Source of the DNA: Acidobacteriota bacterium
GTDB lineage: Bacteria; Acidobacteriota; Blastocatellia; HR10
DNA: 55,315 bases
Assembly (NCBI GenBank): GCA_030550025.1
Contig: JAUQQC010000011.1
Span: 40,428 to 95,742 of the forward strand
Direction of reading: 5' to 3'
The notes beneath the pieces were generated by a model. It did no database searches. It was not told the origin of the DNA and worked only from the letters and a program-made list of their open reading frames with translations. Positions 1-55,315 of this stretch are shown one piece after another. The translations under genes and the position numbers were made by a program. How positions within the stretch are numbered: the stretch's first letter is position 1; every line of letters starts with the position of its first letter.

Positions 1-7
1 TAGGGTC

Positions 8-1336
8 GTGGATCGCCGGATCGTTATCGGGCTCATCGGCCTCTTGCTCACCGTCCCCGCGCAATGCGGGTTGGCGCCGACGTCCCGGCAGCTCTCGCCG
101 GAAGATGACGCCTTTTTGGAAGACCTCTCCCGTCGCGCCTTTCTCTACTTCTGGGAGCAAACCGATCCGAACACGGGTTTGGTGCGCGATCGCGCCGGAG
201 TCAAGGGCGAACGTCGGTCGGATCTGGCGAGCATTGCGGCGACGGGTTTCGGCCTGACGGCGCTGTGCATCGCCGCCGAGCGGGAGTGGATCGGCCCGGA
301 GGAGGCCCGCGAGCGCGCCCGCACGACGCTTCGGTTTTTCGCCGAACGAGCCTCCCACAAACAGGGCTGGTTCTACCACTATATGAACGCCAGGACCGGC
401 GCTCGCGAGTGGGCGAGCGAGGTTTCGACGATTGATACGGCCTTGCTTCTGGCCGGCGTGCTCACGGTACGACAATGCTTCGCTTCCGACGCCGAGATCG
501 TCGCCCTGGCCACGACGATCTACGAGCGGGTGGATTTCCCCTGGATGCTCAACGGACATCCGACCTTGCTCTCGCACGGATGGACGCCGGAGAATGGATT
601 TCTCTCCGCCCGCTGGGACACCTATAGCGAGCACATGATCCTCTATCTTCTGGCCATCGCCTCACCGACGCATCCGATCTCGCCCGAGGCGTGGTATGCC
701 TGGCGGCGGAATCCGATCACCTATGCCGGCTACACGTACATCTACGGCGCGCCGCCGCTTTTCATCCATCAGTATTCGCACGCCTGGATAGATTTTCGCC
801 AACGCCGAGAAGAAGGCGGAATGCGCACCGATTGGTTCGAGAATTCGATCCTGGCCACGCGCGCCCATCGAGAATTCTGCCTCCGGCTCGCCCGTGAATT
901 TCCCGCGAGTTATTCGGAGAACGTCTGGGGCATCACGGCCTCCGATTGCCTGCGACAGGGGCGAGTCCAGTACTGCGATTGGGGCGGGCCGCCGCCACCG
1001 GGCTTCCCTCGCGATGGGCGGATTGACGGCACGGTCGTTCCGAGCGCCGCCGCCGGTGCGCTCATGTTCACACCGGATCTTTCGCTGCCGGCGCTCCGCA
1101 CCATGCGCGAGCGATTCTTCGCTCAATACGGCGAGCGGTTCTATGGTCGCTACGGCTTCACCGACGCCTTCAATCCGACGACCGGCTGGGTGAACGCGGA
1201 TGTGATCGGCATCAGCGTGGGCATCACGCTGCTGAGCGCCGAGAATCTAAGCGCGGAGACCGTCTGGCGCTTCTTCATGCGCAATCCGGAGATCGAGCGC
1301 GCCCTCAATCTCATCGGTCTCCGAGTTGAAGAATAA
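8..1336 (+). CDS. secreted glucoamylase-like protein (PF10091/GH144-like)
   Basis: The 442-residue product resembles the glycoamylase-like (PF10091) family, which includes GH144 endo-beta-1,2-glucanases; such enzymes cut glucans outside the cytoplasm. Family-like blocks run in order: RAFLYFWEQTDPNTGLVRDR near residue 40, the STIDTALLLAG block near 135, a Trp/Tyr-rich stretch (SHGWTPENGFLSARWDTYSE) near 185, FIHQYSHAWIDFR near 255, and DAFNPTTGWVNADVIGIS near the C-terminus. Residues 1-20 form a hydrophobic export signal; a Cys at residue 20 might be a lipidation site, but the lipobox is poor. The GTG at 8 is the first start visible. The frame stays open to the window edge, so an upstream start cannot be excluded. 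Substrate is inferred from family only. Confidence 0.8.
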   Translation: MDRRIVIGLIGLLLTVPAQCGLAPTSRQLSPEDDAFLEDLSRRAFLYFWEQTDPNTGLVRDRAGVKGERRSDLASIAATGFGLTALCIAAEREWIGPEEARERARTTLRFFAERASHKQGWFYHYMNARTGAREWASEVSTIDTALLLAGVLTVRQCFASDAEIVALATTIYERVDFPWMLNGHPTLLSHGWTPENGFLSARWDTYSEHMILYLLAIASPTHPISPEAWYAWRRNPITYAGYTYIYGAPPLFIHQYSHAWIDFRQRREEGGMRTDWFENSILATRAHREFCLRLAREFPASYSENVWGITASDCLRQGRVQYCDWGGPPPPGFPRDGRIDGTVVPSAAAGALMFTPDLSLPALRTMRERFFAQYGERFYGRYGFTDAFNPTTGWVNADVIGISVGITLLSAENLSAETVWRFFMRNPEIERALNLIGLRVEE

Positions 1337-1533
1337 TCGCACATGCCGCGATGAGCCGACTGCCCTGGGGCTTGCCTCTCGGCTCGTCCTCGGCGAGGTT
1401 CGAACGCCGGCTTCCGCATGCTCACTTTGCGGGATGAGGGGCTCAAGATTCGCCCCCCAGCTCACTCGAAGCCAGATTCGCTCTCCTGCTCCACAGGCTT
1501 TGGAGCCTAATGGTTCCTGACGCGCACGTCCCC

Positions 1534-1539
1534 TATAAT
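1534..1539 (+). promoter_or_regulatory. -10 box (TATAAT) directly before start
   Basis: A perfect TATAAT overlaps the ATG at 1538 and lies 7 nt before an in-frame GTG at 1547, where transcription would be expected to begin. This suggests a leaderless message. No convincing -35 is visible. Confidence 0.45.
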
Positions 1540-1546
1540 GTTTCTC

Positions 1547-3547
1547 GTGAGATTTTGCGGCGCGGAAAGTCGGAAGCTCATCGCTCTCTTTCTCATCGCT
1601 CTCGGGCTCAAATGGCTTCCGCTGCGAGCGCAAGAAGCCACGCTCCGCATCTTCTTCCCCGATGTCGGCCATGGGCATGCTGCGCTCGTCATCTCGCCGA
1701 CGGGGCGCACGCTGCTTCTGGATGGTGGCCCGGACGGAGCGGGAAGCGCGGTCCTTGTGCCACTGATGCGCGATCTCGCGCTCTCCCGCCTCGATGTAAT
1801 GATCGCCACCCATTATGATGCCGATCACATTGGCGGACTGGATGAGGTCGCTACCGCTTTCCCTCCGGCGGTCGCTTACGATAGCGGTGATCTGACGGCT
1901 CCCCGCGAAAGCCGACTCTTCACCGAGTATGTGAGCGCCATCAGCCCCGTTCGCCGAACACTTCGCGCGGGAGATGAAATTGATCTTGGCGGAGGCGTTC
2001 GCGCCACTTGCCTCGTCGCCAACGGTGATCTCCTGAGCGGCGGGCGCGTTGGCATCTTCGGCCGTTCCGATCCGTTTGATCAGCTGGAGAACAGCGCTTC
2101 GATCGGCCTCCTCATCCAATACGGCGACTTCGATCTCTTCATCTCCGGCGACCTCACGGGCGGGGGCGGCGCGACAACAGACGTCGAATCCACGGTCGCA
2201 CAGCTTGTCGGCGACGTGGACGTGCTGCAATTGAGTCATCACGGGAGCGCGACCAGCAGCAACGCGACGTTCCTCTCGCGGCTCAAAGCCGAAGTCGGGA
2301 TCGTGCAGGCAGCCACGGCGAACACATTCGGCCACCCGAGCGTCGAAGTCGTGGATCGCTTCATCACGACAACACCGACCAGTGGAACGAGGCCCACCCC
2401 TCCTGATGGAGATTTCCCACCTGCTCGCCCCCCCATCCTCTTTCAGACCCAGGCGAGTCCACCTTCGGACACGCGCGTGAGCCACCAAGGATTTGTCGCC
2501 GAAGGGACGATCGTCATCGAGACTGACGGGCGCCAATATACGGTGCGCGGCGGACGGCTACAGCCGCGTACATTTCCGACCGACGGAGCCGAACGCGGCG
2601 TGCGCACCGACTTCCCACCGACGATCCTGACGCGGACTTCCCCAGTCATTCCGCAAGCCGGGGAAGCCGTTCTCCTCACGGCGCAAATCGCGGATGATTC
2701 CGGGCAGATTCGCTCGACTCGCTTGACCGTCTCCGTCAACGAGGAAGAACCGATGTCTCTCCCGCTTGCGCGCTTCTCGAAGACGCTCTTTGTCGGGGAG
2801 ATCCCCGGGCAGCCGGATGGGACGCTCGTGCGCTATTGCCTCACGGCCGAAGACGATGCGGGGCATGCGACGACCTCCTGCGGCCTCTATTTCGCCGGCA
2901 TCACACCGATTCATGCCGTGCGCGCCGTAGATGCGTGGGGCGCCCCGCGCTACGAAGGCGCGCCCGTTCGCATCATAGGCCAAGTGACCGTCGGAAGCGG
3001 AGCGTTCAACCGAATGCAAACGGAGGTCTTCGTCGAAGACGAGACGGGAGGAATTCGCGTCTTCGAGTTGCGATCGCAGGATCGACCGGTGAACATCGGA
3101 GATCGCGTTCTGATCACCGGGCGCGTGAAGAGCTTTCATGGACTCCTGGAGCTCGACATCACCAATCCGCTGCCTGTGCCGCCGTTCCCCTCCCCGTTCG
3201 GCATTCGCGTGCTCGACCGCTCGGACACGGAACCCGTTCCTCGATCCGCGCGCATTGCCGACGTAGGCGAAGCCCTCGAAGGACGGCTTGTGCGCATCGA
3301 GGGAGTGAGGATCGTTCAGGGTTCGATTCCGCCGTCCGGCAACGCCAATCTCACCATCACCGACGGCACGGGGACGACGACACTACGCATCCTCGGCTCG
3401 ACGGACATCCCCGGATCGCCGACGCCGACCGGTCCTTTTACCCTCATCGGCATCGTCGGACAATTCGATCGCTTTCGCCCCTTCACGCGCGGCTACCAGA
3501 TCCTCCCTCGCCGCCGCGCGGATCTCATCCCCACCGCGGGTCAGTAA
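1547..3547 (+). CDS. secreted ComEC/Rec2-like metallo-beta-lactamase protein with OB-like C-terminus
   Basis: An exported metallo-beta-lactamase-fold hydrolase. Counted from the ATG at 1538, a signal sequence covers residues 10-31 (KLIALFLIALGLKWLPLRAQ). Metal-site motifs follow: THYDADHIGG at 91-100, SGD at 203-205 and SHHGS at 233-237, the pattern of the ComEC C-terminal nuclease-like domain. Residues about 365-450 form an immunoglobulin-like stretch, and about 475-560 resemble an OB-fold (VEDETGGIRVFEL, VLITGRVKSFHGLLELDI), suggesting nucleic-acid or glycan contact. There are no ComEC membrane segments, so this is a soluble stand-alone version. The start could be the ATG at 1538 or the GTG at 1547; GTG is preferred because the ATG lies inside a TATAAT box. 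Its end overlaps the convergent next gene by 7 bp. Confidence 0.8.
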   Translation: MRFCGAESRKLIALFLIALGLKWLPLRAQEATLRIFFPDVGHGHAALVISPTGRTLLLDGGPDGAGSAVLVPLMRDLALSRLDVMIATHYDADHIGGLDEVATAFPPAVAYDSGDLTAPRESRLFTEYVSAISPVRRTLRAGDEIDLGGGVRATCLVANGDLLSGGRVGIFGRSDPFDQLENSASIGLLIQYGDFDLFISGDLTGGGGATTDVESTVAQLVGDVDVLQLSHHGSATSSNATFLSRLKAEVGIVQAATANTFGHPSVEVVDRFITTTPTSGTRPTPPDGDFPPARPPILFQTQASPPSDTRVSHQGFVAEGTIVIETDGRQYTVRGGRLQPRTFPTDGAERGVRTDFPPTILTRTSPVIPQAGEAVLLTAQIADDSGQIRSTRLTVSVNEEEPMSLPLARFSKTLFVGEIPGQPDGTLVRYCLTAEDDAGHATTSCGLYFAGITPIHAVRAVDAWGAPRYEGAPVRIIGQVTVGSGAFNRMQTEVFVEDETGGIRVFELRSQDRPVNIGDRVLITGRVKSFHGLLELDITNPLPVPPFPSPFGIRVLDRSDTEPVPRSARIADVGEALEGRLVRIEGVRIVQGSIPPSGNANLTITDGTGTTTLRILGSTDIPGSPTPTGPFTLIGIVGQFDRFRPFTRGYQILPRRRADLIPTAGQ

Positions 3548-4743
3548 TCCCCAGACGGAGGCCCCGTCCCCGACACGCGACGAACGCCGATAATCCCATT
3601 AACTTGCGCGGGGCCGGAAGAATCTACGAAGAAAACCTCTCCGGTTACAGGGCTGACAGCGAATCCGGCATTTTGATGGAAGAACCGGGTGACCGGATCT
3701 CCAGCTCTGTTACGGATCGAAGGATCCGCCAAGATTTCTGCCTCCGAGGCAAAGAGCGTGGCCTCTCCCTTCCCCTCTCCGGCATTTCGGATCGCGATGA
3801 TGCCACGGGTGGCCGGATGCCCCGCCGTCCCAAACGTGTTCAGGAGATAGATGACGTCGTCCGGCCCAACATCCACGCCACTGTAACCGACATCCAGAAT
3901 CTCCAAATCCGCCTCGATGTCCGTAGCGGCGACCAGAAGAGAGACCCTTCCCGTCTCGGGATCTACCTCCAGGAGATCATCCGTCGCTTGAGGGCGACCG
4001 CTATTGATGACGACCAGCGTTCGCCGCGATGACCATACGGCGACGTCGTTGAGATCAATATCTTTCCCGATCCCGATGACCTCTTCCAGCTGCGCTTGAG
4101 AGACAAGCTCCGTGGCTGCCGTTCGTCCCCCATCGGGAGCGTGCACATCAATCGTCACGATGCTATCGCCGTAGAAGGCGCCGAACCGGTCGTTCAGCAG
4201 GATGTATGCCGTTGTCCCCAAAACGGCCATCGAGCGGTTCCCTTCGATCGAGGAGACTGGGGAGACTGGCTCAAATGGACGATCGAGACCAGAGATCAGC
4301 GCGACCTCTCCAGTTTGTGGATCAACGCGAAAGAGATAGGCGACTTCAGGGTCCCCACTATCTGTGAGGATGAGGATATGGCCATCACGATCTACATCCA
4401 CAACTTGAGGGGTCATCTGCTGCGGGGCCGGATCCGGACCGTTTTCAGCATCCACCTTGGCCTTAAGCGCCGCTGTATCCGTGACCTTCGTGAGGACCGG
4501 AGGATCCACCGAGACATCGGCGATGAAGATCTCGTTATTCGCCGGATCGGAAAAATCGGTGAAGATCAACCGGCCATCGGGCATCGCGCCCAATCGTCCA
4601 GGGCGCGCTCCCCCCGAGAGCGTTTTCTCCGCGATCTGATTTCCTGATACCGCAAGGCGCACTTTAAGCACGTCAGCTTGTTGCCCCCATAAGGGCGGGC
4701 ATGTGAGTGCGAAGAGGACGATTGAAATCATCCACGTTCTCAT
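3541..4743 (-). CDS. secreted beta-propeller-like protein of unknown function
   Basis: A 400-residue exported protein with a clear signal peptide (residues 1-20, ending PPLWG before QQAD). The mature part repeats strand-turn motifs typical of NHL/SMP-30-like propellers: GRLIFTDFSDPANNEIFIAD near 60, DRDGHILILTDSG near 115, RVDPQTGEVALISG near 140, EVDPETGRVSLLV near 265 and GPDDVIYLLNTFG near 300. No catalytic residues can be assigned. It starts 39 bp downstream of the Oar-like TonB receptor on the same strand, so the two are probably co-transcribed and it may be an envelope partner of the receptor. No specific function is recognised. Confidence 0.75.
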   Translation of the reverse strand: MRTWMISIVLFALTCPPLWGQQADVLKVRLAVSGNQIAEKTLSGGARPGRLGAMPDGRLIFTDFSDPANNEIFIADVSVDPPVLTKVTDTAALKAKVDAENGPDPAPQQMTPQVVDVDRDGHILILTDSGDPEVAYLFRVDPQTGEVALISGLDRPFEPVSPVSSIEGNRSMAVLGTTAYILLNDRFGAFYGDSIVTIDVHAPDGGRTAATELVSQAQLEEVIGIGKDIDLNDVAVWSSRRTLVVINSGRPQATDDLLEVDPETGRVSLLVAATDIEADLEILDVGYSGVDVGPDDVIYLLNTFGTAGHPATRGIIAIRNAGEGKGEATLFASEAEILADPSIRNRAGDPVTRFFHQNAGFAVSPVTGEVFFVDSSGPAQVNGIIGVRRVSGTGPPSGDY

Positions 4744-4782
4744 AAGTCCCCTCCCGTCTGAGAAGTCATCTCTCTGAAAATT

Positions 4783-7700
4783 TCAAAACGTGACGCGCAC
4801 GCCAAGCTGTAGATCACGGGCGCGCAGTCCGAAGATCGGTTGGAGGAAATCGGCACGCGGGCGCAAGGTGAAGACGCGCGCAGTGACGCCACCACTACGC
4901 GTGGCATCGTAAGCATCCACCTGCACGCCGGTGAATTGCGGCCGATTGAAGAGATTGAAGGCCTGAAGGATGAACTCCAGCCGCCGCCGTTCAGCCAGAT
5001 CAATGCGCTTGCGTAGGCTGAGATCAATCTGATTCCGCCCCGGACCACGGAAGGCTCCGCGCCCCCACTGGGGCGCGCGATCATCGGGCACATTGTCCTC
5101 GTTCAAGTCCGTATCCGTGCTCGATCCAGCGAGATCGGCCGTCACGGCGCGCCCGCTCGCGAACGTCGCGATCCCGCTCACGCTCCAATTCCCGAGGACA
5201 TGACGCAGAACCCGATGGCTCGCGTTCTTGAAGAAGGGCATCTGCCAAACGCCGCTGATGACGAGCCGCTGCCGCTCGTCCAAGCTGGAGAGCCCACGAT
5301 CGCGGCGCACGTTGAAGGGATCGAGGATGTCGGTGAAGCGTCCGTCGAGCGCGTTGCGGATGTCATCGGTGGTCTTCGAGAGCGTGTAAGAGACAAGCAG
5401 CGACAACCCGCGATGGAAGCGGCGATTGATGCGCACGGCCATGCCGTGATAGATCGAATTCGCCGCGCTCTCGACCATATTGATCTGTCGGAAATTGGGG
5501 TTTGGCCGAAGCGACGTCGGCGAGACGACGCCGATGCGGGGGAATAGGAACGTGTGAACGACTCGCCCCTCGGCATCCAGCACGCGGATGGTCGCCACTC
5601 CCGCCGGTCCCTCAAGCGGCGGCCGCACGTTGATGTTGCGTGAGCGCGAGATCTTCGCCCCTCGCGTGAAGAGATAGGCCACCGAGACCGTCATCTGTGG
5701 GAACACCTCGCGCTCGATCTCCAGATTTGCCTGCTGCGTGTACGGGTTCACCCGATCCGGCGCGAAGATCATGATGTCCGAGAAGGGATCGGCAAATCGC
5801 ACCCCCCCCGGCGGCGTCTCCAGACGTGGGAATCGGGTCTTCGAGAGATTGAGCGGATCGAGCGAGGTGATCGGCGGAAAGACGATCCCATTAGCCGCCA
5901 GAGCCGTGCCCGAGAGGAAGATGTTGATCGAATACGCGTTGTTGTTGGTCAGGACATCGTTGATCATCAAATTGGGGGTCAAGCCGTAGAAGATCCCGTA
6001 TCCGGCGCGAATGACCATCTTCCCATTCTTGAATGGGGAGATGGCGATCCCCAAGCGCGGCGCCACATTGTTCGTATCCTCGTTGATCCGTCCGGTCTCC
6101 GGCACAAGCGGGTTCACCACAAGCGGCCCCGGAAGGGTCTGCAACTCATACCGCGCGCCGTAGTAGAGCGTCCATCGCGGACGGAGGCGAAACGTGTCCT
6201 GGCCATAGAAGCCATAGACCATCGTGCGCTGTCGCACCAGCGGATCGCCGATGAAAAACCGCTGCGTGTAGTTGCTGATCACGCCATTCAAGAAGTCGGC
6301 GACGCTGCCGAAGCTGTAGGTCCCGTTGACGTTCTGGGCGAAGAAGTTCCGGTCCACGATGCGATTGATGTCGAACCCGGCTTTGATCGTATGCCGCCCT
6401 CGGATGATCGAGACGTTCTCGATCCACTGCACCCGACGCTCCTTCGTGAACCGCCCAGGGAAATCGCCCGGCCGTGCGTGCAAGAACGTCCGACCGCCGA
6501 GATTGAATCCGGAGACGGTGATTTGCGGGAGCATGGGATCGTTCGCGAAATCGCCCGTGTCGTCGAAGACGAAGTTGAAACGGAATTCGTTGAGCAGCGT
6601 CGGCGTGATGACGGAGTTGAGCGCGATGACGCTCGTGTAGCTGTTGGTGAAATTCTTCGCGTTGCCGGTGATGTTGGTCGTCGTCGTGGGCGTCGTGAAG
6701 ACGCCATTTCGAGAATCGAATTGCTGGAAGTTATGCGTGAGCGTGAGCGTGTGATTGGGCGTGATCTGCCAATCGAGTCGGGGGAAGAAATTGATCTGAT
6801 CGAAATCGCGAGGGATGGCGCGCACGAGCGGGCGGAAGAAGCGCTCGGCCAGCTCGCGATCGGGGCCGCGCAAGGCGCGAATCTCGCTCTCCAGGCGTGC
6901 GCCGAGGGTGACCGTCACCGGCTCATTGCGAACCTGGTGATCGTAGTTGAGGAACCAGAAGAGCTTGTTGCGGATGAGCGGCCCGCCGATATTGCCGCCG
7001 AACTGTTGGCGGCGTTCGGGCGGCTTCGGCACGTTGTTGGCGTTATTGAAGAAGCCGTTGGCGTTCCACGCGTCATCGCGGATATAGTAGAAGGCCGTGC
7101 CGCGCCACTCATTGGTCCCCGAGCGGGTGATGGCGTTGACGATGCCGCCGGCCGCGCGCCCGAATTCGGCTGAGAAGTTGCTGTTGGCCACGCGGAACTC
7201 CTGCACCGTCTCCTGACTGAACTGGAACGGCGCGCGCGTGCGACCGCGAATCTCACCGAAGTACGCGTTGTTGTTATCGGCGCCATCTACCTGAATGTTG
7301 TTGAAGACGCGATCCACGCCCGTGAAGCTCACGTTGCCGAAATCGTCGGCGGCCGTCACGCCCGGCGTCAAAAGCACCAACTCCGTCCAATTCCGCCCGT
7401 TCAGCGGGAGCACATCAATGAAGGCGCGATCGATGACCGTGCCCGGCTGCGTGCGGGTCGTCTCGATGAGCGGGAGCGTCTCGGCTGTGACGAGGACTTC
7501 CTCTCGAATGCCTGCCGGCTGTAAGGTGCCGTTCACCGTGAGCGCATCGCCGACGCGCAGCTCGATCCCCTCGAGCTTCAATTCGGCGAATCCCGGTTTG
7601 GTGAAAGTGACCATATAGGTGCCAGGAGGCAGAAGCGGGATGATATAGTGGCCGACGGCATTGGTCTTCACCGTGCGCGTCAAGCCCGTTCCCACGTTCA

Positions 7701-7863
7701 CGGCCGTGACGGTGACCTCGGGCACAACGGCACCGGTGGGATCGTAGACATACCCCTCGAGGGTGGCGGCCGTCGCCTGAGACTGAGCGAAGCCGAGCGA
7801 AGGCGTCAGGGTGACGAGAAGGGTGAGGATGCCGAAGAAGCGAGCAAAGCCAACGCGCCTCAT
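4783..7863 (-). CDS. TonB-dependent receptor, Oar-like, with carboxypeptidase-regulatory domain
   Basis: A 1026-residue outer-membrane receptor. The ATG at 7863 has a good ribosome site (GGAGGGG, 3 nt spacer) and opens a signal peptide (RRVGFARFFGILTLLVTLTP...GFAQ). Next come a CarboxypepD_reg-like domain (TLEGYVYDPTGAVVPEVTVT, about 30-110), a plug with LPLNGRNWTELVLLTPGV near 160, and a long barrel ending in LQLGVRVTF with the terminal aromatic needed for BAM recognition. This is the Oar/SusC-relative type expanded in Acidobacteriota. The ligand is unknown. The frame extends 39 codons upstream, but those codons are not protein-like. It is followed closely by the propeller-like gene. Confidence 0.88.
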   Translation of the reverse strand: MRRVGFARFFGILTLLVTLTPSLGFAQSQATAATLEGYVYDPTGAVVPEVTVTAVNVGTGLTRTVKTNAVGHYIIPLLPPGTYMVTFTKPGFAELKLEGIELRVGDALTVNGTLQPAGIREEVLVTAETLPLIETTRTQPGTVIDRAFIDVLPLNGRNWTELVLLTPGVTAADDFGNVSFTGVDRVFNNIQVDGADNNNAYFGEIRGRTRAPFQFSQETVQEFRVANSNFSAEFGRAAGGIVNAITRSGTNEWRGTAFYYIRDDAWNANGFFNNANNVPKPPERRQQFGGNIGGPLIRNKLFWFLNYDHQVRNEPVTVTLGARLESEIRALRGPDRELAERFFRPLVRAIPRDFDQINFFPRLDWQITPNHTLTLTHNFQQFDSRNGVFTTPTTTTNITGNAKNFTNSYTSVIALNSVITPTLLNEFRFNFVFDDTGDFANDPMLPQITVSGFNLGGRTFLHARPGDFPGRFTKERRVQWIENVSIIRGRHTIKAGFDINRIVDRNFFAQNVNGTYSFGSVADFLNGVISNYTQRFFIGDPLVRQRTMVYGFYGQDTFRLRPRWTLYYGARYELQTLPGPLVVNPLVPETGRINEDTNNVAPRLGIAISPFKNGKMVIRAGYGIFYGLTPNLMINDVLTNNNAYSINIFLSGTALAANGIVFPPITSLDPLNLSKTRFPRLETPPGGVRFADPFSDIMIFAPDRVNPYTQQANLEIEREVFPQMTVSVAYLFTRGAKISRSRNINVRPPLEGPAGVATIRVLDAEGRVVHTFLFPRIGVVSPTSLRPNPNFRQINMVESAANSIYHGMAVRINRRFHRGLSLLVSYTLSKTTDDIRNALDGRFTDILDPFNVRRDRGLSSLDERQRLVISGVWQMPFFKNASHRVLRHVLGNWSVSGIATFASGRAVTADLAGSSTDTDLNEDNVPDDRAPQWGRGAFRGPGRNQIDLSLRKRIDLAERRRLEFILQAFNLFNRPQFTGVQVDAYDATRSGGVTARVFTLRPRADFLQPIFGLRARDLQLGVRVTF

Positions 7864-7897
7864 ACTCCCCTCCACGAATGGGCAGATTTCACCCCTC

Positions 7898-7927
7898 AGT
7901 CTATCACGGCCGCACGACAGCAGGCAA
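7898..7927 (-). promoter_or_regulatory. candidate promoter of the Oar-like receptor
   Basis: On the minus strand TTGCCT (7927-7922), an 18-bp spacer and TAGACT (7903-7898) lie about 35-65 bp upstream of the ATG at 7863. This would let the receptor be expressed independently of nadK. Confidence 0.4.
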
Positions 7928-7967
7928 ACGGAAGCCCGAGAGGATGCGGGGGAAGGGACATCCGGCA

Positions 7968-8855
7968 TCACTTCCCCCAATAGAGTTTGTCGCGCAGGAC
8001 CTGAAAGTAGTTCTTGTTCATCGGGGAGATGAGATCGAAGGTCTTCGCGCTCTTGCGGACGACCACCTCATCCTCAACCTGCAGGGCGAAGCCGACTTGC
8101 CCGTCGAGCGTCAGCGTGACTTCCTCGCGCGGCGTGCGCAAAAGGAGCTTCACTTCCGACGCATCGGAGATGACCAAGGGCCGATTCGTCAGCATGTGGG
8201 GGCAGATGGGCGTGATCACGATCGCGGCGACGGAAGGATGAACGATCGGCCCGCCGGCCGAAAGCGAATAAGCCGTGGAACCGGTCGGAGTGGAGACGAT
8301 GAGGCCATCGGCGCGAAAGGTCGTCACCGAGGCGCCGTCAATCCAACACTCGATCTGGATGATGCGCGCCAGCGCGCTCTTGTTCACGACGGCGTCATTG
8401 AGGACCGAATATTCGGCCACGCACCGACCCGCGCGATAGACGAAAGCGTCGAGCATCCGGCGGGAGTCGATGAATGCCTCCCCCGTCAGCAAGCGCTCCA
8501 AAGCGGGGAACACTTCCTCCAACGTGAACTCGGTCAGATAGCCGAGCCCGCCGAAATTGACACCGAGGACAGGGATGCGCCTCCCGCCCATGAGCCGCGC
8601 GGCGGCGAGCATTGTCCCATCGCCCCCCATCACGATCAGAAGATCAATCGTCGAAGGCAAATCCTCACGCGGCACAAGCGCGGCCCCACACCCGGGGGCC
8701 ATCTCTTCGACGATGGGTTCGGCGACGAGTTCGATGCCCCGCTCCGTGAGGAATCGCCAGAGGTGTTCGATGATCGGCCCCGCCCCTTTGAGCTTCGGCT
8801 TGACCATGAGGCCGACGCGATGAAGGCGCAGCTGCCGTCGTTCGAGCATACTCAT
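7968..8855 (-). CDS. nadK: NAD kinase
   Basis: ATP-NAD kinase phosphorylates NAD to NADP in the cytoplasm. The 295-residue length is typical. The nucleotide-binding GGDGT motif is at 77-81, followed by GVNFGGLGYL, then the NDAVVNK and TPTGSTAYSLSAGGPIV blocks that form the NAD site. The ATG at 8855 sits 5 nt behind a GATAAT box that has a TTGCAG -35 at 18-bp spacing, so the message is likely leaderless; an ATG two codons later is a close alternative. It diverges from the DUF1460 gene across a 104-bp gap. It is not obviously in an operon, because the next gene downstream has its own promoter-like site. Confidence 0.95.
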   Translation of the reverse strand: MSMLERRQLRLHRVGLMVKPKLKGAGPIIEHLWRFLTERGIELVAEPIVEEMAPGCGAALVPREDLPSTIDLLIVMGGDGTMLAAARLMGGRRIPVLGVNFGGLGYLTEFTLEEVFPALERLLTGEAFIDSRRMLDAFVYRAGRCVAEYSVLNDAVVNKSALARIIQIECWIDGASVTTFRADGLIVSTPTGSTAYSLSAGGPIVHPSVAAIVITPICPHMLTNRPLVISDASEVKLLLRTPREEVTLTLDGQVGFALQVEDEVVVRKSAKTFDLISPMNKNYFQVLRDKLYWGK

Positions 8856-8860
8856 GGAGT

Positions 8861-8890
8861 ATTATCCGCCAGGTCCAACGGAGCCTGCAA
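8861..8890 (-). promoter_or_regulatory. nadK promoter (leaderless type)
   Basis: Minus strand: TTGCAG (8890-8885), 18-bp spacer, GATAAT (8866-8861). The predicted transcription start falls on the A of the nadK ATG at 8855. Confidence 0.5.
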
Positions 8891-8945
8891 TGCCCTCGGC
8901 GGTTCGAATCTCGCGCGGCAGTGGCCTCGGACGTCGCCGATGTCG

Positions 8946-8951
8946 TACAAT
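8946..8951 (+). promoter_or_regulatory. -10 box (TACAAT) before DUF1460 gene
   Basis: TACAAT ends 8 nt before the ATG at 8960, placing the expected transcription start on or next to the start codon. No good -35 is visible. Confidence 0.4.
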
Positions 8952-8959
8952 CGCTGAGG

Positions 8960-9784
8960 ATGGCCCGACCGAGGAGGGCTCATGCGAGCGATGGCTCTGC
9001 GCGCGTTGCAGGGCCGCAAGAGATCGCCGCGCTCCTGCGCGAGCTGCGCGGCAGCGCTTCGCTCGGCGAGCGAATGCGTCGCGCCGCTCGACTCTTGCGC
9101 GGTCGTCCGTACGTCGAGAATCCGCTCGGTGGCGGGCCGAATCAACGCGAGAACCTCACCCTCTCGCTCGCGGGCTTCGATTGCGTCACGTATGTGGAGA
9201 CGGTGCTCGCGCTCGCTCTGGCCCGATCGGCGCGTGACGTCCGACGATGGCTGCGGCGCATTCGCTACAAGGACGGACGGCTCGCCTGGTGCGCGCGGCA
9301 CCACTACATGATCGAATGGGTTCGCGAGAATATCCGCCAGGGGCTTCTCACGGATCTCACACGCGGTCGCGGGACGCGCCGCCTCATCCGTCGAGTGAAT
9401 CGCGTCCCCGGCCTCCCCCCTCGAACGCTGCGCTTTCGGTGCTTCCCGAAGAAGCAGCTCGCGAAGTTGCGGGAGCGTCTTCGTGACGGCGACCTCATCT
9501 TCTTCGCCTCCACCAAACCGAACCTCGATGTCTTTCACGTTGGCCTGCTGCTGGTCGAGCGGAAATCCTCTCGCGCGGAGGAGGCTGCGCCGCCGCGACT
9601 CATCCTCTCTCATGCCTCTCGTCGTCGCGGCCGCGTCGTGGAGCAGGAGCTGGAGGAGTTCCTGAGGGAGAATCGAATGTCGGGCGTGCTCCTGACGCGT
9701 CCGCGAGAGCCGAGCGTGCGCCACTCCTGGAGGACGCGCGCACCAGCGCGACGGCTGCGCCCACGAAGAAGACGGCGTGGCTGA
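8960..9784 (+). CDS. DUF1460 N-acetylmuramoyl-L-alanine amidase-like protein
   Basis: About 274 residues, with the conserved blocks of the DUF1460 family (PF07313), NlpC/P60-like cysteine amidases thought to act on cell-wall peptides. Family-type motifs are the nucleophile-type block FDCVTYVETVLALA, then HHYMIEWVRENI, GDLIFFASTKPNLDVFHVG and LILSHAS. The Cys in FDCVTYVE and the His in DVFHVG fit a catalytic Cys/His pair. The ATG at 8960 follows a -10 box directly; a GTG at 8921 would add 13 residues that look unlike protein. No signal peptide is evident, which is unusual for a wall enzyme. The Arg-rich last 25 residues have no family match and are read from DNA shared antisense with the GT2 gene. 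Confidence 0.75.
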   Translation: MARPRRAHASDGSARVAGPQEIAALLRELRGSASLGERMRRAARLLRGRPYVENPLGGGPNQRENLTLSLAGFDCVTYVETVLALALARSARDVRRWLRRIRYKDGRLAWCARHHYMIEWVRENIRQGLLTDLTRGRGTRRLIRRVNRVPGLPPRTLRFRCFPKKQLAKLRERLRDGDLIFFASTKPNLDVFHVGLLLVERKSSRAEEAAPPRLILSHASRRRGRVVEQELEEFLRENRMSGVLLTRPREPSVRHSWRTRAPARRLRPRRRRRG

Positions 9785-10622
9785 TGAGGACGTAAGCGAG
9801 GAAGAGCGGGCGGCGCAGGATCGCCAAGGGCGAAGGCCGCAGCGTGGCGAGGAGTTGCCGCAGGAACTCCGGATGGCGCCTGAGGAAGAGGCCATATCCC
9901 TGACCGTGCCAGAACTTGCGGCGGAGCAAATCTCGCAATCGCGCCGGATAGTCGTGAACGACGCGGACATCCGCCAGGAAAACAATCGGGATGCCAGCAC
10001 GAGAGAGACGATATCCCAGCTCGATGTCTTCCGCGGCCACGAGCTCCGGATCGAATCCCCCAAGAGCGCGCAATACCTCGACGCGCGCCAGAAAGCCCAT
10101 GCCGTTCAATCCGCGCACGCCCTCCGGACGCACATATCGGCCGATAGCCCACCGATCGATTTCGGCTTCGTAGCGCGCCCACACGGAGCGCGTGGGAGCG
10201 GGCTCGAAATCGAACTGGAAACACGCGATCGAACAACCATGCGCATCTACCGCGCGCCGGAGGCGCCGGAAGTGATCGGGCGCGAGGAACACGTCCGAAT
10301 CCAAGAAATGGACCCATTCGGTAGTGACGGCGCGGAGTCCGGCATTGCGCAACTCAGCGAGCGTTCGCGCGCCGGGGCAGTAAAGCGAGCGGATCGGAAA
10401 GGGAAAAGGACGCGGGAGAGCGCTCAAGCGCCCCTCCACGTCAGGGACGTCGCGGCTCACGATGAGGACTTCTACCGGAGAAAAGGCGCTCGGCTCGGCT
10501 TCGGCGAGCGTCACGAGCAACCGCTCGAGCGCCGGCTCTCGCCCACGATGCACGGGGATCACCAATGTCGTGGATCGAGAGGAGGAATCACGATCCACCG
10601 ATCCTCGCCCTTCGCCACACAT
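9600..10622 (-). CDS. family 2 glycosyltransferase
   Basis: A 340-residue GT-A-fold glycosyltransferase transferring a sugar from a nucleotide-sugar, probably for surface polysaccharide. Visible blocks: TTLVIPVHRGREPALERLL at the N-terminus, RTLAELRNAGLRA, the metal-binding WVHFLDSDVF (DSD as DxD) near residue 108, GLNGMGFLARVEVLRALGGFDP and AAEDIELGYRLSRAG near 205 with the acidic ED. A hydrophobic segment near 280-300 (FLAYVLISHAVFFVGAAVAL) may anchor it to the membrane. It is the last gene of a minus-strand run starting at sucD, 14 bp after the dehydrogenase. Its final 185 bp run antisense through the 3' end of the DUF1460 gene; the C-terminal tail there is low-complexity (Ala, Pro, Arg). 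Confidence 0.82.
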   Translation of the reverse strand: MCGEGRGSVDRDSSSRSTTLVIPVHRGREPALERLLVTLAEAEPSAFSPVEVLIVSRDVPDVEGRLSALPRPFPFPIRSLYCPGARTLAELRNAGLRAVTTEWVHFLDSDVFLAPDHFRRLRRAVDAHGCSIACFQFDFEPAPTRSVWARYEAEIDRWAIGRYVRPEGVRGLNGMGFLARVEVLRALGGFDPELVAAEDIELGYRLSRAGIPIVFLADVRVVHDYPARLRDLLRRKFWHGQGYGLFLRRHPEFLRQLLATLRPSPLAILRRPLFLAYVLISHAVFFVGAAVALVRASSRSGARSALADASGARPTFDSPSGTPPAPAPRRGRDDERHERG

Positions 10623-10636
10623 CCGACGCTAGCGCA

Positions 10637-11752
10637 CTACCGGAACGCCTCTTTGTTCACCACGAAGGGCATCTTCGCCGGATCCCCACCGTAATTTCCT
10701 TCGAGCACGTCAATGAGGGCTTGGACGGTTCGTCCCGCCATGCCGCGATCGGGATCGGGCGAGAGGCGTGTGATCCGACCACCGCTGGCGAAATGATGGA
10801 AGAGTCGGAGCCGGTCCTCCAGCTCCGGATCCCGTAAGGGAGAATCTGGGGGCAGAGGCTCGATCTCGAACACATCGAGCGCCGCTCCCGCGATCACCCC
10901 ATTTTTCAACGCCCAGTAGAGCGCGCGCTCATCCACGACCGGCCCGCGCGAAGTGTTGATGAGATAGGCCGTCGGCTTCATCTTCCGCAACGCATCCTCA
11001 TTGATGAGATGATAGGTCGGCGTCTCGCTCTCGCCGGGACGAAGCAACGGGACATGGAGGCTCACGTAATCCCCCTGGCTCAAAGCCTCCTCGAAACTCA
11101 CGTAGCGGATTGTGCGCCGCTCGGGCGTAAACCCCAACTCGTAGCGCAGGTCCATTTCGCGTTGGACCTTGGCGACGAATTCGTGATCCTGAACGATCGG
11201 ATCGTAACAGAGGATGTTCATGTCCAGGCCGATGCACTTCTTGATGAATGCCTTCCCGATCCGTCCCGTCCCGATGACGGAGACCGTCTTGCCCGTCACC
11301 TCATCGCCCAAGAAAGGGAGATACGGATGCCACGCTCCCCATCGGTTCTCGCGCACGAGCTTCTCGCTCGGCCAGAGCTTCCGCGAGACGCAGCCCAGGA
11401 TGAAGAGGGCGAATTCGGCCGTCGCTTCGTTCAGGACGTCGGGCGTATGGGTGAAGGGGATCTTCAACTCATTGGCCGCCGCGCGATCAATGTTGTCAAA
11501 GCCCACGGCGCATTGGGCGACGACCTTGAGCGTGCCACGCCCGGCCTCGAGCACTTCGCGATCAATGGGATCGCGCAAAGTAGTGATGAGCCCGTCCACC
11601 CCCGACTTCACCTTCTCGATGATGAGGCTTTTGGGAGGAGGATCGGGATGTGGATAGACCTCGACCTCATATCCCCGCCGTCGCAATACCTCCAAGGCTT
11701 CCTGGCCGATGTCGCAGGTCGCGAACACGCGAAAGCGTTTGGACGTCGCCAT
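10637..11752 (-). CDS. D-isomer-specific 2-hydroxyacid dehydrogenase
   Basis: A 371-residue NAD(P)-dependent D-2-hydroxyacid dehydrogenase of the glyoxylate/hydroxypyruvate reductase or phosphoglycerate dehydrogenase type. The substrate domain is split around a Rossmann domain with VIGTGRIGKAFIKK. The active-site Arg lies in LINTSRGPVVDE, Glu in ALDVFEIEPLP, and the His region reads LFHHFASGG in place of the usual TPHxAS. Substrate cannot be fixed from sequence; there is no ACT domain, so it is not a classical long SerA. The start has a strong GAGGGGGG ribosome site. It sits in the sucD-ndk-DUF2905 run. Confidence 0.85.
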   Translation of the reverse strand: MATSKRFRVFATCDIGQEALEVLRRRGYEVEVYPHPDPPPKSLIIEKVKSGVDGLITTLRDPIDREVLEAGRGTLKVVAQCAVGFDNIDRAAANELKIPFTHTPDVLNEATAEFALFILGCVSRKLWPSEKLVRENRWGAWHPYLPFLGDEVTGKTVSVIGTGRIGKAFIKKCIGLDMNILCYDPIVQDHEFVAKVQREMDLRYELGFTPERRTIRYVSFEEALSQGDYVSLHVPLLRPGESETPTYHLINEDALRKMKPTAYLINTSRGPVVDERALYWALKNGVIAGAALDVFEIEPLPPDSPLRDPELEDRLRLFHHFASGGRITRLSPDPDRGMAGRTVQALIDVLEGNYGGDPAKMPFVVNKEAFR

Positions 11753-11762
11753 ATATCCCCCC

Positions 11763-12005
11763 TCACTTTCGGAGCGAAGAGATCAGCGACCAGAGGATCG
11801 TCGCGATCACGCTCAAGATCAGGCTCGTGACCAATGGGAAGTAGAAGCGCACATTCTCGCGCTCGATACGAATATCCCCAGGGAGTCGCCCCAAGGGGAT
11901 CTGCGGGAAGCGCTCCAAGAGCACAAGCACCAGACCGAAGGCCACAAACAGGAGCCCGATCACAATGAAGAGTCGTCCCATGCCGCCCAGACCATCCCAC
12001 AACAT
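11763..12005 (-). CDS. DUF2905 small membrane protein
   Basis: An 80-residue protein with two hydrophobic segments (LFIVIGLLFVAFGLVLVLLE and FPLVTSLILSVIATILWSLI) around the conserved core LGRLPGDIRIERENVRFYFP, which identifies DUF2905. Function is unknown. It starts 6 bp after the ndk stop, so it is translated from the same message. An ATG eight codons later (11981) is an equally possible start, because it opens directly onto the membrane segment. Confidence 0.85.
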   Translation of the reverse strand: MLWDGLGGMGRLFIVIGLLFVAFGLVLVLLERFPQIPLGRLPGDIRIERENVRFYFPLVTSLILSVIATILWSLISSLRK

Positions 12006-12011
12006 CGCCGT

Positions 12012-12431
12012 TCACCCGACGATCTCCAAGGCGTTGAAGAAATAAGCGATCTCGAAGGCGGCGGTCTCCGGGGCATCCGAGCCGTGGACGACGTTGCGTT
12101 CGATCGTCGTGCCGAATTGGCGGCGGATCGTCCCATCGGCCGCGCGAGCCGGATCGGTCGCTCCCATCACCTCCCGCCAGCGAGAGATGACCGATTCGCC
12201 CTCCAGCAGAAGGACGACGCAGGGGCCACTGGACATGAACGTCGTGAGACTCTCGAAGAACGGTTTGCCACGATGCACGGCGTAAAACCCCTCGGCCTGC
12301 GCCTTCGTCAAATGCACCATCTTCAGGCCACGGATGCGAAATCGCTCGGCCTCGATCCGACGGATGATCTCGCCCACGAGCCCCCGCTCGACGGCATCCG
12401 GCTTGATGATGGCGAGCGTGCGTTCGAGCAT
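12012..12431 (-). CDS. ndk: nucleoside diphosphate kinase
   Basis: Transfers the gamma phosphate from ATP to nucleoside diphosphates through a phosphohistidine. The 139 residues match family length. N-terminal [15 protein letters not shown] is the family signature, and the catalytic His116 lies in [13 protein letters not shown]. It is preceded on the same strand by sucD (48 bp away) and followed within 6 bp by DUF2905, so the three form one transcription unit linking the TCA-cycle ligase with nucleotide balance. Confidence 0.97.
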
Positions 12432-12479
12432 CCCCTTCCTCCCCTCGAAATCGGTAGTTCGATGGCTGAGTCGTCCGCT

Positions 12480-13355
12480 TCAGTCTCTCCCCAACACGCG
12501 AGCGACGGTCGCGCCGATCTCGGCCGGACTGCGGACGACGTGAATGCCGGCCTCCTCCATCGCCCACATCTTCTCGGCCGCCGTCCCTCGCCCCCCGGAG
12601 ATGATGGCTCCCGCATGGCCCATGCGCCGACCCGGCGGTGCCGTCTGCCCGGCGACGAACCCGATGACGGGCTTCGTCATATACGCGCGCACGAAGGCCG
12701 CAGCTTCCTCTTCAGCCGTGCCCCCGATCTCCCCAATGAGAACGACCGCTTCCGTTTGCTCGTCCTGCTCGAAGAGGCGCAATACATCCACGAAGTTCGT
12801 CCCCACGATCGGATCCCCACCGATGCCGACGCAGGTGGATTGTCCAAGCCCCCGCTGTGTCAACTGCCACACGGCCTCATACGTGAGCGTGCCGCTGCGG
12901 GAGACCACGCCTATGCTCCCTGCTCGATGGATGTGGCCGGGCATGATGCCCACCTTGCACTTCCCCGGAGAGATCACCCCCGGACAGTTCGGCCCGATCA
13001 ATCGCGTCGGCCGATCCTTCAGAAAGGCCATGACCCGAACCATGTCAAGAGCGGGGATCCCCTCCGTGATGCAGACAATAAGCGCAATGCCGGCATCGGC
13101 GGCCTCCATGATGGCGTCGGCGGCAAAGGCCGCGGGCACGTAGATCACACTCGTATTGGCCTCGGTCTCCCGCACAGCTTGCTCGACCGTATTGAAGACC
13201 GGCACGCCTTCGTGGACGGTCCCCCCTTTCCCCGGAGTGACGCCAGCGACGATCTTCGTCCCATACGCCTTCATCTGCTGCGTATGGAACGTTCCCTCTC
13301 GACCCGTGATCCCCTGAACGACGACGCGCGTGTGTTCATCTACGAGTATGCTCAA
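12480..13355 (-). CDS. sucD: succinyl-CoA ligase, alpha subunit
   Basis: The ADP/GDP-forming succinate-CoA ligase alpha subunit of the TCA cycle, 291 residues from a TTG start at 13355. The TTG is chosen because AAGGAG lies 9 nt upstream and the protein then begins [17 protein letters not shown], the standard SucD N-terminus; the open frame upstream is not protein-like. CoA-site blocks ([20 protein letters not shown]) and the phosphorylated His247 in [11 protein letters not shown] are present. The beta subunit gene sucC, usually directly upstream, is absent here: upstream lies a divergent protease gene. The subunit must be encoded elsewhere. Confidence 0.95.
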
Positions 13356-13493
13356 CGCCCCACACTCCTTGCACCAACGTTTCCCTTTGAAAGGCACTGG
13401 AATATACCATAACCCCCTGGCCGAAGACAAAGCCGATCTGGTGCCTTCGACGAACGGCGCGCGCGTTCCGAGCATCCCAACCGACGAAGGGGG

Positions 13494-13522
13494 TTGCCCC
13501 CTCCGCGAATCTCGACTATTTT
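13494..13522 (+). promoter_or_regulatory. promoter of M48 protease gene (leaderless type)
   Basis: TTGCCC (13494-13499), a 17-bp spacer and TATTTT (13517-13522) predict a transcription start about 3 nt before the ATG at 13532. Confidence 0.5.
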
Positions 13523-13531
13523 AGGTGGGCT

Positions 13532-14524
13532 ATGCGAGACGGAAGAAGAGAGCGAAGGCGACGTCAGCTTTCGATGCTTTTGCTTGGCGGGCTCGCTGTG
13601 GGGCTCCTCTCCGGTCTCTCTCCCGCGAATGGGGATCCGAGGGCGCGCGCGGCGGACTCCGCGGGGCTCACAAGCGGGAGTCGGAACCCTTATGACAAGT
13701 TCCGAGGAGCGAGCTATAGCAACGAAGGTCTGTACCCGGAACGGGACGAGATCCGTCTGGGACAGGAGCTGCACAAGCAATTGCAGAAGGAGCAGAAGAT
13801 CGTGCGCGATCACGTGCTCGCCGACTACGTGCAACGGCTCGGGGAGCGGCTGGCGCGCCTCTCCAAACGCCGGGATCTCGACTATCACTTCTTCATCCTG
13901 GAGGACCCGACGGTGAACGCGTTCGCGCTCCCGGGCGGATACATCTACGTGCACACGGGGTTGCTCGCCACGGTGGAGAGCGAGAGCGAACTCGCCTCGG
14001 TGCTCGGACACGAGATCGGGCACGTCGTCGCGCGACACGGACTCAAGAATTTCAAGCGCGCGCAGCGGTACCAATTTCTCATCGGCTTGATCAACCTGGG
14101 CATTGGCGCGATCGGTGGCGAGAGCACGGCCGCGCGCATTGGACAGACGGCCTCGCAACTTCTGGCCGCGGGCATCTTCACGAAGCATTCGCGAGATGCC
14201 GAACGAGAGGCGGATTTCCTCGGCGTGCACAACATGTACGCCGCCGGCTACGACCCCCGCGGCATGATTTCGATGTTCGAGAAGCTGGAGCAGATCTCGC
14301 GCCGGAATCCCGACCTGCTCGGCGCCGTCTTCCGCACGCATCCGCCAGCGTCCGAACGTATTCGGAACACGCAGGCGGAGATTACGGATCACCTTGCTCT
14401 CGCTCCGCACCTGGTGCGCGATACGCCGACGTTTCGCATGATGAAGCAACGGCTTCAAGAGTTGGGATGGGCGCGGGACTCGATCTCCGCACCGCGGCAC
14501 CGGCAGCGATCGCGCAGCTTCTGA
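13532..14524 (+). CDS. M48-family zinc metalloprotease (BepA-like)
   Basis: A 330-residue exported peptidase resembling periplasmic M48 proteases that check outer-membrane protein assembly. An Arg-rich N-region is followed by LLLGGLAVGLLSGLSPANG as signal. The zinc site HEIGH is at 160-164 and the third-ligand region SRDAEREAD at 219-227. The segment AFALPGGYIYVHTGLL just before is typical of the family. There is no C-terminal TPR domain, unlike E. coli BepA, so it is the shorter form. It is followed 18 bp later by the O-antigen ligase gene. A role in BamA quality control is inference. Confidence 0.9.
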   Translation: MRDGRRERRRRQLSMLLLGGLAVGLLSGLSPANGDPRARAADSAGLTSGSRNPYDKFRGASYSNEGLYPERDEIRLGQELHKQLQKEQKIVRDHVLADYVQRLGERLARLSKRRDLDYHFFILEDPTVNAFALPGGYIYVHTGLLATVESESELASVLGHEIGHVVARHGLKNFKRAQRYQFLIGLINLGIGAIGGESTAARIGQTASQLLAAGIFTKHSRDAEREADFLGVHNMYAAGYDPRGMISMFEKLEQISRRNPDLLGAVFRTHPPASERIRNTQAEITDHLALAPHLVRDTPTFRMMKQRLQELGWARDSISAPRHRQRSRSF

Positions 14525-14542
14525 GGATCGGCGCGCGCGGAT

Positions 14543-16648
14543 ATGCGCCCCCTCTCCCTGAATTCGCCCGGACGACGAATGGTGCGGCGGACACTGGATC
14601 CGTGGATCGAAGGCGTATTCGTCCTACTGCTTTTCGGACTGCCCTTCGCGCTCGGGGCCGTCGAGGCATGGGGATATGGGGCGATGGAGGTCAGCGTCGC
14701 CGTGCTCATGGCTCTCTTCCTCGTGCGCGGATGGCGGCGCGGTCACTTCATCTGGTTCGCCTCACCGATGAACGTATGGCTGTGCGCCTTCCTCTTACTT
14801 GTGCTGCTGCACGGCCTGCCGCTCCCTCCCGCGATGCTCGCCCGACTTTCGCCCCGCACGGCCGAGATCGCCGCTTCGGATGGGGCATCGGCGTGGAGCT
14901 CGCTCGCCCTCAATCGCACGCTCTGGCGTGAAGAGCTGTTGAAGGGGATCGCCTATGTCGCGACGTTCCTCATCGCCGCGAACTGGTTTCATGACCCGCG
15001 ACGCGTGAAGCGGTTTTTCTTCTATTTCGGAGCTGCGGGGGCGAGCCTCACGCTCTTCGCCCTCGTTCAGCTCGCGTTCTGGAACGGGAAGCTCTTCTGG
15101 CGAATCGAGACGGCTTCGGCCTTCCCCTTCGGCCCTTATGTGAACCACAATCATTTCGCCGGCTTCATCGAATTGGCGCTCGGTGCAACGCTTGGGCTGC
15201 TGCTGGCGGAAATCCAGCCGGCTCTGAGCCGACGGGCGCAGCTGCGCGATGAGGCCATAGCGCGCGCTCTTTTGCTCGCCGGCTTGGGCGCGCTGCTTCT
15301 CATCGGCCTTCTCCTCTCCCGGTCGCGAGGAGGAATCGTGAGCGTGCTCGGTGCGAGCGCGATCTTGCCCCTGGTGCTGCGACGCTCGGATTCTCGACGC
15401 GCACTCTTTGCGGCTCTTCTGGTCCTTGCGCTGCTTGTGGGGGGAGTCCTGATGCTTGGGTCCGGGATCGCCTTCGAACGCTATCAGTTCGCTGGTGATC
15501 CCTCGGTCCGGTATCGGCTGGCGATCTGGCGCGAGACGCTCACGCTCGTGCGCGACTATTGGCAGCTTGGCTGCGGCCTCGGGAACTTCGCCGAGATCTT
15601 CCCGGCCTATAAGACGGGTTTCGCCGGGTTCTTCACCGTGCACCCGGAGAACGACTACCTGCAAGCGCTCGCCGAGCTGGGCGTCATCGGGTTCGGGCTC
15701 CTGCTGGCGGTGATCGTCCTCTACGCGCGCGGTGTCCTTCGGCTTCTGCGGCAACGGCGCGATGACCAGGCGCGCGGCCTGACCACAGGAGGAATGTTCG
15801 GGCTCCTGGCGCTCTCGCTTCATGGGCTCTATGACTTCAACTTCCACATTCCGGCAAATGCCTTCGCCTTCGTCCTGATGGCCGCCATGACGCAGGCGAT
15901 CGCGGCGCTCCACGTTCGGTCAAACGGTGAGATCGCCTTCCTCGTGCGAGCGCGACGATGGACGCGCGAGCGCTCGGCCAAGCTCTTCACCGGCATCGTG
16001 CTCGCGGGCCTTTTGGGAGCGATCGGATATGCGGCGCTCTCTCTCCGCGCCGCGATTCATCATCAGCGGTTCCTCGCGTGGTTTCGAACCTATCGGGTGG
16101 AGCCGCCCGAGCAAGCATTGCGCGCGACGGATCGCCTCATTCCCGGCTACGAGGCCGAGATGCGCCATTGGCGCGCTCGTCAGCTCTTCGATTACGGACG
16201 TCTGCCGGAGCGCCCGCGACTGCAGCAATATGCCTTCTTCGAACGAGCGGCGGAGCTGGCGCAGGAAGCCGCGTTCGCGCGTCCGGCACGCGGCCGCTAC
16301 TGGGCGCTCTGGGCGCGCGCGCTAGCCGAATTGGGCGAGCGAGAACGCGCCCTGTGGGCTTTCGAACGGGCAGTGCGACTCGATCCGACGAATGCCGAGA
16401 TCCGCTATGACCTTGGCCGCTACGCCGTCTTCCTCGGTGATCGCGAGCGCGCCCTCCAAGAACTCTCTCGCGCCCGGCAATTGGACCCCACTCTGGGTCT
16501 CGAGCAGACGCTCGACCTGCTCAGCCAATTGACCGATGACGAGCACCTGCTGCGTCGCGTGCTCGTCGGCGAGGAGGAAGCGGCCGCTTTCACGACGTGG
16601 TACCGGAAGCGCTTCGAGCGCGCGAAGACGGCGAGCGACCGCCCATGA
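14543..16648 (+). CDS. O-antigen ligase family membrane protein with C-terminal TPRs
   Basis: A 701-residue Wzy/WaaL-type polytopic membrane protein that would polymerise or ligate surface polysaccharide in the inner membrane. About ten to twelve hydrophobic helices span residues 20-500. The family loop is visible as LLSRSRGGIVSVLGA near 255 and HPENDYLQALAELGVIGFGL near 370, containing the conserved His. The C-terminus has at least two TPR-like helices (YWALWARALAELGERERALW, AEIRYDLGRYAVFLGDRERA), so this is a ligase-TPR fusion. A second in-frame ATG at 14579 (MVRRTLDPW) is a possible start. The substrate is unknown; the GT2 gene nearby may belong to the same pathway. Confidence 0.85.
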   Translation: MRPLSLNSPGRRMVRRTLDPWIEGVFVLLLFGLPFALGAVEAWGYGAMEVSVAVLMALFLVRGWRRGHFIWFASPMNVWLCAFLLLVLLHGLPLPPAMLARLSPRTAEIAASDGASAWSSLALNRTLWREELLKGIAYVATFLIAANWFHDPRRVKRFFFYFGAAGASLTLFALVQLAFWNGKLFWRIETASAFPFGPYVNHNHFAGFIELALGATLGLLLAEIQPALSRRAQLRDEAIARALLLAGLGALLLIGLLLSRSRGGIVSVLGASAILPLVLRRSDSRRALFAALLVLALLVGGVLMLGSGIAFERYQFAGDPSVRYRLAIWRETLTLVRDYWQLGCGLGNFAEIFPAYKTGFAGFFTVHPENDYLQALAELGVIGFGLLLAVIVLYARGVLRLLRQRRDDQARGLTTGGMFGLLALSLHGLYDFNFHIPANAFAFVLMAAMTQAIAALHVRSNGEIAFLVRARRWTRERSAKLFTGIVLAGLLGAIGYAALSLRAAIHHQRFLAWFRTYRVEPPEQALRATDRLIPGYEAEMRHWRARQLFDYGRLPERPRLQQYAFFERAAELAQEAAFARPARGRYWALWARALAELGERERALWAFERAVRLDPTNAEIRYDLGRYAVFLGDRERALQELSRARQLDPTLGLEQTLDLLSQLTDDEHLLRRVLVGEEEAAAFTTWYRKRFERAKTASDRP

Positions 16649-16724
16649 GAGACGCCCTTGGGGGCTTGCACATCGGACGTAGCGGAACGAGCCTGGAGAA
16701 GGGGAAACGCTTGAGCGAGGCCCG

Positions 16725-18842
16725 TTACGGCTTCCGCCGCTTCTTCTCCAGCATCTTCAGATGGTTTCGCGCGATGGCGGCATACGGTCCCGCCGTACAT
16801 CGCTCGAAGGCCTCGCGCGCGGTATCGTACTCGCCCCGACGTTCGTAGACGAGACCGAGCAGGTAATAGATGTCGGGATTCGTGGGATCGAGCTGCCGCG
16901 CAGTTTGATACTCCTGCAGCGCCTCCTCATAGCGTCCGGCATTGAAATGCGCTTTCCCACGACGCACGCGTTCAGCGACGGTGAGCGTCGCGCTCGCCGT
17001 TTCCTCCGTGCGAGAAGAGGGTTCTCTCACGGGCGCCGCGTCCGGCGGCGACTCCGAGGGCGACCCTTGGACCGATGGGGAAACCGAAGGAGGCGACCGA
17101 CGAGTGGGCGAGGGCGGCGAGACATTGCGCTCGCGCGGTGGCTCCGACACCGGAGGCGTCACCGAAGGCGATTCAGGGACACTTTCCCTCGGCGGCGTCT
17201 GGATGATGGGTGGTGGGATTTCCGGCGATTTTCGCCATGACCAAAGCGCGAGAGCGAGCCCAAGGAGTCCAACGCCCACCAGCCCCAGAGCGAGCACCCG
17301 CTGAGAGCGTCGCCACCACCGGAGCGAGCGCGTCGCCGGTCGCGTCGCAGCGGCGGGGGTGATTCGCTGCGTGGCGACATCGGCCAATGTGTCCGGGAGG
17401 GTCTCCGACGAAGAGGGGAGAGCGCGCGTCTCCTCCGACGCGGCGCTCATCGTCTCCCTTTTTCCGAACACGAACCGTTCGCCGAAGGCGCGCCACCAAC
17501 GCGGACGAAGCGAGAACGCGAGAGGGACGACTTCCCCTTCGATGACGTTGCACACGCCACGAGCTGGAGCATACTCCGGATGGCGCACGGTGATCCGATG
17601 CCGACCGACGGGAATGCGCTCCAACGTGCAGGTGCCGCGCTCATCGGTCATGCCCACGCGCTTCCCATCCAAGAAAATCTCCGCCCGGGCAACGCCACAT
17701 TGAAGAAGGATGCTCCCCAAATGAAGCGGATCCAACTCCACGCAGAGCGCGACCTCTTGTTCCGGCTCCAGGCGAACGGTTCCTCGCCAGCGATGGTGGC
17801 GCGCCGACTCCACTTCGACGACGTGAGCGCACGGGCTCAGCCCCTGGATCACGCACTGTCCCTCGGCGTCGGTCTGCCCAGCATATCGGCCATCCACGTA
17901 GAGAAGCGCGGCTGCGACCCCCATACGCGTCACGGCATCCTGACAGCGAAGGCGCAGCGTCCCCACACGCAATCCGAGCGCCTGTCGAAACGCGCGCGCC
18001 AAGTCCACGGCCGACGCGAAGCGATCCTCGGGATCTTTCGCCAACGCGCGCGCGAGCACGTCCTCGACAGCCGCGGGCACATCCGGGCGAAAGCGTCGTG
18101 GCGAGGGCGGCCGCTCATGCAAATGGGCGTAGATCATCCGCTCGAGCGATTCGACTTCAAACGGCACGTGTCCGGTGAGCATCTGATACGCGACCACGCC
18201 CAGGCTGTAGATGTCCGACCGATGATCAATGGCCGCTCCCGGACGGAATTGCTCCGGCGAAGCATACTGCAACGTCCCCATCGCTCGGCTGACGCGCGCG
18301 CTCGTCGCTTCGGTGAGCGCTTTCGCGATCCCGAAATCGAGGATTTTCACGGTGAGCTCGCCCCTGTAATCCGTGACGAGCATCAGGTTGCCGGGCTTCA
18401 AATCCCGATGCACGATGCCGCGCGCATGGGCGTAGGTGAGCGCCTCGGCGATCTGTTCCAGAAACAACGCCACGCGCTCCAGCGGCAGAGGTCCGTGTCG
18501 CTGCAGCTCCTCTTCCAACGTGTGCCCGGAGAGCCATTCCATGACGAGGAAAGGGAGTCCATCGCGAGTCAATGCGGCGTCGGTGACCCGAATGATGTAC
18601 GGATGCTCGAGCGCGACCGTCGCTTTCGCCTCTTTGAAGAACGCTTCGACCAGTTCGGGACAGGAGATCGCGAGATCCGGTTTCAGGACCTTCACCGCGA
18701 CCGTCGCCGTCGTCACCAAATGACGAGCGCGATAGACGACGCCCATTCCGCCGATCCCCACCAACTCTTCCAGGTGATACCGATCGGCCAGGATCGCGCC
18801 CACGAAGCCGTAGGGATCGCGCTTCATTTTCGACTCCGGCAT
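16725..18842 (-). CDS. Ser/Thr protein kinase with PEGA repeats, TM segment and TPRs
   Basis: A 705-residue bacterial Hanks-type kinase. The kinase domain (about 20-285) has the glycine loop VGIGGMGVVY, Lys in VAVKVLK, the catalytic HRDLKPGN, DFGIAKAL and the activation end YASPEQF, so it should be active. Two PEGA-like beta modules follow (VDGRYAGQTDAEGQCVIQGL near 315; FLDGKRVGMTDERGTCTLERIP near 385). A single membrane helix (VLALGLVGVGLLGLALALW) lies near 525, then a Ser/Pro-rich linker and a TPR pair near 640-700. PEGA modules precede the membrane helix, so they would be cytoplasmic and the Pro-rich/TPR part periplasmic. The start has GAAGGGGTGAG upstream. No partner phosphatase is adjacent. 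Confidence 0.93.
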   Translation of the reverse strand: MPESKMKRDPYGFVGAILADRYHLEELVGIGGMGVVYRARHLVTTATVAVKVLKPDLAISCPELVEAFFKEAKATVALEHPYIIRVTDAALTRDGLPFLVMEWLSGHTLEEELQRHGPLPLERVALFLEQIAEALTYAHARGIVHRDLKPGNLMLVTDYRGELTVKILDFGIAKALTEATSARVSRAMGTLQYASPEQFRPGAAIDHRSDIYSLGVVAYQMLTGHVPFEVESLERMIYAHLHERPPSPRRFRPDVPAAVEDVLARALAKDPEDRFASAVDLARAFRQALGLRVGTLRLRCQDAVTRMGVAAALLYVDGRYAGQTDAEGQCVIQGLSPCAHVVEVESARHHRWRGTVRLEPEQEVALCVELDPLHLGSILLQCGVARAEIFLDGKRVGMTDERGTCTLERIPVGRHRITVRHPEYAPARGVCNVIEGEVVPLAFSLRPRWWRAFGERFVFGKRETMSAASEETRALPSSSETLPDTLADVATQRITPAAATRPATRSLRWWRRSQRVLALGLVGVGLLGLALALWSWRKSPEIPPPIIQTPPRESVPESPSVTPPVSEPPRERNVSPPSPTRRSPPSVSPSVQGSPSESPPDAAPVREPSSRTEETASATLTVAERVRRGKAHFNAGRYEEALQEYQTARQLDPTNPDIYYLLGLVYERRGEYDTAREAFERCTAGPYAAIARNHLKMLEKKRRKP

Positions 18843-19100
18843 CTCACCCCTTCAAAATCCGATCGGGCTTCGAGAGTCCAAGCGGCGCACATGCGCCGGT
18901 GAGACCAATGCGGTTGGTGTGGATGTGGACAACTCCCTTCCTCGATCAGCTCGCATCGCCGGCCGCCCTCCAATGAGTCCTCCACGTCGGCGGTGGTCAG
19001 TCCGATGACCGAATCCATAAGCTACAACGCCGCATGCGAGAGTGTATCACCCGCCTATCGAGCAGGCAAGGTGGACGCACGCGGGATTTGCCCGCACAAG
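18843..19100. other. intergenic gap between kinase and F420 cluster
   Basis: About 258 bp without a convincing gene. A short hairpin GCGGG-atttg-CCCGC lies near 19081-19095, just after the npdG stop on the minus strand, without a T-run. A 64-codon minus frame here lacks a ribosome site and family features. Confidence 0.4.
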
Positions 19101-19772
19101 TCATGGTGACGAAGCCGTTTCCTTCACTCCCGTGATGCGGATGCCCGCGGATTGCGAGCCGTAGCGCCGATTCAATGAGATGAGCAAGGGGGTGATCTCC
19201 TCGACGGCGCGCGCCATCCGAAGCGGCCCAGCATCCCACGCGCGCAAGCCCAACCGGTGGATGAGGGCGATCACGATCTCCTTCGCGGCCGCGTCGTCTC
19301 CGCAGACCAAAATATCACACTCGATGGTGCGCTGCAGATTCTGCAACACGGCAGCCGAGACATTTTGAAACGCCGCGACGACTCTCACGCTCTCGCCCAA
19401 GAGCGCTTGCGCCTCCTCGGCCGCAGACTGCTCCGACCGTCGTCGCAGACGCGACGGATCGCGCGGATCCAGAGGCACGGTCGTGTCCACCAAAATCTTC
19501 CCACAGAGATCGGGGGCGATCGCCCGCAATGTCTCCTGGTGTGCGGCGTAAGGCACACAGAGGATCACGAGATCGGCTGCACGCGCCGCCGCGCGATTCT
19601 CCAACCCCACGATCGCTGTTCGCCCCAACTGGCGATTCAGCTCCTCGGCCTTCGCCCGCGCCTTCTCCGCCTGGCGCGAACCAATCAGCACCGCATCCTC
19701 GCCCGAAGCGGCCAAGCGCAAGACGAGTCCTCGACCCTCTTTCCCTGTCCCTCCGATCACCGCAATCCGCAT
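19101..19772 (-). CDS. npdG: NADPH-dependent F420 reductase
   Basis: F420:NADP oxidoreductase passes hydride between reduced F420 and NADP. The 223-residue protein starts MRIAVIGGTGKEGRGLVLR, with the GGTGxxG dinucleotide motif, followed by VLIGSRQAEKA (Arg for the NADP phosphate) and DLVILCVPYAAHQE. The C-terminal WDAGPLRMARAVEEITPLLI block is typical of the family. The ATG at 19772 is chosen over 19790 because AAAGGAGG lies just upstream and the protein then begins at the Rossmann strand. It is the last gene of the cofD-cofC-cofE run, 23 bp after cofE, implying that this organism makes and uses F420 for redox exchange with NADPH. Confidence 0.9.
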   Translation of the reverse strand: MRIAVIGGTGKEGRGLVLRLAASGEDAVLIGSRQAEKARAKAEELNRQLGRTAIVGLENRAAARAADLVILCVPYAAHQETLRAIAPDLCGKILVDTTVPLDPRDPSRLRRRSEQSAAEEAQALLGESVRVVAAFQNVSAAVLQNLQRTIECDILVCGDDAAAKEIVIALIHRLGLRAWDAGPLRMARAVEEITPLLISLNRRYGSQSAGIRITGVKETASSP

Positions 19773-19795
19773 CTGTCCTCCTTTCCCCAACGGTC

Positions 19796-20548
19796 TCAGC
19801 GAAAGAGGTCGCGCTCGGGCGGACGCACGAGCGCCGATGCCGCCCCTTCCTGCGGCTCATAAGCATAGCCGCGAATGATCGCGGCCGGAATCCCCGCGAG
19901 CTTCTCCATCACGAGGCCGGCCGCGCACGCCAATTCATCGGCGATGGCCACGACGGTCGCCTGTAGCGGCACGCCGAAGCGATCGCACTGCCCTCGATAG
20001 TCTCGGAGCGGAGCGAGTCCGGCCACGCCGATGGCGACTTCCGTCAACCCCTCGCGCCAAGGCCGACCGAACGTGTCCGTGATGAGGACGGCGACTTCAA
20101 CCCCCGCGCGCCGCTTGATCTCCCGCCGAATGGCGCGCGCCGAAGCATCCGGATCCTGAGGCAGAAGTGCCACGCGTCCCTCGCCCACATTCGAGCGGTC
20201 CACGCCCGCGTTCGCGCAGACGAATCCGTGCGGCGTCTCCACGATGAGCACCTGCCGATCCATGCGCACGATGCGCCGCGCCTCGCGCAAGATCACTTCG
20301 ATCACGCGCGGGTCTTTCCCCATCCGATGGGCGACCGTGTGAGCGAAGGCCGAGGGCTCGATCTCGCTGAGCGAGATGAGCCGTCCCTCCGCCTTGGAGA
20401 CGATCTTCTGCGTGAGGACCAGGATATCGCCGTCTTGAAGCGCGAGTCCCTCAGCGGCCAGCGCGCCAAGCAACAATGCGACCAGATCATCGCCCGGTCG
20501 CACTTCGGGCAACCCCTCGAGGCCGATCACTTGAATCGCGCGAGCCAT
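19796..20548 (-). CDS. cofE: coenzyme F420-0:L-glutamate ligase
   Basis: Adds glutamates to F420-0 using GTP. It has 250 residues from the ATG at 20548 (MARAIQVIGLEGLPEVRPGD). Family blocks: DGDILVLTQKIVSKAEGRLISL, CANAGVDRSNVGEG and ITDTFGRPWREGLTEVAIGVAG. It is the stand-alone form, lacking the nitroreductase-like domain fused in actinobacterial FbiB. The open frame extends 76 codons further upstream inside cofC in another frame, but that part is Arg/Pro/Cys-rich and not protein-like. It overlaps the end of cofC by 22 bp, implying translational coupling. Confidence 0.93.
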   Translation of the reverse strand: MARAIQVIGLEGLPEVRPGDDLVALLLGALAAEGLALQDGDILVLTQKIVSKAEGRLISLSEIEPSAFAHTVAHRMGKDPRVIEVILREARRIVRMDRQVLIVETPHGFVCANAGVDRSNVGEGRVALLPQDPDASARAIRREIKRRAGVEVAVLITDTFGRPWREGLTEVAIGVAGLAPLRDYRGQCDRFGVPLQATVVAIADELACAAGLVMEKLAGIPAAIIRGYAYEPQEGAASALVRPPERDLFR

Positions 20549-21195
20549 CGCCGTTCCTCGAAAAGCGCGGCCGTCGGCGAACGACGGGCCAATTCTGGGA
20601 CAGCAGCATATTGGCGCGCAAGCTCGCTGAGGTCCTCCGGCGCATCCACATCCAAAGCGACGCGCGGGAGATCGAGGATGACCGTGCGGAGCGCGCGCTC
20701 CCGTGCCGCACACCAGTGAAAGCGGAGGCTGTCCTCGCCGAAGCGAAGCGGGAGCGGAGCGAACGGCCGCAGCCATACGGCATTCGTCCCGCGACCGTCG
20801 CGCGAGGGCACGAGCACGACGTCTGCCTGCTCCCCAGCCCGAAGGATCGCCTCCACATCGGCCGGCACAATTAGCGGCACATCCCCCGGCAGCGCGAGAA
20901 CAGCGCTCGCTCCCTGCCGACGCGCCTCCGTGAGCGCGCGTTCGACGGCTGCCGTCTGACCGCGGTTCGAGGACTCCGAAAGGATGACGGCGCCGAACCG
21001 TCGGGCGAGCACTACGACTTGGGGTTCGCGAGTGACGAGGACGAGACGATCCAGTTCGCGGACCCGAGCGAGCGCTGCGAGCACATCTTCGAGCATGGCC
21101 CGGGCGAGCGCATGTCGTTCGTCCGGAGCGAGCACCGCGCGCAACCGTTGCTTCGCCGTCTGGAAGTCTTTGACCGGAACGACTGCCCAGATCAA
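20527..21195 (-). CDS. cofC: 2-phospho-L-lactate (or PEP) guanylyltransferase
   Basis: Activates the phospholactate or phosphoenolpyruvate side-chain precursor with GTP to give the substrate of CofD. The 222 residues begin MIWAVVPVKDFQTAKQRLR, the family signature of this nucleotidyltransferase fold, followed by SNRGQTAAVERAL, LPGDVPLI (metal-binding Asp) and RDGRGTNAVWLRP. Which three-carbon acid it prefers cannot be read from sequence. The start overlaps the cofD stop as ATGA, and its end overlaps cofE. Confidence 0.92.
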   Translation of the reverse strand: MIWAVVPVKDFQTAKQRLRAVLAPDERHALARAMLEDVLAALARVRELDRLVLVTREPQVVVLARRFGAVILSESSNRGQTAAVERALTEARRQGASAVLALPGDVPLIVPADVEAILRAGEQADVVLVPSRDGRGTNAVWLRPFAPLPLRFGEDSLRFHWCAARERALRTVILDLPRVALDVDAPEDLSELARQYAAVPELARRSPTAALFEERRWLARFK

Positions 21196-22124
21196 GCCTC
21201 AGAGTGTAGGCAGGCTATGGCGGCCCGCGCAAGCCGAATCGCCGCCGCGCGATCAGTCATTCGCAGCGGGGCTGTGAACACGCGAAGACCAACCTGCTCG
21301 ATCGCCTCGCGCCAGCCCGCATCCTGATCGTCAATCAGGATCCGGCCGACGATCCCCGCGTAAAACCGCGCTACGCCCAGCGGCGAGACCTCATACCCGC
21401 ATGCGCGCATGAGCTTCCCCGCAGGACCGCTTACGGCCTCCGTCCCAAGGATCGGACTGATCGCGAGCACCCGATCGCGTCTCTCGGCGAGCGCCTCTCG
21501 AATACCAGAGATCGAGAGGATCGGCCCAATGCTCGTGATCGGATTGCTCGGCGCGATGAGGATCCCCTGAGCCTCGCTGATCGCTTCGAGCACGCCCGGC
21601 GCCGGACGCGCTCGCTCGCTCCCTCGATACTCCACCGCCATGACCTCCGGCATCCACCGCTCGCGCACGAAGAATTCCTGAAAGGCGAGCACGCCCGAAG
21701 GCGTGTGAATGTACGTTCGGACGGGATCATCCGTCATCGGCAGAAGACGCGCGCGCACGCCAAGCCGCGCGCACAACGCAGCCGTCGCCTCCGTGAGCGA
21801 GTACCCCCGCCGCAGCAGGTTCGTCCGCACCAGATGCGTGGCCAAGTCCCGATCCCCAAGCTGAAACCACGTGGGTTCGCCATAGCGGCCGATGGTGGCC
21901 AAGCACGCGAACGTATCCCCTCGAACCCCCCAACCCCGTTCCTCGTCCAGCCAGCCCGCCAGCTGATACATGAGCGTGTCCAAATCCGGCGAGATATGCA
22001 CCCCCCACAGCTCGACGTCATCCCCCGTGTTGCCGATGAGCGTGAGCGTCTCCGGCAGGACCACTTCGAGCAATCCCCGCACGAACTTCGCCGCTCCGGT
22101 TCCTCCTGCGAGCACTGCGATCAC
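21192..22124 (-). CDS. cofD: FO 2-phospho-L-lactate transferase
   Basis: Transfers the phospholactyl or phosphoenolpyruvyl group to FO, making (dehydro)F420-0. It has 310 residues from the GTG at 22124, chosen because GGGGAGGAG is placed 3 nt upstream and the protein then begins IAVLAGGTGAAKFVRGLLEV, the canonical CofD N-terminus; an upstream TTG at 22151 is weaker. Further blocks: IGNTGDDVELWGVHISPDLD (FO and metal contacts), LGDRDLATHLVRTNLLRRG and IAPSNPITSIGPIL. It is first in the F420 run and divergent from the tetR-RND genes. FO synthase genes are not in the window. Confidence 0.94.
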   Translation of the reverse strand: MIAVLAGGTGAAKFVRGLLEVVLPETLTLIGNTGDDVELWGVHISPDLDTLMYQLAGWLDEERGWGVRGDTFACLATIGRYGEPTWFQLGDRDLATHLVRTNLLRRGYSLTEATAALCARLGVRARLLPMTDDPVRTYIHTPSGVLAFQEFFVRERWMPEVMAVEYRGSERARPAPGVLEAISEAQGILIAPSNPITSIGPILSISGIREALAERRDRVLAISPILGTEAVSGPAGKLMRACGYEVSPLGVARFYAGIVGRILIDDQDAGWREAIEQVGLRVFTAPLRMTDRAAAIRLARAAIACLHSEA

Positions 22125-22166
22125 GATCTCCTCCCCAGATGGGTCTCGCAAAATGGGCGCGCGTTC

Positions 22167-22195
22167 ATTCTACCCCGCTTCGCGCCCTTGCGGAA
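22167..22195 (-). promoter_or_regulatory. candidate promoter of the F420 operon
   Basis: Minus strand TTCCGC (22195-22190), a 17-bp spacer and TAGAAT (22172-22167), about 43 nt before the cofD GTG. The -35 is weak. Confidence 0.35.
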
Positions 22196-22209
22196 GCCCT
22201 CCGAGTGTG

Positions 22210-22221
22210 GTAAGTACTTAC
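22210..22221. promoter_or_regulatory. palindromic operator GTAAGTACTTAC
   Basis: A perfect 12-bp palindrome, extended on one side by CTTAC-type repeats (to about 22226). It overlaps the likely -10 of the tetR gene (TTGCGG at 22188, then TAAGTA at 22211 after 17 bp) and resembles TetR/AcrR-type operators. Autoregulation by the adjacent regulator is the natural reading. Confidence 0.6.
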
Positions 22222-22244
22222 TTACTTTCGAGGAGAGATCGGCC

Positions 22245-22940
22245 ATGGTCGCAAACGCGAAATCGGCAAAGGCGGTGACGGTCGAATCCCGACGGCTTTC
22301 GGCCGAAGATCGCCGCCAGCAGATTGTCCAAGCGGCCATTGCGCTCTTCGCCCGCAAGGGCTTTGAGGGGACGACGACCAAGGAGATCGCGCTGGCGACC
22401 GGCGTGAGCGAAGCGCTCATCTTCCGGCACTTCCCCACCAAGCAGGATCTCTACTCGGCCATCATAGATCACAAGATGAGGGAATGCCACCATTTGCTCC
22501 TGGAGGAGGTGCGCGAGGCGATGGCGCATCGCGATGACCGCGCCTTCTTTGTTCGGTTGGCCGAGGAAATCCTGCGAATGTATCGGGAGGATCCGGAATT
22601 CATCCGCTTGATGCTCTTCAGTGCGCTCGAAGGGCATGAGCTGAGTCGCATGGTCTACGAACGACATGTCGCGGGGATGTTCGAGGAGCTAGTCGCGTAT
22701 ATCGCCCGTCGGGTTCGCGAGCGCGCCTTTCGCGCTGTGGATCCGCGCGTGGCCGCACGCGCCTTCGTGGGGATGGCCGCCCATCATGCGCTGGTGCGAG
22801 AATTGTTCGATCCGAGCGAACGGTTGCTGAAGCTGGACGATCGCGCGGCCGCGCGCAGCTTCGCCGCCATTTTTCTCGATGGCGTCGCTCGGCGACCAAA
22901 GTCGGATCGTGCAACCACTCGGAGGAATCGTGCTCAATGA
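22245..22940 (+). CDS. TetR/AcrR-family regulator of the RND pump
   Basis: A 231-residue repressor with an N-terminal helix-turn-helix (about 20-70: RRQQIVQAAIALFARKGFEG, TTTKEIALATGVSEALIFRH, FPTKQDLYSAII) and a ligand-binding C-terminal domain. The ATG at 22245 has GAGGAG 8-10 nt upstream; a longer open frame upstream is antisense to cofD. The stop overlaps the start of the RND adaptor (ATGA), so regulator and pump are one operon. A 12-bp palindrome 24 bp upstream is the probable operator, giving negative autoregulation relieved by a pump substrate. Confidence 0.92.
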   Translation: MVANAKSAKAVTVESRRLSAEDRRQQIVQAAIALFARKGFEGTTTKEIALATGVSEALIFRHFPTKQDLYSAIIDHKMRECHHLLLEEVREAMAHRDDRAFFVRLAEEILRMYREDPEFIRLMLFSALEGHELSRMVYERHVAGMFEELVAYIARRVRERAFRAVDPRVAARAFVGMAAHHALVRELFDPSERLLKLDDRAAARSFAAIFLDGVARRPKSDRATTRRNRAQ

Positions 22941-24145
22941 CTCGACGATGGGGGATCGTAGGACTGTGTCTCCTGGCGCTCATGAGCTCGGCCTGTCGCG
23001 GCCGCGATGATCAAGCGCAATCGCGTTCGATGCTCGCCGATCAAACCGTCGAGGTGGACGTCCTGCCGGTGGCGGAACGAACGTTCGATCGCCAGATCGA
23101 GATCGTCGGGACGCTCGCGGCCGATGAGGAAGTCATCGTCTCCACAGAGGTAGAGGGCCAGGTCATCGAGATGCGCGTGGACATGGGGAGCGTCGTTCGC
23201 CGGGGCGATATCCTGGCTCGGTTGGAGAGCCGCGATTTCGAGCTGCGCTTGGCTGAGGCCGAGGCGGCCTTGCAGCAAGTGCGCGCCCGCTTGGGATTGA
23301 CGCCCGATCGCGACCGAATCGACCCGGAGGAGACAGCGATCGTCCGACAGGCGCGGGCGGCGTACGATGATGCCCGCGTGCGCTTCCAACGGATCCGCCA
23401 ATTGCATGGCCGAGGCGTCGTCTCGCAACAGGAATTGGATCAAGCCGATGCCGCCCTGCGCATCGCGGAGGCGCGGTACGAATCGGCTCTGGAGGAGGTG
23501 CGCAGCCTACTTGCTCAGTTGGAGCAGTTGCGCGCTCGCGTGGCCGCGGCTCGTCGCGACCTGGAGAAGACGGTGATTCGCGCGCCCATCTCCGGAGCCG
23601 TCGCCGCGCGCCACGCGTCGCTTGGCGAGCTTCTGCGTCGTAACGATCGCGTGGTGACGCTCGTGAAGCTGGACCCGTTGCGCCTGCGCGCCGATGTCCC
23701 CGAGCGATACGCCAAGGCGATCGTTCCTGGCCGTCGCCTCACGTTCGTCGTGGATGCCGTCCCCGGCAAGGAGTTTCAAGGCACGATCGTGCGCATCAGC
23801 CCATCGGCGCGCAGCGAGACGCGCTCGCTCACTCTCGAAGCCGAAGTCCGAAATCCCGGTGGCGAGCTGCGGCCCGGATATTTCGCTCGCGCCCAGGTCG
23901 TCGTCGAACCCGGAGCGAAAGCGATCCTGATCCCCTCCCGCGCGATCATCTCCTCGGTAGGGCTGACGAAGGTCTTCGTCCTGGATGGGGATCGTGCCCG
24001 CGAGCGCCCGATCAAAACGGGCGCTCGGGTGAACGCCGATGTCGAGGTCCTCGAAGGCCTTCGACCGGGCGAGCGCGTGATCATCTCCAATCTGAATCGG
24101 CTGGGCGAGGGGACGCGCGTGCGCTTGGGACGCTCTCGAGGATAA
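22937..24145 (+). CDS. RND efflux periplasmic adaptor (membrane fusion protein)
   Basis: A 402-residue HlyD/AcrA-like adaptor joining the RND pump to an outer-membrane channel. The N-terminus (RRWGIVGLCLLALMSSAC) is a lipoprotein-type signal with Cys20 as probable lipidation site. A split lipoyl domain (EEVIVSTEVEGQVIEMRVDM...GDILARLE; TVIRAPISGAVAARHASLGE) flanks a coiled coil (about 95-210), then beta-barrel and membrane-proximal domains (EVLEGLRPGERVIISNLNRL). It overlaps tetR by 4 bp and is 13 bp before the pump gene. No TolC-type gene is adjacent, so an outer-membrane channel must come from elsewhere. Confidence 0.93.
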   Translation: MTRRWGIVGLCLLALMSSACRGRDDQAQSRSMLADQTVEVDVLPVAERTFDRQIEIVGTLAADEEVIVSTEVEGQVIEMRVDMGSVVRRGDILARLESRDFELRLAEAEAALQQVRARLGLTPDRDRIDPEETAIVRQARAAYDDARVRFQRIRQLHGRGVVSQQELDQADAALRIAEARYESALEEVRSLLAQLEQLRARVAAARRDLEKTVIRAPISGAVAARHASLGELLRRNDRVVTLVKLDPLRLRADVPERYAKAIVPGRRLTFVVDAVPGKEFQGTIVRISPSARSETRSLTLEAEVRNPGGELRPGYFARAQVVVEPGAKAILIPSRAIISSVGLTKVFVLDGDRARERPIKTGARVNADVEVLEGLRPGERVIISNLNRLGEGTRVRLGRSRG

Positions 24146-24158
24146 GGGGGTATTCGCC

Positions 24159-27100
24159 ATGAAACTCTCGGACACAGCCATCCAACGTCCCGTCCTCACG
24201 ACGATGTTCATCGCCGCCTTCCTCATCTTTGGGGTCGTGGGGTACCAACGCATCGGCATTGACCTGTATCCCGAGGTGGAGTTCCCCGTCGTCACCGTCA
24301 CGACGATCCTGCGCGGGGCGAGCCCGGAGGTCATCGAGAGCGAAGTCACCGACGTCCTCGAAGAGGAGATCAGTACGATCGAAGGCGTGGACGAGATCCG
24401 CTCTCAGAGCTTCGAGGGCTTCTCCAACGTCATCGTGACCTTCGCCCTCGAAAAGGACATCGACGTCGCTGCTCAAGAGGTCCGGGAGAAAGTCGCCGTC
24501 GCGACCGCCCGGTTGCCTAGGGACATCGAGCCACCGGTCGTGCAGAAACTCGACATCTCGGCCAGCCCCATCCTCTGGATCTCCGTGAGCGGCGATCGGC
24601 CGTATCGCGAGCTGTCGTACTACGCCGACAAGGTGATCAAAGAGCGGTTGCAGATGGTGCGGGGCGTCGGCTCGATCCTGCTCGGCGGATTTCGCGATCG
24701 AGAGATTCACGTCTGGCTCGATCAAGATCGGCTGGAGGCCTATGGCCTCTCCCCTCTGGACGTCGTGCGAGCGATCCAAACCAAGCACGTCGAACTGCCC
24801 GCCGGACGCATCGAGAATCGCGAACAGGAGTTGACCATCAAGGTCATGGGCGAATACGCCTCTGTCGAAGAGCTGAGCGACCTGGTCGTCACCTACCGGC
24901 AGGGCGTTCCCGTGCGCTTGCGCGATCTCGGACGCGTGGAGGATGGCGAGGAGGACACGCGCACCCTCGGACGCTTCAACCGGAAGCCGGCGATCGGCCT
25001 GGGCGTGCGCAAGCAATCGGGGACGAACACGGTCGAAGTCGCCGATCGGGTGAAGGCCGCCCTGACCGAGATCCGAAAAGAGCTGCCACCGGGGATTGAT
25101 GTGCGGATCGCCTTCGACGCCTCGGAGTTCATCAAGAAGTCCATGGGCGATGTGCAGTTCGACATCCTCTTCGGCGCGCTGCTCACGTCGGTCGTCATCC
25201 TTCTGTTCCTGCGCAATGCCCGCACGACGCTCATCAGCATCATCGCTATCCCGACGTCGCTCATCGGGACGTTCGCCTTCATGAACGCGCTCGGTTTCAC
25301 GATCAATAACATGACGATGCTGGCGCTGTCGCTCGCCGTCGGCATCGTCATTGATGACGCCATCGTCGTCTTGGAGAACATCTTCCGCCACATGGAGAAA
25401 CTGCGGCAACCACGCCTGGTGGCCGCCCGCGAGGGAACGCGCGAGATCGCCTTCGCCGTGATCGCGGCAACCTTCAGCATCGCCGCCGTCTTCCTGCCGG
25501 TCGCCTTCATGAAGGGGATCATTGGACGCTTCTTCATCCAAATGGGCCTGACGGTCGTGATCGCCATCCTCATCTCGCTTGTGGTATCGCTGACGCTCAC
25601 GCCGATGCTCTGCTCGCGCTTCCTGCGACTGGAGGAACGGCACGGTCGGATCTACACGGCCCTGGAGCAGGGCTTCCGCGCCGTCGAGCGGGCGTATCGC
25701 TCCGCGCTCGCGTTTGCGTTGCGTCGTCGCGCTCTCGTCGTCGGGAGCGCGGTGTTGCTCTTCGCCCTGTCGCTTGGGCTCTCCCGCTTCATCGGACGCG
25801 AGTTCTTCACGCCGGCGGATGAGAGTCGCTTCATCGTGCGCTTTGAGACGCCGCTCGGCTGGTCCATCGAGCGCATCGACGCCGTCACTCGTCAAGCCGA
25901 GGAGATCCTCTTCTCCCACCCTGAGGTGCGAGGCGCTTTCGTAGGGACCGGGTTCTTCGGGAGTGTCAATCAAGGCATCATGTTCGTGAGCCTCGTCCCG
26001 AAGAGCGAGCGCAAGGTCTCGCAACAGCAGCTCATGGACCTGTTGCGAAAGGAATTGAGCGCCATCCCCGATCTCACCGTCGCCGTCGAGGGTGTCTCTC
26101 CCATCGGAGGCGGCCAACGCAATACGGACATCCAATACATCCTCGAGGGGCCGTCGCTGGAGGACCTGGCAGAGCGCTCCCAGCTTCTCGTGCAGCGCCT
26201 CAAGGGAAGCCCGGGATTCGTGGATGTGGACACGGACCTGGAATTGACGAAACCGGAGGCGAAGGTGTACATCAACCGAGAGAAGGCCGAGGATCTGGGC
26301 GTGGACGTCGTCACGATCACGCAAGCGATCAACATCATCATGGGAGGCGTGGACGTCGCGAAATTCCAGGAAGGGGGTGAGCGATATGACATCCACCTTC
26401 GCGCGCTACCCGGCGACCGCGATTTGCCGAGCGATCTGGATCGCATCACCGTCGTCTCGCGTGATGGGCGTAGGGTGAAACTCTCGAATCTCATCGAAGT
26501 CGTCGAGAGCGCGGGCCCGAATGTGATCAACCGCTATAATCGGCAACGCGCCGTGACGCTCTATGCGAACCTGCAGGGGAAGCCGCAAGGAGAGGCGCTC
26601 GCCGAGGTTGGGCAGCTCATTGCCGAAATGCTTCCGAACGCGCCGGGGTACCGCGCCGAGCTGGCCGGTCGAAGCCGCGAATTCCAACGCTCCTTTCAAT
26701 ATCTCGGCACAGCGCTCGCGCTCTCGATCCTCATCATCTACATGGTCCTGGCCGCGCAATTTGAGAGCTTCGTCCATCCGTTCACGATCATGCTCTCGCT
26801 CCCGCTGGCCACGGTCGGCGTCTTCGGCCTGCTGCTTCTGACGGGGAAGACGCTCAATATCTTCAGCTACTTGGGCATCATCATGCTCGTCGGCATCGTG
26901 ACGAAGAATGCCATCCTACTTGTGGACTTCACAAACCAGTTGCGCGCGCAGGGGCTGGAGCGTACGGCGGCCATTCTGCAAGCCGGACCGATCCGCTTGC
27001 GCCCCATCTTGATGACAGCGATCACGACGATCGCCGGCATGGTGCCCGTCTCTCTGGCGTTCAGCGAAGGCGGCGAGACGCGTGCGCCACTAGCTGTGGC

Positions 27101-27290
27101 CGTCATCGGCGGTATGCTGACCTCGACGTTCCTGACGCTACTGGTCATCCCCGTCGTCTATACCCTGCTCGATGATCTCAGCCAATGGCTGCGTCGCCAT
27201 CTGCTCCGACGCGAAGAGCGCGTGCCCGAGGTCGTCCTCGAACAGGTTCCTCTCCTTCACCAACAAACCATAAGCGAGAGCGGGGATTGA
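24159..27290 (+). CDS. RND efflux pump permease (AcrB/HAE1-like)
   Basis: A 1043-residue proton-driven inner-membrane pump with the duplicated 12-helix layout. It begins KLSDTAIQRPVLTTMFIAAF. The proton-relay aspartates lie in AVGIVIDDAIVVLENIF of helix 4, and the second half has the matching YLGIIMLVGIVTKNAILLVDF with Lys and Asp. Porter-domain blocks such as RLPRDIEPPVVQKLDISA are clear. Overall it is of the HAE1/drug-efflux group rather than the heavy-metal CusA group, since no metal-binding Met triad is obvious. The gene is third in the tetR-adaptor-pump operon. Substrate is unknown. Confidence 0.94.
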   Translation: MKLSDTAIQRPVLTTMFIAAFLIFGVVGYQRIGIDLYPEVEFPVVTVTTILRGASPEVIESEVTDVLEEEISTIEGVDEIRSQSFEGFSNVIVTFALEKDIDVAAQEVREKVAVATARLPRDIEPPVVQKLDISASPILWISVSGDRPYRELSYYADKVIKERLQMVRGVGSILLGGFRDREIHVWLDQDRLEAYGLSPLDVVRAIQTKHVELPAGRIENREQELTIKVMGEYASVEELSDLVVTYRQGVPVRLRDLGRVEDGEEDTRTLGRFNRKPAIGLGVRKQSGTNTVEVADRVKAALTEIRKELPPGIDVRIAFDASEFIKKSMGDVQFDILFGALLTSVVILLFLRNARTTLISIIAIPTSLIGTFAFMNALGFTINNMTMLALSLAVGIVIDDAIVVLENIFRHMEKLRQPRLVAAREGTREIAFAVIAATFSIAAVFLPVAFMKGIIGRFFIQMGLTVVIAILISLVVSLTLTPMLCSRFLRLEERHGRIYTALEQGFRAVERAYRSALAFALRRRALVVGSAVLLFALSLGLSRFIGREFFTPADESRFIVRFETPLGWSIERIDAVTRQAEEILFSHPEVRGAFVGTGFFGSVNQGIMFVSLVPKSERKVSQQQLMDLLRKELSAIPDLTVAVEGVSPIGGGQRNTDIQYILEGPSLEDLAERSQLLVQRLKGSPGFVDVDTDLELTKPEAKVYINREKAEDLGVDVVTITQAINIIMGGVDVAKFQEGGERYDIHLRALPGDRDLPSDLDRITVVSRDGRRVKLSNLIEVVESAGPNVINRYNRQRAVTLYANLQGKPQGEALAEVGQLIAEMLPNAPGYRAELAGRSREFQRSFQYLGTALALSILIIYMVLAAQFESFVHPFTIMLSLPLATVGVFGLLLLTGKTLNIFSYLGIIMLVGIVTKNAILLVDFTNQLRAQGLERTAAILQAGPIRLRPILMTAITTIAGMVPVSLAFSEGGETRAPLAVAVIGGMLTSTFLTLLVIPVVYTLLDDLSQWLRRHLLRREERVPEVVLEQVPLLHQQTISESGD

Positions 27291-27339
27291 CCAGTGCATC
27301 GGCTGAGGCGAACAGACGAACCCTGGTGCTTCGTACATT

Positions 27340-27371
27340 GGGAATTTCCCCATGACCTGGGGGAATTCCCC
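27340..27371. promoter_or_regulatory. paired palindromes upstream of sigma-54-like promoter
   Basis: GGGAATTTCCC (27340-27350) and the perfect GGGGAATTCCCC (27360-27371) are centred about 20 bp apart, two helical turns, so a protein dimer could sit at each on the same DNA face. They lie about 95-125 bp upstream of a sigma-54-like promoter, the usual distance for enhancer-binding-protein sites. The protein is unknown. Confidence 0.45.
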
Positions 27372-27407
27372 AGGGGGAGCGGCGACCCCATCCGCGAGAT
27401 GCCCCTG

Positions 27408-27438
27408 AACGCTTTAACCCTCATCCCCTCAAAGCGTT
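27408..27438. repeat. inverted repeat AACGCTTT-N15-AAAGCGTT
   Basis: Perfect 8-bp arms at 27408-27415 and 27431-27438 with a 15-nt spacer. There is no T-run beyond a short TTAAC, so an operator is more likely than a terminator for the RND operon. Confidence 0.45.
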
Positions 27439-27461
27439 AAGAGTCCACCGGTCCTCCCCAC

Positions 27462-27477
27462 CGGCATACCGTTTGCT
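27462..27477 (+). promoter_or_regulatory. sigma-54-like promoter (-24 GG / -12 GC)
   Basis: CGGCATACCGTTTGCT keeps the invariant GG and GC exactly 10 nt apart and matches GGCA and TTGCT of the RpoN consensus. The transcription start would be near 27488, 19 nt before the ATG at 27507, with an AGGGAGA ribosome site between. Confidence 0.5.
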
Positions 27478-27506
27478 TCCTCTCACAATGGCCAGGGAGA
27501 GATCCT

Positions 27507-28358
27507 ATGTGGGCGTCGTGGAGACGATCTCGTCCGTCTCCCACACCCTGGGAGAGCCTTGGAGCGCTCCCCGCTGCGCGCTCGGAGAGGGGGCCGTCCT
27601 CGCGCTCCTTCGTCTTGAAGGAGCTTCTCGGACTCGTCCTGCTCGTGCTCTTTCCCGTCCAACCTGCGCGCGCTGAGGAGCACTGGCCCATGCAGCCGGG
27701 CATCTTCAACAGCTCGGAGAAGCCGTATCGCCTCAACCGCGAGAAGCTCAATCGTATCAGCGCGAGTTTTGAGCGCATAACCGGATGGCGAGGGATTCAT
27801 TTCGAGCACGACGCCTGGCTATGCTTGAAGGAAGCTCACCTCACCACGACCGGGTCTCCGACAGCGCGAGCCATCATCCTCAAGGTGCTTCAGGAGAGGA
27901 TCATCATCCTCGAAGACCACAGCCGATCATTGGACATCGCCTTCGCCGCAATCCGACGCGAAGCCACGTACCACAAAGCTTCCGACCTCCCCATCTTCTC
28001 CGTGCGCGTGGATTTCGAAGATTTTCGGCATCTCCGAGGCCATCCCGAAGCTCTCGCCGCCTTCGATCTCGGCCTCGTGCTTCTGCACGAACTGGTGCAT
28101 GCGGCGTTTGACCGGCGCGACCCTCTGAGCTTGCGCGGAGCTTCCGATCCGGGCGAATGCGAGGCGCTCGTCAACGAAGTGAGAGCGGAACTCAATCTCC
28201 CCCTCCGCGCGCACTATCACTCGGAGCACGTGATCCCTTCTTTACTCTCCGATCTCTCATTCGGACGCCTTCGATTCGAGCGCGTGGTCTGGCACGGGGG
28301 AAAGCCCCGACGCACGATCTATTTTGTCGAATGGCCAAAGCCTTTCGTCTCGCACTGA
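27507..28358 (+). CDS. secreted putative zinc metallopeptidase-like protein, unknown family
   Basis: A 283-residue protein not assigned to a named family. An unusually long polar N-region (1-36) precedes a hydrophobic export segment (LLGLVLLVLFPVQPARA, about 40-56). The key motif is HELVH at 194-198 in LGLVLLHELVHAAFDRRDP, a gluzincin-type HExxH, followed by DPGECEALVNEVRAEL (214-229), whose Glu residues could supply the third ligand. This pattern suggests a metallopeptidase, but activity is inference. The ATG at 27507 has AGGGAGA upstream; a later TTG start would shorten the odd N-region. It stands alone and ends convergent to the UPF0104 gene. A sigma-54-like promoter lies just upstream. 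Confidence 0.65.
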   Translation: MWASWRRSRPSPTPWESLGALPAARSERGPSSRSFVLKELLGLVLLVLFPVQPARAEEHWPMQPGIFNSSEKPYRLNREKLNRISASFERITGWRGIHFEHDAWLCLKEAHLTTTGSPTARAIILKVLQERIIILEDHSRSLDIAFAAIRREATYHKASDLPIFSVRVDFEDFRHLRGHPEALAAFDLGLVLLHELVHAAFDRRDPLSLRGASDPGECEALVNEVRAELNLPLRAHYHSEHVIPSLLSDLSFGRLRFERVVWHGGKPRRTIYFVEWPKPFVSH

Positions 28359-28398
28359 GCGAATGAAGGCCGGATCGCCCTCGGCGCGGACGCACCGC

Positions 28399-29406
28399 TC
28401 ATCGCGAATGGTCCGACGAACTTCGCCCAGAGGTGACGTACACCACGGCCCCCGGGAGGCTGGCGAGGACGGTCACCAGAAACCACAACAACGCCAAGAG
28501 CAGGCTCGCTTCGCGCGTCATCCCCAATTGGGAGAAGAAGAGGACGAATGCATACTCGCGCACGCCGAGACCGTAGAGCGTGATCGGGAGCATGCTGAGC
28601 AACGAGATGATTGGGATGAAGACGCAAAAGGGGAGGAGGTCGAACGTCAGGCCGAGGGCCCGCGCGTTCGCATAATTGAGGCCGACGAGCATCAGGTGGA
28701 AAAGGAGCGAGAGCGCGACGGCCTTCCCGAGCGAGAGCGGCGCAGACCGATACGCGCCAAAGGCCTCATGCGCGCGGTCCGCCAATTCCACAAGCGACAT
28801 CATACGCGCAGCGGAGAAGAGCCTCTTCAAACCACGATATGGAGCATCGGCCAGCAGGGCGAAGTTCAGGAGGAGATAGAGGATGGTCCCGCCAAGAAGT
28901 GGGACGACCAAAGGGCGACCGGCGAACTCCACACGACCGACGGCCGCTGCCACAAGCGCCACAAGCAGCAGCGCCCCGAGCCCCGCGTTTCGATCCATGA
29001 ACACAGAAGCCAGCGCCCGCACCGCATCCCGCGTCTCGCGCGCCAAATAATAGGCCTTCACGGCATCTCCCCCGATGACCGTCGGCAAGAAGAAGTTGAA
29101 GAACATGCCGAGGAAATAGAGGGCAACGAGCCGTCCATAAGAGACGGAGAGGCCCAAAGGCGCCGTGAGGACCCTCCATCGGAGGGCGCTGAGGAGTTGG
29201 CCGCCGATGTACAGCACAAGGGCGATGGCGAAGAGCTCCGGGCGAATCCCGGCGAGCGCGCCGAGCATCTGCTCGAGATCCACGCGCCGGAAGAGGAGCC
29301 CGAGCAAGAACGCGCTGATCGCCCCCTTCACTCCCAGGCGCCGCCATCCCCGCCCGCGCGCCGGGCGCTCCTCCGAAATGGCGCGTGACGCGAGCTCGCG
29401 GTCCAT
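28399..29406 (-). CDS. UPF0104 / lysylphosphatidylglycerol synthase TM-domain family protein
   Basis: A 335-residue polytopic inner-membrane protein of the flippase-like AglD/MprF-membrane-domain family. About seven to eight hydrophobic helices are visible. The family blocks are GGQLLSALRWRVLTAPLGL near 70, FLGMFFNFFLPTVIGGDAVK near 98, and PIISLLSMLPITLYGLGVRE near 265. It lacks the soluble synthase domain of MprF, so lipid aminoacylation is not expected; members are linked to lipid-carrier or glycolipid transport. It is divergent from the ICMT-family gene and convergent with the metallopeptidase-like gene. Confidence 0.85.
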   Translation of the reverse strand: MDRELASRAISEERPARGRGWRRLGVKGAISAFLLGLLFRRVDLEQMLGALAGIRPELFAIALVLYIGGQLLSALRWRVLTAPLGLSVSYGRLVALYFLGMFFNFFLPTVIGGDAVKAYYLARETRDAVRALASVFMDRNAGLGALLLVALVAAAVGRVEFAGRPLVVPLLGGTILYLLLNFALLADAPYRGLKRLFSAARMMSLVELADRAHEAFGAYRSAPLSLGKAVALSLLFHLMLVGLNYANARALGLTFDLLPFCVFIPIISLLSMLPITLYGLGVREYAFVLFFSQLGMTREASLLLALLWFLVTVLASLPGAVVYVTSGRSSSDHSR

Positions 29407-29598
29407 GATGACTCGTTCCCCTCGGTGACCGCATCATTGTGCACGATCCGCTGTCGCTTGGAAAGACGCCGCGTTCGCCTTCCGCTTGTGAGCAACATCG
29501 CTCGCCGGCGGAATATTCCCTCCGATACACTTTTCGGGGGACGTCCCTCGTCTCGAATGGCTGAGCGAGGGATTCCCGCGGAGGTCTCACGGCGAAGG

Positions 29599-30177
29599 AT
29601 GAACGTGAATGCGTTCTTTCATCTCTGGTTTTGGATCAGCTTGGCGGCGTGCGGCGTGATCGAACTCGCCGTCGGGCGCTTGCCTTTAGGGCCGAAAAGT
29701 CGGCGAGATCGCCATTCCCTCTTCTGGCTCGGGATCGTTCAGGCCGCGGGCATTCCATTTGTGGCGATCACGACAGCGAGCGCCCCGGAGGCGTTCTGCC
29801 GCCTCCTCCTCGATGGCGCGGGGAACGCCTTCGGTGGAGTGTTGGCCGCCGCGGGAATCCTCATCCGTTGGCGGGCGAAGCGAACGCTCGGACGCTTCTT
29901 CACCGCGCGCGTGGCGATTCTCCCCAATCACCGGCTCATTCAACACGGCCTCTATCGCTACGTGCGGCATCCCGGCTATTTGGGCATTCTCCTTTTCTTC
30001 CTCGGCTGGCCACTTCTGGTGGGCCATCTGTTGGCCCTTCCATTCTTTTGGCTTCCGACGCTTGTGGCCTATCTCTACCGGATCAAAGTGGAAGAAGAGG
30101 CACTGCGCGAAGCCTTCGGCGCACTCTATCGCGACTATGAGCGGCGGACGGCGCGACTGCTGCCCTTCCTCTGGTGA
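29599..30177 (+). CDS. isoprenylcysteine carboxyl methyltransferase (ICMT)-family protein
   Basis: A small membrane methyltransferase-like protein of about 192 residues. Four to five helices are followed by the family SAM-binding block GLYRYVRHPGYLGILLFFLG and the C-terminal RIKVEEEALREAFGALYRDY, with the conserved Glu-Glu pair. Bacterial members (PEMT/ICMT-like) methylate small lipids or unknown substrates, not prenylated proteins. The open frame begins at 29425 but the first 58 codons are not protein-like. ATG 29599 or GTG 29605 (with AAGGA 5 nt upstream) are the best starts; ATG 29557 behind a TACACT box is another option. It stops 2 bp before the convergent bamA stop. Confidence 0.8.
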   Translation: MNVNAFFHLWFWISLAACGVIELAVGRLPLGPKSRRDRHSLFWLGIVQAAGIPFVAITTASAPEAFCRLLLDGAGNAFGGVLAAAGILIRWRAKRTLGRFFTARVAILPNHRLIQHGLYRYVRHPGYLGILLFFLGWPLLVGHLLALPFFWLPTLVAYLYRIKVEEEALREAFGALYRDYERRTARLLPFLW

Positions 30178-30179
30178 CC

Positions 30180-33100
30180 TCAGAATGTGCGCCCGATGCT
30201 GAAGCGGAAGACGGACTTCTCCTCGAAGAAGATCTGATTCGGTCCGGGCGTCGTCTTCGCATTCGGGTTATATGCCCAGATGAAGCGGAAGGGGATATTG
30301 ATGACGGGCATCTGAAACCGAAACTCGATGCCGAGCGAAGCGCGATAGTCCCGCAGTCCGCGCAACCCCCGAGCGCCCTCCGACAACAGGATCTCGCTCT
30401 TGGTGTTCCCCAGTCCACGGATCTTCACCTGCGCGAAGCCATCGGGCACCTCCGTCGGCAACTTCCCTTGAGCGCGCTGGGCGATCCGCACCTCTTCGGG
30501 CGTCGCCAGGAATCCGTTCGGGTTGAGCAGGATCTGCTCGAACGAAGCCAGCTCCGTGAGCAACTGATGGCCCAAGGGGATCACCCGGCGGCTGGCGACA
30601 AACAATGGACTGATGAACTGCGGGAGCGGCGTGCTGATGATCTGCTGGTCTTTGTACCCCTTCAGGTTGAAGGCCGATCCGATGTCGAAGAAAGCAGCGA
30701 CCGAGAGCGGCCCGGCCAGCGGAATGCGATACTCGAAGTTGTAGAGCAGCTGCGTATCTCCGCCCACGGGGACGAGCGTGCGCGTCAGCAACTCGTCGGT
30801 GAAGATGAATTTCTCCAGGACGCTCTGCCGAATGAAGGGGCGCTGCGCGGGAGCCGGCGCCGTGTCCGGGACGACCGGCAACGTTCGCGTCGTCTTGAAC
30901 GGATCGGGATCGTCGGCGAAGATCGCCTCGACGTTCCGCGAGGTGAAGCGCTGCAAGACGGGGACGACCGGAGAGACCGAGCGGATGCCAAATCCACGAA
31001 TCGAGTCCTCGCCCCCGAGGAAGAATCGGCTGAAGATGGGGATTCCACCGACGAACGCCAGGGAATTGGAATCGAACGGCGCGCCGTAGTTGGTGATATG
31101 GGAGGCGAGCACGCGCATGCCGATGACCGTCTCTTTGCCGAGGAACTTGATCCCCGTCGGACGGAAGTACTTGAACTCCATGGTCGGTTGAATGAGGCGG
31201 ACGTTCCCGCCCAGGAATCCGCCACTGATGCCGAGCGAGATGAAGAGGCTCTTGCCAGAGGTCGGATCAATCGGATGGTTGAGGGTATTGTAGGTGAACG
31301 ACGGCACGAGCATGCTCGTGCGGATGTTTGGCTGCCGGAACGTGACCGGAATGTCGTTGTTCGGATCGGCATCGCGATTGACCGGCGGATCTTCGATCGA
31401 GTTCGCGCTATAAGAGTAAGAGAGACCAATGCGCGAGAATTGGCCGAAGCGCCACCACCGCTTGGTGATGGTCGCCAGCGGCGTGCTCATGAAGATGCTG
31501 AAGCCCGCCGTCTTATCCTTGAAGAGCGATTCCCCTCGTAATCCGAAGAGCCCGGGACTCAAGAACCCGCCGCTCAAGATCCCCAAGCCACCGCCGAAGA
31601 AATCGTAGCTGCGGGCGAAGAGGCTGAATCCGAGCGAGACGTTGCGATCCAGGACGTACGGCTCGGTGAAGGAGAAGAGGAAATAACGCACGAGGTTCCC
31701 CTGCGCGAGGCTGAACGTGAGCGATTCGCCGTATCCGAAGAGATTGTTCGTCGAATAATCGATGCCGATGTAGCTCCCGCCGATGCCGCTCGCCCCTCCG
31801 GTGAATTGGATCTGATTCCGCCCCTTCTCCTTCACGTTCAGCTCGATGTCGAGCAAGCCCTCGCGATCGTTGGTGCGGAACGTGGCGTGTTCCTCCTTGA
31901 TCTCCTCGAAATAGCCGAGCTGATTGAGCCGCAAGAGACTTTGTTTCCAGAGGTACTGATTGAAGACCTCGCCTTCGGCGACGAGCATCTCGCGGCGCAA
32001 GACCTTATCGCGCGTGTTCGTGTTGCCGGTGAACTCCAACCGGTTGAGGACGAATTGGCGTCCCTCCTCGATCTCGATGGTGAAATCGGCGATCCCCTTG
32101 TTCGGATCATCGGGATCGTCGCGCAATTCGTGGCGGGGATTCGCCGCCATCTGAATATAGCCGTTGGCGCCGTAGAGGTCTTTGAGCGTCTCGAAGACGC
32201 CCTTCTGGATGACTGTCGAGCGCACGACGTCGCCGGTTCGCAATCCGATGATGCGCAGGATTTGCTCATCGGTGTAGAGCGTGTTCCCCTCGACCTCGAT
32301 CTTTCCGAATCGGTACTGTTTGCCCTCGCTGATGGGGATGATGATCTTCAATCCGCGTTTCGGCTTGCGGAAGAGGGGCAAGGGGAGGCCACCGCCCTGC
32401 GAGATCATCTCGACCTTCGGCTCGCCGATCTGCGCATCAATATAGCCGTTGTCGGCGAGCACGAAGAAGCGGACGCGCTCGAGGCTGCGCTTGAGGGCCT
32501 CGGGATGATAGATGTCGCGCGAGGTGAAGCGGGTGAGGAAGCCCGCCTGACGAACCTCCTTCATCGCTTTGCGCAGCTTCTTGTCGGAGAAGACCGTGTT
32601 CCCCTCGAACTCGATCTTGACGACGCGCACGCGCGGCCCCTCGTTGATCTTGAAAGTCACGGCGACGGCCGCCGTCGAAAGCTCCTCGACCTCGATGTCC
32701 ACGGTCGCTTCGGGCTTTCCCTTCTCGGCGAGCAGATCTTTAAGGACGCGCTTGGCGACCTGCCCCTTGGCCGGATCCCACATCGCCTCCTTGCTCACGC
32801 CCACGCGCCGTTCCCGAAAGCGCTGGAGCACATCGCTCTCCTGCACCGACTTCAGGCCGACGAATTTCAGGTCGCGGATGATCGGATTCTCCTCGACCTC
32901 GAAGGTGACGATCTTCCCTCCTTCGGGGCCATCTTGCACGTAGACGCGAATGTTGCGGAAGAGGTTCTGCGCCCAGAGTGCCTGAATGTCGCGCTCGATT
33001 TGCGCAGGATTATAGGGGTCGCCCCGACGGGTCTGGATGTAATAGCGGATCGAATCGGCCGTCAGGCGGCGATTCCCGCGAATCAACACGTCCTCGACCG

Positions 33101-33185
33101 TCACTTGCGAATGGGCCAGGACGGGGCCGCTCGACGTCAGCACGAGCGACCACGCGCCGAGAGCGACGACGAGGATTCGCCTCAT
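30180..33185 (-). CDS. bamA: outer membrane protein assembly factor
   Basis: The Omp85 core subunit that inserts beta-barrel proteins into the outer membrane. It has 1001 residues from the ATG at 33185, which has GGAGGAGG upstream and opens the signal RRILVVALGAWSLVL. Five POTRA-like modules (about 30-430) include VEDVLIRGNRRLTADSIRYY, VVKIEFEGNTVFSDKKLRKA and FVLNRLEFTGNTNTRDKVLR. The barrel has the GGEDSIRGFGIRSVSP (IRGF) motif of loop 6 and ends FRFSIGRTF. It is longer than the roughly 800-residue enterobacterial protein because of extra segments in the barrel half, notably a stretch around 860-920 (ISPLFVASRRVIPLGHQLLT...). It lies downstream of clpC behind a terminator-like structure. 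Confidence 0.95.
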   Translation of the reverse strand: MRRILVVALGAWSLVLTSSGPVLAHSQVTVEDVLIRGNRRLTADSIRYYIQTRRGDPYNPAQIERDIQALWAQNLFRNIRVYVQDGPEGGKIVTFEVEENPIIRDLKFVGLKSVQESDVLQRFRERRVGVSKEAMWDPAKGQVAKRVLKDLLAEKGKPEATVDIEVEELSTAAVAVTFKINEGPRVRVVKIEFEGNTVFSDKKLRKAMKEVRQAGFLTRFTSRDIYHPEALKRSLERVRFFVLADNGYIDAQIGEPKVEMISQGGGLPLPLFRKPKRGLKIIIPISEGKQYRFGKIEVEGNTLYTDEQILRIIGLRTGDVVRSTVIQKGVFETLKDLYGANGYIQMAANPRHELRDDPDDPNKGIADFTIEIEEGRQFVLNRLEFTGNTNTRDKVLRREMLVAEGEVFNQYLWKQSLLRLNQLGYFEEIKEEHATFRTNDREGLLDIELNVKEKGRNQIQFTGGASGIGGSYIGIDYSTNNLFGYGESLTFSLAQGNLVRYFLFSFTEPYVLDRNVSLGFSLFARSYDFFGGGLGILSGGFLSPGLFGLRGESLFKDKTAGFSIFMSTPLATITKRWWRFGQFSRIGLSYSYSANSIEDPPVNRDADPNNDIPVTFRQPNIRTSMLVPSFTYNTLNHPIDPTSGKSLFISLGISGGFLGGNVRLIQPTMEFKYFRPTGIKFLGKETVIGMRVLASHITNYGAPFDSNSLAFVGGIPIFSRFFLGGEDSIRGFGIRSVSPVVPVLQRFTSRNVEAIFADDPDPFKTTRTLPVVPDTAPAPAQRPFIRQSVLEKFIFTDELLTRTLVPVGGDTQLLYNFEYRIPLAGPLSVAAFFDIGSAFNLKGYKDQQIISTPLPQFISPLFVASRRVIPLGHQLLTELASFEQILLNPNGFLATPEEVRIAQRAQGKLPTEVPDGFAQVKIRGLGNTKSEILLSEGARGLRGLRDYRASLGIEFRFQMPVINIPFRFIWAYNPNAKTTPGPNQIFFEEKSVFRFSIGRTF

Positions 33186-33207
33186 AGTCCTCCTCCCAAT
33201 CTCTTCC

Positions 33208-33241
33208 CTCATGTCCGGAAATCAAAAAAGCCGGACATGAG
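33208..33241 (-). promoter_or_regulatory. 11-bp perfect hairpin in the bamA leader
   Basis: Minus strand CTCATGTCCGG (33241-33231), a 12-nt loop containing T6, then CCGGACATGAG (33218-33208). It ends 23 nt before the bamA ATG. Its first arm is also the second arm of the clpC terminator, so the two hairpins are mutually exclusive. Confidence 0.6.
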
Positions 33242-33270
33242 TTCGCCTGCTCGCCCCCTCACGTCCGGCT
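33224..33270 (-). terminator. intrinsic terminator after clpC
   Basis: Minus strand AGCCGGACGTGAG (33270-33258), a 16-nt loop, then CTCATGTCCGGCT (33241-33229), running into T6 (33229-33224). The 13-bp stem has one G-U pair. It lies 26 nt after the clpC stop. Confidence 0.65.
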
Positions 33271-33295
33271 CTCCGAGCGTGTGCGGCGAAACCGC

Positions 33296-35674
33296 TCATC
33301 GCACGAGCACGGCATCGTCCGGCTTCTCGACGGAGACCGAGCGATAGGCCAGCGAATCGCCTTCGAGATAGACCTCGACGACCGAGCCCGAACCGAAGCG
33401 CTTCCGAATGATGGCCTCCGAGAGCGGATCCTCCACGTATTTCTGCAAGGCGCGCCGCAGTGGTCGCGCGCCGAAGGTTCGATCCGAACACGTCTTCTGG
33501 ACGATCCACTGCTTCGCCTCATGGGTCAAGCGGACCTCGATCCCGACGTGCGCCATCGTGCGATTCAATTGCGAGACGAGCAGATCCACGATCTTCAGCA
33601 AGTCCTCATCCGTCAGCGGGTCGAAGATGATGATCTCATCGAGCCGATTGAGGAATTCGGGATTGAACGTCTGCCGAACGGCGTGCATGACCTCCTCTTC
33701 GATCTTCGCTTGCGCTTGCTCGGGTGTGGCCTGGAAGCCCACATGGCCGCGCTTCTGAATGAAGCGCGCGCCGATGTTGGAGGTCATGATGATGATGGCG
33801 TTCTTGAAATCCACCGTGTTCCCGAGGCTATCGGTGAGATGCCCGTCCTCCAGCACCTGCAGCAGGATATTGAAGATGTCCGGGTGCGCTTTCTCGATCT
33901 CGTCCAGCAAGATCACGCAGTAGGGATTCCGCTTGACGCGCTCGGTGAGCTGTCCGCCCTCTTCATGGCCGACATATCCGGGCGGCGATCCGATGAGCTT
34001 GGAGACCGAATGCTTCTCCATGAACTCGGACATGTCAAAACGAATCAAGGCGCGCTCGCTGCCGAAGAGGAATTCGGCCAGGCTGCGCGCCACTTCGGTC
34101 TTGCCGACGCCCGTTGGCCCGAGGAAGAGGAAACTCCCGACCGGACGATTCGGATTCTTCAATCCCGCGCGCGAGCGGCGGATGGCGCGGGCCAGCGCCG
34201 AGATGGCCTTATCTTGACTGACGACGCGCTTGTGCAGCTCCTCCTCGATCCGCAAGAGCTTCTGCTGTTCTTCCTCCTTGATCGAAGTCACCGGGATACC
34301 CGTCCAACGCGAGATGACTTCCTCGATGTCCTCGCGCACGACGTCCACGACCGGCTCGTCCTCGAAGAAGTCCGGCTCCCATTCGTCCGTGTAAAGCCGC
34401 GAGCGAGAACGGAAGAGGAAATGGCTGATGTCCGAGGAAGCGCCCCGTGGCCGCCGATTCATGAGCGCCGCCGCCTGCCGCAATTTCACGCGCGCCCCGG
34501 CTTCATCCAGAACGTCGATCGCTTTATCGGGAAGGAAACGATCGGTGATGTACCGATTCGAGTAGTAGACGGCCGCTCGGATGGCCTCCTCCGTGTAGCG
34601 GACGTGGTGATATGCCTCGTAGCGATCCTTGATGCCCATGAGGATACGGATCGTCTCCTCCTCAGTCGGCGGTGCGACTTTCACCGCCTGGAAGCGGCGC
34701 TCCAACGAGCGGTCCTTCTCGATCGTCCGTCGGAACTCGGCGGGCGTGGTCGCGCCGATGCACTGAATCTCCCCACGCGAGAGTGCGGGCTTGAGGATAT
34801 TGGCAGCATCGAGTGAGCCTTCGGCGCTGCCGGCCCCGACAAGCGTATGGAGTTCATCAATGAAGACGATGTACTGCGGGTTCTCGATCAATTCCCGCAT
34901 GATGGCTTTCAACCGCTCCTCGAACTGTCCCCGATATTTCGTCCCGGCGACGATGAGACTCAGATCGAGGGCGACGATCCGCTTGTTCCGAAGGAACGGG
35001 GGCACATCTCCGGCCACGATCCGCTGCGCGAGCCCTTCGACGATGGCGGTCTTGCCGACCCCCGGCTCGCCGATCAAGCACGGGTTGTTTTTCGTCCGAC
35101 GGCAGAGGATTTGAATGACGCGCTCCAGCTCCGCTTCGCGCCCGATCAAGGGATCGAGCTTATCGGCCAGGGCCATCTCCGTCAGATCACGGCTGAATTC
35201 GGCCAGATGCGGGGTCTCCTTCTTGGCCTGTTGCAGCCGCTCGACGCTGCTCCGCATCAACTCCTCGCGCACGTGTTGTAGCCGCAGCCCGCGCTCGTAG
35301 AGTAACTCGGCAGCCAAGCTGTTCTCCTCTCGCAGAATCCCCAACAACAGATGCTCCGTCCCCACGTACCGATGGCCCAGGCGCTCGGATTCCTCATCGG
35401 CATATTTCAAGATGCGTCGGGCCTCTTGACTGAGCGGCAGATCCACGGACGAGGTCGAGACCTTCTCCCGCACGACAGCCCGGCTCTCGATCTCCTTGCG
35501 AATCGTCTCGACCGCCGACGGCGACCGCAGGAATCGCGCGGCGAGCGTCTTATCCTCCCGCAGCAACCCCAGTAGAATGTGCTCGGCCTCAATGGCAGAA
35601 GCTCCCATCTGGCTGGCTTCGTAACGGGCGAAGAAGATGACGCGTCGCGCTTTTTCCGTATATCGCTCAAACAT
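33296..35674 (-). CDS. clpC: ClpC-type AAA+ protease ATPase
   Basis: An ATP-driven unfoldase that feeds proteins to ClpP. It has 792 residues from the ATG at 35674 ([20 protein letters not shown], the standard ClpC start; GAGGGGG upstream). A double Clp-N repeat (1-145) is followed by the first AAA module ([15 protein letters not shown]; Walker [14 protein letters not shown]) and the second ([34 protein letters not shown]). VGF in RGHVGFQ sits where the ClpP-docking IGF loop is expected. The usual UVR/coiled-coil middle region is not recognisable; instead an Arg/Ser-rich linker ([20 protein letters not shown]) joins the modules. It starts 17 bp after lolD; no clpP is nearby. Confidence 0.93.
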
Positions 35675-35691
35675 CGCCCCCTCGCTTCTCT

Positions 35692-36423
35692 TCAAAAATC
35701 CTCTCGCAGCGTCCCGTCGTGTAAGTGTAGCACGCGGTCGCAGCGACGGGCTATGGCCTCATTGTGGGTCGCGATGATGGACGTCAGATGCCGGGTCCGA
35801 TGCAAATCCTCCAGCACCGCGAACACGAGGGCCCCAGTACGAGCATCCAGATTCCCCGTGGGTTCGTCCGCCAGCAACAGGCGCGGTTCGTGCACGAGAG
35901 CCCGCGCCAGGGCGACCCGCTGCTGCTCCCCTCCGGAGAGTTGTGCGGGTTTATGTGCGAGCCGATGCCCCAATCCCACCTGCTCCAGCATCGCCGCCGC
36001 CCTCCGCGCGGCCTCCATCCGCGCCATGCCGCCGATTAACAGCGGCAGCATCACGTTCTCCAACGCCGTGAATTCCGGCAGCAGCCCGTGAAACTGAAAG
36101 ACGAAACCGATCATCTGCTGCCGGAACCGAGCTAACTCTACCTCACTCCCGGAAAAGATGTCAAACCCCTGGACGATCACTCGACCCGAGGTTGGGCGAT
36201 CGAGCCCGCCCAGTAGATGCAGCAACGTGGATTTCCCCGAGCCCGATGCCCCGACAATAGCCACCATCTCCCCTTCGGCGACGCTCAAGTCCAAATCTCG
36301 CAGCACCGGCACAGGCTCCGGCCCATCCGTATAAATCTTGCAGAGCCCTTCGGCACGCAGCAGGATTCGCATCAGCGTCGCGTGCCGATCGCGTTCGACC
36401 GCCTGCGGGCGTACATCACTCAT
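35692..36423 (-). CDS. lolD: lipoprotein-releasing ABC transporter ATP-binding protein
   Basis: The ATPase of the LolCDE system that extracts lipoproteins from the inner membrane for transfer to the outer membrane. It has 243 residues from the ATG at 36423. Motifs: Walker [12 protein letters not shown]-loop [19 protein letters not shown] (the family-specific segment), signature [15 protein letters not shown], Walker [13 protein letters not shown] and the switch His in [12 protein letters not shown]. It overlaps the lolC stop by 8 bp, so the two subunits are translationally coupled. Confidence 0.93.
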
Positions 36424-37681
36424 AGCGCAACCCCTCCACGGGATTGAGGCGCGCGGCTTGCCGCGCCGGATAGATCGTCGCCAGGAAACTGATCCCCAAC
36501 GCGATCCCCGCCACAATCGCCGCATCCACTATGCGTAGGCGAAACGGCGCGTAGGCGATCGAGAAGACCGTCTCCGGCAAACGAATCCATTGATACCGAT
36601 CCGCGAGCCAAGAGAGCAGAACACCCACGCCGAGCCCCAGCGCCGTGCCGATCACTCCGACCAAGACGCCCTGCCAGATGAAGATGCGCATGATCGAGGC
36701 CGAACGCGCGCCCATCGCCCGCAGGATCGAGATATCCCGCGTCTTCTCGATGACCATCATCACGAGCGAGGTGATGATGTTCAACGCTGCGATGAAGATC
36801 ATCAGCGTGAGGACGATGACGACGATCACCCGTTGAATCTGCAAGGCCGCGAACACCGGTTGATTCAACTCCTGCCAATCCGTCGTCGTGTACTCCGGCC
36901 CGGCGACTTCGCGGACGCGCCGTGCGATCTCCTTCACGGCGTAGATGTCCGTGACCTTCATCTGCAGTACAGTGGCCGGCTGCTCGGTACCCAACAGCCG
37001 TCGCAACGCGTCCAAGGAGACATAGCCCCAGGCGGAATCGTATTCGTAAAGCCCAGACGAGAAGAGGCCCACGACGCGCAGCCGCCCCAGACGCGGGATC
37101 AGGCCCAAAGGGGTCAATCGCCCGTCCGGCGGAATGATCGTGAGCACATCCCCCATCTTCACGCCCAACTCCTCGGCGAGGACCCGTCCAAGTAGGATGC
37201 CAGGCACGCCATCGGCGTCCTCGGCCAGCTGCTCGACCGATCCCTGAATGACGATGTTCCACACTTCGTTCGCCTCCTGCGGAGCTCGCACGTCCACCCC
37301 TTTCAAAATGAGTCCCACGCCATGCCCCGCATGCGAGGCGAAGACCTGCTCATAATGGGTCGGCGCCACAGCACGAACTCCCGGCACGCGAGCGATTTTT
37401 TCCTGAAGCCCAGCCGGAATCGCTCGACCATCTTTCCGCAGGAGATTCAAGTGCGCCGTGCCCGCCAGCAGTTTTCCCTGAATGTCCTCATTGAATCCGT
37501 TCACGAGCGAGAGCGCGATCACGAGCACGGCCACGCCCGCGGCAATCCCCAGAATCGCGATCAGGCTGATGACGGCGATGACCGCCTGTTTTCGCTTCGC
37601 CGTCAGATATCGCAGGGCGATGAGCAATTCGAACGGACGCACGCAAACGGCCTCTCGCACGGCCTCAACCACGAATCTCAT
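36416..37681 (-). CDS. lolC: lipoprotein-releasing ABC transporter permease (LolC/LolE)
   Basis: The FtsX/MacB-fold permease partner of LolD. It has 421 residues from the ATG at 37681 (GGGAGGGT upstream). The N-terminal [20 protein letters not shown] leads into the first membrane helix ([20 protein letters not shown]), then a large periplasmic domain (about 65-280) and three C-terminal helices, with [20 protein letters not shown] before the penultimate pair and a final NPVEGLRYE. Only one permease gene is present, so it probably works as a homodimer instead of a LolC-LolE pair. It lies 45 bp after glgC on the same strand. Confidence 0.92.
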
Positions 37682-37726
37682 GAATGACCCTCCCCCGGAT
37701 GGAAGGGCGCAAGGCCCCAAGCGCCT

Positions 37727-39016
37727 TCAGATAACCGTCCCATCCGGAATGATGGCGTTCCGGGGAATGACGACGATCCCGTCCCGGATGTACCAATTCT
37801 CCCCATCGGCGTACTGTCGCCCCTCCACGTTCACAATGCGAACGTTCGCCCCGATGCGCGCGTTCTTATCAATGATCGCGCCCACGATCTCCGCGTTCTC
37901 GCCAATGCCCACGACGGGGATCCCCCGCGCGCGATCGGCCTCCATCTCTTCGAGCGTTTGGTAGAAATCGGCCCCCATGACGATCGTGCGGGAGAGCCGC
38001 GCTCCCCGCGCGATGCGTGATCGAACCCCAATGATGCAATGAACCAGCTCCGCCCCATTGAGGATAGAGCCGTCGGCGATGAGGCAATCGTGAATGCGAC
38101 ACTCCCGAATCTTGGCCGGAGGGAGATAGCGCGGATGCGTGTAGATCGGCGCATCCGGATCATAGAGGTTGAACTTCGGCAACGGGAGCGTCAACCCGAT
38201 GTTCGCCTCGTAAAAAGCGCGGATCGTGCCGATATCCTCCCAATAGCCGTCGAAGAGATAGGCATGGACGCGATAGCGTCGGATCGCCTCCGGGATGATC
38301 TCGCGCCCGAAATCCACATACTGCGGGTGCTCCTCGAGCAACGTCTTGAGCACCGACTTGCGGAAGACGTAAATCCCCATCGAAGCCAGATATGGACGAC
38401 GCGCGGCCTCCTCGGGAGAAAGGCCGACGCGTGCCGTATCGGTGCGCATCTCCCAAAGGGCCGCCCCTTTCGGCTTCTCGCGGAATTCGATGATCCGCCC
38501 CTCGGCGTCAATCTTCAAGAGCCCGAACTCGGATGCGCGCTCTTCCTCGACGGCGACGACCGAGAGCGTGACATCCGCGCGCGCGCGCTCGTGATGGGCG
38601 ATGAAATCGCGATAGTCCATCCGATACAGGTGATCGCCGGCCAGAATCAAATAGGTCTCCGCGCGCCACTGCTCGAAATGGCGCCAGCCACGGCGCACGG
38701 CGTCGGCCGTCCCTTGAAACCAATTCCGGTTCTCCAGCGTCTGCTCGGCTGCCAGGATGTCCACGAAGCCTTCGGTGAACGGGCCGAACTGATACGTGCG
38801 CGAGATGTGACGATTGAGCGAGGCGGAGTTGAACTGCGTGAGGACGTAGATGCGGATGATCCCCGAGTTGATGCAATTGCTCACGGAGATATCCACAAGG
38901 CGATATTTCCCCGCCAATGGAACGGCCGGTTTGGCTCGATCCTTCGTGAGGGGAAAGAGTCGCGTCCCTTGCCCTCCACCAAGGATGATCGCCAGGATAT
39001 CGTCTCGACGCGCCAT
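37727..39016 (-). CDS. glgC: glucose-1-phosphate adenylyltransferase
   Basis: Makes ADP-glucose for glycogen synthesis. It has 429 residues from the ATG at 39016 (AGGGAGGAG upstream); the 20 codons before it are not protein-like. The nucleotidyltransferase domain shows [37 protein letters not shown], the catalytic [11 protein letters not shown] and EFREKP, followed by a left-handed beta-helix with hexapeptide-like repeats ([20 protein letters not shown]). The length fits the family. A strong promoter-like site lies about 65 nt upstream. No other glycogen gene is adjacent. Confidence 0.95.
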
Positions 39017-39078
39017 CGGTCTCCTCCCTACGTCTCGCGCTGCGTGCGAGATCACCGCCTTCGTGCCATCGAGCATTT

Positions 39079-39107
39079 AGTGTAGTACAGCCTCACGAAG
39101 GATCCAA
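39079..39107 (-). promoter_or_regulatory. glgC promoter
   Basis: Minus strand TTGGAT (39107-39102), a 17-bp spacer and TACACT (39084-39079), upstream of the glgC ATG at 39016. It may drive the whole glgC-lolC-lolD-clpC run. Confidence 0.6.
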
Positions 39108-39138
39108 GCGCGCGTTCGTTCGCCGTCCCCCCACCGGC

Positions 39139-39168
39139 TTGACCGAATATTCGCCGATGAGCTACCCT
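39139..39168 (+). promoter_or_regulatory. promoter of the ferritin-like gene
   Basis: TTGACC (39139-39144), an 18-bp spacer and TACCCT (39163-39168), followed about 36 nt later by a GGAG ribosome site and the ATG at 39212. Confidence 0.5.
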
Positions 39169-39211
39169 TACGCAGCTTATCCACAATGCCTATGAGAAAG
39201 GAGACCGCACA

Positions 39212-39628
39212 ATGGACCGAGAGAAGATCCTGACTGCTCTCAACAAAGCCCTCGCTCAGGAACAGGCGTGCTTCATCCGATATAAGACGCATGCGGCTGT
39301 GATCACCGGCCCTTATGCCAAGCCCGTTAGCGAACAGTTAGATGAGATCGCCGAGGACGAAGAGAGCCACGCTCGTGACCTGCGCGATCGCATCACGGGA
39401 TTGGGAGGAACGCCGACGATGGAGGTCGCGACGGCCGACCTGATCCCGGCCACGACGCTCGAGGAGATCTTGCGCGTCAACATCGAGGAGGAGAAGAAGG
39501 CCATCGCCCTCTATCAGGAGATCCTCGACATGATCCCGCGCGAGCAACGGCTGCTCTACGAAACGATCGAGCATATCCTCGAAGACGAGCAGGAGCATTT
39601 GGAGGAGCTGCAGCGGCTTCAATCTTGA
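39212..39628 (+). CDS. ferritin-like / bacterioferritin-family protein
   Basis: A 138-residue four-helix protein with a di-iron site spaced as in bacterioferritins: Glu17 (LAQEQACFIRY), the EDEESHA group near 48-54, EEEKKAI near 94 and EDEQEHLEEL near 124-130. It may store iron or handle peroxide. It lacks the usual bacterioferritin length (about 155) and an obvious haem Met, so the exact subgroup is open. The next gene, a flavin disulfide-reductase-like enzyme, is 37 bp downstream, which suggests a shared redox or iron role. Confidence 0.88.
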   Translation: MDREKILTALNKALAQEQACFIRYKTHAAVITGPYAKPVSEQLDEIAEDEESHARDLRDRITGLGGTPTMEVATADLIPATTLEEILRVNIEEEKKAIALYQEILDMIPREQRLLYETIEHILEDEQEHLEELQRLQS

Positions 39629-39665
39629 TCGCTTGCCGGCGAGACCTTGAGAGGAGGACACGAGC

Positions 39666-41030
39666 ATGCCGGGAACCGCTCTGCGCCTTGTGGTTATCGG
39701 CGGAGTCGCCGGCGGCATGTCGGCGGCCGCGCGCGCTAAGCGCGTCAATCCCGATCTGGAAGTGATCGTCCTCGAACGCGACCCCCATGTCTCTTACGGC
39801 GCCTGTGGGATTCCCTATTTCTTGGCCGGTCTGGTGCCGGATGCCGAGCGACTCATCGTCTACACGCCCGAATATTTCCGCCGCGAGCGCGGCATTGACG
39901 TGCGCACGAACACGGAGGCCGTGGAGATTCGACCGACCGAACGCACCGTCCTGGCGCGCGATCGTATGAGCGGCGCGACGGAGAAGATCGCCTACGATCG
40001 GCTCATCCTCGCCACTGGTGCCACGCCCATTCGCCCTGCTCTCCCCGGCATCCAGCTCGAGAACATCTTCGTGCTGCGCAGCCTGAACGATGGCTTGCGG
40101 ATCCATCGCGCGCTCGTCGAAGAGCGTCCCCAGCACGCGCTCATCCTAGGGGCTGGATACATCGGGCTCGAAATGGCCGAAGCCCTCCGGATGCGCGGCC
40201 TGCAGGTGACTGTCGTCGAAGCCCTCGATCATGTCCTTGGCCAGACGGAGCTCGAAATCAGCCGGATCGTCGAAGAGGAGCTGAGCGCTCACAATGTGCG
40301 CTTGCTTTTGACGACGCGCGCCGTCGGGTTCGAGGGCGATGCTCGCGGGCGGGTCCGCGAGGTCATCACCGATTCAGGCGAACGACTCGCGGCGGATCTT
40401 GTCCTGATCGGCATCGGCATTCGCCCGAATGTGCGCCTCGCCGAAGAAGCCGGGATCGCGCTCGGCCCGACTGGCGCCATCGCTGTGGATGAACGACAGG
40501 AGACCAATATCACGGGCATCTTTGCCGCTGGCGATTGCTGCGAGACGAAGCATCTGGTCACGGGACGCCCGACGTGGATTCCACTTGGGCCGGCCGCCAA
40601 TAAGCAAGGACGGGTTGCCGGAGATAACGCGGCTGGACGGCGCGCGACGTTCGCCGGCGTCGTCGGAACGGCCGTCGTCAAGGTCTTCGATCTGGAAGTC
40701 GCGCGCACGGGACTCTCACTTCAAGAAGCCCTCGCCGCCGGGTTCAAAGCGAAGAAGGTCTCGATCACGGCCTCCTCGCGAGCGGGATACTACCCGGGCG
40801 CGCAACCGATCACCCTCGCCCTCATCTTCGACGAAGCGACACATCGGCTGCTTGGCGCTCAAATGGCCGGACGCGAGGGCGTGGCCAAACGTATTGACGT
40901 GTTCGCGACCGCTCTCCATGCGCGGATGACTCTGGAGGAGATGAGTCAGCTCGACCTGAGCTATGCGCCGCCCTTCGCGCCGGTGTGGGATCCGATTCTG
41001 ACCGCCGTCAACGCGGCGCTGAAGGCGTGA
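39666..41030 (+). CDS. CoA-disulfide reductase / NADH oxidase-like flavoprotein
   Basis: A 454-residue FAD and NAD(P)H enzyme of the single-cysteine (CoADR/Nox/Npx) group. The FAD motif is VIGGVAGGMSAAARAK, the redox Cys47 lies in SYGACGIPYFLAG, the NAD(P) motif is ILGAGYIGLEMAE, and the second FAD block is GIFAAGDCCETKH. The dimerisation domain has LDLSYAPPFAPVWDPI, including the Tyr residues typical of CoA-disulfide reductases. It may reduce CoA disulfide, peroxide, oxygen or polysulfide; sequence alone does not decide. It has a GAGAGGAGG ribosome site and follows the ferritin-like gene. Confidence 0.88.
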   Translation: MPGTALRLVVIGGVAGGMSAAARAKRVNPDLEVIVLERDPHVSYGACGIPYFLAGLVPDAERLIVYTPEYFRRERGIDVRTNTEAVEIRPTERTVLARDRMSGATEKIAYDRLILATGATPIRPALPGIQLENIFVLRSLNDGLRIHRALVEERPQHALILGAGYIGLEMAEALRMRGLQVTVVEALDHVLGQTELEISRIVEEELSAHNVRLLLTTRAVGFEGDARGRVREVITDSGERLAADLVLIGIGIRPNVRLAEEAGIALGPTGAIAVDERQETNITGIFAAGDCCETKHLVTGRPTWIPLGPAANKQGRVAGDNAAGRRATFAGVVGTAVVKVFDLEVARTGLSLQEALAAGFKAKKVSITASSRAGYYPGAQPITLALIFDEATHRLLGAQMAGREGVAKRIDVFATALHARMTLEEMSQLDLSYAPPFAPVWDPILTAVNAALKA

Positions 41031-41055
41031 GTGTTCAAAGAGGGGGACGGGGCCA

Positions 41056-41919
41056 GTGGGAAGCGTGAAGGATCGCATCGTCATCATCACGGGGGCTTCC
41101 TCGGGGATCGGCGAGGCGACGGCGCGGCGCTTGGCTCGCGAGGGAGCTGCGGTCGTCCTCGCCGCGCGGCGACGAGAGCGTTTGGAACGCCTCGCCGAAG
41201 AGATCGCGGCTTCCGGAGGACGAGCGCTCGTCGTCCCCACCGACGTCACCGTGGAGGCCGACCGACGTCGCCTCGTCGAGCGCACGATGCAGACCTATGG
41301 GCGCATAGACGCTCTCGTCAACAATGCGGGATACGGACAGCGCGGGCCCATTGAAAGCGTGCCCTTGGAAGCCATCCGACGGAATTTCGAGACCAATCTC
41401 TTTGCGCTCATCGCGCTAACGCAATTGGTGATCCCCATTCTGAGAGTGCAAAGGGGCGGGCGCATCGTCAACGTCAGCTCGGTCGCCGGGCGCATCGCCC
41501 GGCCTTTCTCGGCCGTATACGATGCGACGAAACATGCCCTGGAAGCGATCTCCGATGGACTCCGCGGGGAACTCGCTCCTTTCGGGATTCACGTCATCGT
41601 GATCGAGCCGGGATTCATTCAAACCGAATTCCTGCGCGTCGCCGATGAGGTCTCCCGCTCGGTGCTGGAGCGTTCACAACCCTACGCGCCCTTTTTAGCG
41701 GATCTCGACCGTCGGTATGAGCGCTTGCGGCGATGGGCGGGACACCCAGAGGACGTCGCCGCCGTCATTTTGCGGGCGCTCATGGAGAGGCATCCGCGCC
41801 CTCGCTACGCCGTTCCCGGGCATGCGCGCGCGTTGCTGGCCCTCAAGCGCTGGATCCCGGACCATCTCTTTGACGCCCTCATGCGTCGACAGATGGGACT
41901 CCGTCCCATCGAGAGCTGA
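41056..41919 (+). CDS. short-chain dehydrogenase/reductase
   Basis: A 287-residue classical SDR. It has the cofactor motif TGASSGIG (12-19), basic ARRRER (37-42) suggesting NADP preference, NNAG (89-92), Ser141/142, and the catalytic Tyr155 and Lys159 in YDATKHAL. The extended C-terminus ([20 protein letters not shown]...[13 protein letters not shown]) resembles the subgroup acting on lipids or sterol-like alcohols. The GTG at 41056 is used; a GTG three codons later is possible. It begins 25 bp after the flavoprotein gene. Substrate is unknown. Confidence 0.88.
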
Positions 41920-41960
41920 CCGAGAGCCCGCGTGCCCTCACCGAAACGCAGCCGCTGCGC

Positions 41961-41995
41961 TACAATACTTCGGCGGGCGAAGAAGCGTTCGCCCG
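41961..41995 (+). promoter_or_regulatory. -10 box and leader hairpin of lipA
   Basis: TACAAT (41961-41966) is followed by an 8-bp perfect hairpin CGGGCGAA (41974-41981), loop gaagcg, TTCGCCCG (41988-41995), 27 nt before the lipA ATG. The hairpin would sit at the 5' end of the message, where it could protect it or control it. No clear -35. Confidence 0.4.
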
Positions 41996-42022
41996 TTAAG
42001 GGACGAATTCGGGAGACGGCTG

Positions 42023-43012
42023 ATGGCGAATGACGTGACATTCGTGGGACTCGCGGATACGCGCGGCACGCGGATGGTGAAGATCGCACCACGAGGGATT
42101 CTCCGACGGCATCCAGAGGCGGTCCCGACACCGAAGCCGCCCTGGATTCGCGCCACACTGCCGAGCGGGCCGGTCTATAACGAACTGAAGCGCATCGTTA
42201 CCGAGCTTCGTCTGCACACGGTATGCCAAGAGGCGCTCTGCCCGAACCTCGGCGAGTGCTGGGGACATGGGACGATGACGATCATGTTGCTCGGCCGCGT
42301 GTGCACGCGCGCCTGTCGCTTCTGCGCCGTGGCGACGGGGAATCCGCGCGGATGGCTCGATCCCGAGGAGCCGGAACGCGTCGCGACAGCCGTCGAATTC
42401 CTGGCCCGACACCACGGCCTGAGGTATGTCGTGCTCACGAGCGTAGATCGCGATGACCTCCCGGATGGCGGCGCTTCCCATTTCGCCGAGACCGTACGCC
42501 GCATCAAAGCCCGAGTGCCCGAGGTGAAGGTCGAGACGCTCACGCCAGACTTTCGAGGCGATCTTCATGCTGTCGAGATCGTGCTCGAAGCCGATGTGGA
42601 CGTCTTCGCCAATAACTTGGAGACGGTGCGCCGCCTGACCCCACGCGTGCGCGATCCTCGCGCCGGGTACGATCAAACGCTCGGCGTCCTTGCCCATGCC
42701 AAGCGCTTCCGTCCCGACGTGCTCACCAAAAGCAGCGTGATGCTCGGCCTGGGCGAGACCGAGGCGGAAATCCGTCAGGCCATGCGCGATCTGCGTGCCG
42801 TCGGCGTGGATATTCTCACCCTCGGGCAATACCTGTGTCCGACCACCTCTCATCTCCCGGTCGTCCGCTACGTGACGCCGGAAGAATTCGCCCGTTATCG
42901 GGAATGGGGATACGAAGAGGGCTTCCTCGAGGTCTTCAGTGGACCGCTCGTCCGCAGCTCCTATCGCGCGGAACGCGTCTTCGCCGAAGCCCAACGTGGC
43001 AAACCCGCGTGA
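42023..43012 (+). CDS. lipA: lipoyl synthase
   Basis: A radical-SAM enzyme that inserts two sulfurs into octanoyl groups on lipoyl domains. It has 329 residues from the ATG at 42023 (GGGAGA upstream). The auxiliary cluster Cys are 68, 73 and 79 ([12 protein letters not shown]); the SAM cluster Cys are 94, 98 and 101 (CTRACRFC). The C-terminal RSSYRAE carries the conserved Ser that ligates the auxiliary cluster. SAM-domain blocks such as [19 protein letters not shown] and [11 protein letters not shown] are intact. lipB is not adjacent. Confidence 0.97.
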
Positions 43013-43055
43013 AGGCTGAACTCGCCGGCGTGCACCCGACTTTTCCCCGGACTCC

Positions 43056-44441
43056 TCACGCGGCCAGAAAGATATAGACCCTCCCTGGTCCGCTCGGCAA
43101 TCCGAACGCCCCCGGATTCACGGAACCAATCAACACATCGCCCCGCCCATCAGCGTTCACGTCCGCAATGGCCAAGGCGAGGCCGAACTGCGTCCCCGGA
43201 TCTGGAGCAGAAGCTTGAAACATGGTCTCGGCCACCGCATCCAAAGCCGATCCGCCGGCGAAGAAATAGACTTGTCCTATAGCACCACCTCTCCGAACGG
43301 CTTGAGCGTCAACGAGAATGTCGGCACCTGCATCCCCCCTCACCTTTCCCACAGCGAGCGCGACGCCGAAGCCATCGTTCTGAGTGGGCGTGGGAGCCTG
43401 AAGCGTGAGATCGGCATTGCTATCGAATGGTTGCCCCCCGAGGAAGAGGTGAACAGCACCCGGATCGCTCGTGGCCGTGAACACAGATCGCGTGAGATTC
43501 GGATGCGGCGTTCCGACGAGGACATCGGCAAAGCCATCTCCGTTGATGTCCCCGATAGTGAGCGCCTTCCCGAAACCGCTATTGCGCTTGGGAGCAGGCT
43601 GTTGCAGCGTCGCATCGGCCGTCAGATCAAAAGGCGATCCACCCAAGAAGAGATGCGCGCGCCCGGCATTTTGAATCGAACCGACGTCCTCATTGGGAGC
43701 GCCGACGAGCACATCGTCACGCCCATCCCTGTTGACATCCCCGACGGCGACTGCGTACCCAAACGCCGCCCCGCGCTGTGGCGCAGGAGACTGAAGCACG
43801 CGGGGAAGGCTGGGGAACGATGCTCCCCCCTCATAGACGAAGACTTGACCGGCTTGATCCTGGGCACCGATCCGCACATTCTCGGCACCCACAAGAACAT
43901 CATCCCGCCCATCCCCATTCACATCTCCAGCGGCGAGCGCCCATCCGAAATGCGCCAAGGGATTCACGCTCGGCAACGGAAGCTCTCCATCGGCCTGCGC
44001 GTCCAGAGAAGGGCCGCCGAAGAAGAAGTACACTTTCCCCGTCCCCCGCTGCGCTCCCCCATTGGCAAAAAGCGCTGAGACGAGAATGTCTGTCCCGCCG
44101 TCTCCGTTCACGTCAGCAAGGGCGATGGCCCAACCGAAACGGGCATCCCGTTCCGGTGTCGGCGCGCGAAGGGTCAAATCCGGAGACGTTTCCAATGGCG
44201 CGCCCCCAAAGAACACGAACACCTGCCCGGCATTCGCCTTGCCCTCGACGTCCATGAGTACAGCGCCCACGAGAAGATCGGCGATCCCATCGCCGTTCAC
44301 GTCTCCGCTGGCCAGTCCAAATCCAAAGCTGCTCTCAGAGGGAGAGAGCTGAAGGATGACGGGTTCCTGAAATTGAGCGAGCCCAAAGCCGGGCCAGATG
44401 AGAAATGCCAAGATGAGACAAAACGCTCCCCGCGTGCGCAT
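43056..44441 (-). CDS. secreted FG-GAP (integrin-like) seven-repeat propeller protein
   Basis: A 461-residue exported protein with signal RTRGAFCLILAFLIWPGFGL. Seven FG-GAP repeats each pair an FGxALAxGDVNGDG calcium loop with a D(I/V)LVGA strand: DVNGDGIADLLVGA, DVNGDGGTDILVSA, DVNGDGRDDVLVGA, DVNRDGRDDVLVGA, DINGDGFADVLVGT, a degenerate sixth (KVRGDAGADILVDA) and DVNADGRGDVLIGS. This predicts a closed seven-bladed propeller binding calcium, probably an envelope or extracellular binding protein. The ATG at 44441 is preferred over a GTG five codons earlier. It follows the 57-aa hydrophobic protein by 67 bp and likely shares its promoter. Confidence 0.9.
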   Translation of the reverse strand: MRTRGAFCLILAFLIWPGFGLAQFQEPVILQLSPSESSFGFGLASGDVNGDGIADLLVGAVLMDVEGKANAGQVFVFFGGAPLETSPDLTLRAPTPERDARFGWAIALADVNGDGGTDILVSALFANGGAQRGTGKVYFFFGGPSLDAQADGELPLPSVNPLAHFGWALAAGDVNGDGRDDVLVGAENVRIGAQDQAGQVFVYEGGASFPSLPRVLQSPAPQRGAAFGYAVAVGDVNRDGRDDVLVGAPNEDVGSIQNAGRAHLFLGGSPFDLTADATLQQPAPKRNSGFGKALTIGDINGDGFADVLVGTPHPNLTRSVFTATSDPGAVHLFLGGQPFDSNADLTLQAPTPTQNDGFGVALAVGKVRGDAGADILVDAQAVRRGGAIGQVYFFAGGSALDAVAETMFQASAPDPGTQFGLALAIADVNADGRGDVLIGSVNPGAFGLPSGPGRVYIFLAA

Positions 44442-44468
44442 AGATATGCCCTCCACGAGAGTCCTTCG

Positions 44469-44493
44469 CGCTCAGAAAACTGCTTCCTGAGCG
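44469..44493 (-). promoter_or_regulatory. hairpin between the 57-aa gene and the FG-GAP gene
   Basis: A 7-bp inverted repeat, CGCTCAG and CTGAGCG, with an 11-nt loop lies in the intergenic stretch. No T-run follows, so it is more likely an RNA-processing or stability element than a terminator. Confidence 0.35.
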
Positions 44494-44508
44494 GAGCCAG
44501 AGACCTCC

Positions 44509-44682
44509 TCACAGAAAGGTCTCGAAAGTGGGCGGCAGAAGTCCCGCAAACGGTCCAATGCACAGAAGGACCAGAGGAGGAAAGATGAAGAATAGCAGCA
44601 GGCAGATGTTCGGGAGCACGGCGTATCCGAACGTGAGCGCCATTGGAGCCAGCAACATGAGCACGCTAGCGAGCTTCTTCAT
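44509..44682 (-). CDS. 57-residue hydrophobic membrane protein, unknown
   Basis: A small gene: ATG at 44682, TGA at 44511-44509, 57 codons. It begins MKKLASVLMLLAPMALTFGY and continues with a second hydrophobic stretch (ICLLLFFIFPPLVLLCIGPF), ending LPPTFETFL. It could be a short two-segment membrane protein. Support is unusually good for its size: ribosome site GGAGGT with a 5-nt spacer, and a TTGACC-N17-TATCAT promoter placing transcription start about 26 nt before the ATG. It is co-oriented with the FG-GAP gene. No known family was recognised. Confidence 0.65.
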   Translation of the reverse strand: MKKLASVLMLLAPMALTFGYAVLPNICLLLFFIFPPLVLLCIGPFAGLLPPTFETFL

Positions 44683-44714
44683 GTTACACCTCCATCAAGA
44701 TTTTCATCGGTTCC

Positions 44715-44743
44715 ATGATAGTGACTGCCCCGAGCGCGGTCAA
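44715..44743 (-). promoter_or_regulatory. promoter of the 57-aa/FG-GAP operon
   Basis: Minus strand TTGACC (44743-44738), exact 17-bp spacer, TATCAT (44720-44715). This is one of the best sigma-70-type matches in the window. Confidence 0.65.
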
Positions 44744-44765
44744 GGGGGATTCGGCGAACAAGTCA

Positions 44766-44795
44766 TTGACAGGAAGGAGAACTCGTTGGTATTCT
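44766..44795 (+). promoter_or_regulatory. divergent promoter of the small secreted Cys/His protein
   Basis: Consensus TTGACA (44766-44771), an 18-bp spacer and TATTCT (44790-44795). The transcription start would be about 44802, only about 6 nt before the ATG at 44808. Confidence 0.6.
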
Positions 44796-44807
44796 TTCCC
44801 TCTTCTT

Positions 44808-45206
44808 ATGGCGAGGCGATCGAGATTCGCGCAAGGGGTGACAGGTCGAAGCTCTTGGCTCGTCGTCTTGCTCTATCTCCTCTTGGTGTGCGATCTCACG
44901 GCGCATGCCGTCGCCCCGGCGAGCGAACATTCGCCCACGCCGTCTCACGGGATGACCATCTCCCGCTCCGCGCTTCCCTCAGGCGCGGATTCGCCTTCGG
45001 GAACGGCACATTACGGCTCCTGCGCGTGTCAACATGGGCACGTCCCCGTCCTTTCGGCGACGGTGGAAACGGTTCTGCCACCGCCGGCCCTCGCGCTTGC
45101 AGAGTGGTCGTCCTTCACCCGAAGCATCCGCTTTTTGCCGGCGGATCGCGTTATCCGTTCCCCTCCTTTTGGGACCCTTCGGCTCCGATGCGCCTCACAG
45201 GCGTGA
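44808..45206 (+). CDS. small secreted Cys/His-containing protein, possible metal-related
   Basis: A 132-residue product with an Arg-rich N-region and a signal segment (SSWLVVLLYLLLVCDLTAHAVA). The mature part has scattered His (EHSPTPSHGM) and a compact CACQHGH motif near residue 70, which could bind a soft metal. It resembles in style the short DUF2946-like proteins often found beside TonB receptors for copper or zinc, but this is not a firm family match. A strong promoter just upstream and the neighbouring His-rich TonB receptor (157 bp downstream) support it as a real gene. There is no ribosome site directly before the ATG; near-leaderless translation or a GTG at 44835 are options. Confidence 0.5.
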   Translation: MARRSRFAQGVTGRSSWLVVLLYLLLVCDLTAHAVAPASEHSPTPSHGMTISRSALPSGADSPSGTAHYGSCACQHGHVPVLSATVETVLPPPALALAEWSSFTRSIRFLPADRVIRSPPFGTLRLRCASQA

Positions 45207-45318
45207 CAGCCCTCGCATGATCCCCAACGCGGGATCACCTTCTTGCTGTAGCGAGGGGTCGCGCGTCAACGTCCCACCCAAGTTCGACAATAAGCGCGCA
45301 TGATGCGGAATCGAAGAG

Positions 45319-45330
45319 CTCTTGCAAGAG
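45319..45330. promoter_or_regulatory. palindrome CTCTTGCAAGAG upstream of ZnuD-like receptor
   Basis: A perfect 12-bp palindrome 33 bp before the receptor ATG. The position suits a repressor operator or a leader element; it does not match a classical Zur or Fur box. Confidence 0.4.
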
Positions 45331-45362
45331 AGCGACATCGTCCGCAACGAGGAGGGGCAACG

Positions 45363-47645
45363 ATGAACTACGCATGTCCATCACCCTGGGTGTCTCGCTC
45401 GACTCGGCCGTGCTCACGACGTCTGAGCGCGAGCTTCTTCTATGTCTTCGGACTCGCGCTCCTCGCGCATGCCTTCGCTTTCGGGGCTCAGCCCTCGGGT
45501 ACACTGCGGGGAAGAGTCATCCTTCAACCGGCGGGCACGCCGGCGCACGGCGTGACGGTGAAGCTTGTGCCGGGGAATCGCTCATCCGTGACTGATGAGA
45601 CCGGTACGTACGAGTTCTCCGAGGTTCTTCCAGGCCGATACACAGTGATCGCCCATCTGGAACGATTGCCCGATGTCACTCGAACCGTTGAAATCGGCCC
45701 TGGGGCGATGGTGACCCTAGATCTCGAATTCACGCTCTCTCCCATTCGGGAACAGATCATCGTGACGGCGAGCGGACGCGAGGAAGCGCTCGCGGAAGCT
45801 TTTCATGCCGTGACGTCGCTCGATGCCACGGATCTCCTTGGGAAGAACACGACGTCGCTGGGCGAAGCCTTGGAGTACCAACCGGGCATTGCGAAGCGCA
45901 GCTTTGGTCCGGGCTCGTCGCGTCCGGTGATCCGCGGCTTCGACGGAGACCGCGTGCTCATCCTTCAGGATGGCATTCGAACGGGTTCGCTCTCCTCGCA
46001 GTCGGGCGAGCACGGTGAGCCCATAGACCCTCTTGGTCTGGACACGGTGGAGATCGTCAAAGGCCCAGCCACATTGCTCTACGGAAGCAATGCGCTCGGC
46101 GGCGTCATCAACGTCATCACGCGCCACCACCAGATCCATCAACATCCGCACCGAGGCCTTCGGGGTTACATGACGGGCGTCGGCGGTTCGACGAACGACC
46201 AAGCAGGAGGCAGCGTCGGGTTCGAATATGGCTTCAGCCGATGGCTCGTGTGGGGTAATGGCGGGGGACAACGCACACGCGATTATCGCACGCCGCTTGG
46301 TCGCATCCCGAACTCCGAGACGCGCGGCGGGAACGGGACCGGAGGATTCGGGCGCTATAGCGAACGCACCTTCCTTAGCCTGAGCTATGGCTATGACGTG
46401 CGTCGTTACGGCGTCCCCTTCGCCGGACAGCTTCACGCTGAGCACGAAGATCACGGCGAAGAGGAAGGACACCACGAGACAGCGCCATTTGTGGACTTGA
46501 AGATGCGGCGCCACAATGTGCGCGCAAGTGGTGGCGTGCGCGATCTCGGCGCCTTCCTTGATCGCCTGCAGGTCTTCTTCGATTACACCGACTATCAACA
46601 CCGCGAGCTGGAGGATGGCGCGCCGACGACGGTCTTCGAGAACCGACAGATCGTCTCCCGAATCGTCTTCGACGAACGCCCGCGGCGTGGGCTCTCCGGT
46701 AGCTTCGGCCTCTGGTTCCTGCACCGGCAATACGAAGCGAGCGGCGAAGAAGTGTTGGCCCCGCCCGTCACCCAACGGGCCTTCGCACTCTTCGCTCTCC
46801 AACAGCTAGACCTGCGACGTCTCGCCATCCAGTTCGGCGGGCGGCTGGAATATAACGGCTACGATCCCGTCGGCTTGCCGAGTCGCTCCTTCACTGGTTT
46901 CTCCGGCGCGGCGGGCATGCGCCTTCCCCTTTGGGAAGGCGGGACGTTCGTCCTCAACTATACGCATTCGTTCCGAGCACCCGCGCTCGAGGAGTTGTAC
47001 AATCGGGGACCGCACATTGGAAACCTCGCGTTTGAGATTGGGGATCCAACGCTCCGACGCGAGCGCGCCGATGGCTTAGATCTCTCCGTGCGCCATCGGA
47101 GCGATCGCTGGCGCGCCGAAGCAAACGCGTACTACTATCGTCTCACCGATTTCATCTTCCCGGCTCCTACCGGAGAGTTCCGCGATGGCCTCCGCGAAAT
47201 CGTCTTCCGACAAGCAGACAGCCGATTCGTAGGGACGGAGTTGGGACTCGACCTCGCGCTCCATCGGCAAGTGTGGCTCAACCTCGGCTTGGATGCCGTA
47301 GATGCGAAGCTGCGTCCATCGGGAACGCCCTTGCCCCGCATCCCACCAGTGCGCGGGCGCGCGAGCTTGGATGTTCGGGTCAAGGGCTTCACGCTCGCCC
47401 CCGAGGTCATCCTGGCGCGAGCCCAAAACGACATCTTCCCCACGGAGACGCGGACGCCCGGATACGCCGTTTTCAACGTGCGCGCGACCTACACGTTCGT
47501 GCAATCGCACGTGCTCCATATCTTCTCGCTCACGGGCTTCAATCTCGGCAACCGGCTCTATCGAAACCACCTCTCCTTCATCAAGGACCTTGCTCCCGAG
47601 ATTGGTCGGGGCGTGCGCCTCACCTACACGCTGCGATTCTTCTGA
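45363..47645 (+). CDS. TonB-dependent receptor, ZnuD-like with His-rich loop
   Basis: A 760-residue outer-membrane receptor from the ATG at 45363 (GGAGGGGCAACG upstream). Order: signal (FFYVFGLALLAHAFAFGA), CarboxypepD_reg-like module (GTLRGRVILQPAGTPAHGVT), plug (IIVTASGREEALAEAFHAVT; RPVIRGFDGDRVLILQDGIR; VEIVKGPATLLYGSNALGGV) and barrel ending YTLRFF. The barrel holds a His/Glu-rich loop (HAEHEDHGEEEGHHE) followed by DLKMRRHNVRASG, the arrangement of ZnuD zinc receptors, and a second His group follows the plug (RHHQIHQHPH). Zinc or another divalent metal is the inferred ligand. It is downstream of the small Cys/His protein. Confidence 0.88.
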   Translation: MNYACPSPWVSRSTRPCSRRLSASFFYVFGLALLAHAFAFGAQPSGTLRGRVILQPAGTPAHGVTVKLVPGNRSSVTDETGTYEFSEVLPGRYTVIAHLERLPDVTRTVEIGPGAMVTLDLEFTLSPIREQIIVTASGREEALAEAFHAVTSLDATDLLGKNTTSLGEALEYQPGIAKRSFGPGSSRPVIRGFDGDRVLILQDGIRTGSLSSQSGEHGEPIDPLGLDTVEIVKGPATLLYGSNALGGVINVITRHHQIHQHPHRGLRGYMTGVGGSTNDQAGGSVGFEYGFSRWLVWGNGGGQRTRDYRTPLGRIPNSETRGGNGTGGFGRYSERTFLSLSYGYDVRRYGVPFAGQLHAEHEDHGEEEGHHETAPFVDLKMRRHNVRASGGVRDLGAFLDRLQVFFDYTDYQHRELEDGAPTTVFENRQIVSRIVFDERPRRGLSGSFGLWFLHRQYEASGEEVLAPPVTQRAFALFALQQLDLRRLAIQFGGRLEYNGYDPVGLPSRSFTGFSGAAGMRLPLWEGGTFVLNYTHSFRAPALEELYNRGPHIGNLAFEIGDPTLRRERADGLDLSVRHRSDRWRAEANAYYYRLTDFIFPAPTGEFRDGLREIVFRQADSRFVGTELGLDLALHRQVWLNLGLDAVDAKLRPSGTPLPRIPPVRGRASLDVRVKGFTLAPEVILARAQNDIFPTETRTPGYAVFNVRATYTFVQSHVLHIFSLTGFNLGNRLYRNHLSFIKDLAPEIGRGVRLTYTLRFF

Positions 47646-47885
47646 CACTATGTGAGGACAGCGTCGGCGGGCCGGATGAGGGGTGTATGGAATCCGGCTC
47701 GCACGACGCTTTCCCCCCAATGCGCAAGAGCTGTTCCTTTTGGCGCTACTCCACGGGCCGGACTTTGAAGCGACATGCCCGGCCCGCATCCGGATTCGGA
47801 GCGCGATCTTCAGCATGCGATCCACACTCTCGAAGGCGGTTGATGAAGAAATGCGCGGACGAGGAGACAGAAGGCGCGTCCCCCC

Positions 47886-48395
47886 TCACAACAGGAGGTA
47901 CTTCTTCCACGCCTCCTGCTGGCGCCCCAGGTGGGCGAGGATTTGATGACTCACGCGCCAGGAGAGCGCGCGCGGATGTTTACGCAGCGTCATCCCAGCT
48001 TCCTCGGGCGTGCGATTCCCCTTCCGCACATTGCAGCGGCGGCAGCACGCGACGACATTGTCCCAGGACGTGCGTCCCCCCTTTGAGCGCGGGATGACGT
48101 GATCCACCGTCAATTCGGATGAAGGGAGCTTCCGCCCACAGTATTGGCAGGTATAGCCATCGCGCAACAGGACGTTCTTGCGCGACAGCTCCTTCCGCTC
48201 AAACGGAATATGGACGTATTCGAGCAAACGGATCACCGACGGGACAGGGATCACCACATGCGCCGAACGGACGACGCGCGACGTCACTTCTTCCGGCCGC
48301 GCCGTGCCCTTCAAAATGAGCACGATCGCTCGCCGCGCCGTCGTGACGTTGATCGGCTCATAGGTCGAGTTGAGCACGAGTACCGGTGCTTTCAT
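47886..48395 (-). CDS. HNH endonuclease
   Basis: A 169-residue HNH protein of the common chromosomal type. It begins [20 protein letters not shown], then the zinc finger CQYCGRKL, the catalytic [18 protein letters not shown] and [18 protein letters not shown], with paired CxxC motifs. These proteins are widespread near core genes and of uncertain role (possible nucleic-acid repair or restriction). Starts at 48413 or 48407 are also possible; the ATG at 48395 is chosen for GGTGGATCG upstream and because a strong promoter predicts transcription start near 48419. It is convergent to the TonB receptor gene, with a 240-bp gap holding no recognisable gene. Confidence 0.88.
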
Positions 48396-48425
48396 TCGAT
48401 CCACCATCCGCATAGCAGACGCAAA

Positions 48426-48453
48426 ATTATACCAGAGCTTCCGCTCCAGACAA
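48426..48453 (-). promoter_or_regulatory. HNH gene promoter
   Basis: Minus strand TTGTCT (48453-48448), a 16-bp spacer and a perfect TATAAT (48431-48426), just upstream of the HNH start codons. Confidence 0.6.
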
Positions 48454-48581
48454 GGGTTTGATCCGCGCGAGGAGACCTCCACGGATAGTGCCGCCGCTCC
48501 TTTGGCATCATTTTCCGGACATACCTTTGACCGTCGAGAGCCGTCAAAGGGAGCGAACAGGAAGAGCGGAGGAGGAGAGCG

Positions 48582-50294
48582 ATGAGGATACCGATGGCGC
48601 TCAGAGCGGTAGCGCTCGGTTTCGTGGTGACTGAGGGGCTCCTCCCACGCGCGTCCAAAGGCGCTGAGTTTCGAGCCCCGGGTGTCGTGAACGTCGTCAG
48701 CCACCGGTGTGTGATCCCCGGATATGACGAACCGAATACGCCACCCAATGTGCCCATCTCGGACGCGCTTCGAGCCGCCCTCACCGACCCCGCCGCCATT
48801 CGCGATGATCGGGTGAATCTGAACCAGACCATCTACGTGCGCTTCTTTGACGGGGATCGCGCGCGCCCTCCGCAAGCGATCGTGATCCTTATGCCGGGAC
48901 CGACCAGTGGGGCGAACGCTCTTCGATTCCTGGCGACGGAGATCGTGCGCCGCTCCGGCGGAGCGGTCGAAGTCTGGGCGCTCGATCGGCGCGCGAACCT
49001 GCTCGAAGACCTCTTCCCGCTCTGGCGCGCGGAGCGGGCGGGAACGACCGAGGCAGCTCTCGAAGCGCTCTCGCATATCACCGAACATCCCGATGGGCGT
49101 GGGGGGTACATCGCCAACCACTATGAGGAAGTCAGCCGTTTCATGAGCGAATGGGGATTGGACGTACACGTCCGCGATGTGAAAGCCGTCGTGGAAAAGG
49201 CAAGAGAGGTCGCGGGCGCACGCATCTTCTTAGGCGGCCATTCGCTCGGCGCGATCCTCGCCCAGGCTTTCGCCGCTTATGATTTCGAGGGCATCCCGGG
49301 GTACAGCCTCATTCACGGCTTGATCCTGCTTGATGGCACGGGGATTCCCGGCATGAGCCCGCTCATCACCGACGAGCAATATCTCGCCGGCCTCAATTCC
49401 CTACGTGCGCCAACGCGCCCGGAAGACGCGCCGTTTGTGCTTCGGCCCTTTGGCCCCTATCACTTCCAGCTTTTGGAGATCGCTGCGCTCTTAGCCCTCG
49501 TGGATCCCGATGGGCCTTCCCCACTGGATCGGTACGCGCCCGAGTTGATCGCCGTGCCGATGACAAACGCCGCTGCTTTGGGCGTGATCCTCGATGACGA
49601 ATTTCAATCCCAACCGCTGGCCCGCTTCTCGATCGGCTTCCTCCGTATACCCCCCAACCACCCGCTTGCGTCTATCGCTACGCGAAGCCGCGATCCATTC
49701 TCTGCAAATCCCAACGGCCTCTACGTCCCGAAAGACTTGGGAGAGACGCGACAGCACTGGGCCGCTGTCCCAAACCTTCACGCCCTGAGCTCCACGTTCG
49801 TTCACGGGCCCGAGCCGTCGGACTTCTCCCGAGTCGCACGACTCCTGCTGACGGGAAGCGGGCGCGGTTTCTCAGATGATGCTCTTGCACGAGAGTTGTT
49901 CCCGGACGCCCCGGAGGCCAATTTCCTCGAATGGTACTTCCCACAGCGACTGTTGCTTGACCTGCTGCGGTTCTCCGATCTGGACGCGACGCGCCTTGCT
50001 CCGAGCATCGTCGCTGCGCTCACCGCGCGCGGCGGGCGCGTCCCAGCGCTTACGGAAAATCGGCGGGTGAACTTGCCGGTGCTCGCCATTCAAGCCCGAC
50101 AAGGCCTCTTCCCACCTCTGGCTGGTTCCCTCCCCTTCACCCGCTATAAGAACAGCACGCGCACGCCGCAGTTCTCTTACAGTCTCTTGCCTAACTCGGC
50201 TCATGGTGACCTCTTGACCGGGACCGATCAGGACGCGCAAGAGCGAACTGTAGCCGACCTCATCGTGAGCTTCGCGATCGGAAACCGGCGATGA
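48582..50294 (+). CDS. secreted alpha/beta-hydrolase-fold protein
   Basis: A 570-residue product with a probable signal peptide ([22 protein letters not shown]). The hydrolase core shows an oxyanion-type strand ([19 protein letters not shown]), the nucleophile elbow GGHSLG with Ser221, a strand [12 protein letters not shown], and a late His in [10 protein letters not shown] near 545 that fits the catalytic triad. A large lid-like insertion (about 255-500) includes [17 protein letters not shown]. It is about twice the size of a plain hydrolase. It may act on lipids or esters; substrate is unknown. The start has GGAGGAGAG upstream. It stands alone before the 557-bp non-coding region. Confidence 0.75.
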
Positions 50295-50501
50295 TCCGAG
50301 CTTCACGTACGCGAGGAGAAAAATCCCAAGAGTTTCAGAAGATGCATGGAGGTTCAGGTCGCGCATTCCGAAACTGGTCGGGACATGCACGAGGGTTCGG
50401 GCGCAATGCCTCCGACGAGCAAAGTGGCGCAGATGCGATCCAATCAGGAGGATCACGCGCATGTCCCCATAGGGAACAGGTCTCGAAGCTCAACCTTTCG
50501 A
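50295..50501. other. intergenic stretch before the leader promoter
   Basis: About 200 bp after the hydrolase stop. No gene with a family match was seen. It leads to the promoter at 50502. Confidence 0.4.
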
Positions 50502-50529
50502 TTGACTTCGCGCGCTTGACCGATATAAT
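50502..50529 (+). promoter_or_regulatory. strong sigma-70-type promoter of the DUF11 leader
   Basis: TTGACT (50502-50507), a 16-bp spacer and a perfect TATAAT (50524-50529). Transcription would start near 50536, giving a leader of about 315 nt before the DUF11 gene. Confidence 0.7.
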
Positions 50530-50620
50530 GAGGGCTCGGATTGCCCGAAAGGCATAGGGCGAGGGGGAAGAACAGAGGGCCTACCGGAGGCTGCCATCAA
50601 TTACTTGGAAAGGACATTGC

Positions 50621-50788
50621 ATGAAGCTGATGAATTCGTCACGAACGAGGAAAGATTTCGCCACCGATGGACATGGATGGGCACCGATCCGTTTCCTCAT
50701 CCGTGTTGATCCGTGTACATCCGCGGCATCACAGGAATCGGCCCTGTGTGATGGCACGCCAGGAGAGAATGCATTGACCAACGGATGA
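50621..50788 (+). CDS. possible 55-codon leader peptide
   Basis: ATG at 50621 with GGAAAGGA 7 nt upstream; stop TGA at 50786-50788 inside the 9-bp leader stem. It is translated through the ACACGGATGA-like inverted repeat, so the peptide sequence is repeat-derived (DGHGWAPIRFLIRVDPCTS). If translated, the ribosome would affect folding of the leader. It may be chance. Confidence 0.25.
   Translation: MKLMNSSRTRKDFATDGHGWAPIRFLIRVDPCTSAASQESALCDGTPGENALTNG
50660..50727. repeat. imperfect inverted repeat of ACACGGATGA-like units
   Basis: The left arm reads GCCACCGATGGACATGGATG and onward as decamer-like units; the right arm (50696-50727) carries the complementary units (CATCCGTGTTGATCCGTGTA, then CATCCGCGGC). 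It forms a long imperfect hairpin with a 10-11 bp internal period. It lies in the transcribed leader. Confidence 0.6.
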
Positions 50789-50801
50789 AAGGAGCCAACT
50801 G

Positions 50802-50876
50802 ATGGGTGATCCGTTGGAACCCTCCATCTGTTGGGGGGTTATTTTTTCACTATGGAAGGCCAGAACATTCGCTTGA
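50802..50876 (+). CDS. possible 24-codon leader ORF crossing the terminator
   Basis: ATG at 50802 with a strong AAAGGAG site 7 nt upstream (50788-50794). Its frame runs through the terminator hairpin and T-run and stops at 50874-50876, past the ATG of the DUF11 gene (different frame). Ribosomes translating it would cover the terminator and then reinitiate at 50852, which lacks its own good ribosome site. Confidence 0.35.
   Translation: MGDPLEPSICWGVIFSLWKARTFA
50818..50847 (+). terminator. intrinsic terminator 5 nt before the DUF11 gene
   Basis: AACCCTCC, loop atctgtt, GGGGGGTT (one G-U pair), then ATTTTTT. It ends 5 nt before the ATG at 50852, a position expected for attenuation. Confidence 0.7.
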
Positions 50877-53800
50877 ATCGAAGAGGGACTCGGTTGATTT
50901 ATTGGGGCGTGGGCCTGCTGCTGGCCCTGGGGTTACTGTGGACCCCGAAAACGGTTTCCGTTCAGTCAAGCCCGGTGCCGCAGGTCACGCTCACGGCGCC
51001 TGCCGAAGCGCTCATCGGCGAAGATTTCACCTTCACGGTGAAATTCAAAAACGCCAGTCCCAATCCAGGCGACATCGGCTATGGGCCGTTCATTGACCTG
51101 GTGCTCGATGCCGGCGGCGCGAATATCACCAAGCCGCCACAGACACCACCGTGCGCCTGCGACGGCATCACGTTCGTGAAAGCCGAAATGGTCGGCGTGG
51201 TCGGCGGCCCTGTTTCGCTGAATAGCTTCCCGGTTCTTGCTCCCTGTAGCCCGATGCCTCCAAATGTGTCGCTACCGCATCCGTTTGCGTCAAGCGGCAT
51301 CGGACCTGTCGCAGTTCCCGCGGGCGCACAACTCATCACGCTGGAGCTTCCTTTCGGGAGTTTCGATCCCACGCAGCCAGAGATTGAAGTTCAGGTCACC
51401 GCTCATGTGAGCAACCTCGCCGACGCCGGCACACCGCTCAAGATTTTCGCTCGCGGCGGCTTTCGCTATGGCACAGACCCGCTGGATAATCCGAGCACTG
51501 ACCCTCCGATTCTGAGCGATACGACGCCGAGCACCCAATGGACAGCCAATGCTCAGACGACCCCGACCGTCCTCACGATCAAGAAAGAGTACCTCGGTCC
51601 TGAAGACGAGACCGCCACCGGCCCAAACTTCACCGGGTTCTATCCCCTCCAGTACCGAATCACCGTGGACATCGCCAACGGCCAAGCGGTGAGCAACGTC
51701 ACGGTGACCGATTGCTTCCCCAACAACCTGGCCTTCCAGAGCGTCGTCTCGGTTAGTCCGTCCGCTCCGGCGCCTACGGTGACAACGCCTCCCGCCGGCG
51801 TGCCCAATAATCCACCCAACAACTGCTTGACCGTGACATGGCCTTCACTCACCGGCGCGTCAGGCCCCGATGCCGCGGTCGTCTTCGAATTCTTCATCCC
51901 GGAAAAAGACGCCAACGGCAATCCCGTCCTTCCGCCCAATTGCCAGCCCGTTCAATCCGTCAACGATGTCAAAGCCGAAGGCGATTGGACGCCGACGGAC
52001 CCCTGCGATGCATCGCCGGCGCACGTCGTGAGCGACATCACGTCCAGCGACCACATCCTCAACGACAAATGCATCGCCATTCAAAAGAAGGTCGCCGTAT
52101 TTCAAGACACCGGCGCTCCCGGCCCCACACCGGGAGACGTTCTTCAGTACACGCTCAGCTTCCAGATCTCCGACTTCAAGACGTTCGGGAAACTGGAAGT
52201 TCGAGACTGGCTCCCCGACGGTCAACAGTTTCTGCCGATGCCCGCGCCGACCCTCACGGTGACGGATCAGTTCGGCGCCGTCAGCGGACCTTTCATTCCC
52301 CTTTTGGATTTATCTGTCACTCTGGATCCGCACTCCACCTGCCAGGGAATTAAGGGCACGACCAATCTCGTCTTCAACGTTTCCCAGAAGATGACCGGCC
52401 TGTTTCCCTCGAACCCCAGACACCTGGCGGGAATTCTGACCGGCGGCTGGGCGACGACGCCGACTTCTTCTGTTCCGGCCACGGGTCAAATCGTCTTTTA
52501 CGCACGGATACAGGATCAATTCTCCTTCCCCCAAAACCATCCCGGCGACCGGTTCGTGGACAAGGACGATCCGCTCGCCAATTGCGTGATGATTCGCGGC
52601 GAGGTCTTCACCAATGTCAATCCTCCTCAGCTTCCAACGCCGACGGGCGTGACGGCTCAAGACGACAGCAGGACTCTCACGGCCATCGTGACGGACTTCA
52701 TCAAGAAGACTGTCTATGCCGTGAAGCGCGCCGGTCAGGAAATTTGCGGGCCGAATACATCGCCCTGTCCCGCCAAGCCGCAGGTGACGCCCGGCGACGA
52801 AGTCACCTTCCGCATTGAGAAAGTCATCCCTTCGAGTGACGCCGAAAACCTCACGATCCAGGATTGGCTGCCGTTGCCGATCTTCGATGTGGCTGATCCC
52901 GACGCCAATGGGATGGCCGGCCCGGCGTGGAGCTTCACCAGCGCGGCCTGCGGCATCCCCACGCCCGGTCAAGCGTGCCTTGGGCCGACGAATTCGCTCA
53001 CGGTGAGCCCGTCGTTCGCGGCCAATTCGACGACAAATAGCCTCACCTTCAACTACGGAACCTTCAACGATCCGACCAACACGCCTCGAAAGATAGACCT
53101 CCTGCTCACGGTCACGGCGACGAATGATCCTTTTGCCGACGGCCTCTTCCTGACCAACCAGGCGCAAGAGTGCGAGAAGAACACGTTCAACATGACGTTC
53201 TGCCAGGTCGCAATTGCGCAAGTCCAGATGGCCGAGCCGAAGCTCAGAATCATCAAAGGAGTTGTCGCCAGCGATAATCCCAATGCGATCTTCTCTCCTG
53301 CTGCGCCTCCGTCGGGAACATTCACACCGCCCGGCGGCTCCTGCCCGCGCTTCAGCGGGACGATCAATTCGTCCAACATCGGATCGCTCAATTTGAACAG
53401 CAATATCTCCGGCGTGGACGCCAACGACAAAGTGACCTTCGCCATCGTCGTCGAGAATCAAGGCTCTTCGCCTAACGGCGTCTTCGATGTGAAGATTCGG
53501 GACATCTTCCCGCTCGGTCCGACGGATCTGCCGTCGTGCTTCGTTCCTGACTTCAGCACGCTCTGCGTCACCGATGGCACGGGCGCTCCTATTCCGTTCG
53601 CCGTGGGTCCGGGCGGATTTGGTTCCGTCATCATCGAACTCACCGACCCAGGCCCGACGATGGGCGCGCTCGGTCCCTTCAATCCTGCGAACGGAAAGAA
53701 CATTGCCGTACTCACCTTCGACGCCATGCTTCTCAGCGACATCAAATCGGGCTGCTGCGATAACCGCGCCAGGCTGGAGAACTACTCGAATACCGAAGGC

Positions 53801-55315
53801 GGACCGAACTTCGTCGCGGCGGGCTTTGGCGGGCCGTTTGAAGATACGGCTCAGGCCTGCGTCGGTCCGAGGCCGTTCGCCAAGTGCATCCAGACGACTT
53901 CTGAAGTTCACACGATCCCGCAATCGGCTTCTCAAGGCGGCACGGTGGATGCGGCCATCGGCGAGATCGTCCGCTACCGGTTGATCACGGTCATTCCTGA
54001 AGGTACGACGCCGAACTTCCAGATCCAGGACCTGCTGCCGCCGGGCTTGACCTACCTGCCGGGCACGGCCCGCGTGCTTTTTGTGGCCGATAGCCCTGTC
54101 ACAAGCGGCAATACGATATGGCCGACGGTTCCGGGACCGAATCCGCCGCAGTGCCCGGGATCGCCAACGCCTACCAGTAACCTGCTGGAGGGTGGGGGAC
54201 CCTTTACTCCTGGCGCTGGAGTAGACCCGATCTTCTTCGTCGGACCACAAGCCTTGCCCATCACAAACAACGACAACGACGCGAACCTCGAATTCGCCAT
54301 CATCGAGTTCAACGCGCTGGTGGACAATATCGCCGGCAATCAAAGCAGCACCACCTTGCCCAATCAGTTCCAGGTGCGATTTACAAACGATGCAGGGAAC
54401 CCGTTCGCAAGCAATTCCGGCGCGGTCAATGTCCACGTCGTTGAACCGAATCTCACGCTGACCAAGAGCGTCTCCCCGGCGGCAGTCGTGCCGGGTGGAC
54501 CGCCGGTCACCTATACCGTTACCATCGCCAACACCGGCACCGCCGATGCGTTTGACATCGTCTTCACCGATACTTTGCCACCCGGCCTTACCGTGGTCGC
54601 AGGCTCGCTCACGCTTCCAGCGGGCTGCACCGGAAGCGCCACAGGCCAAAACGTCAGCGTGACCTGCCCGCAGTTGGATGATGGAACGGCGATTCAGATC
54701 ACATATCAGGCGACTGTCCCGGCAACGGTATCGTGTCCGACAACCCTGACGAATCAGGCCACGGTCACCTGGACGAGTCTGCCGGGACCCAACGGCACGA
54801 CGTCCAATCCTACCGGTTCGAGCACGCCGGGCGCGTCAGGTGCGATCAACGGCGAGCGCAATGGCTCCAGCGCCTTCCCGCCCAGTCCACCGAATTCGCC
54901 CGATCCACCCAACAAGTACCATGCGACGGCCTCGGCAGCGCTTACGGTGAATTGTCCGCCGTGCGTGGATCCGTCTTCGCTGCCCAGCATGGTCGCGTGG
55001 TGGCCGATGGATGAGCCGAATGGATCCGCCGTTGTGAATGATCTTGCAAGCGTCAACAACCAGGGCACGCCCACGCCCGGAAGCCCGCTCGGAGCCGCCA
55101 ACGCTCCGAACGCGGTCGCCGGGCAGGTCGGCGGAGCCATCCGGTTTAATCCGAACTTGCAACCGAACGGTCCTCATCTGACAGTTCCGGATCACGCCGA
55201 GCTCAACTTCGGAACAGGCGGTTTCTCCATTGACGCTTGGGTCTATGCGCCCCCGTCTCCACCAACGGCCCTGTTCCTCTATCCGATTGTGGATAAGCTC
55301 GTCGTTCAGTTGCTG
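50852..55315 (+). CDS. giant DUF11/LamG surface protein (partial, 3' end beyond window)
   Basis: The frame is open from the ATG at 50852 to the window end: 1488 residues without stop. The N-terminus has a basic region and signal (RLIYWGVGLLLALGLLWTP). At least six DUF11-like modules follow, roughly at residues 241, 406, 617, 795, 1008 and 1198. The last is canonical (LTLTKSVSPAAVVPGGPPVT, then FTDTLPPGLTVVAGSLTLPA). A LamG/concanavalin-like domain begins near 1380 (MVAWWPMDEPNGSAVVNDLA) and includes HLTVPDHAELNFGTGGFSID, cut by the window edge. Such proteins are long exported stalks or adhesins, often with C-terminal sorting signals. Upstream lies the structured leader. The TTG at 50831 is an alternative start. 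Confidence 0.85.
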   Translation, partial: MEGQNIRLNRRGTRLIYWGVGLLLALGLLWTPKTVSVQSSPVPQVTLTAPAEALIGEDFTFTVKFKNASPNPGDIGYGPFIDLVLDAGGANITKPPQTPPCACDGITFVKAEMVGVVGGPVSLNSFPVLAPCSPMPPNVSLPHPFASSGIGPVAVPAGAQLITLELPFGSFDPTQPEIEVQVTAHVSNLADAGTPLKIFARGGFRYGTDPLDNPSTDPPILSDTTPSTQWTANAQTTPTVLTIKKEYLGPEDETATGPNFTGFYPLQYRITVDIANGQAVSNVTVTDCFPNNLAFQSVVSVSPSAPAPTVTTPPAGVPNNPPNNCLTVTWPSLTGASGPDAAVVFEFFIPEKDANGNPVLPPNCQPVQSVNDVKAEGDWTPTDPCDASPAHVVSDITSSDHILNDKCIAIQKKVAVFQDTGAPGPTPGDVLQYTLSFQISDFKTFGKLEVRDWLPDGQQFLPMPAPTLTVTDQFGAVSGPFIPLLDLSVTLDPHSTCQGIKGTTNLVFNVSQKMTGLFPSNPRHLAGILTGGWATTPTSSVPATGQIVFYARIQDQFSFPQNHPGDRFVDKDDPLANCVMIRGEVFTNVNPPQLPTPTGVTAQDDSRTLTAIVTDFIKKTVYAVKRAGQEICGPNTSPCPAKPQVTPGDEVTFRIEKVIPSSDAENLTIQDWLPLPIFDVADPDANGMAGPAWSFTSAACGIPTPGQACLGPTNSLTVSPSFAANSTTNSLTFNYGTFNDPTNTPRKIDLLLTVTATNDPFADGLFLTNQAQECEKNTFNMTFCQVAIAQVQMAEPKLRIIKGVVASDNPNAIFSPAAPPSGTFTPPGGSCPRFSGTINSSNIGSLNLNSNISGVDANDKVTFAIVVENQGSSPNGVFDVKIRDIFPLGPTDLPSCFVPDFSTLCVTDGTGAPIPFAVGPGGFGSVIIELTDPGPTMGALGPFNPANGKNIAVLTFDAMLLSDIKSGCCDNRARLENYSNTEGGPNFVAAGFGGPFEDTAQACVGPRPFAKCIQTTSEVHTIPQSASQGGTVDAAIGEIVRYRLITVIPEGTTPNFQIQDLLPPGLTYLPGTARVLFVADSPVTSGNTIWPTVPGPNPPQCPGSPTPTSNLLEGGGPFTPGAGVDPIFFVGPQALPITNNDNDANLEFAIIEFNALVDNIAGNQSSTTLPNQFQVRFTNDAGNPFASNSGAVNVHVVEPNLTLTKSVSPAAVVPGGPPVTYTVTIANTGTADAFDIVFTDTLPPGLTVVAGSLTLPAGCTGSATGQNVSVTCPQLDDGTAIQITYQATVPATVSCPTTLTNQATVTWTSLPGPNGTTSNPTGSSTPGASGAINGERNGSSAFPPSPPNSPDPPNKYHATASAALTVNCPPCVDPSSLPSMVAWWPMDEPNGSAVVNDLASVNNQGTPTPGSPLGAANAPNAVAGQVGGAIRFNPNLQPNGPHLTVPDHAELNFGTGGFSIDAWVYAPPSPPTALFLYPIVDKLVVQLL

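Follow-up and report, generated by a model that had tools for sequence, protein, structure and literature searches.

A DUF11 surface-protein gene of an Acidobacteriota bacterium behind a leader apparently built from dispersed palindromic repeats

Ahead of a DUF11 surface-protein gene in an Acidobacteriota bacterium (class Blastocatellia, assembly GCA_030550025.1), positions 50600-50845 of the analysed stretch of contig JAUQQC010000011.1 (55,315 nucleotides, hereafter the window) are, judged by comparison with related genomes, an array of dispersed repeats and not a dedicated regulatory RNA. The gene and its array were most likely acquired together by horizontal transfer and placed behind a native promoter, and it seems probable that the repeat-derived leader works as a passive, constitutive damper of DUF11 through termination combined with poor initiation. 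The genomes compared are designated G000 (the genome of the window), G002 and G003 (same genus), G005 (same family, other genus) and G006 and G008 (same order). The features of the locus are the following:

48582..50294, + strand: upstream gene, 570 aa, vertically inherited, marker of the native locus
50502..50529, + strand: sigma-70-type promoter TTGACT-N16-TATAAT, 11/12 consensus, conserved in G003
50502..50566, + strand: native stretch with the promoter and the initial ~30 transcribed nt, common to G003
50600..50657, + strand: constant hairpin element, degenerate copy 1, placed by alignment, containing the start of small ORF 1
50621..50788, + strand: small ORF 1, 55 codons, repeat-derived
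50658..50727, + strand: palindromic cassette P1 (ATCCGTG type); the G005 array is arranged alike
50728..50777, + strand: constant hairpin element, copy 2, placed by two alignments
50778..50845, + strand: palindromic cassette P3, with dispersed copies in G000, G005, G006 and G008, adjoining the DUF11 start
50778-50792 (A), 50795-50804 (B), 50809-50817 (B') and 50820-50834 (A'), + strand: arms of P3, from pair counts
50802..50876, + strand: small ORF 2, 24 codons, AAAGGAG upstream
50818..50847, + strand: terminator-like hairpin (50818-50840) and U6 tract (50842-50847), derived in the window copy
50852..55315, + strand: DUF11 surface-protein gene, 1488 aa, open at the contig end

Provenance of the locus

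The protein of the upstream gene, for which no Pfam family match was obtained, is 85 and 84% identical to its counterparts in G002 and G003, respectively, and 64% identical to that of G005. For this gene dS to same-genus species is 0.45-0.67 and dS to G005 is 2.45 (near saturation), whereas dS to G005 for DUF11 amounts to 0.29. One ortholog of DUF11 was found among 39 relatives, in G005, and its protein is 90% identical. The homology with G005 begins inside the array at ~50621 and not earlier, and the promoter lies outside it; conversely, the stretch 50502..50566 is 74% identical over 65 nt to G003, which keeps the promoter as TTGACT-N16-TATAAT, the version of G002 being degenerate. The joint arrival of gene and array is supported by the low dS of DUF11, by the homology with G005 starting within the array and by the promoter shared with G003. 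The donor would have been another lineage of the same order, or a recent donor in common, with the array attached to the gene. DUF11 shows a dN/dS of 0.22, evidencing constraint (purifying selection), so at least one lineage must express the gene at times.

The near-consensus promoter reported in the initial annotation is present and, with 11 of 12 positions, it is the sole match of at least 11/12 in the window when both strands are scanned; in one-strand Markov simulations of the intergenic stretch a match of this quality arose by chance in 0.25% of the runs. In G003 (L095) a different sequence follows the conserved promoter, and then a gene starting MNPNRLRTAKAMWRAILLLTIWAGIRTAWALDPRKALTQYA, as read by eye; because of this arrangement, the native target of the promoter is probably another gene.

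Architecture and distribution of the repeats

The constant element (~50 nt) has the form ATTTTCANAGGAATCGCCCATG-NGC-nnnn-GCN-CGCCACGAAGGATGAAAAT, and its inner hairpin covaries, with 18 double-change cells where shuffles give 6.0 +/- 1.8, none of 500 shuffles reaching 18. Of the 147 genomes in the class sample, 5 were found to contain it, each from the same order of Blastocatellia, and in G006 and others it alternates with many unrelated palindromic cassettes; the constant-element arrays are possibly an order-wide repeat system. With the leader as query, parts of the cassette 50778-50845 were recovered elsewhere in the own genome at 85% identity. A P3 consensus query matched 5 places in G000, ~25 in G005, about a dozen in G006 (weaker matches) and 1 in G008, and gave no match in four same-genus genomes or in 29 other genomes of the class. 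These copy numbers are BLAST counts and the gene calls used below come from a simple codon-usage caller. For the other own-genome copies the flanks lack synteny in congeners, and hence the comparison yielded no empty site.

In arrays L127-L140 (G006), L141-L142 (G008) and L042-L062 (G005) the constant element, with an SD-like (Shine-Dalgarno) AGGA and an ATG, is interspersed with numerous unrelated palindromes, always in one orientation; G006 has over 59 scored matches (207 candidates). A coding role for the arrays was considered, given that the frame of the ATG is the most open one, and was dropped because the spacing between units is not divisible by three.

Of the 26 G005 arrays for which a downstream gene was called, 24 are oriented toward it; the bias is weak in G006 (13/21). 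In nine P3 copies of G005 the repeat has an SD at its 3' end and stops 2-10 nt short of a start codon, and the genes behind P3 copies in this genome are mutually unrelated (sulfatase, serine hydrolase, SCO1-like, AhpC/TSA, peptidase M19, DUF11 and others). By eye, eight of the nine genes abutting P3 (L043, L047, L048, L053, L054 and L056 among the loci) encode an N-terminal signal-like or membrane segment. In G000 and G006 P3 copies also precede [NiFe]-hydrogenase and maturation genes, including the large subunit, FlpD, HycI and HypE-like proteins (L020:1517-1608, L067:1333-1419 and 4299-4374, and L072). The stretch around the hydrogenase-linked copy of G000 has no match in its congeners, hinting that repeats and hydrogenase genes were transferred horizontally together.

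Folding of the P3 cassette

The intrinsic terminator described before the DUF11 ATG corresponds to a terminator-like hairpin (50818-50840) of 9 pairs and -13.7 kcal/mol followed by an A and T6; the last T is separated from ATG 50852 by 4 nt. In 23 other P3 copies the same region reaches 0 to -6.1 kcal/mol, so that the window hairpin is the strongest of 24. Five substitutions separate it from its relatives; the four that fall in the stem all add stability to the hairpin while disrupting the older A:A' pairing, one pair having arisen via a double change. Columns 98/117 form a C-G pair in the window and C.A in the other 23 copies. The P3 cassette also occupies the corresponding position before the G005 ortholog of DUF11, where it carries an SD but no terminator: its end reads GGGAGATTATTTTCCGAGGGAGGTCACAATG, SD included, in G005 versus GGGGGGTTATTTTTTCACTATG in the window, where 9 nt and the SD are lost. 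By parsimony with the other SD-bearing copies, this 9-nt difference would be a deletion in the window lineage.

It could be argued that the end of the repeat simply drifted to a terminator-like shape, with no effect and no selection, DUF11 being transcribed from an unseen promoter or little expressed. The repeat copies are indeed variable in sequence, the substitution density in the hairpin (0.26) is near that of the neighbouring repeat parts (0.18-0.20), and ATG 50852 lacks an SD. However, the uniform direction of the four stem changes, the U6 tract adjoining the hairpin and the purifying selection on DUF11 make neutral decay fairly unlikely. Five random substitutions reached the energy of the window hairpin in 0.05-0.19% of the simulations, a post hoc figure as the hairpin was chosen for its strength.

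The competing structures named in the initial annotation are recognizable within the cassette. All positions of the 9-bp stem (50778-50786/50809-50817) are complementary, and this stem is compatible with the terminator. The pairing 50795-50805/50824-50834, as read from the sequence, does form 10 of 11 pairs, but the terminator competes most strongly with a different one, the 15-nt arm pair 50778-50792/50820-50834. In the old fold A pairs with A' and B with B', and the flanks extend the structure; in the new fold A pairs with B' next to the terminator. For 50727-50848 the old repeat fold is favoured by 3.4 kcal/mol (-44.7 vs -41.3 kcal/mol for the terminator fold), and the terminator stem takes an equilibrium share of ~2%; for 50778-50848 alone, with the flanks omitted, its share is 83%. 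As the U-tract that extends the old fold would be unavailable during transcription, the terminator is expected to be favoured at the moment of decision, and the dominance of the hairpin without flanks presumably represents the state adopted at that stage. The older, flank-extended repeat fold would then be the competing read-through conformation.

Neither stem covaries over the 24 homologous copies: the terminator stem is paired in 76.2% versus 76.4% in shuffles, and the earlier-named competing stem in 84.5% versus 84.4%. The anticipated conservation of the stems in homologs thus failed, as illustrated also by the leader of DUF11 in G005, with its SD and no terminator, and the pair counts rule out a conserved two-stem regulator. 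Terminator and competing pairings derive from the symmetry of the dispersed palindromic repeat and its four arms. Rfam covariance models retrieved no family at the gathering score on the leader, in agreement with the earlier statement that no riboswitch was recognizable, and their silence discards a riboswitch or other known RNA family.

An independent small RNA of ~310 nt (50536 to 50847), unrelated to DUF11, had been offered as an equally simple reading, and promoter and terminator-like site do bracket such a stretch. Nevertheless, only ~65 nt from the promoter are conserved in G003, the remainder being imported repeat, no Rfam family matches it and the folding of the leader as a whole is not unusually stable (z -1.7). 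This reading is less likely than had been supposed because the array came with the gene and abuts the DUF11 start, and it is considered highly improbable.

Small open reading frames and the proposed mode of action

Both small ORFs of the leader were confirmed. The second (ATG 50802) crosses the terminator and ends just past the DUF11 start, as initially described; its stop TGA overlaps the TTG at 50873 of the DUF11 frame (TTGA), an overlap also seen in G005, where frame and stop are the same despite the 9-nt indel. TTG 50873 is an alternative to ATG 50852 as DUF11 start. A start at this TTG gives a typical signal peptide (MNRRGTRLIYWGVGLLLALGLLW).

According to the damper reading preferred here, RNA polymerase starting near 50536 would mostly stop near 50847, and the fraction reading through would produce DUF11 mRNA with poor initiation at ATG 50852. 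Alternatively, translation of DUF11 from the read-through mRNA may be coupled to that of the 24-codon ORF through the TTGA overlap: a ribosome on this ORF could disrupt the hairpin and finish at the overlap with the possible DUF11 start.

A true attenuator would go further, with translation of the 24-codon ORF choosing between the terminator (with A:B') and the repeat fold (A:A' plus B:B'), coupling to DUF11 at TTGA and a response of DUF11 to a translation or growth signal. The two exclusive folds of similar energy, the AAAGGAG ahead of an ORF that spans the terminator and keeps frame and stop in G005, and the ATGA overlap by which the same ORF ends at the gene start in several other P3 copies are consistent with this possibility, and the layout (promoter, small ORF, terminator, exclusive alternative fold before the gene) resembles that of trp/phe-type leader-peptide attenuators. 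Unlike these, it has no control-codon run, conservation or covariation, and the ortholog lacks the terminator. Moreover, the sequence of the ORF comes from the repeat and shows no obvious control-codon run, and P3 copies differ in the frame of the ORF with respect to the gene (~5 of 10 start-adjacent copies share one frame, too weak a bias to be used). An attenuator at this locus is hence deemed quite unlikely. A broader proposal, in which the SD-delivering repeat became a working bistable attenuator of the transferred gene and the constant-hairpin arrays, taken together, form a family of gene-directed leaders within the order, is likewise doubtful.

The regulatory leader of the initial annotation is thus retained in part: the conserved promoter, the unusually strong hairpin and two folds close in energy are there, but a conserved regulatory device found no support, nor did phase-like control. 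The passive damper is the reading that is carried forward.

Relation to known repeats

Modular, palindromic, dispersed and strand-oriented intergenic arrays are known from Streptococcus pneumoniae, namely BOX (boxA-boxB(n)-boxC), RUP and SPRITE; these are predicted to form RNA stem-loops, SPRITE is terminator-like, and BOX contains ORFs and can affect neighbouring genes (PMC3049150). The present arrays share with BOX the dispersal in many copies, the modularity and the single strand orientation per array. They differ in their unrelated sequence and in the constant, covarying element that alternates with many unrelated cassettes, and were not filed as BOX because the phylum differs and the likeness is architectural only. 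Their placement differs too: the arrays of G005 precede gene starts, whereas pneumococcal repeats are over-represented between convergent genes (PMC3049150).

MITEs (Correia, ERIC and the Rickettsia palindromic elements, among others) are short and non-coding with inverted ends, the Rickettsia elements lying in frame within genes (PMC10969869). The present arrays share with them a modular, palindromic and dispersed character, and their units are likewise short and non-coding. Inverted ends (ATTTTC/GAAAAT) were seen in the array elements. In a Verrucomicrobiia MAG (JAHCLO010000010.1, L077:4750-4840) a P3-like palindrome lies in frame within hypF, adding ~27 residues, much like the Rickettsia elements. 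In contrast to MITEs, no promoter was found within the element.

The palindromes resemble REP/BIME in being dispersed and arranged in mosaics, but are longer and four-armed. REP sequences are defined by a GTAG or CGTC tag at one end (PMC3733652), and by eye neither tag occurs in the consensus of either element. A RAYT gene (Y1_Tnp, PF01797) was not matched in G000 or G005, which rules out RAYT-driven REP for these two genomes; PF01797 matches exist in G006 and G008.

Implications

What seemed a dedicated regulatory leader can be explained by repeat symmetry plus recent change, which calls for caution when attenuators are called from a single sequence. The locus offers a traceable case in which transfer, followed by five substitutions and one deletion, would have turned an SD-supplying repeat end into a terminator-like signal. 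The array family is apparently undescribed: a literature search by sequence string and topic found no paper on it, it has no Rfam match, and among the 147 class genomes sampled it was restricted to one order. The family is modular, and in one genome (G005) it points at genes and supplies their SD.
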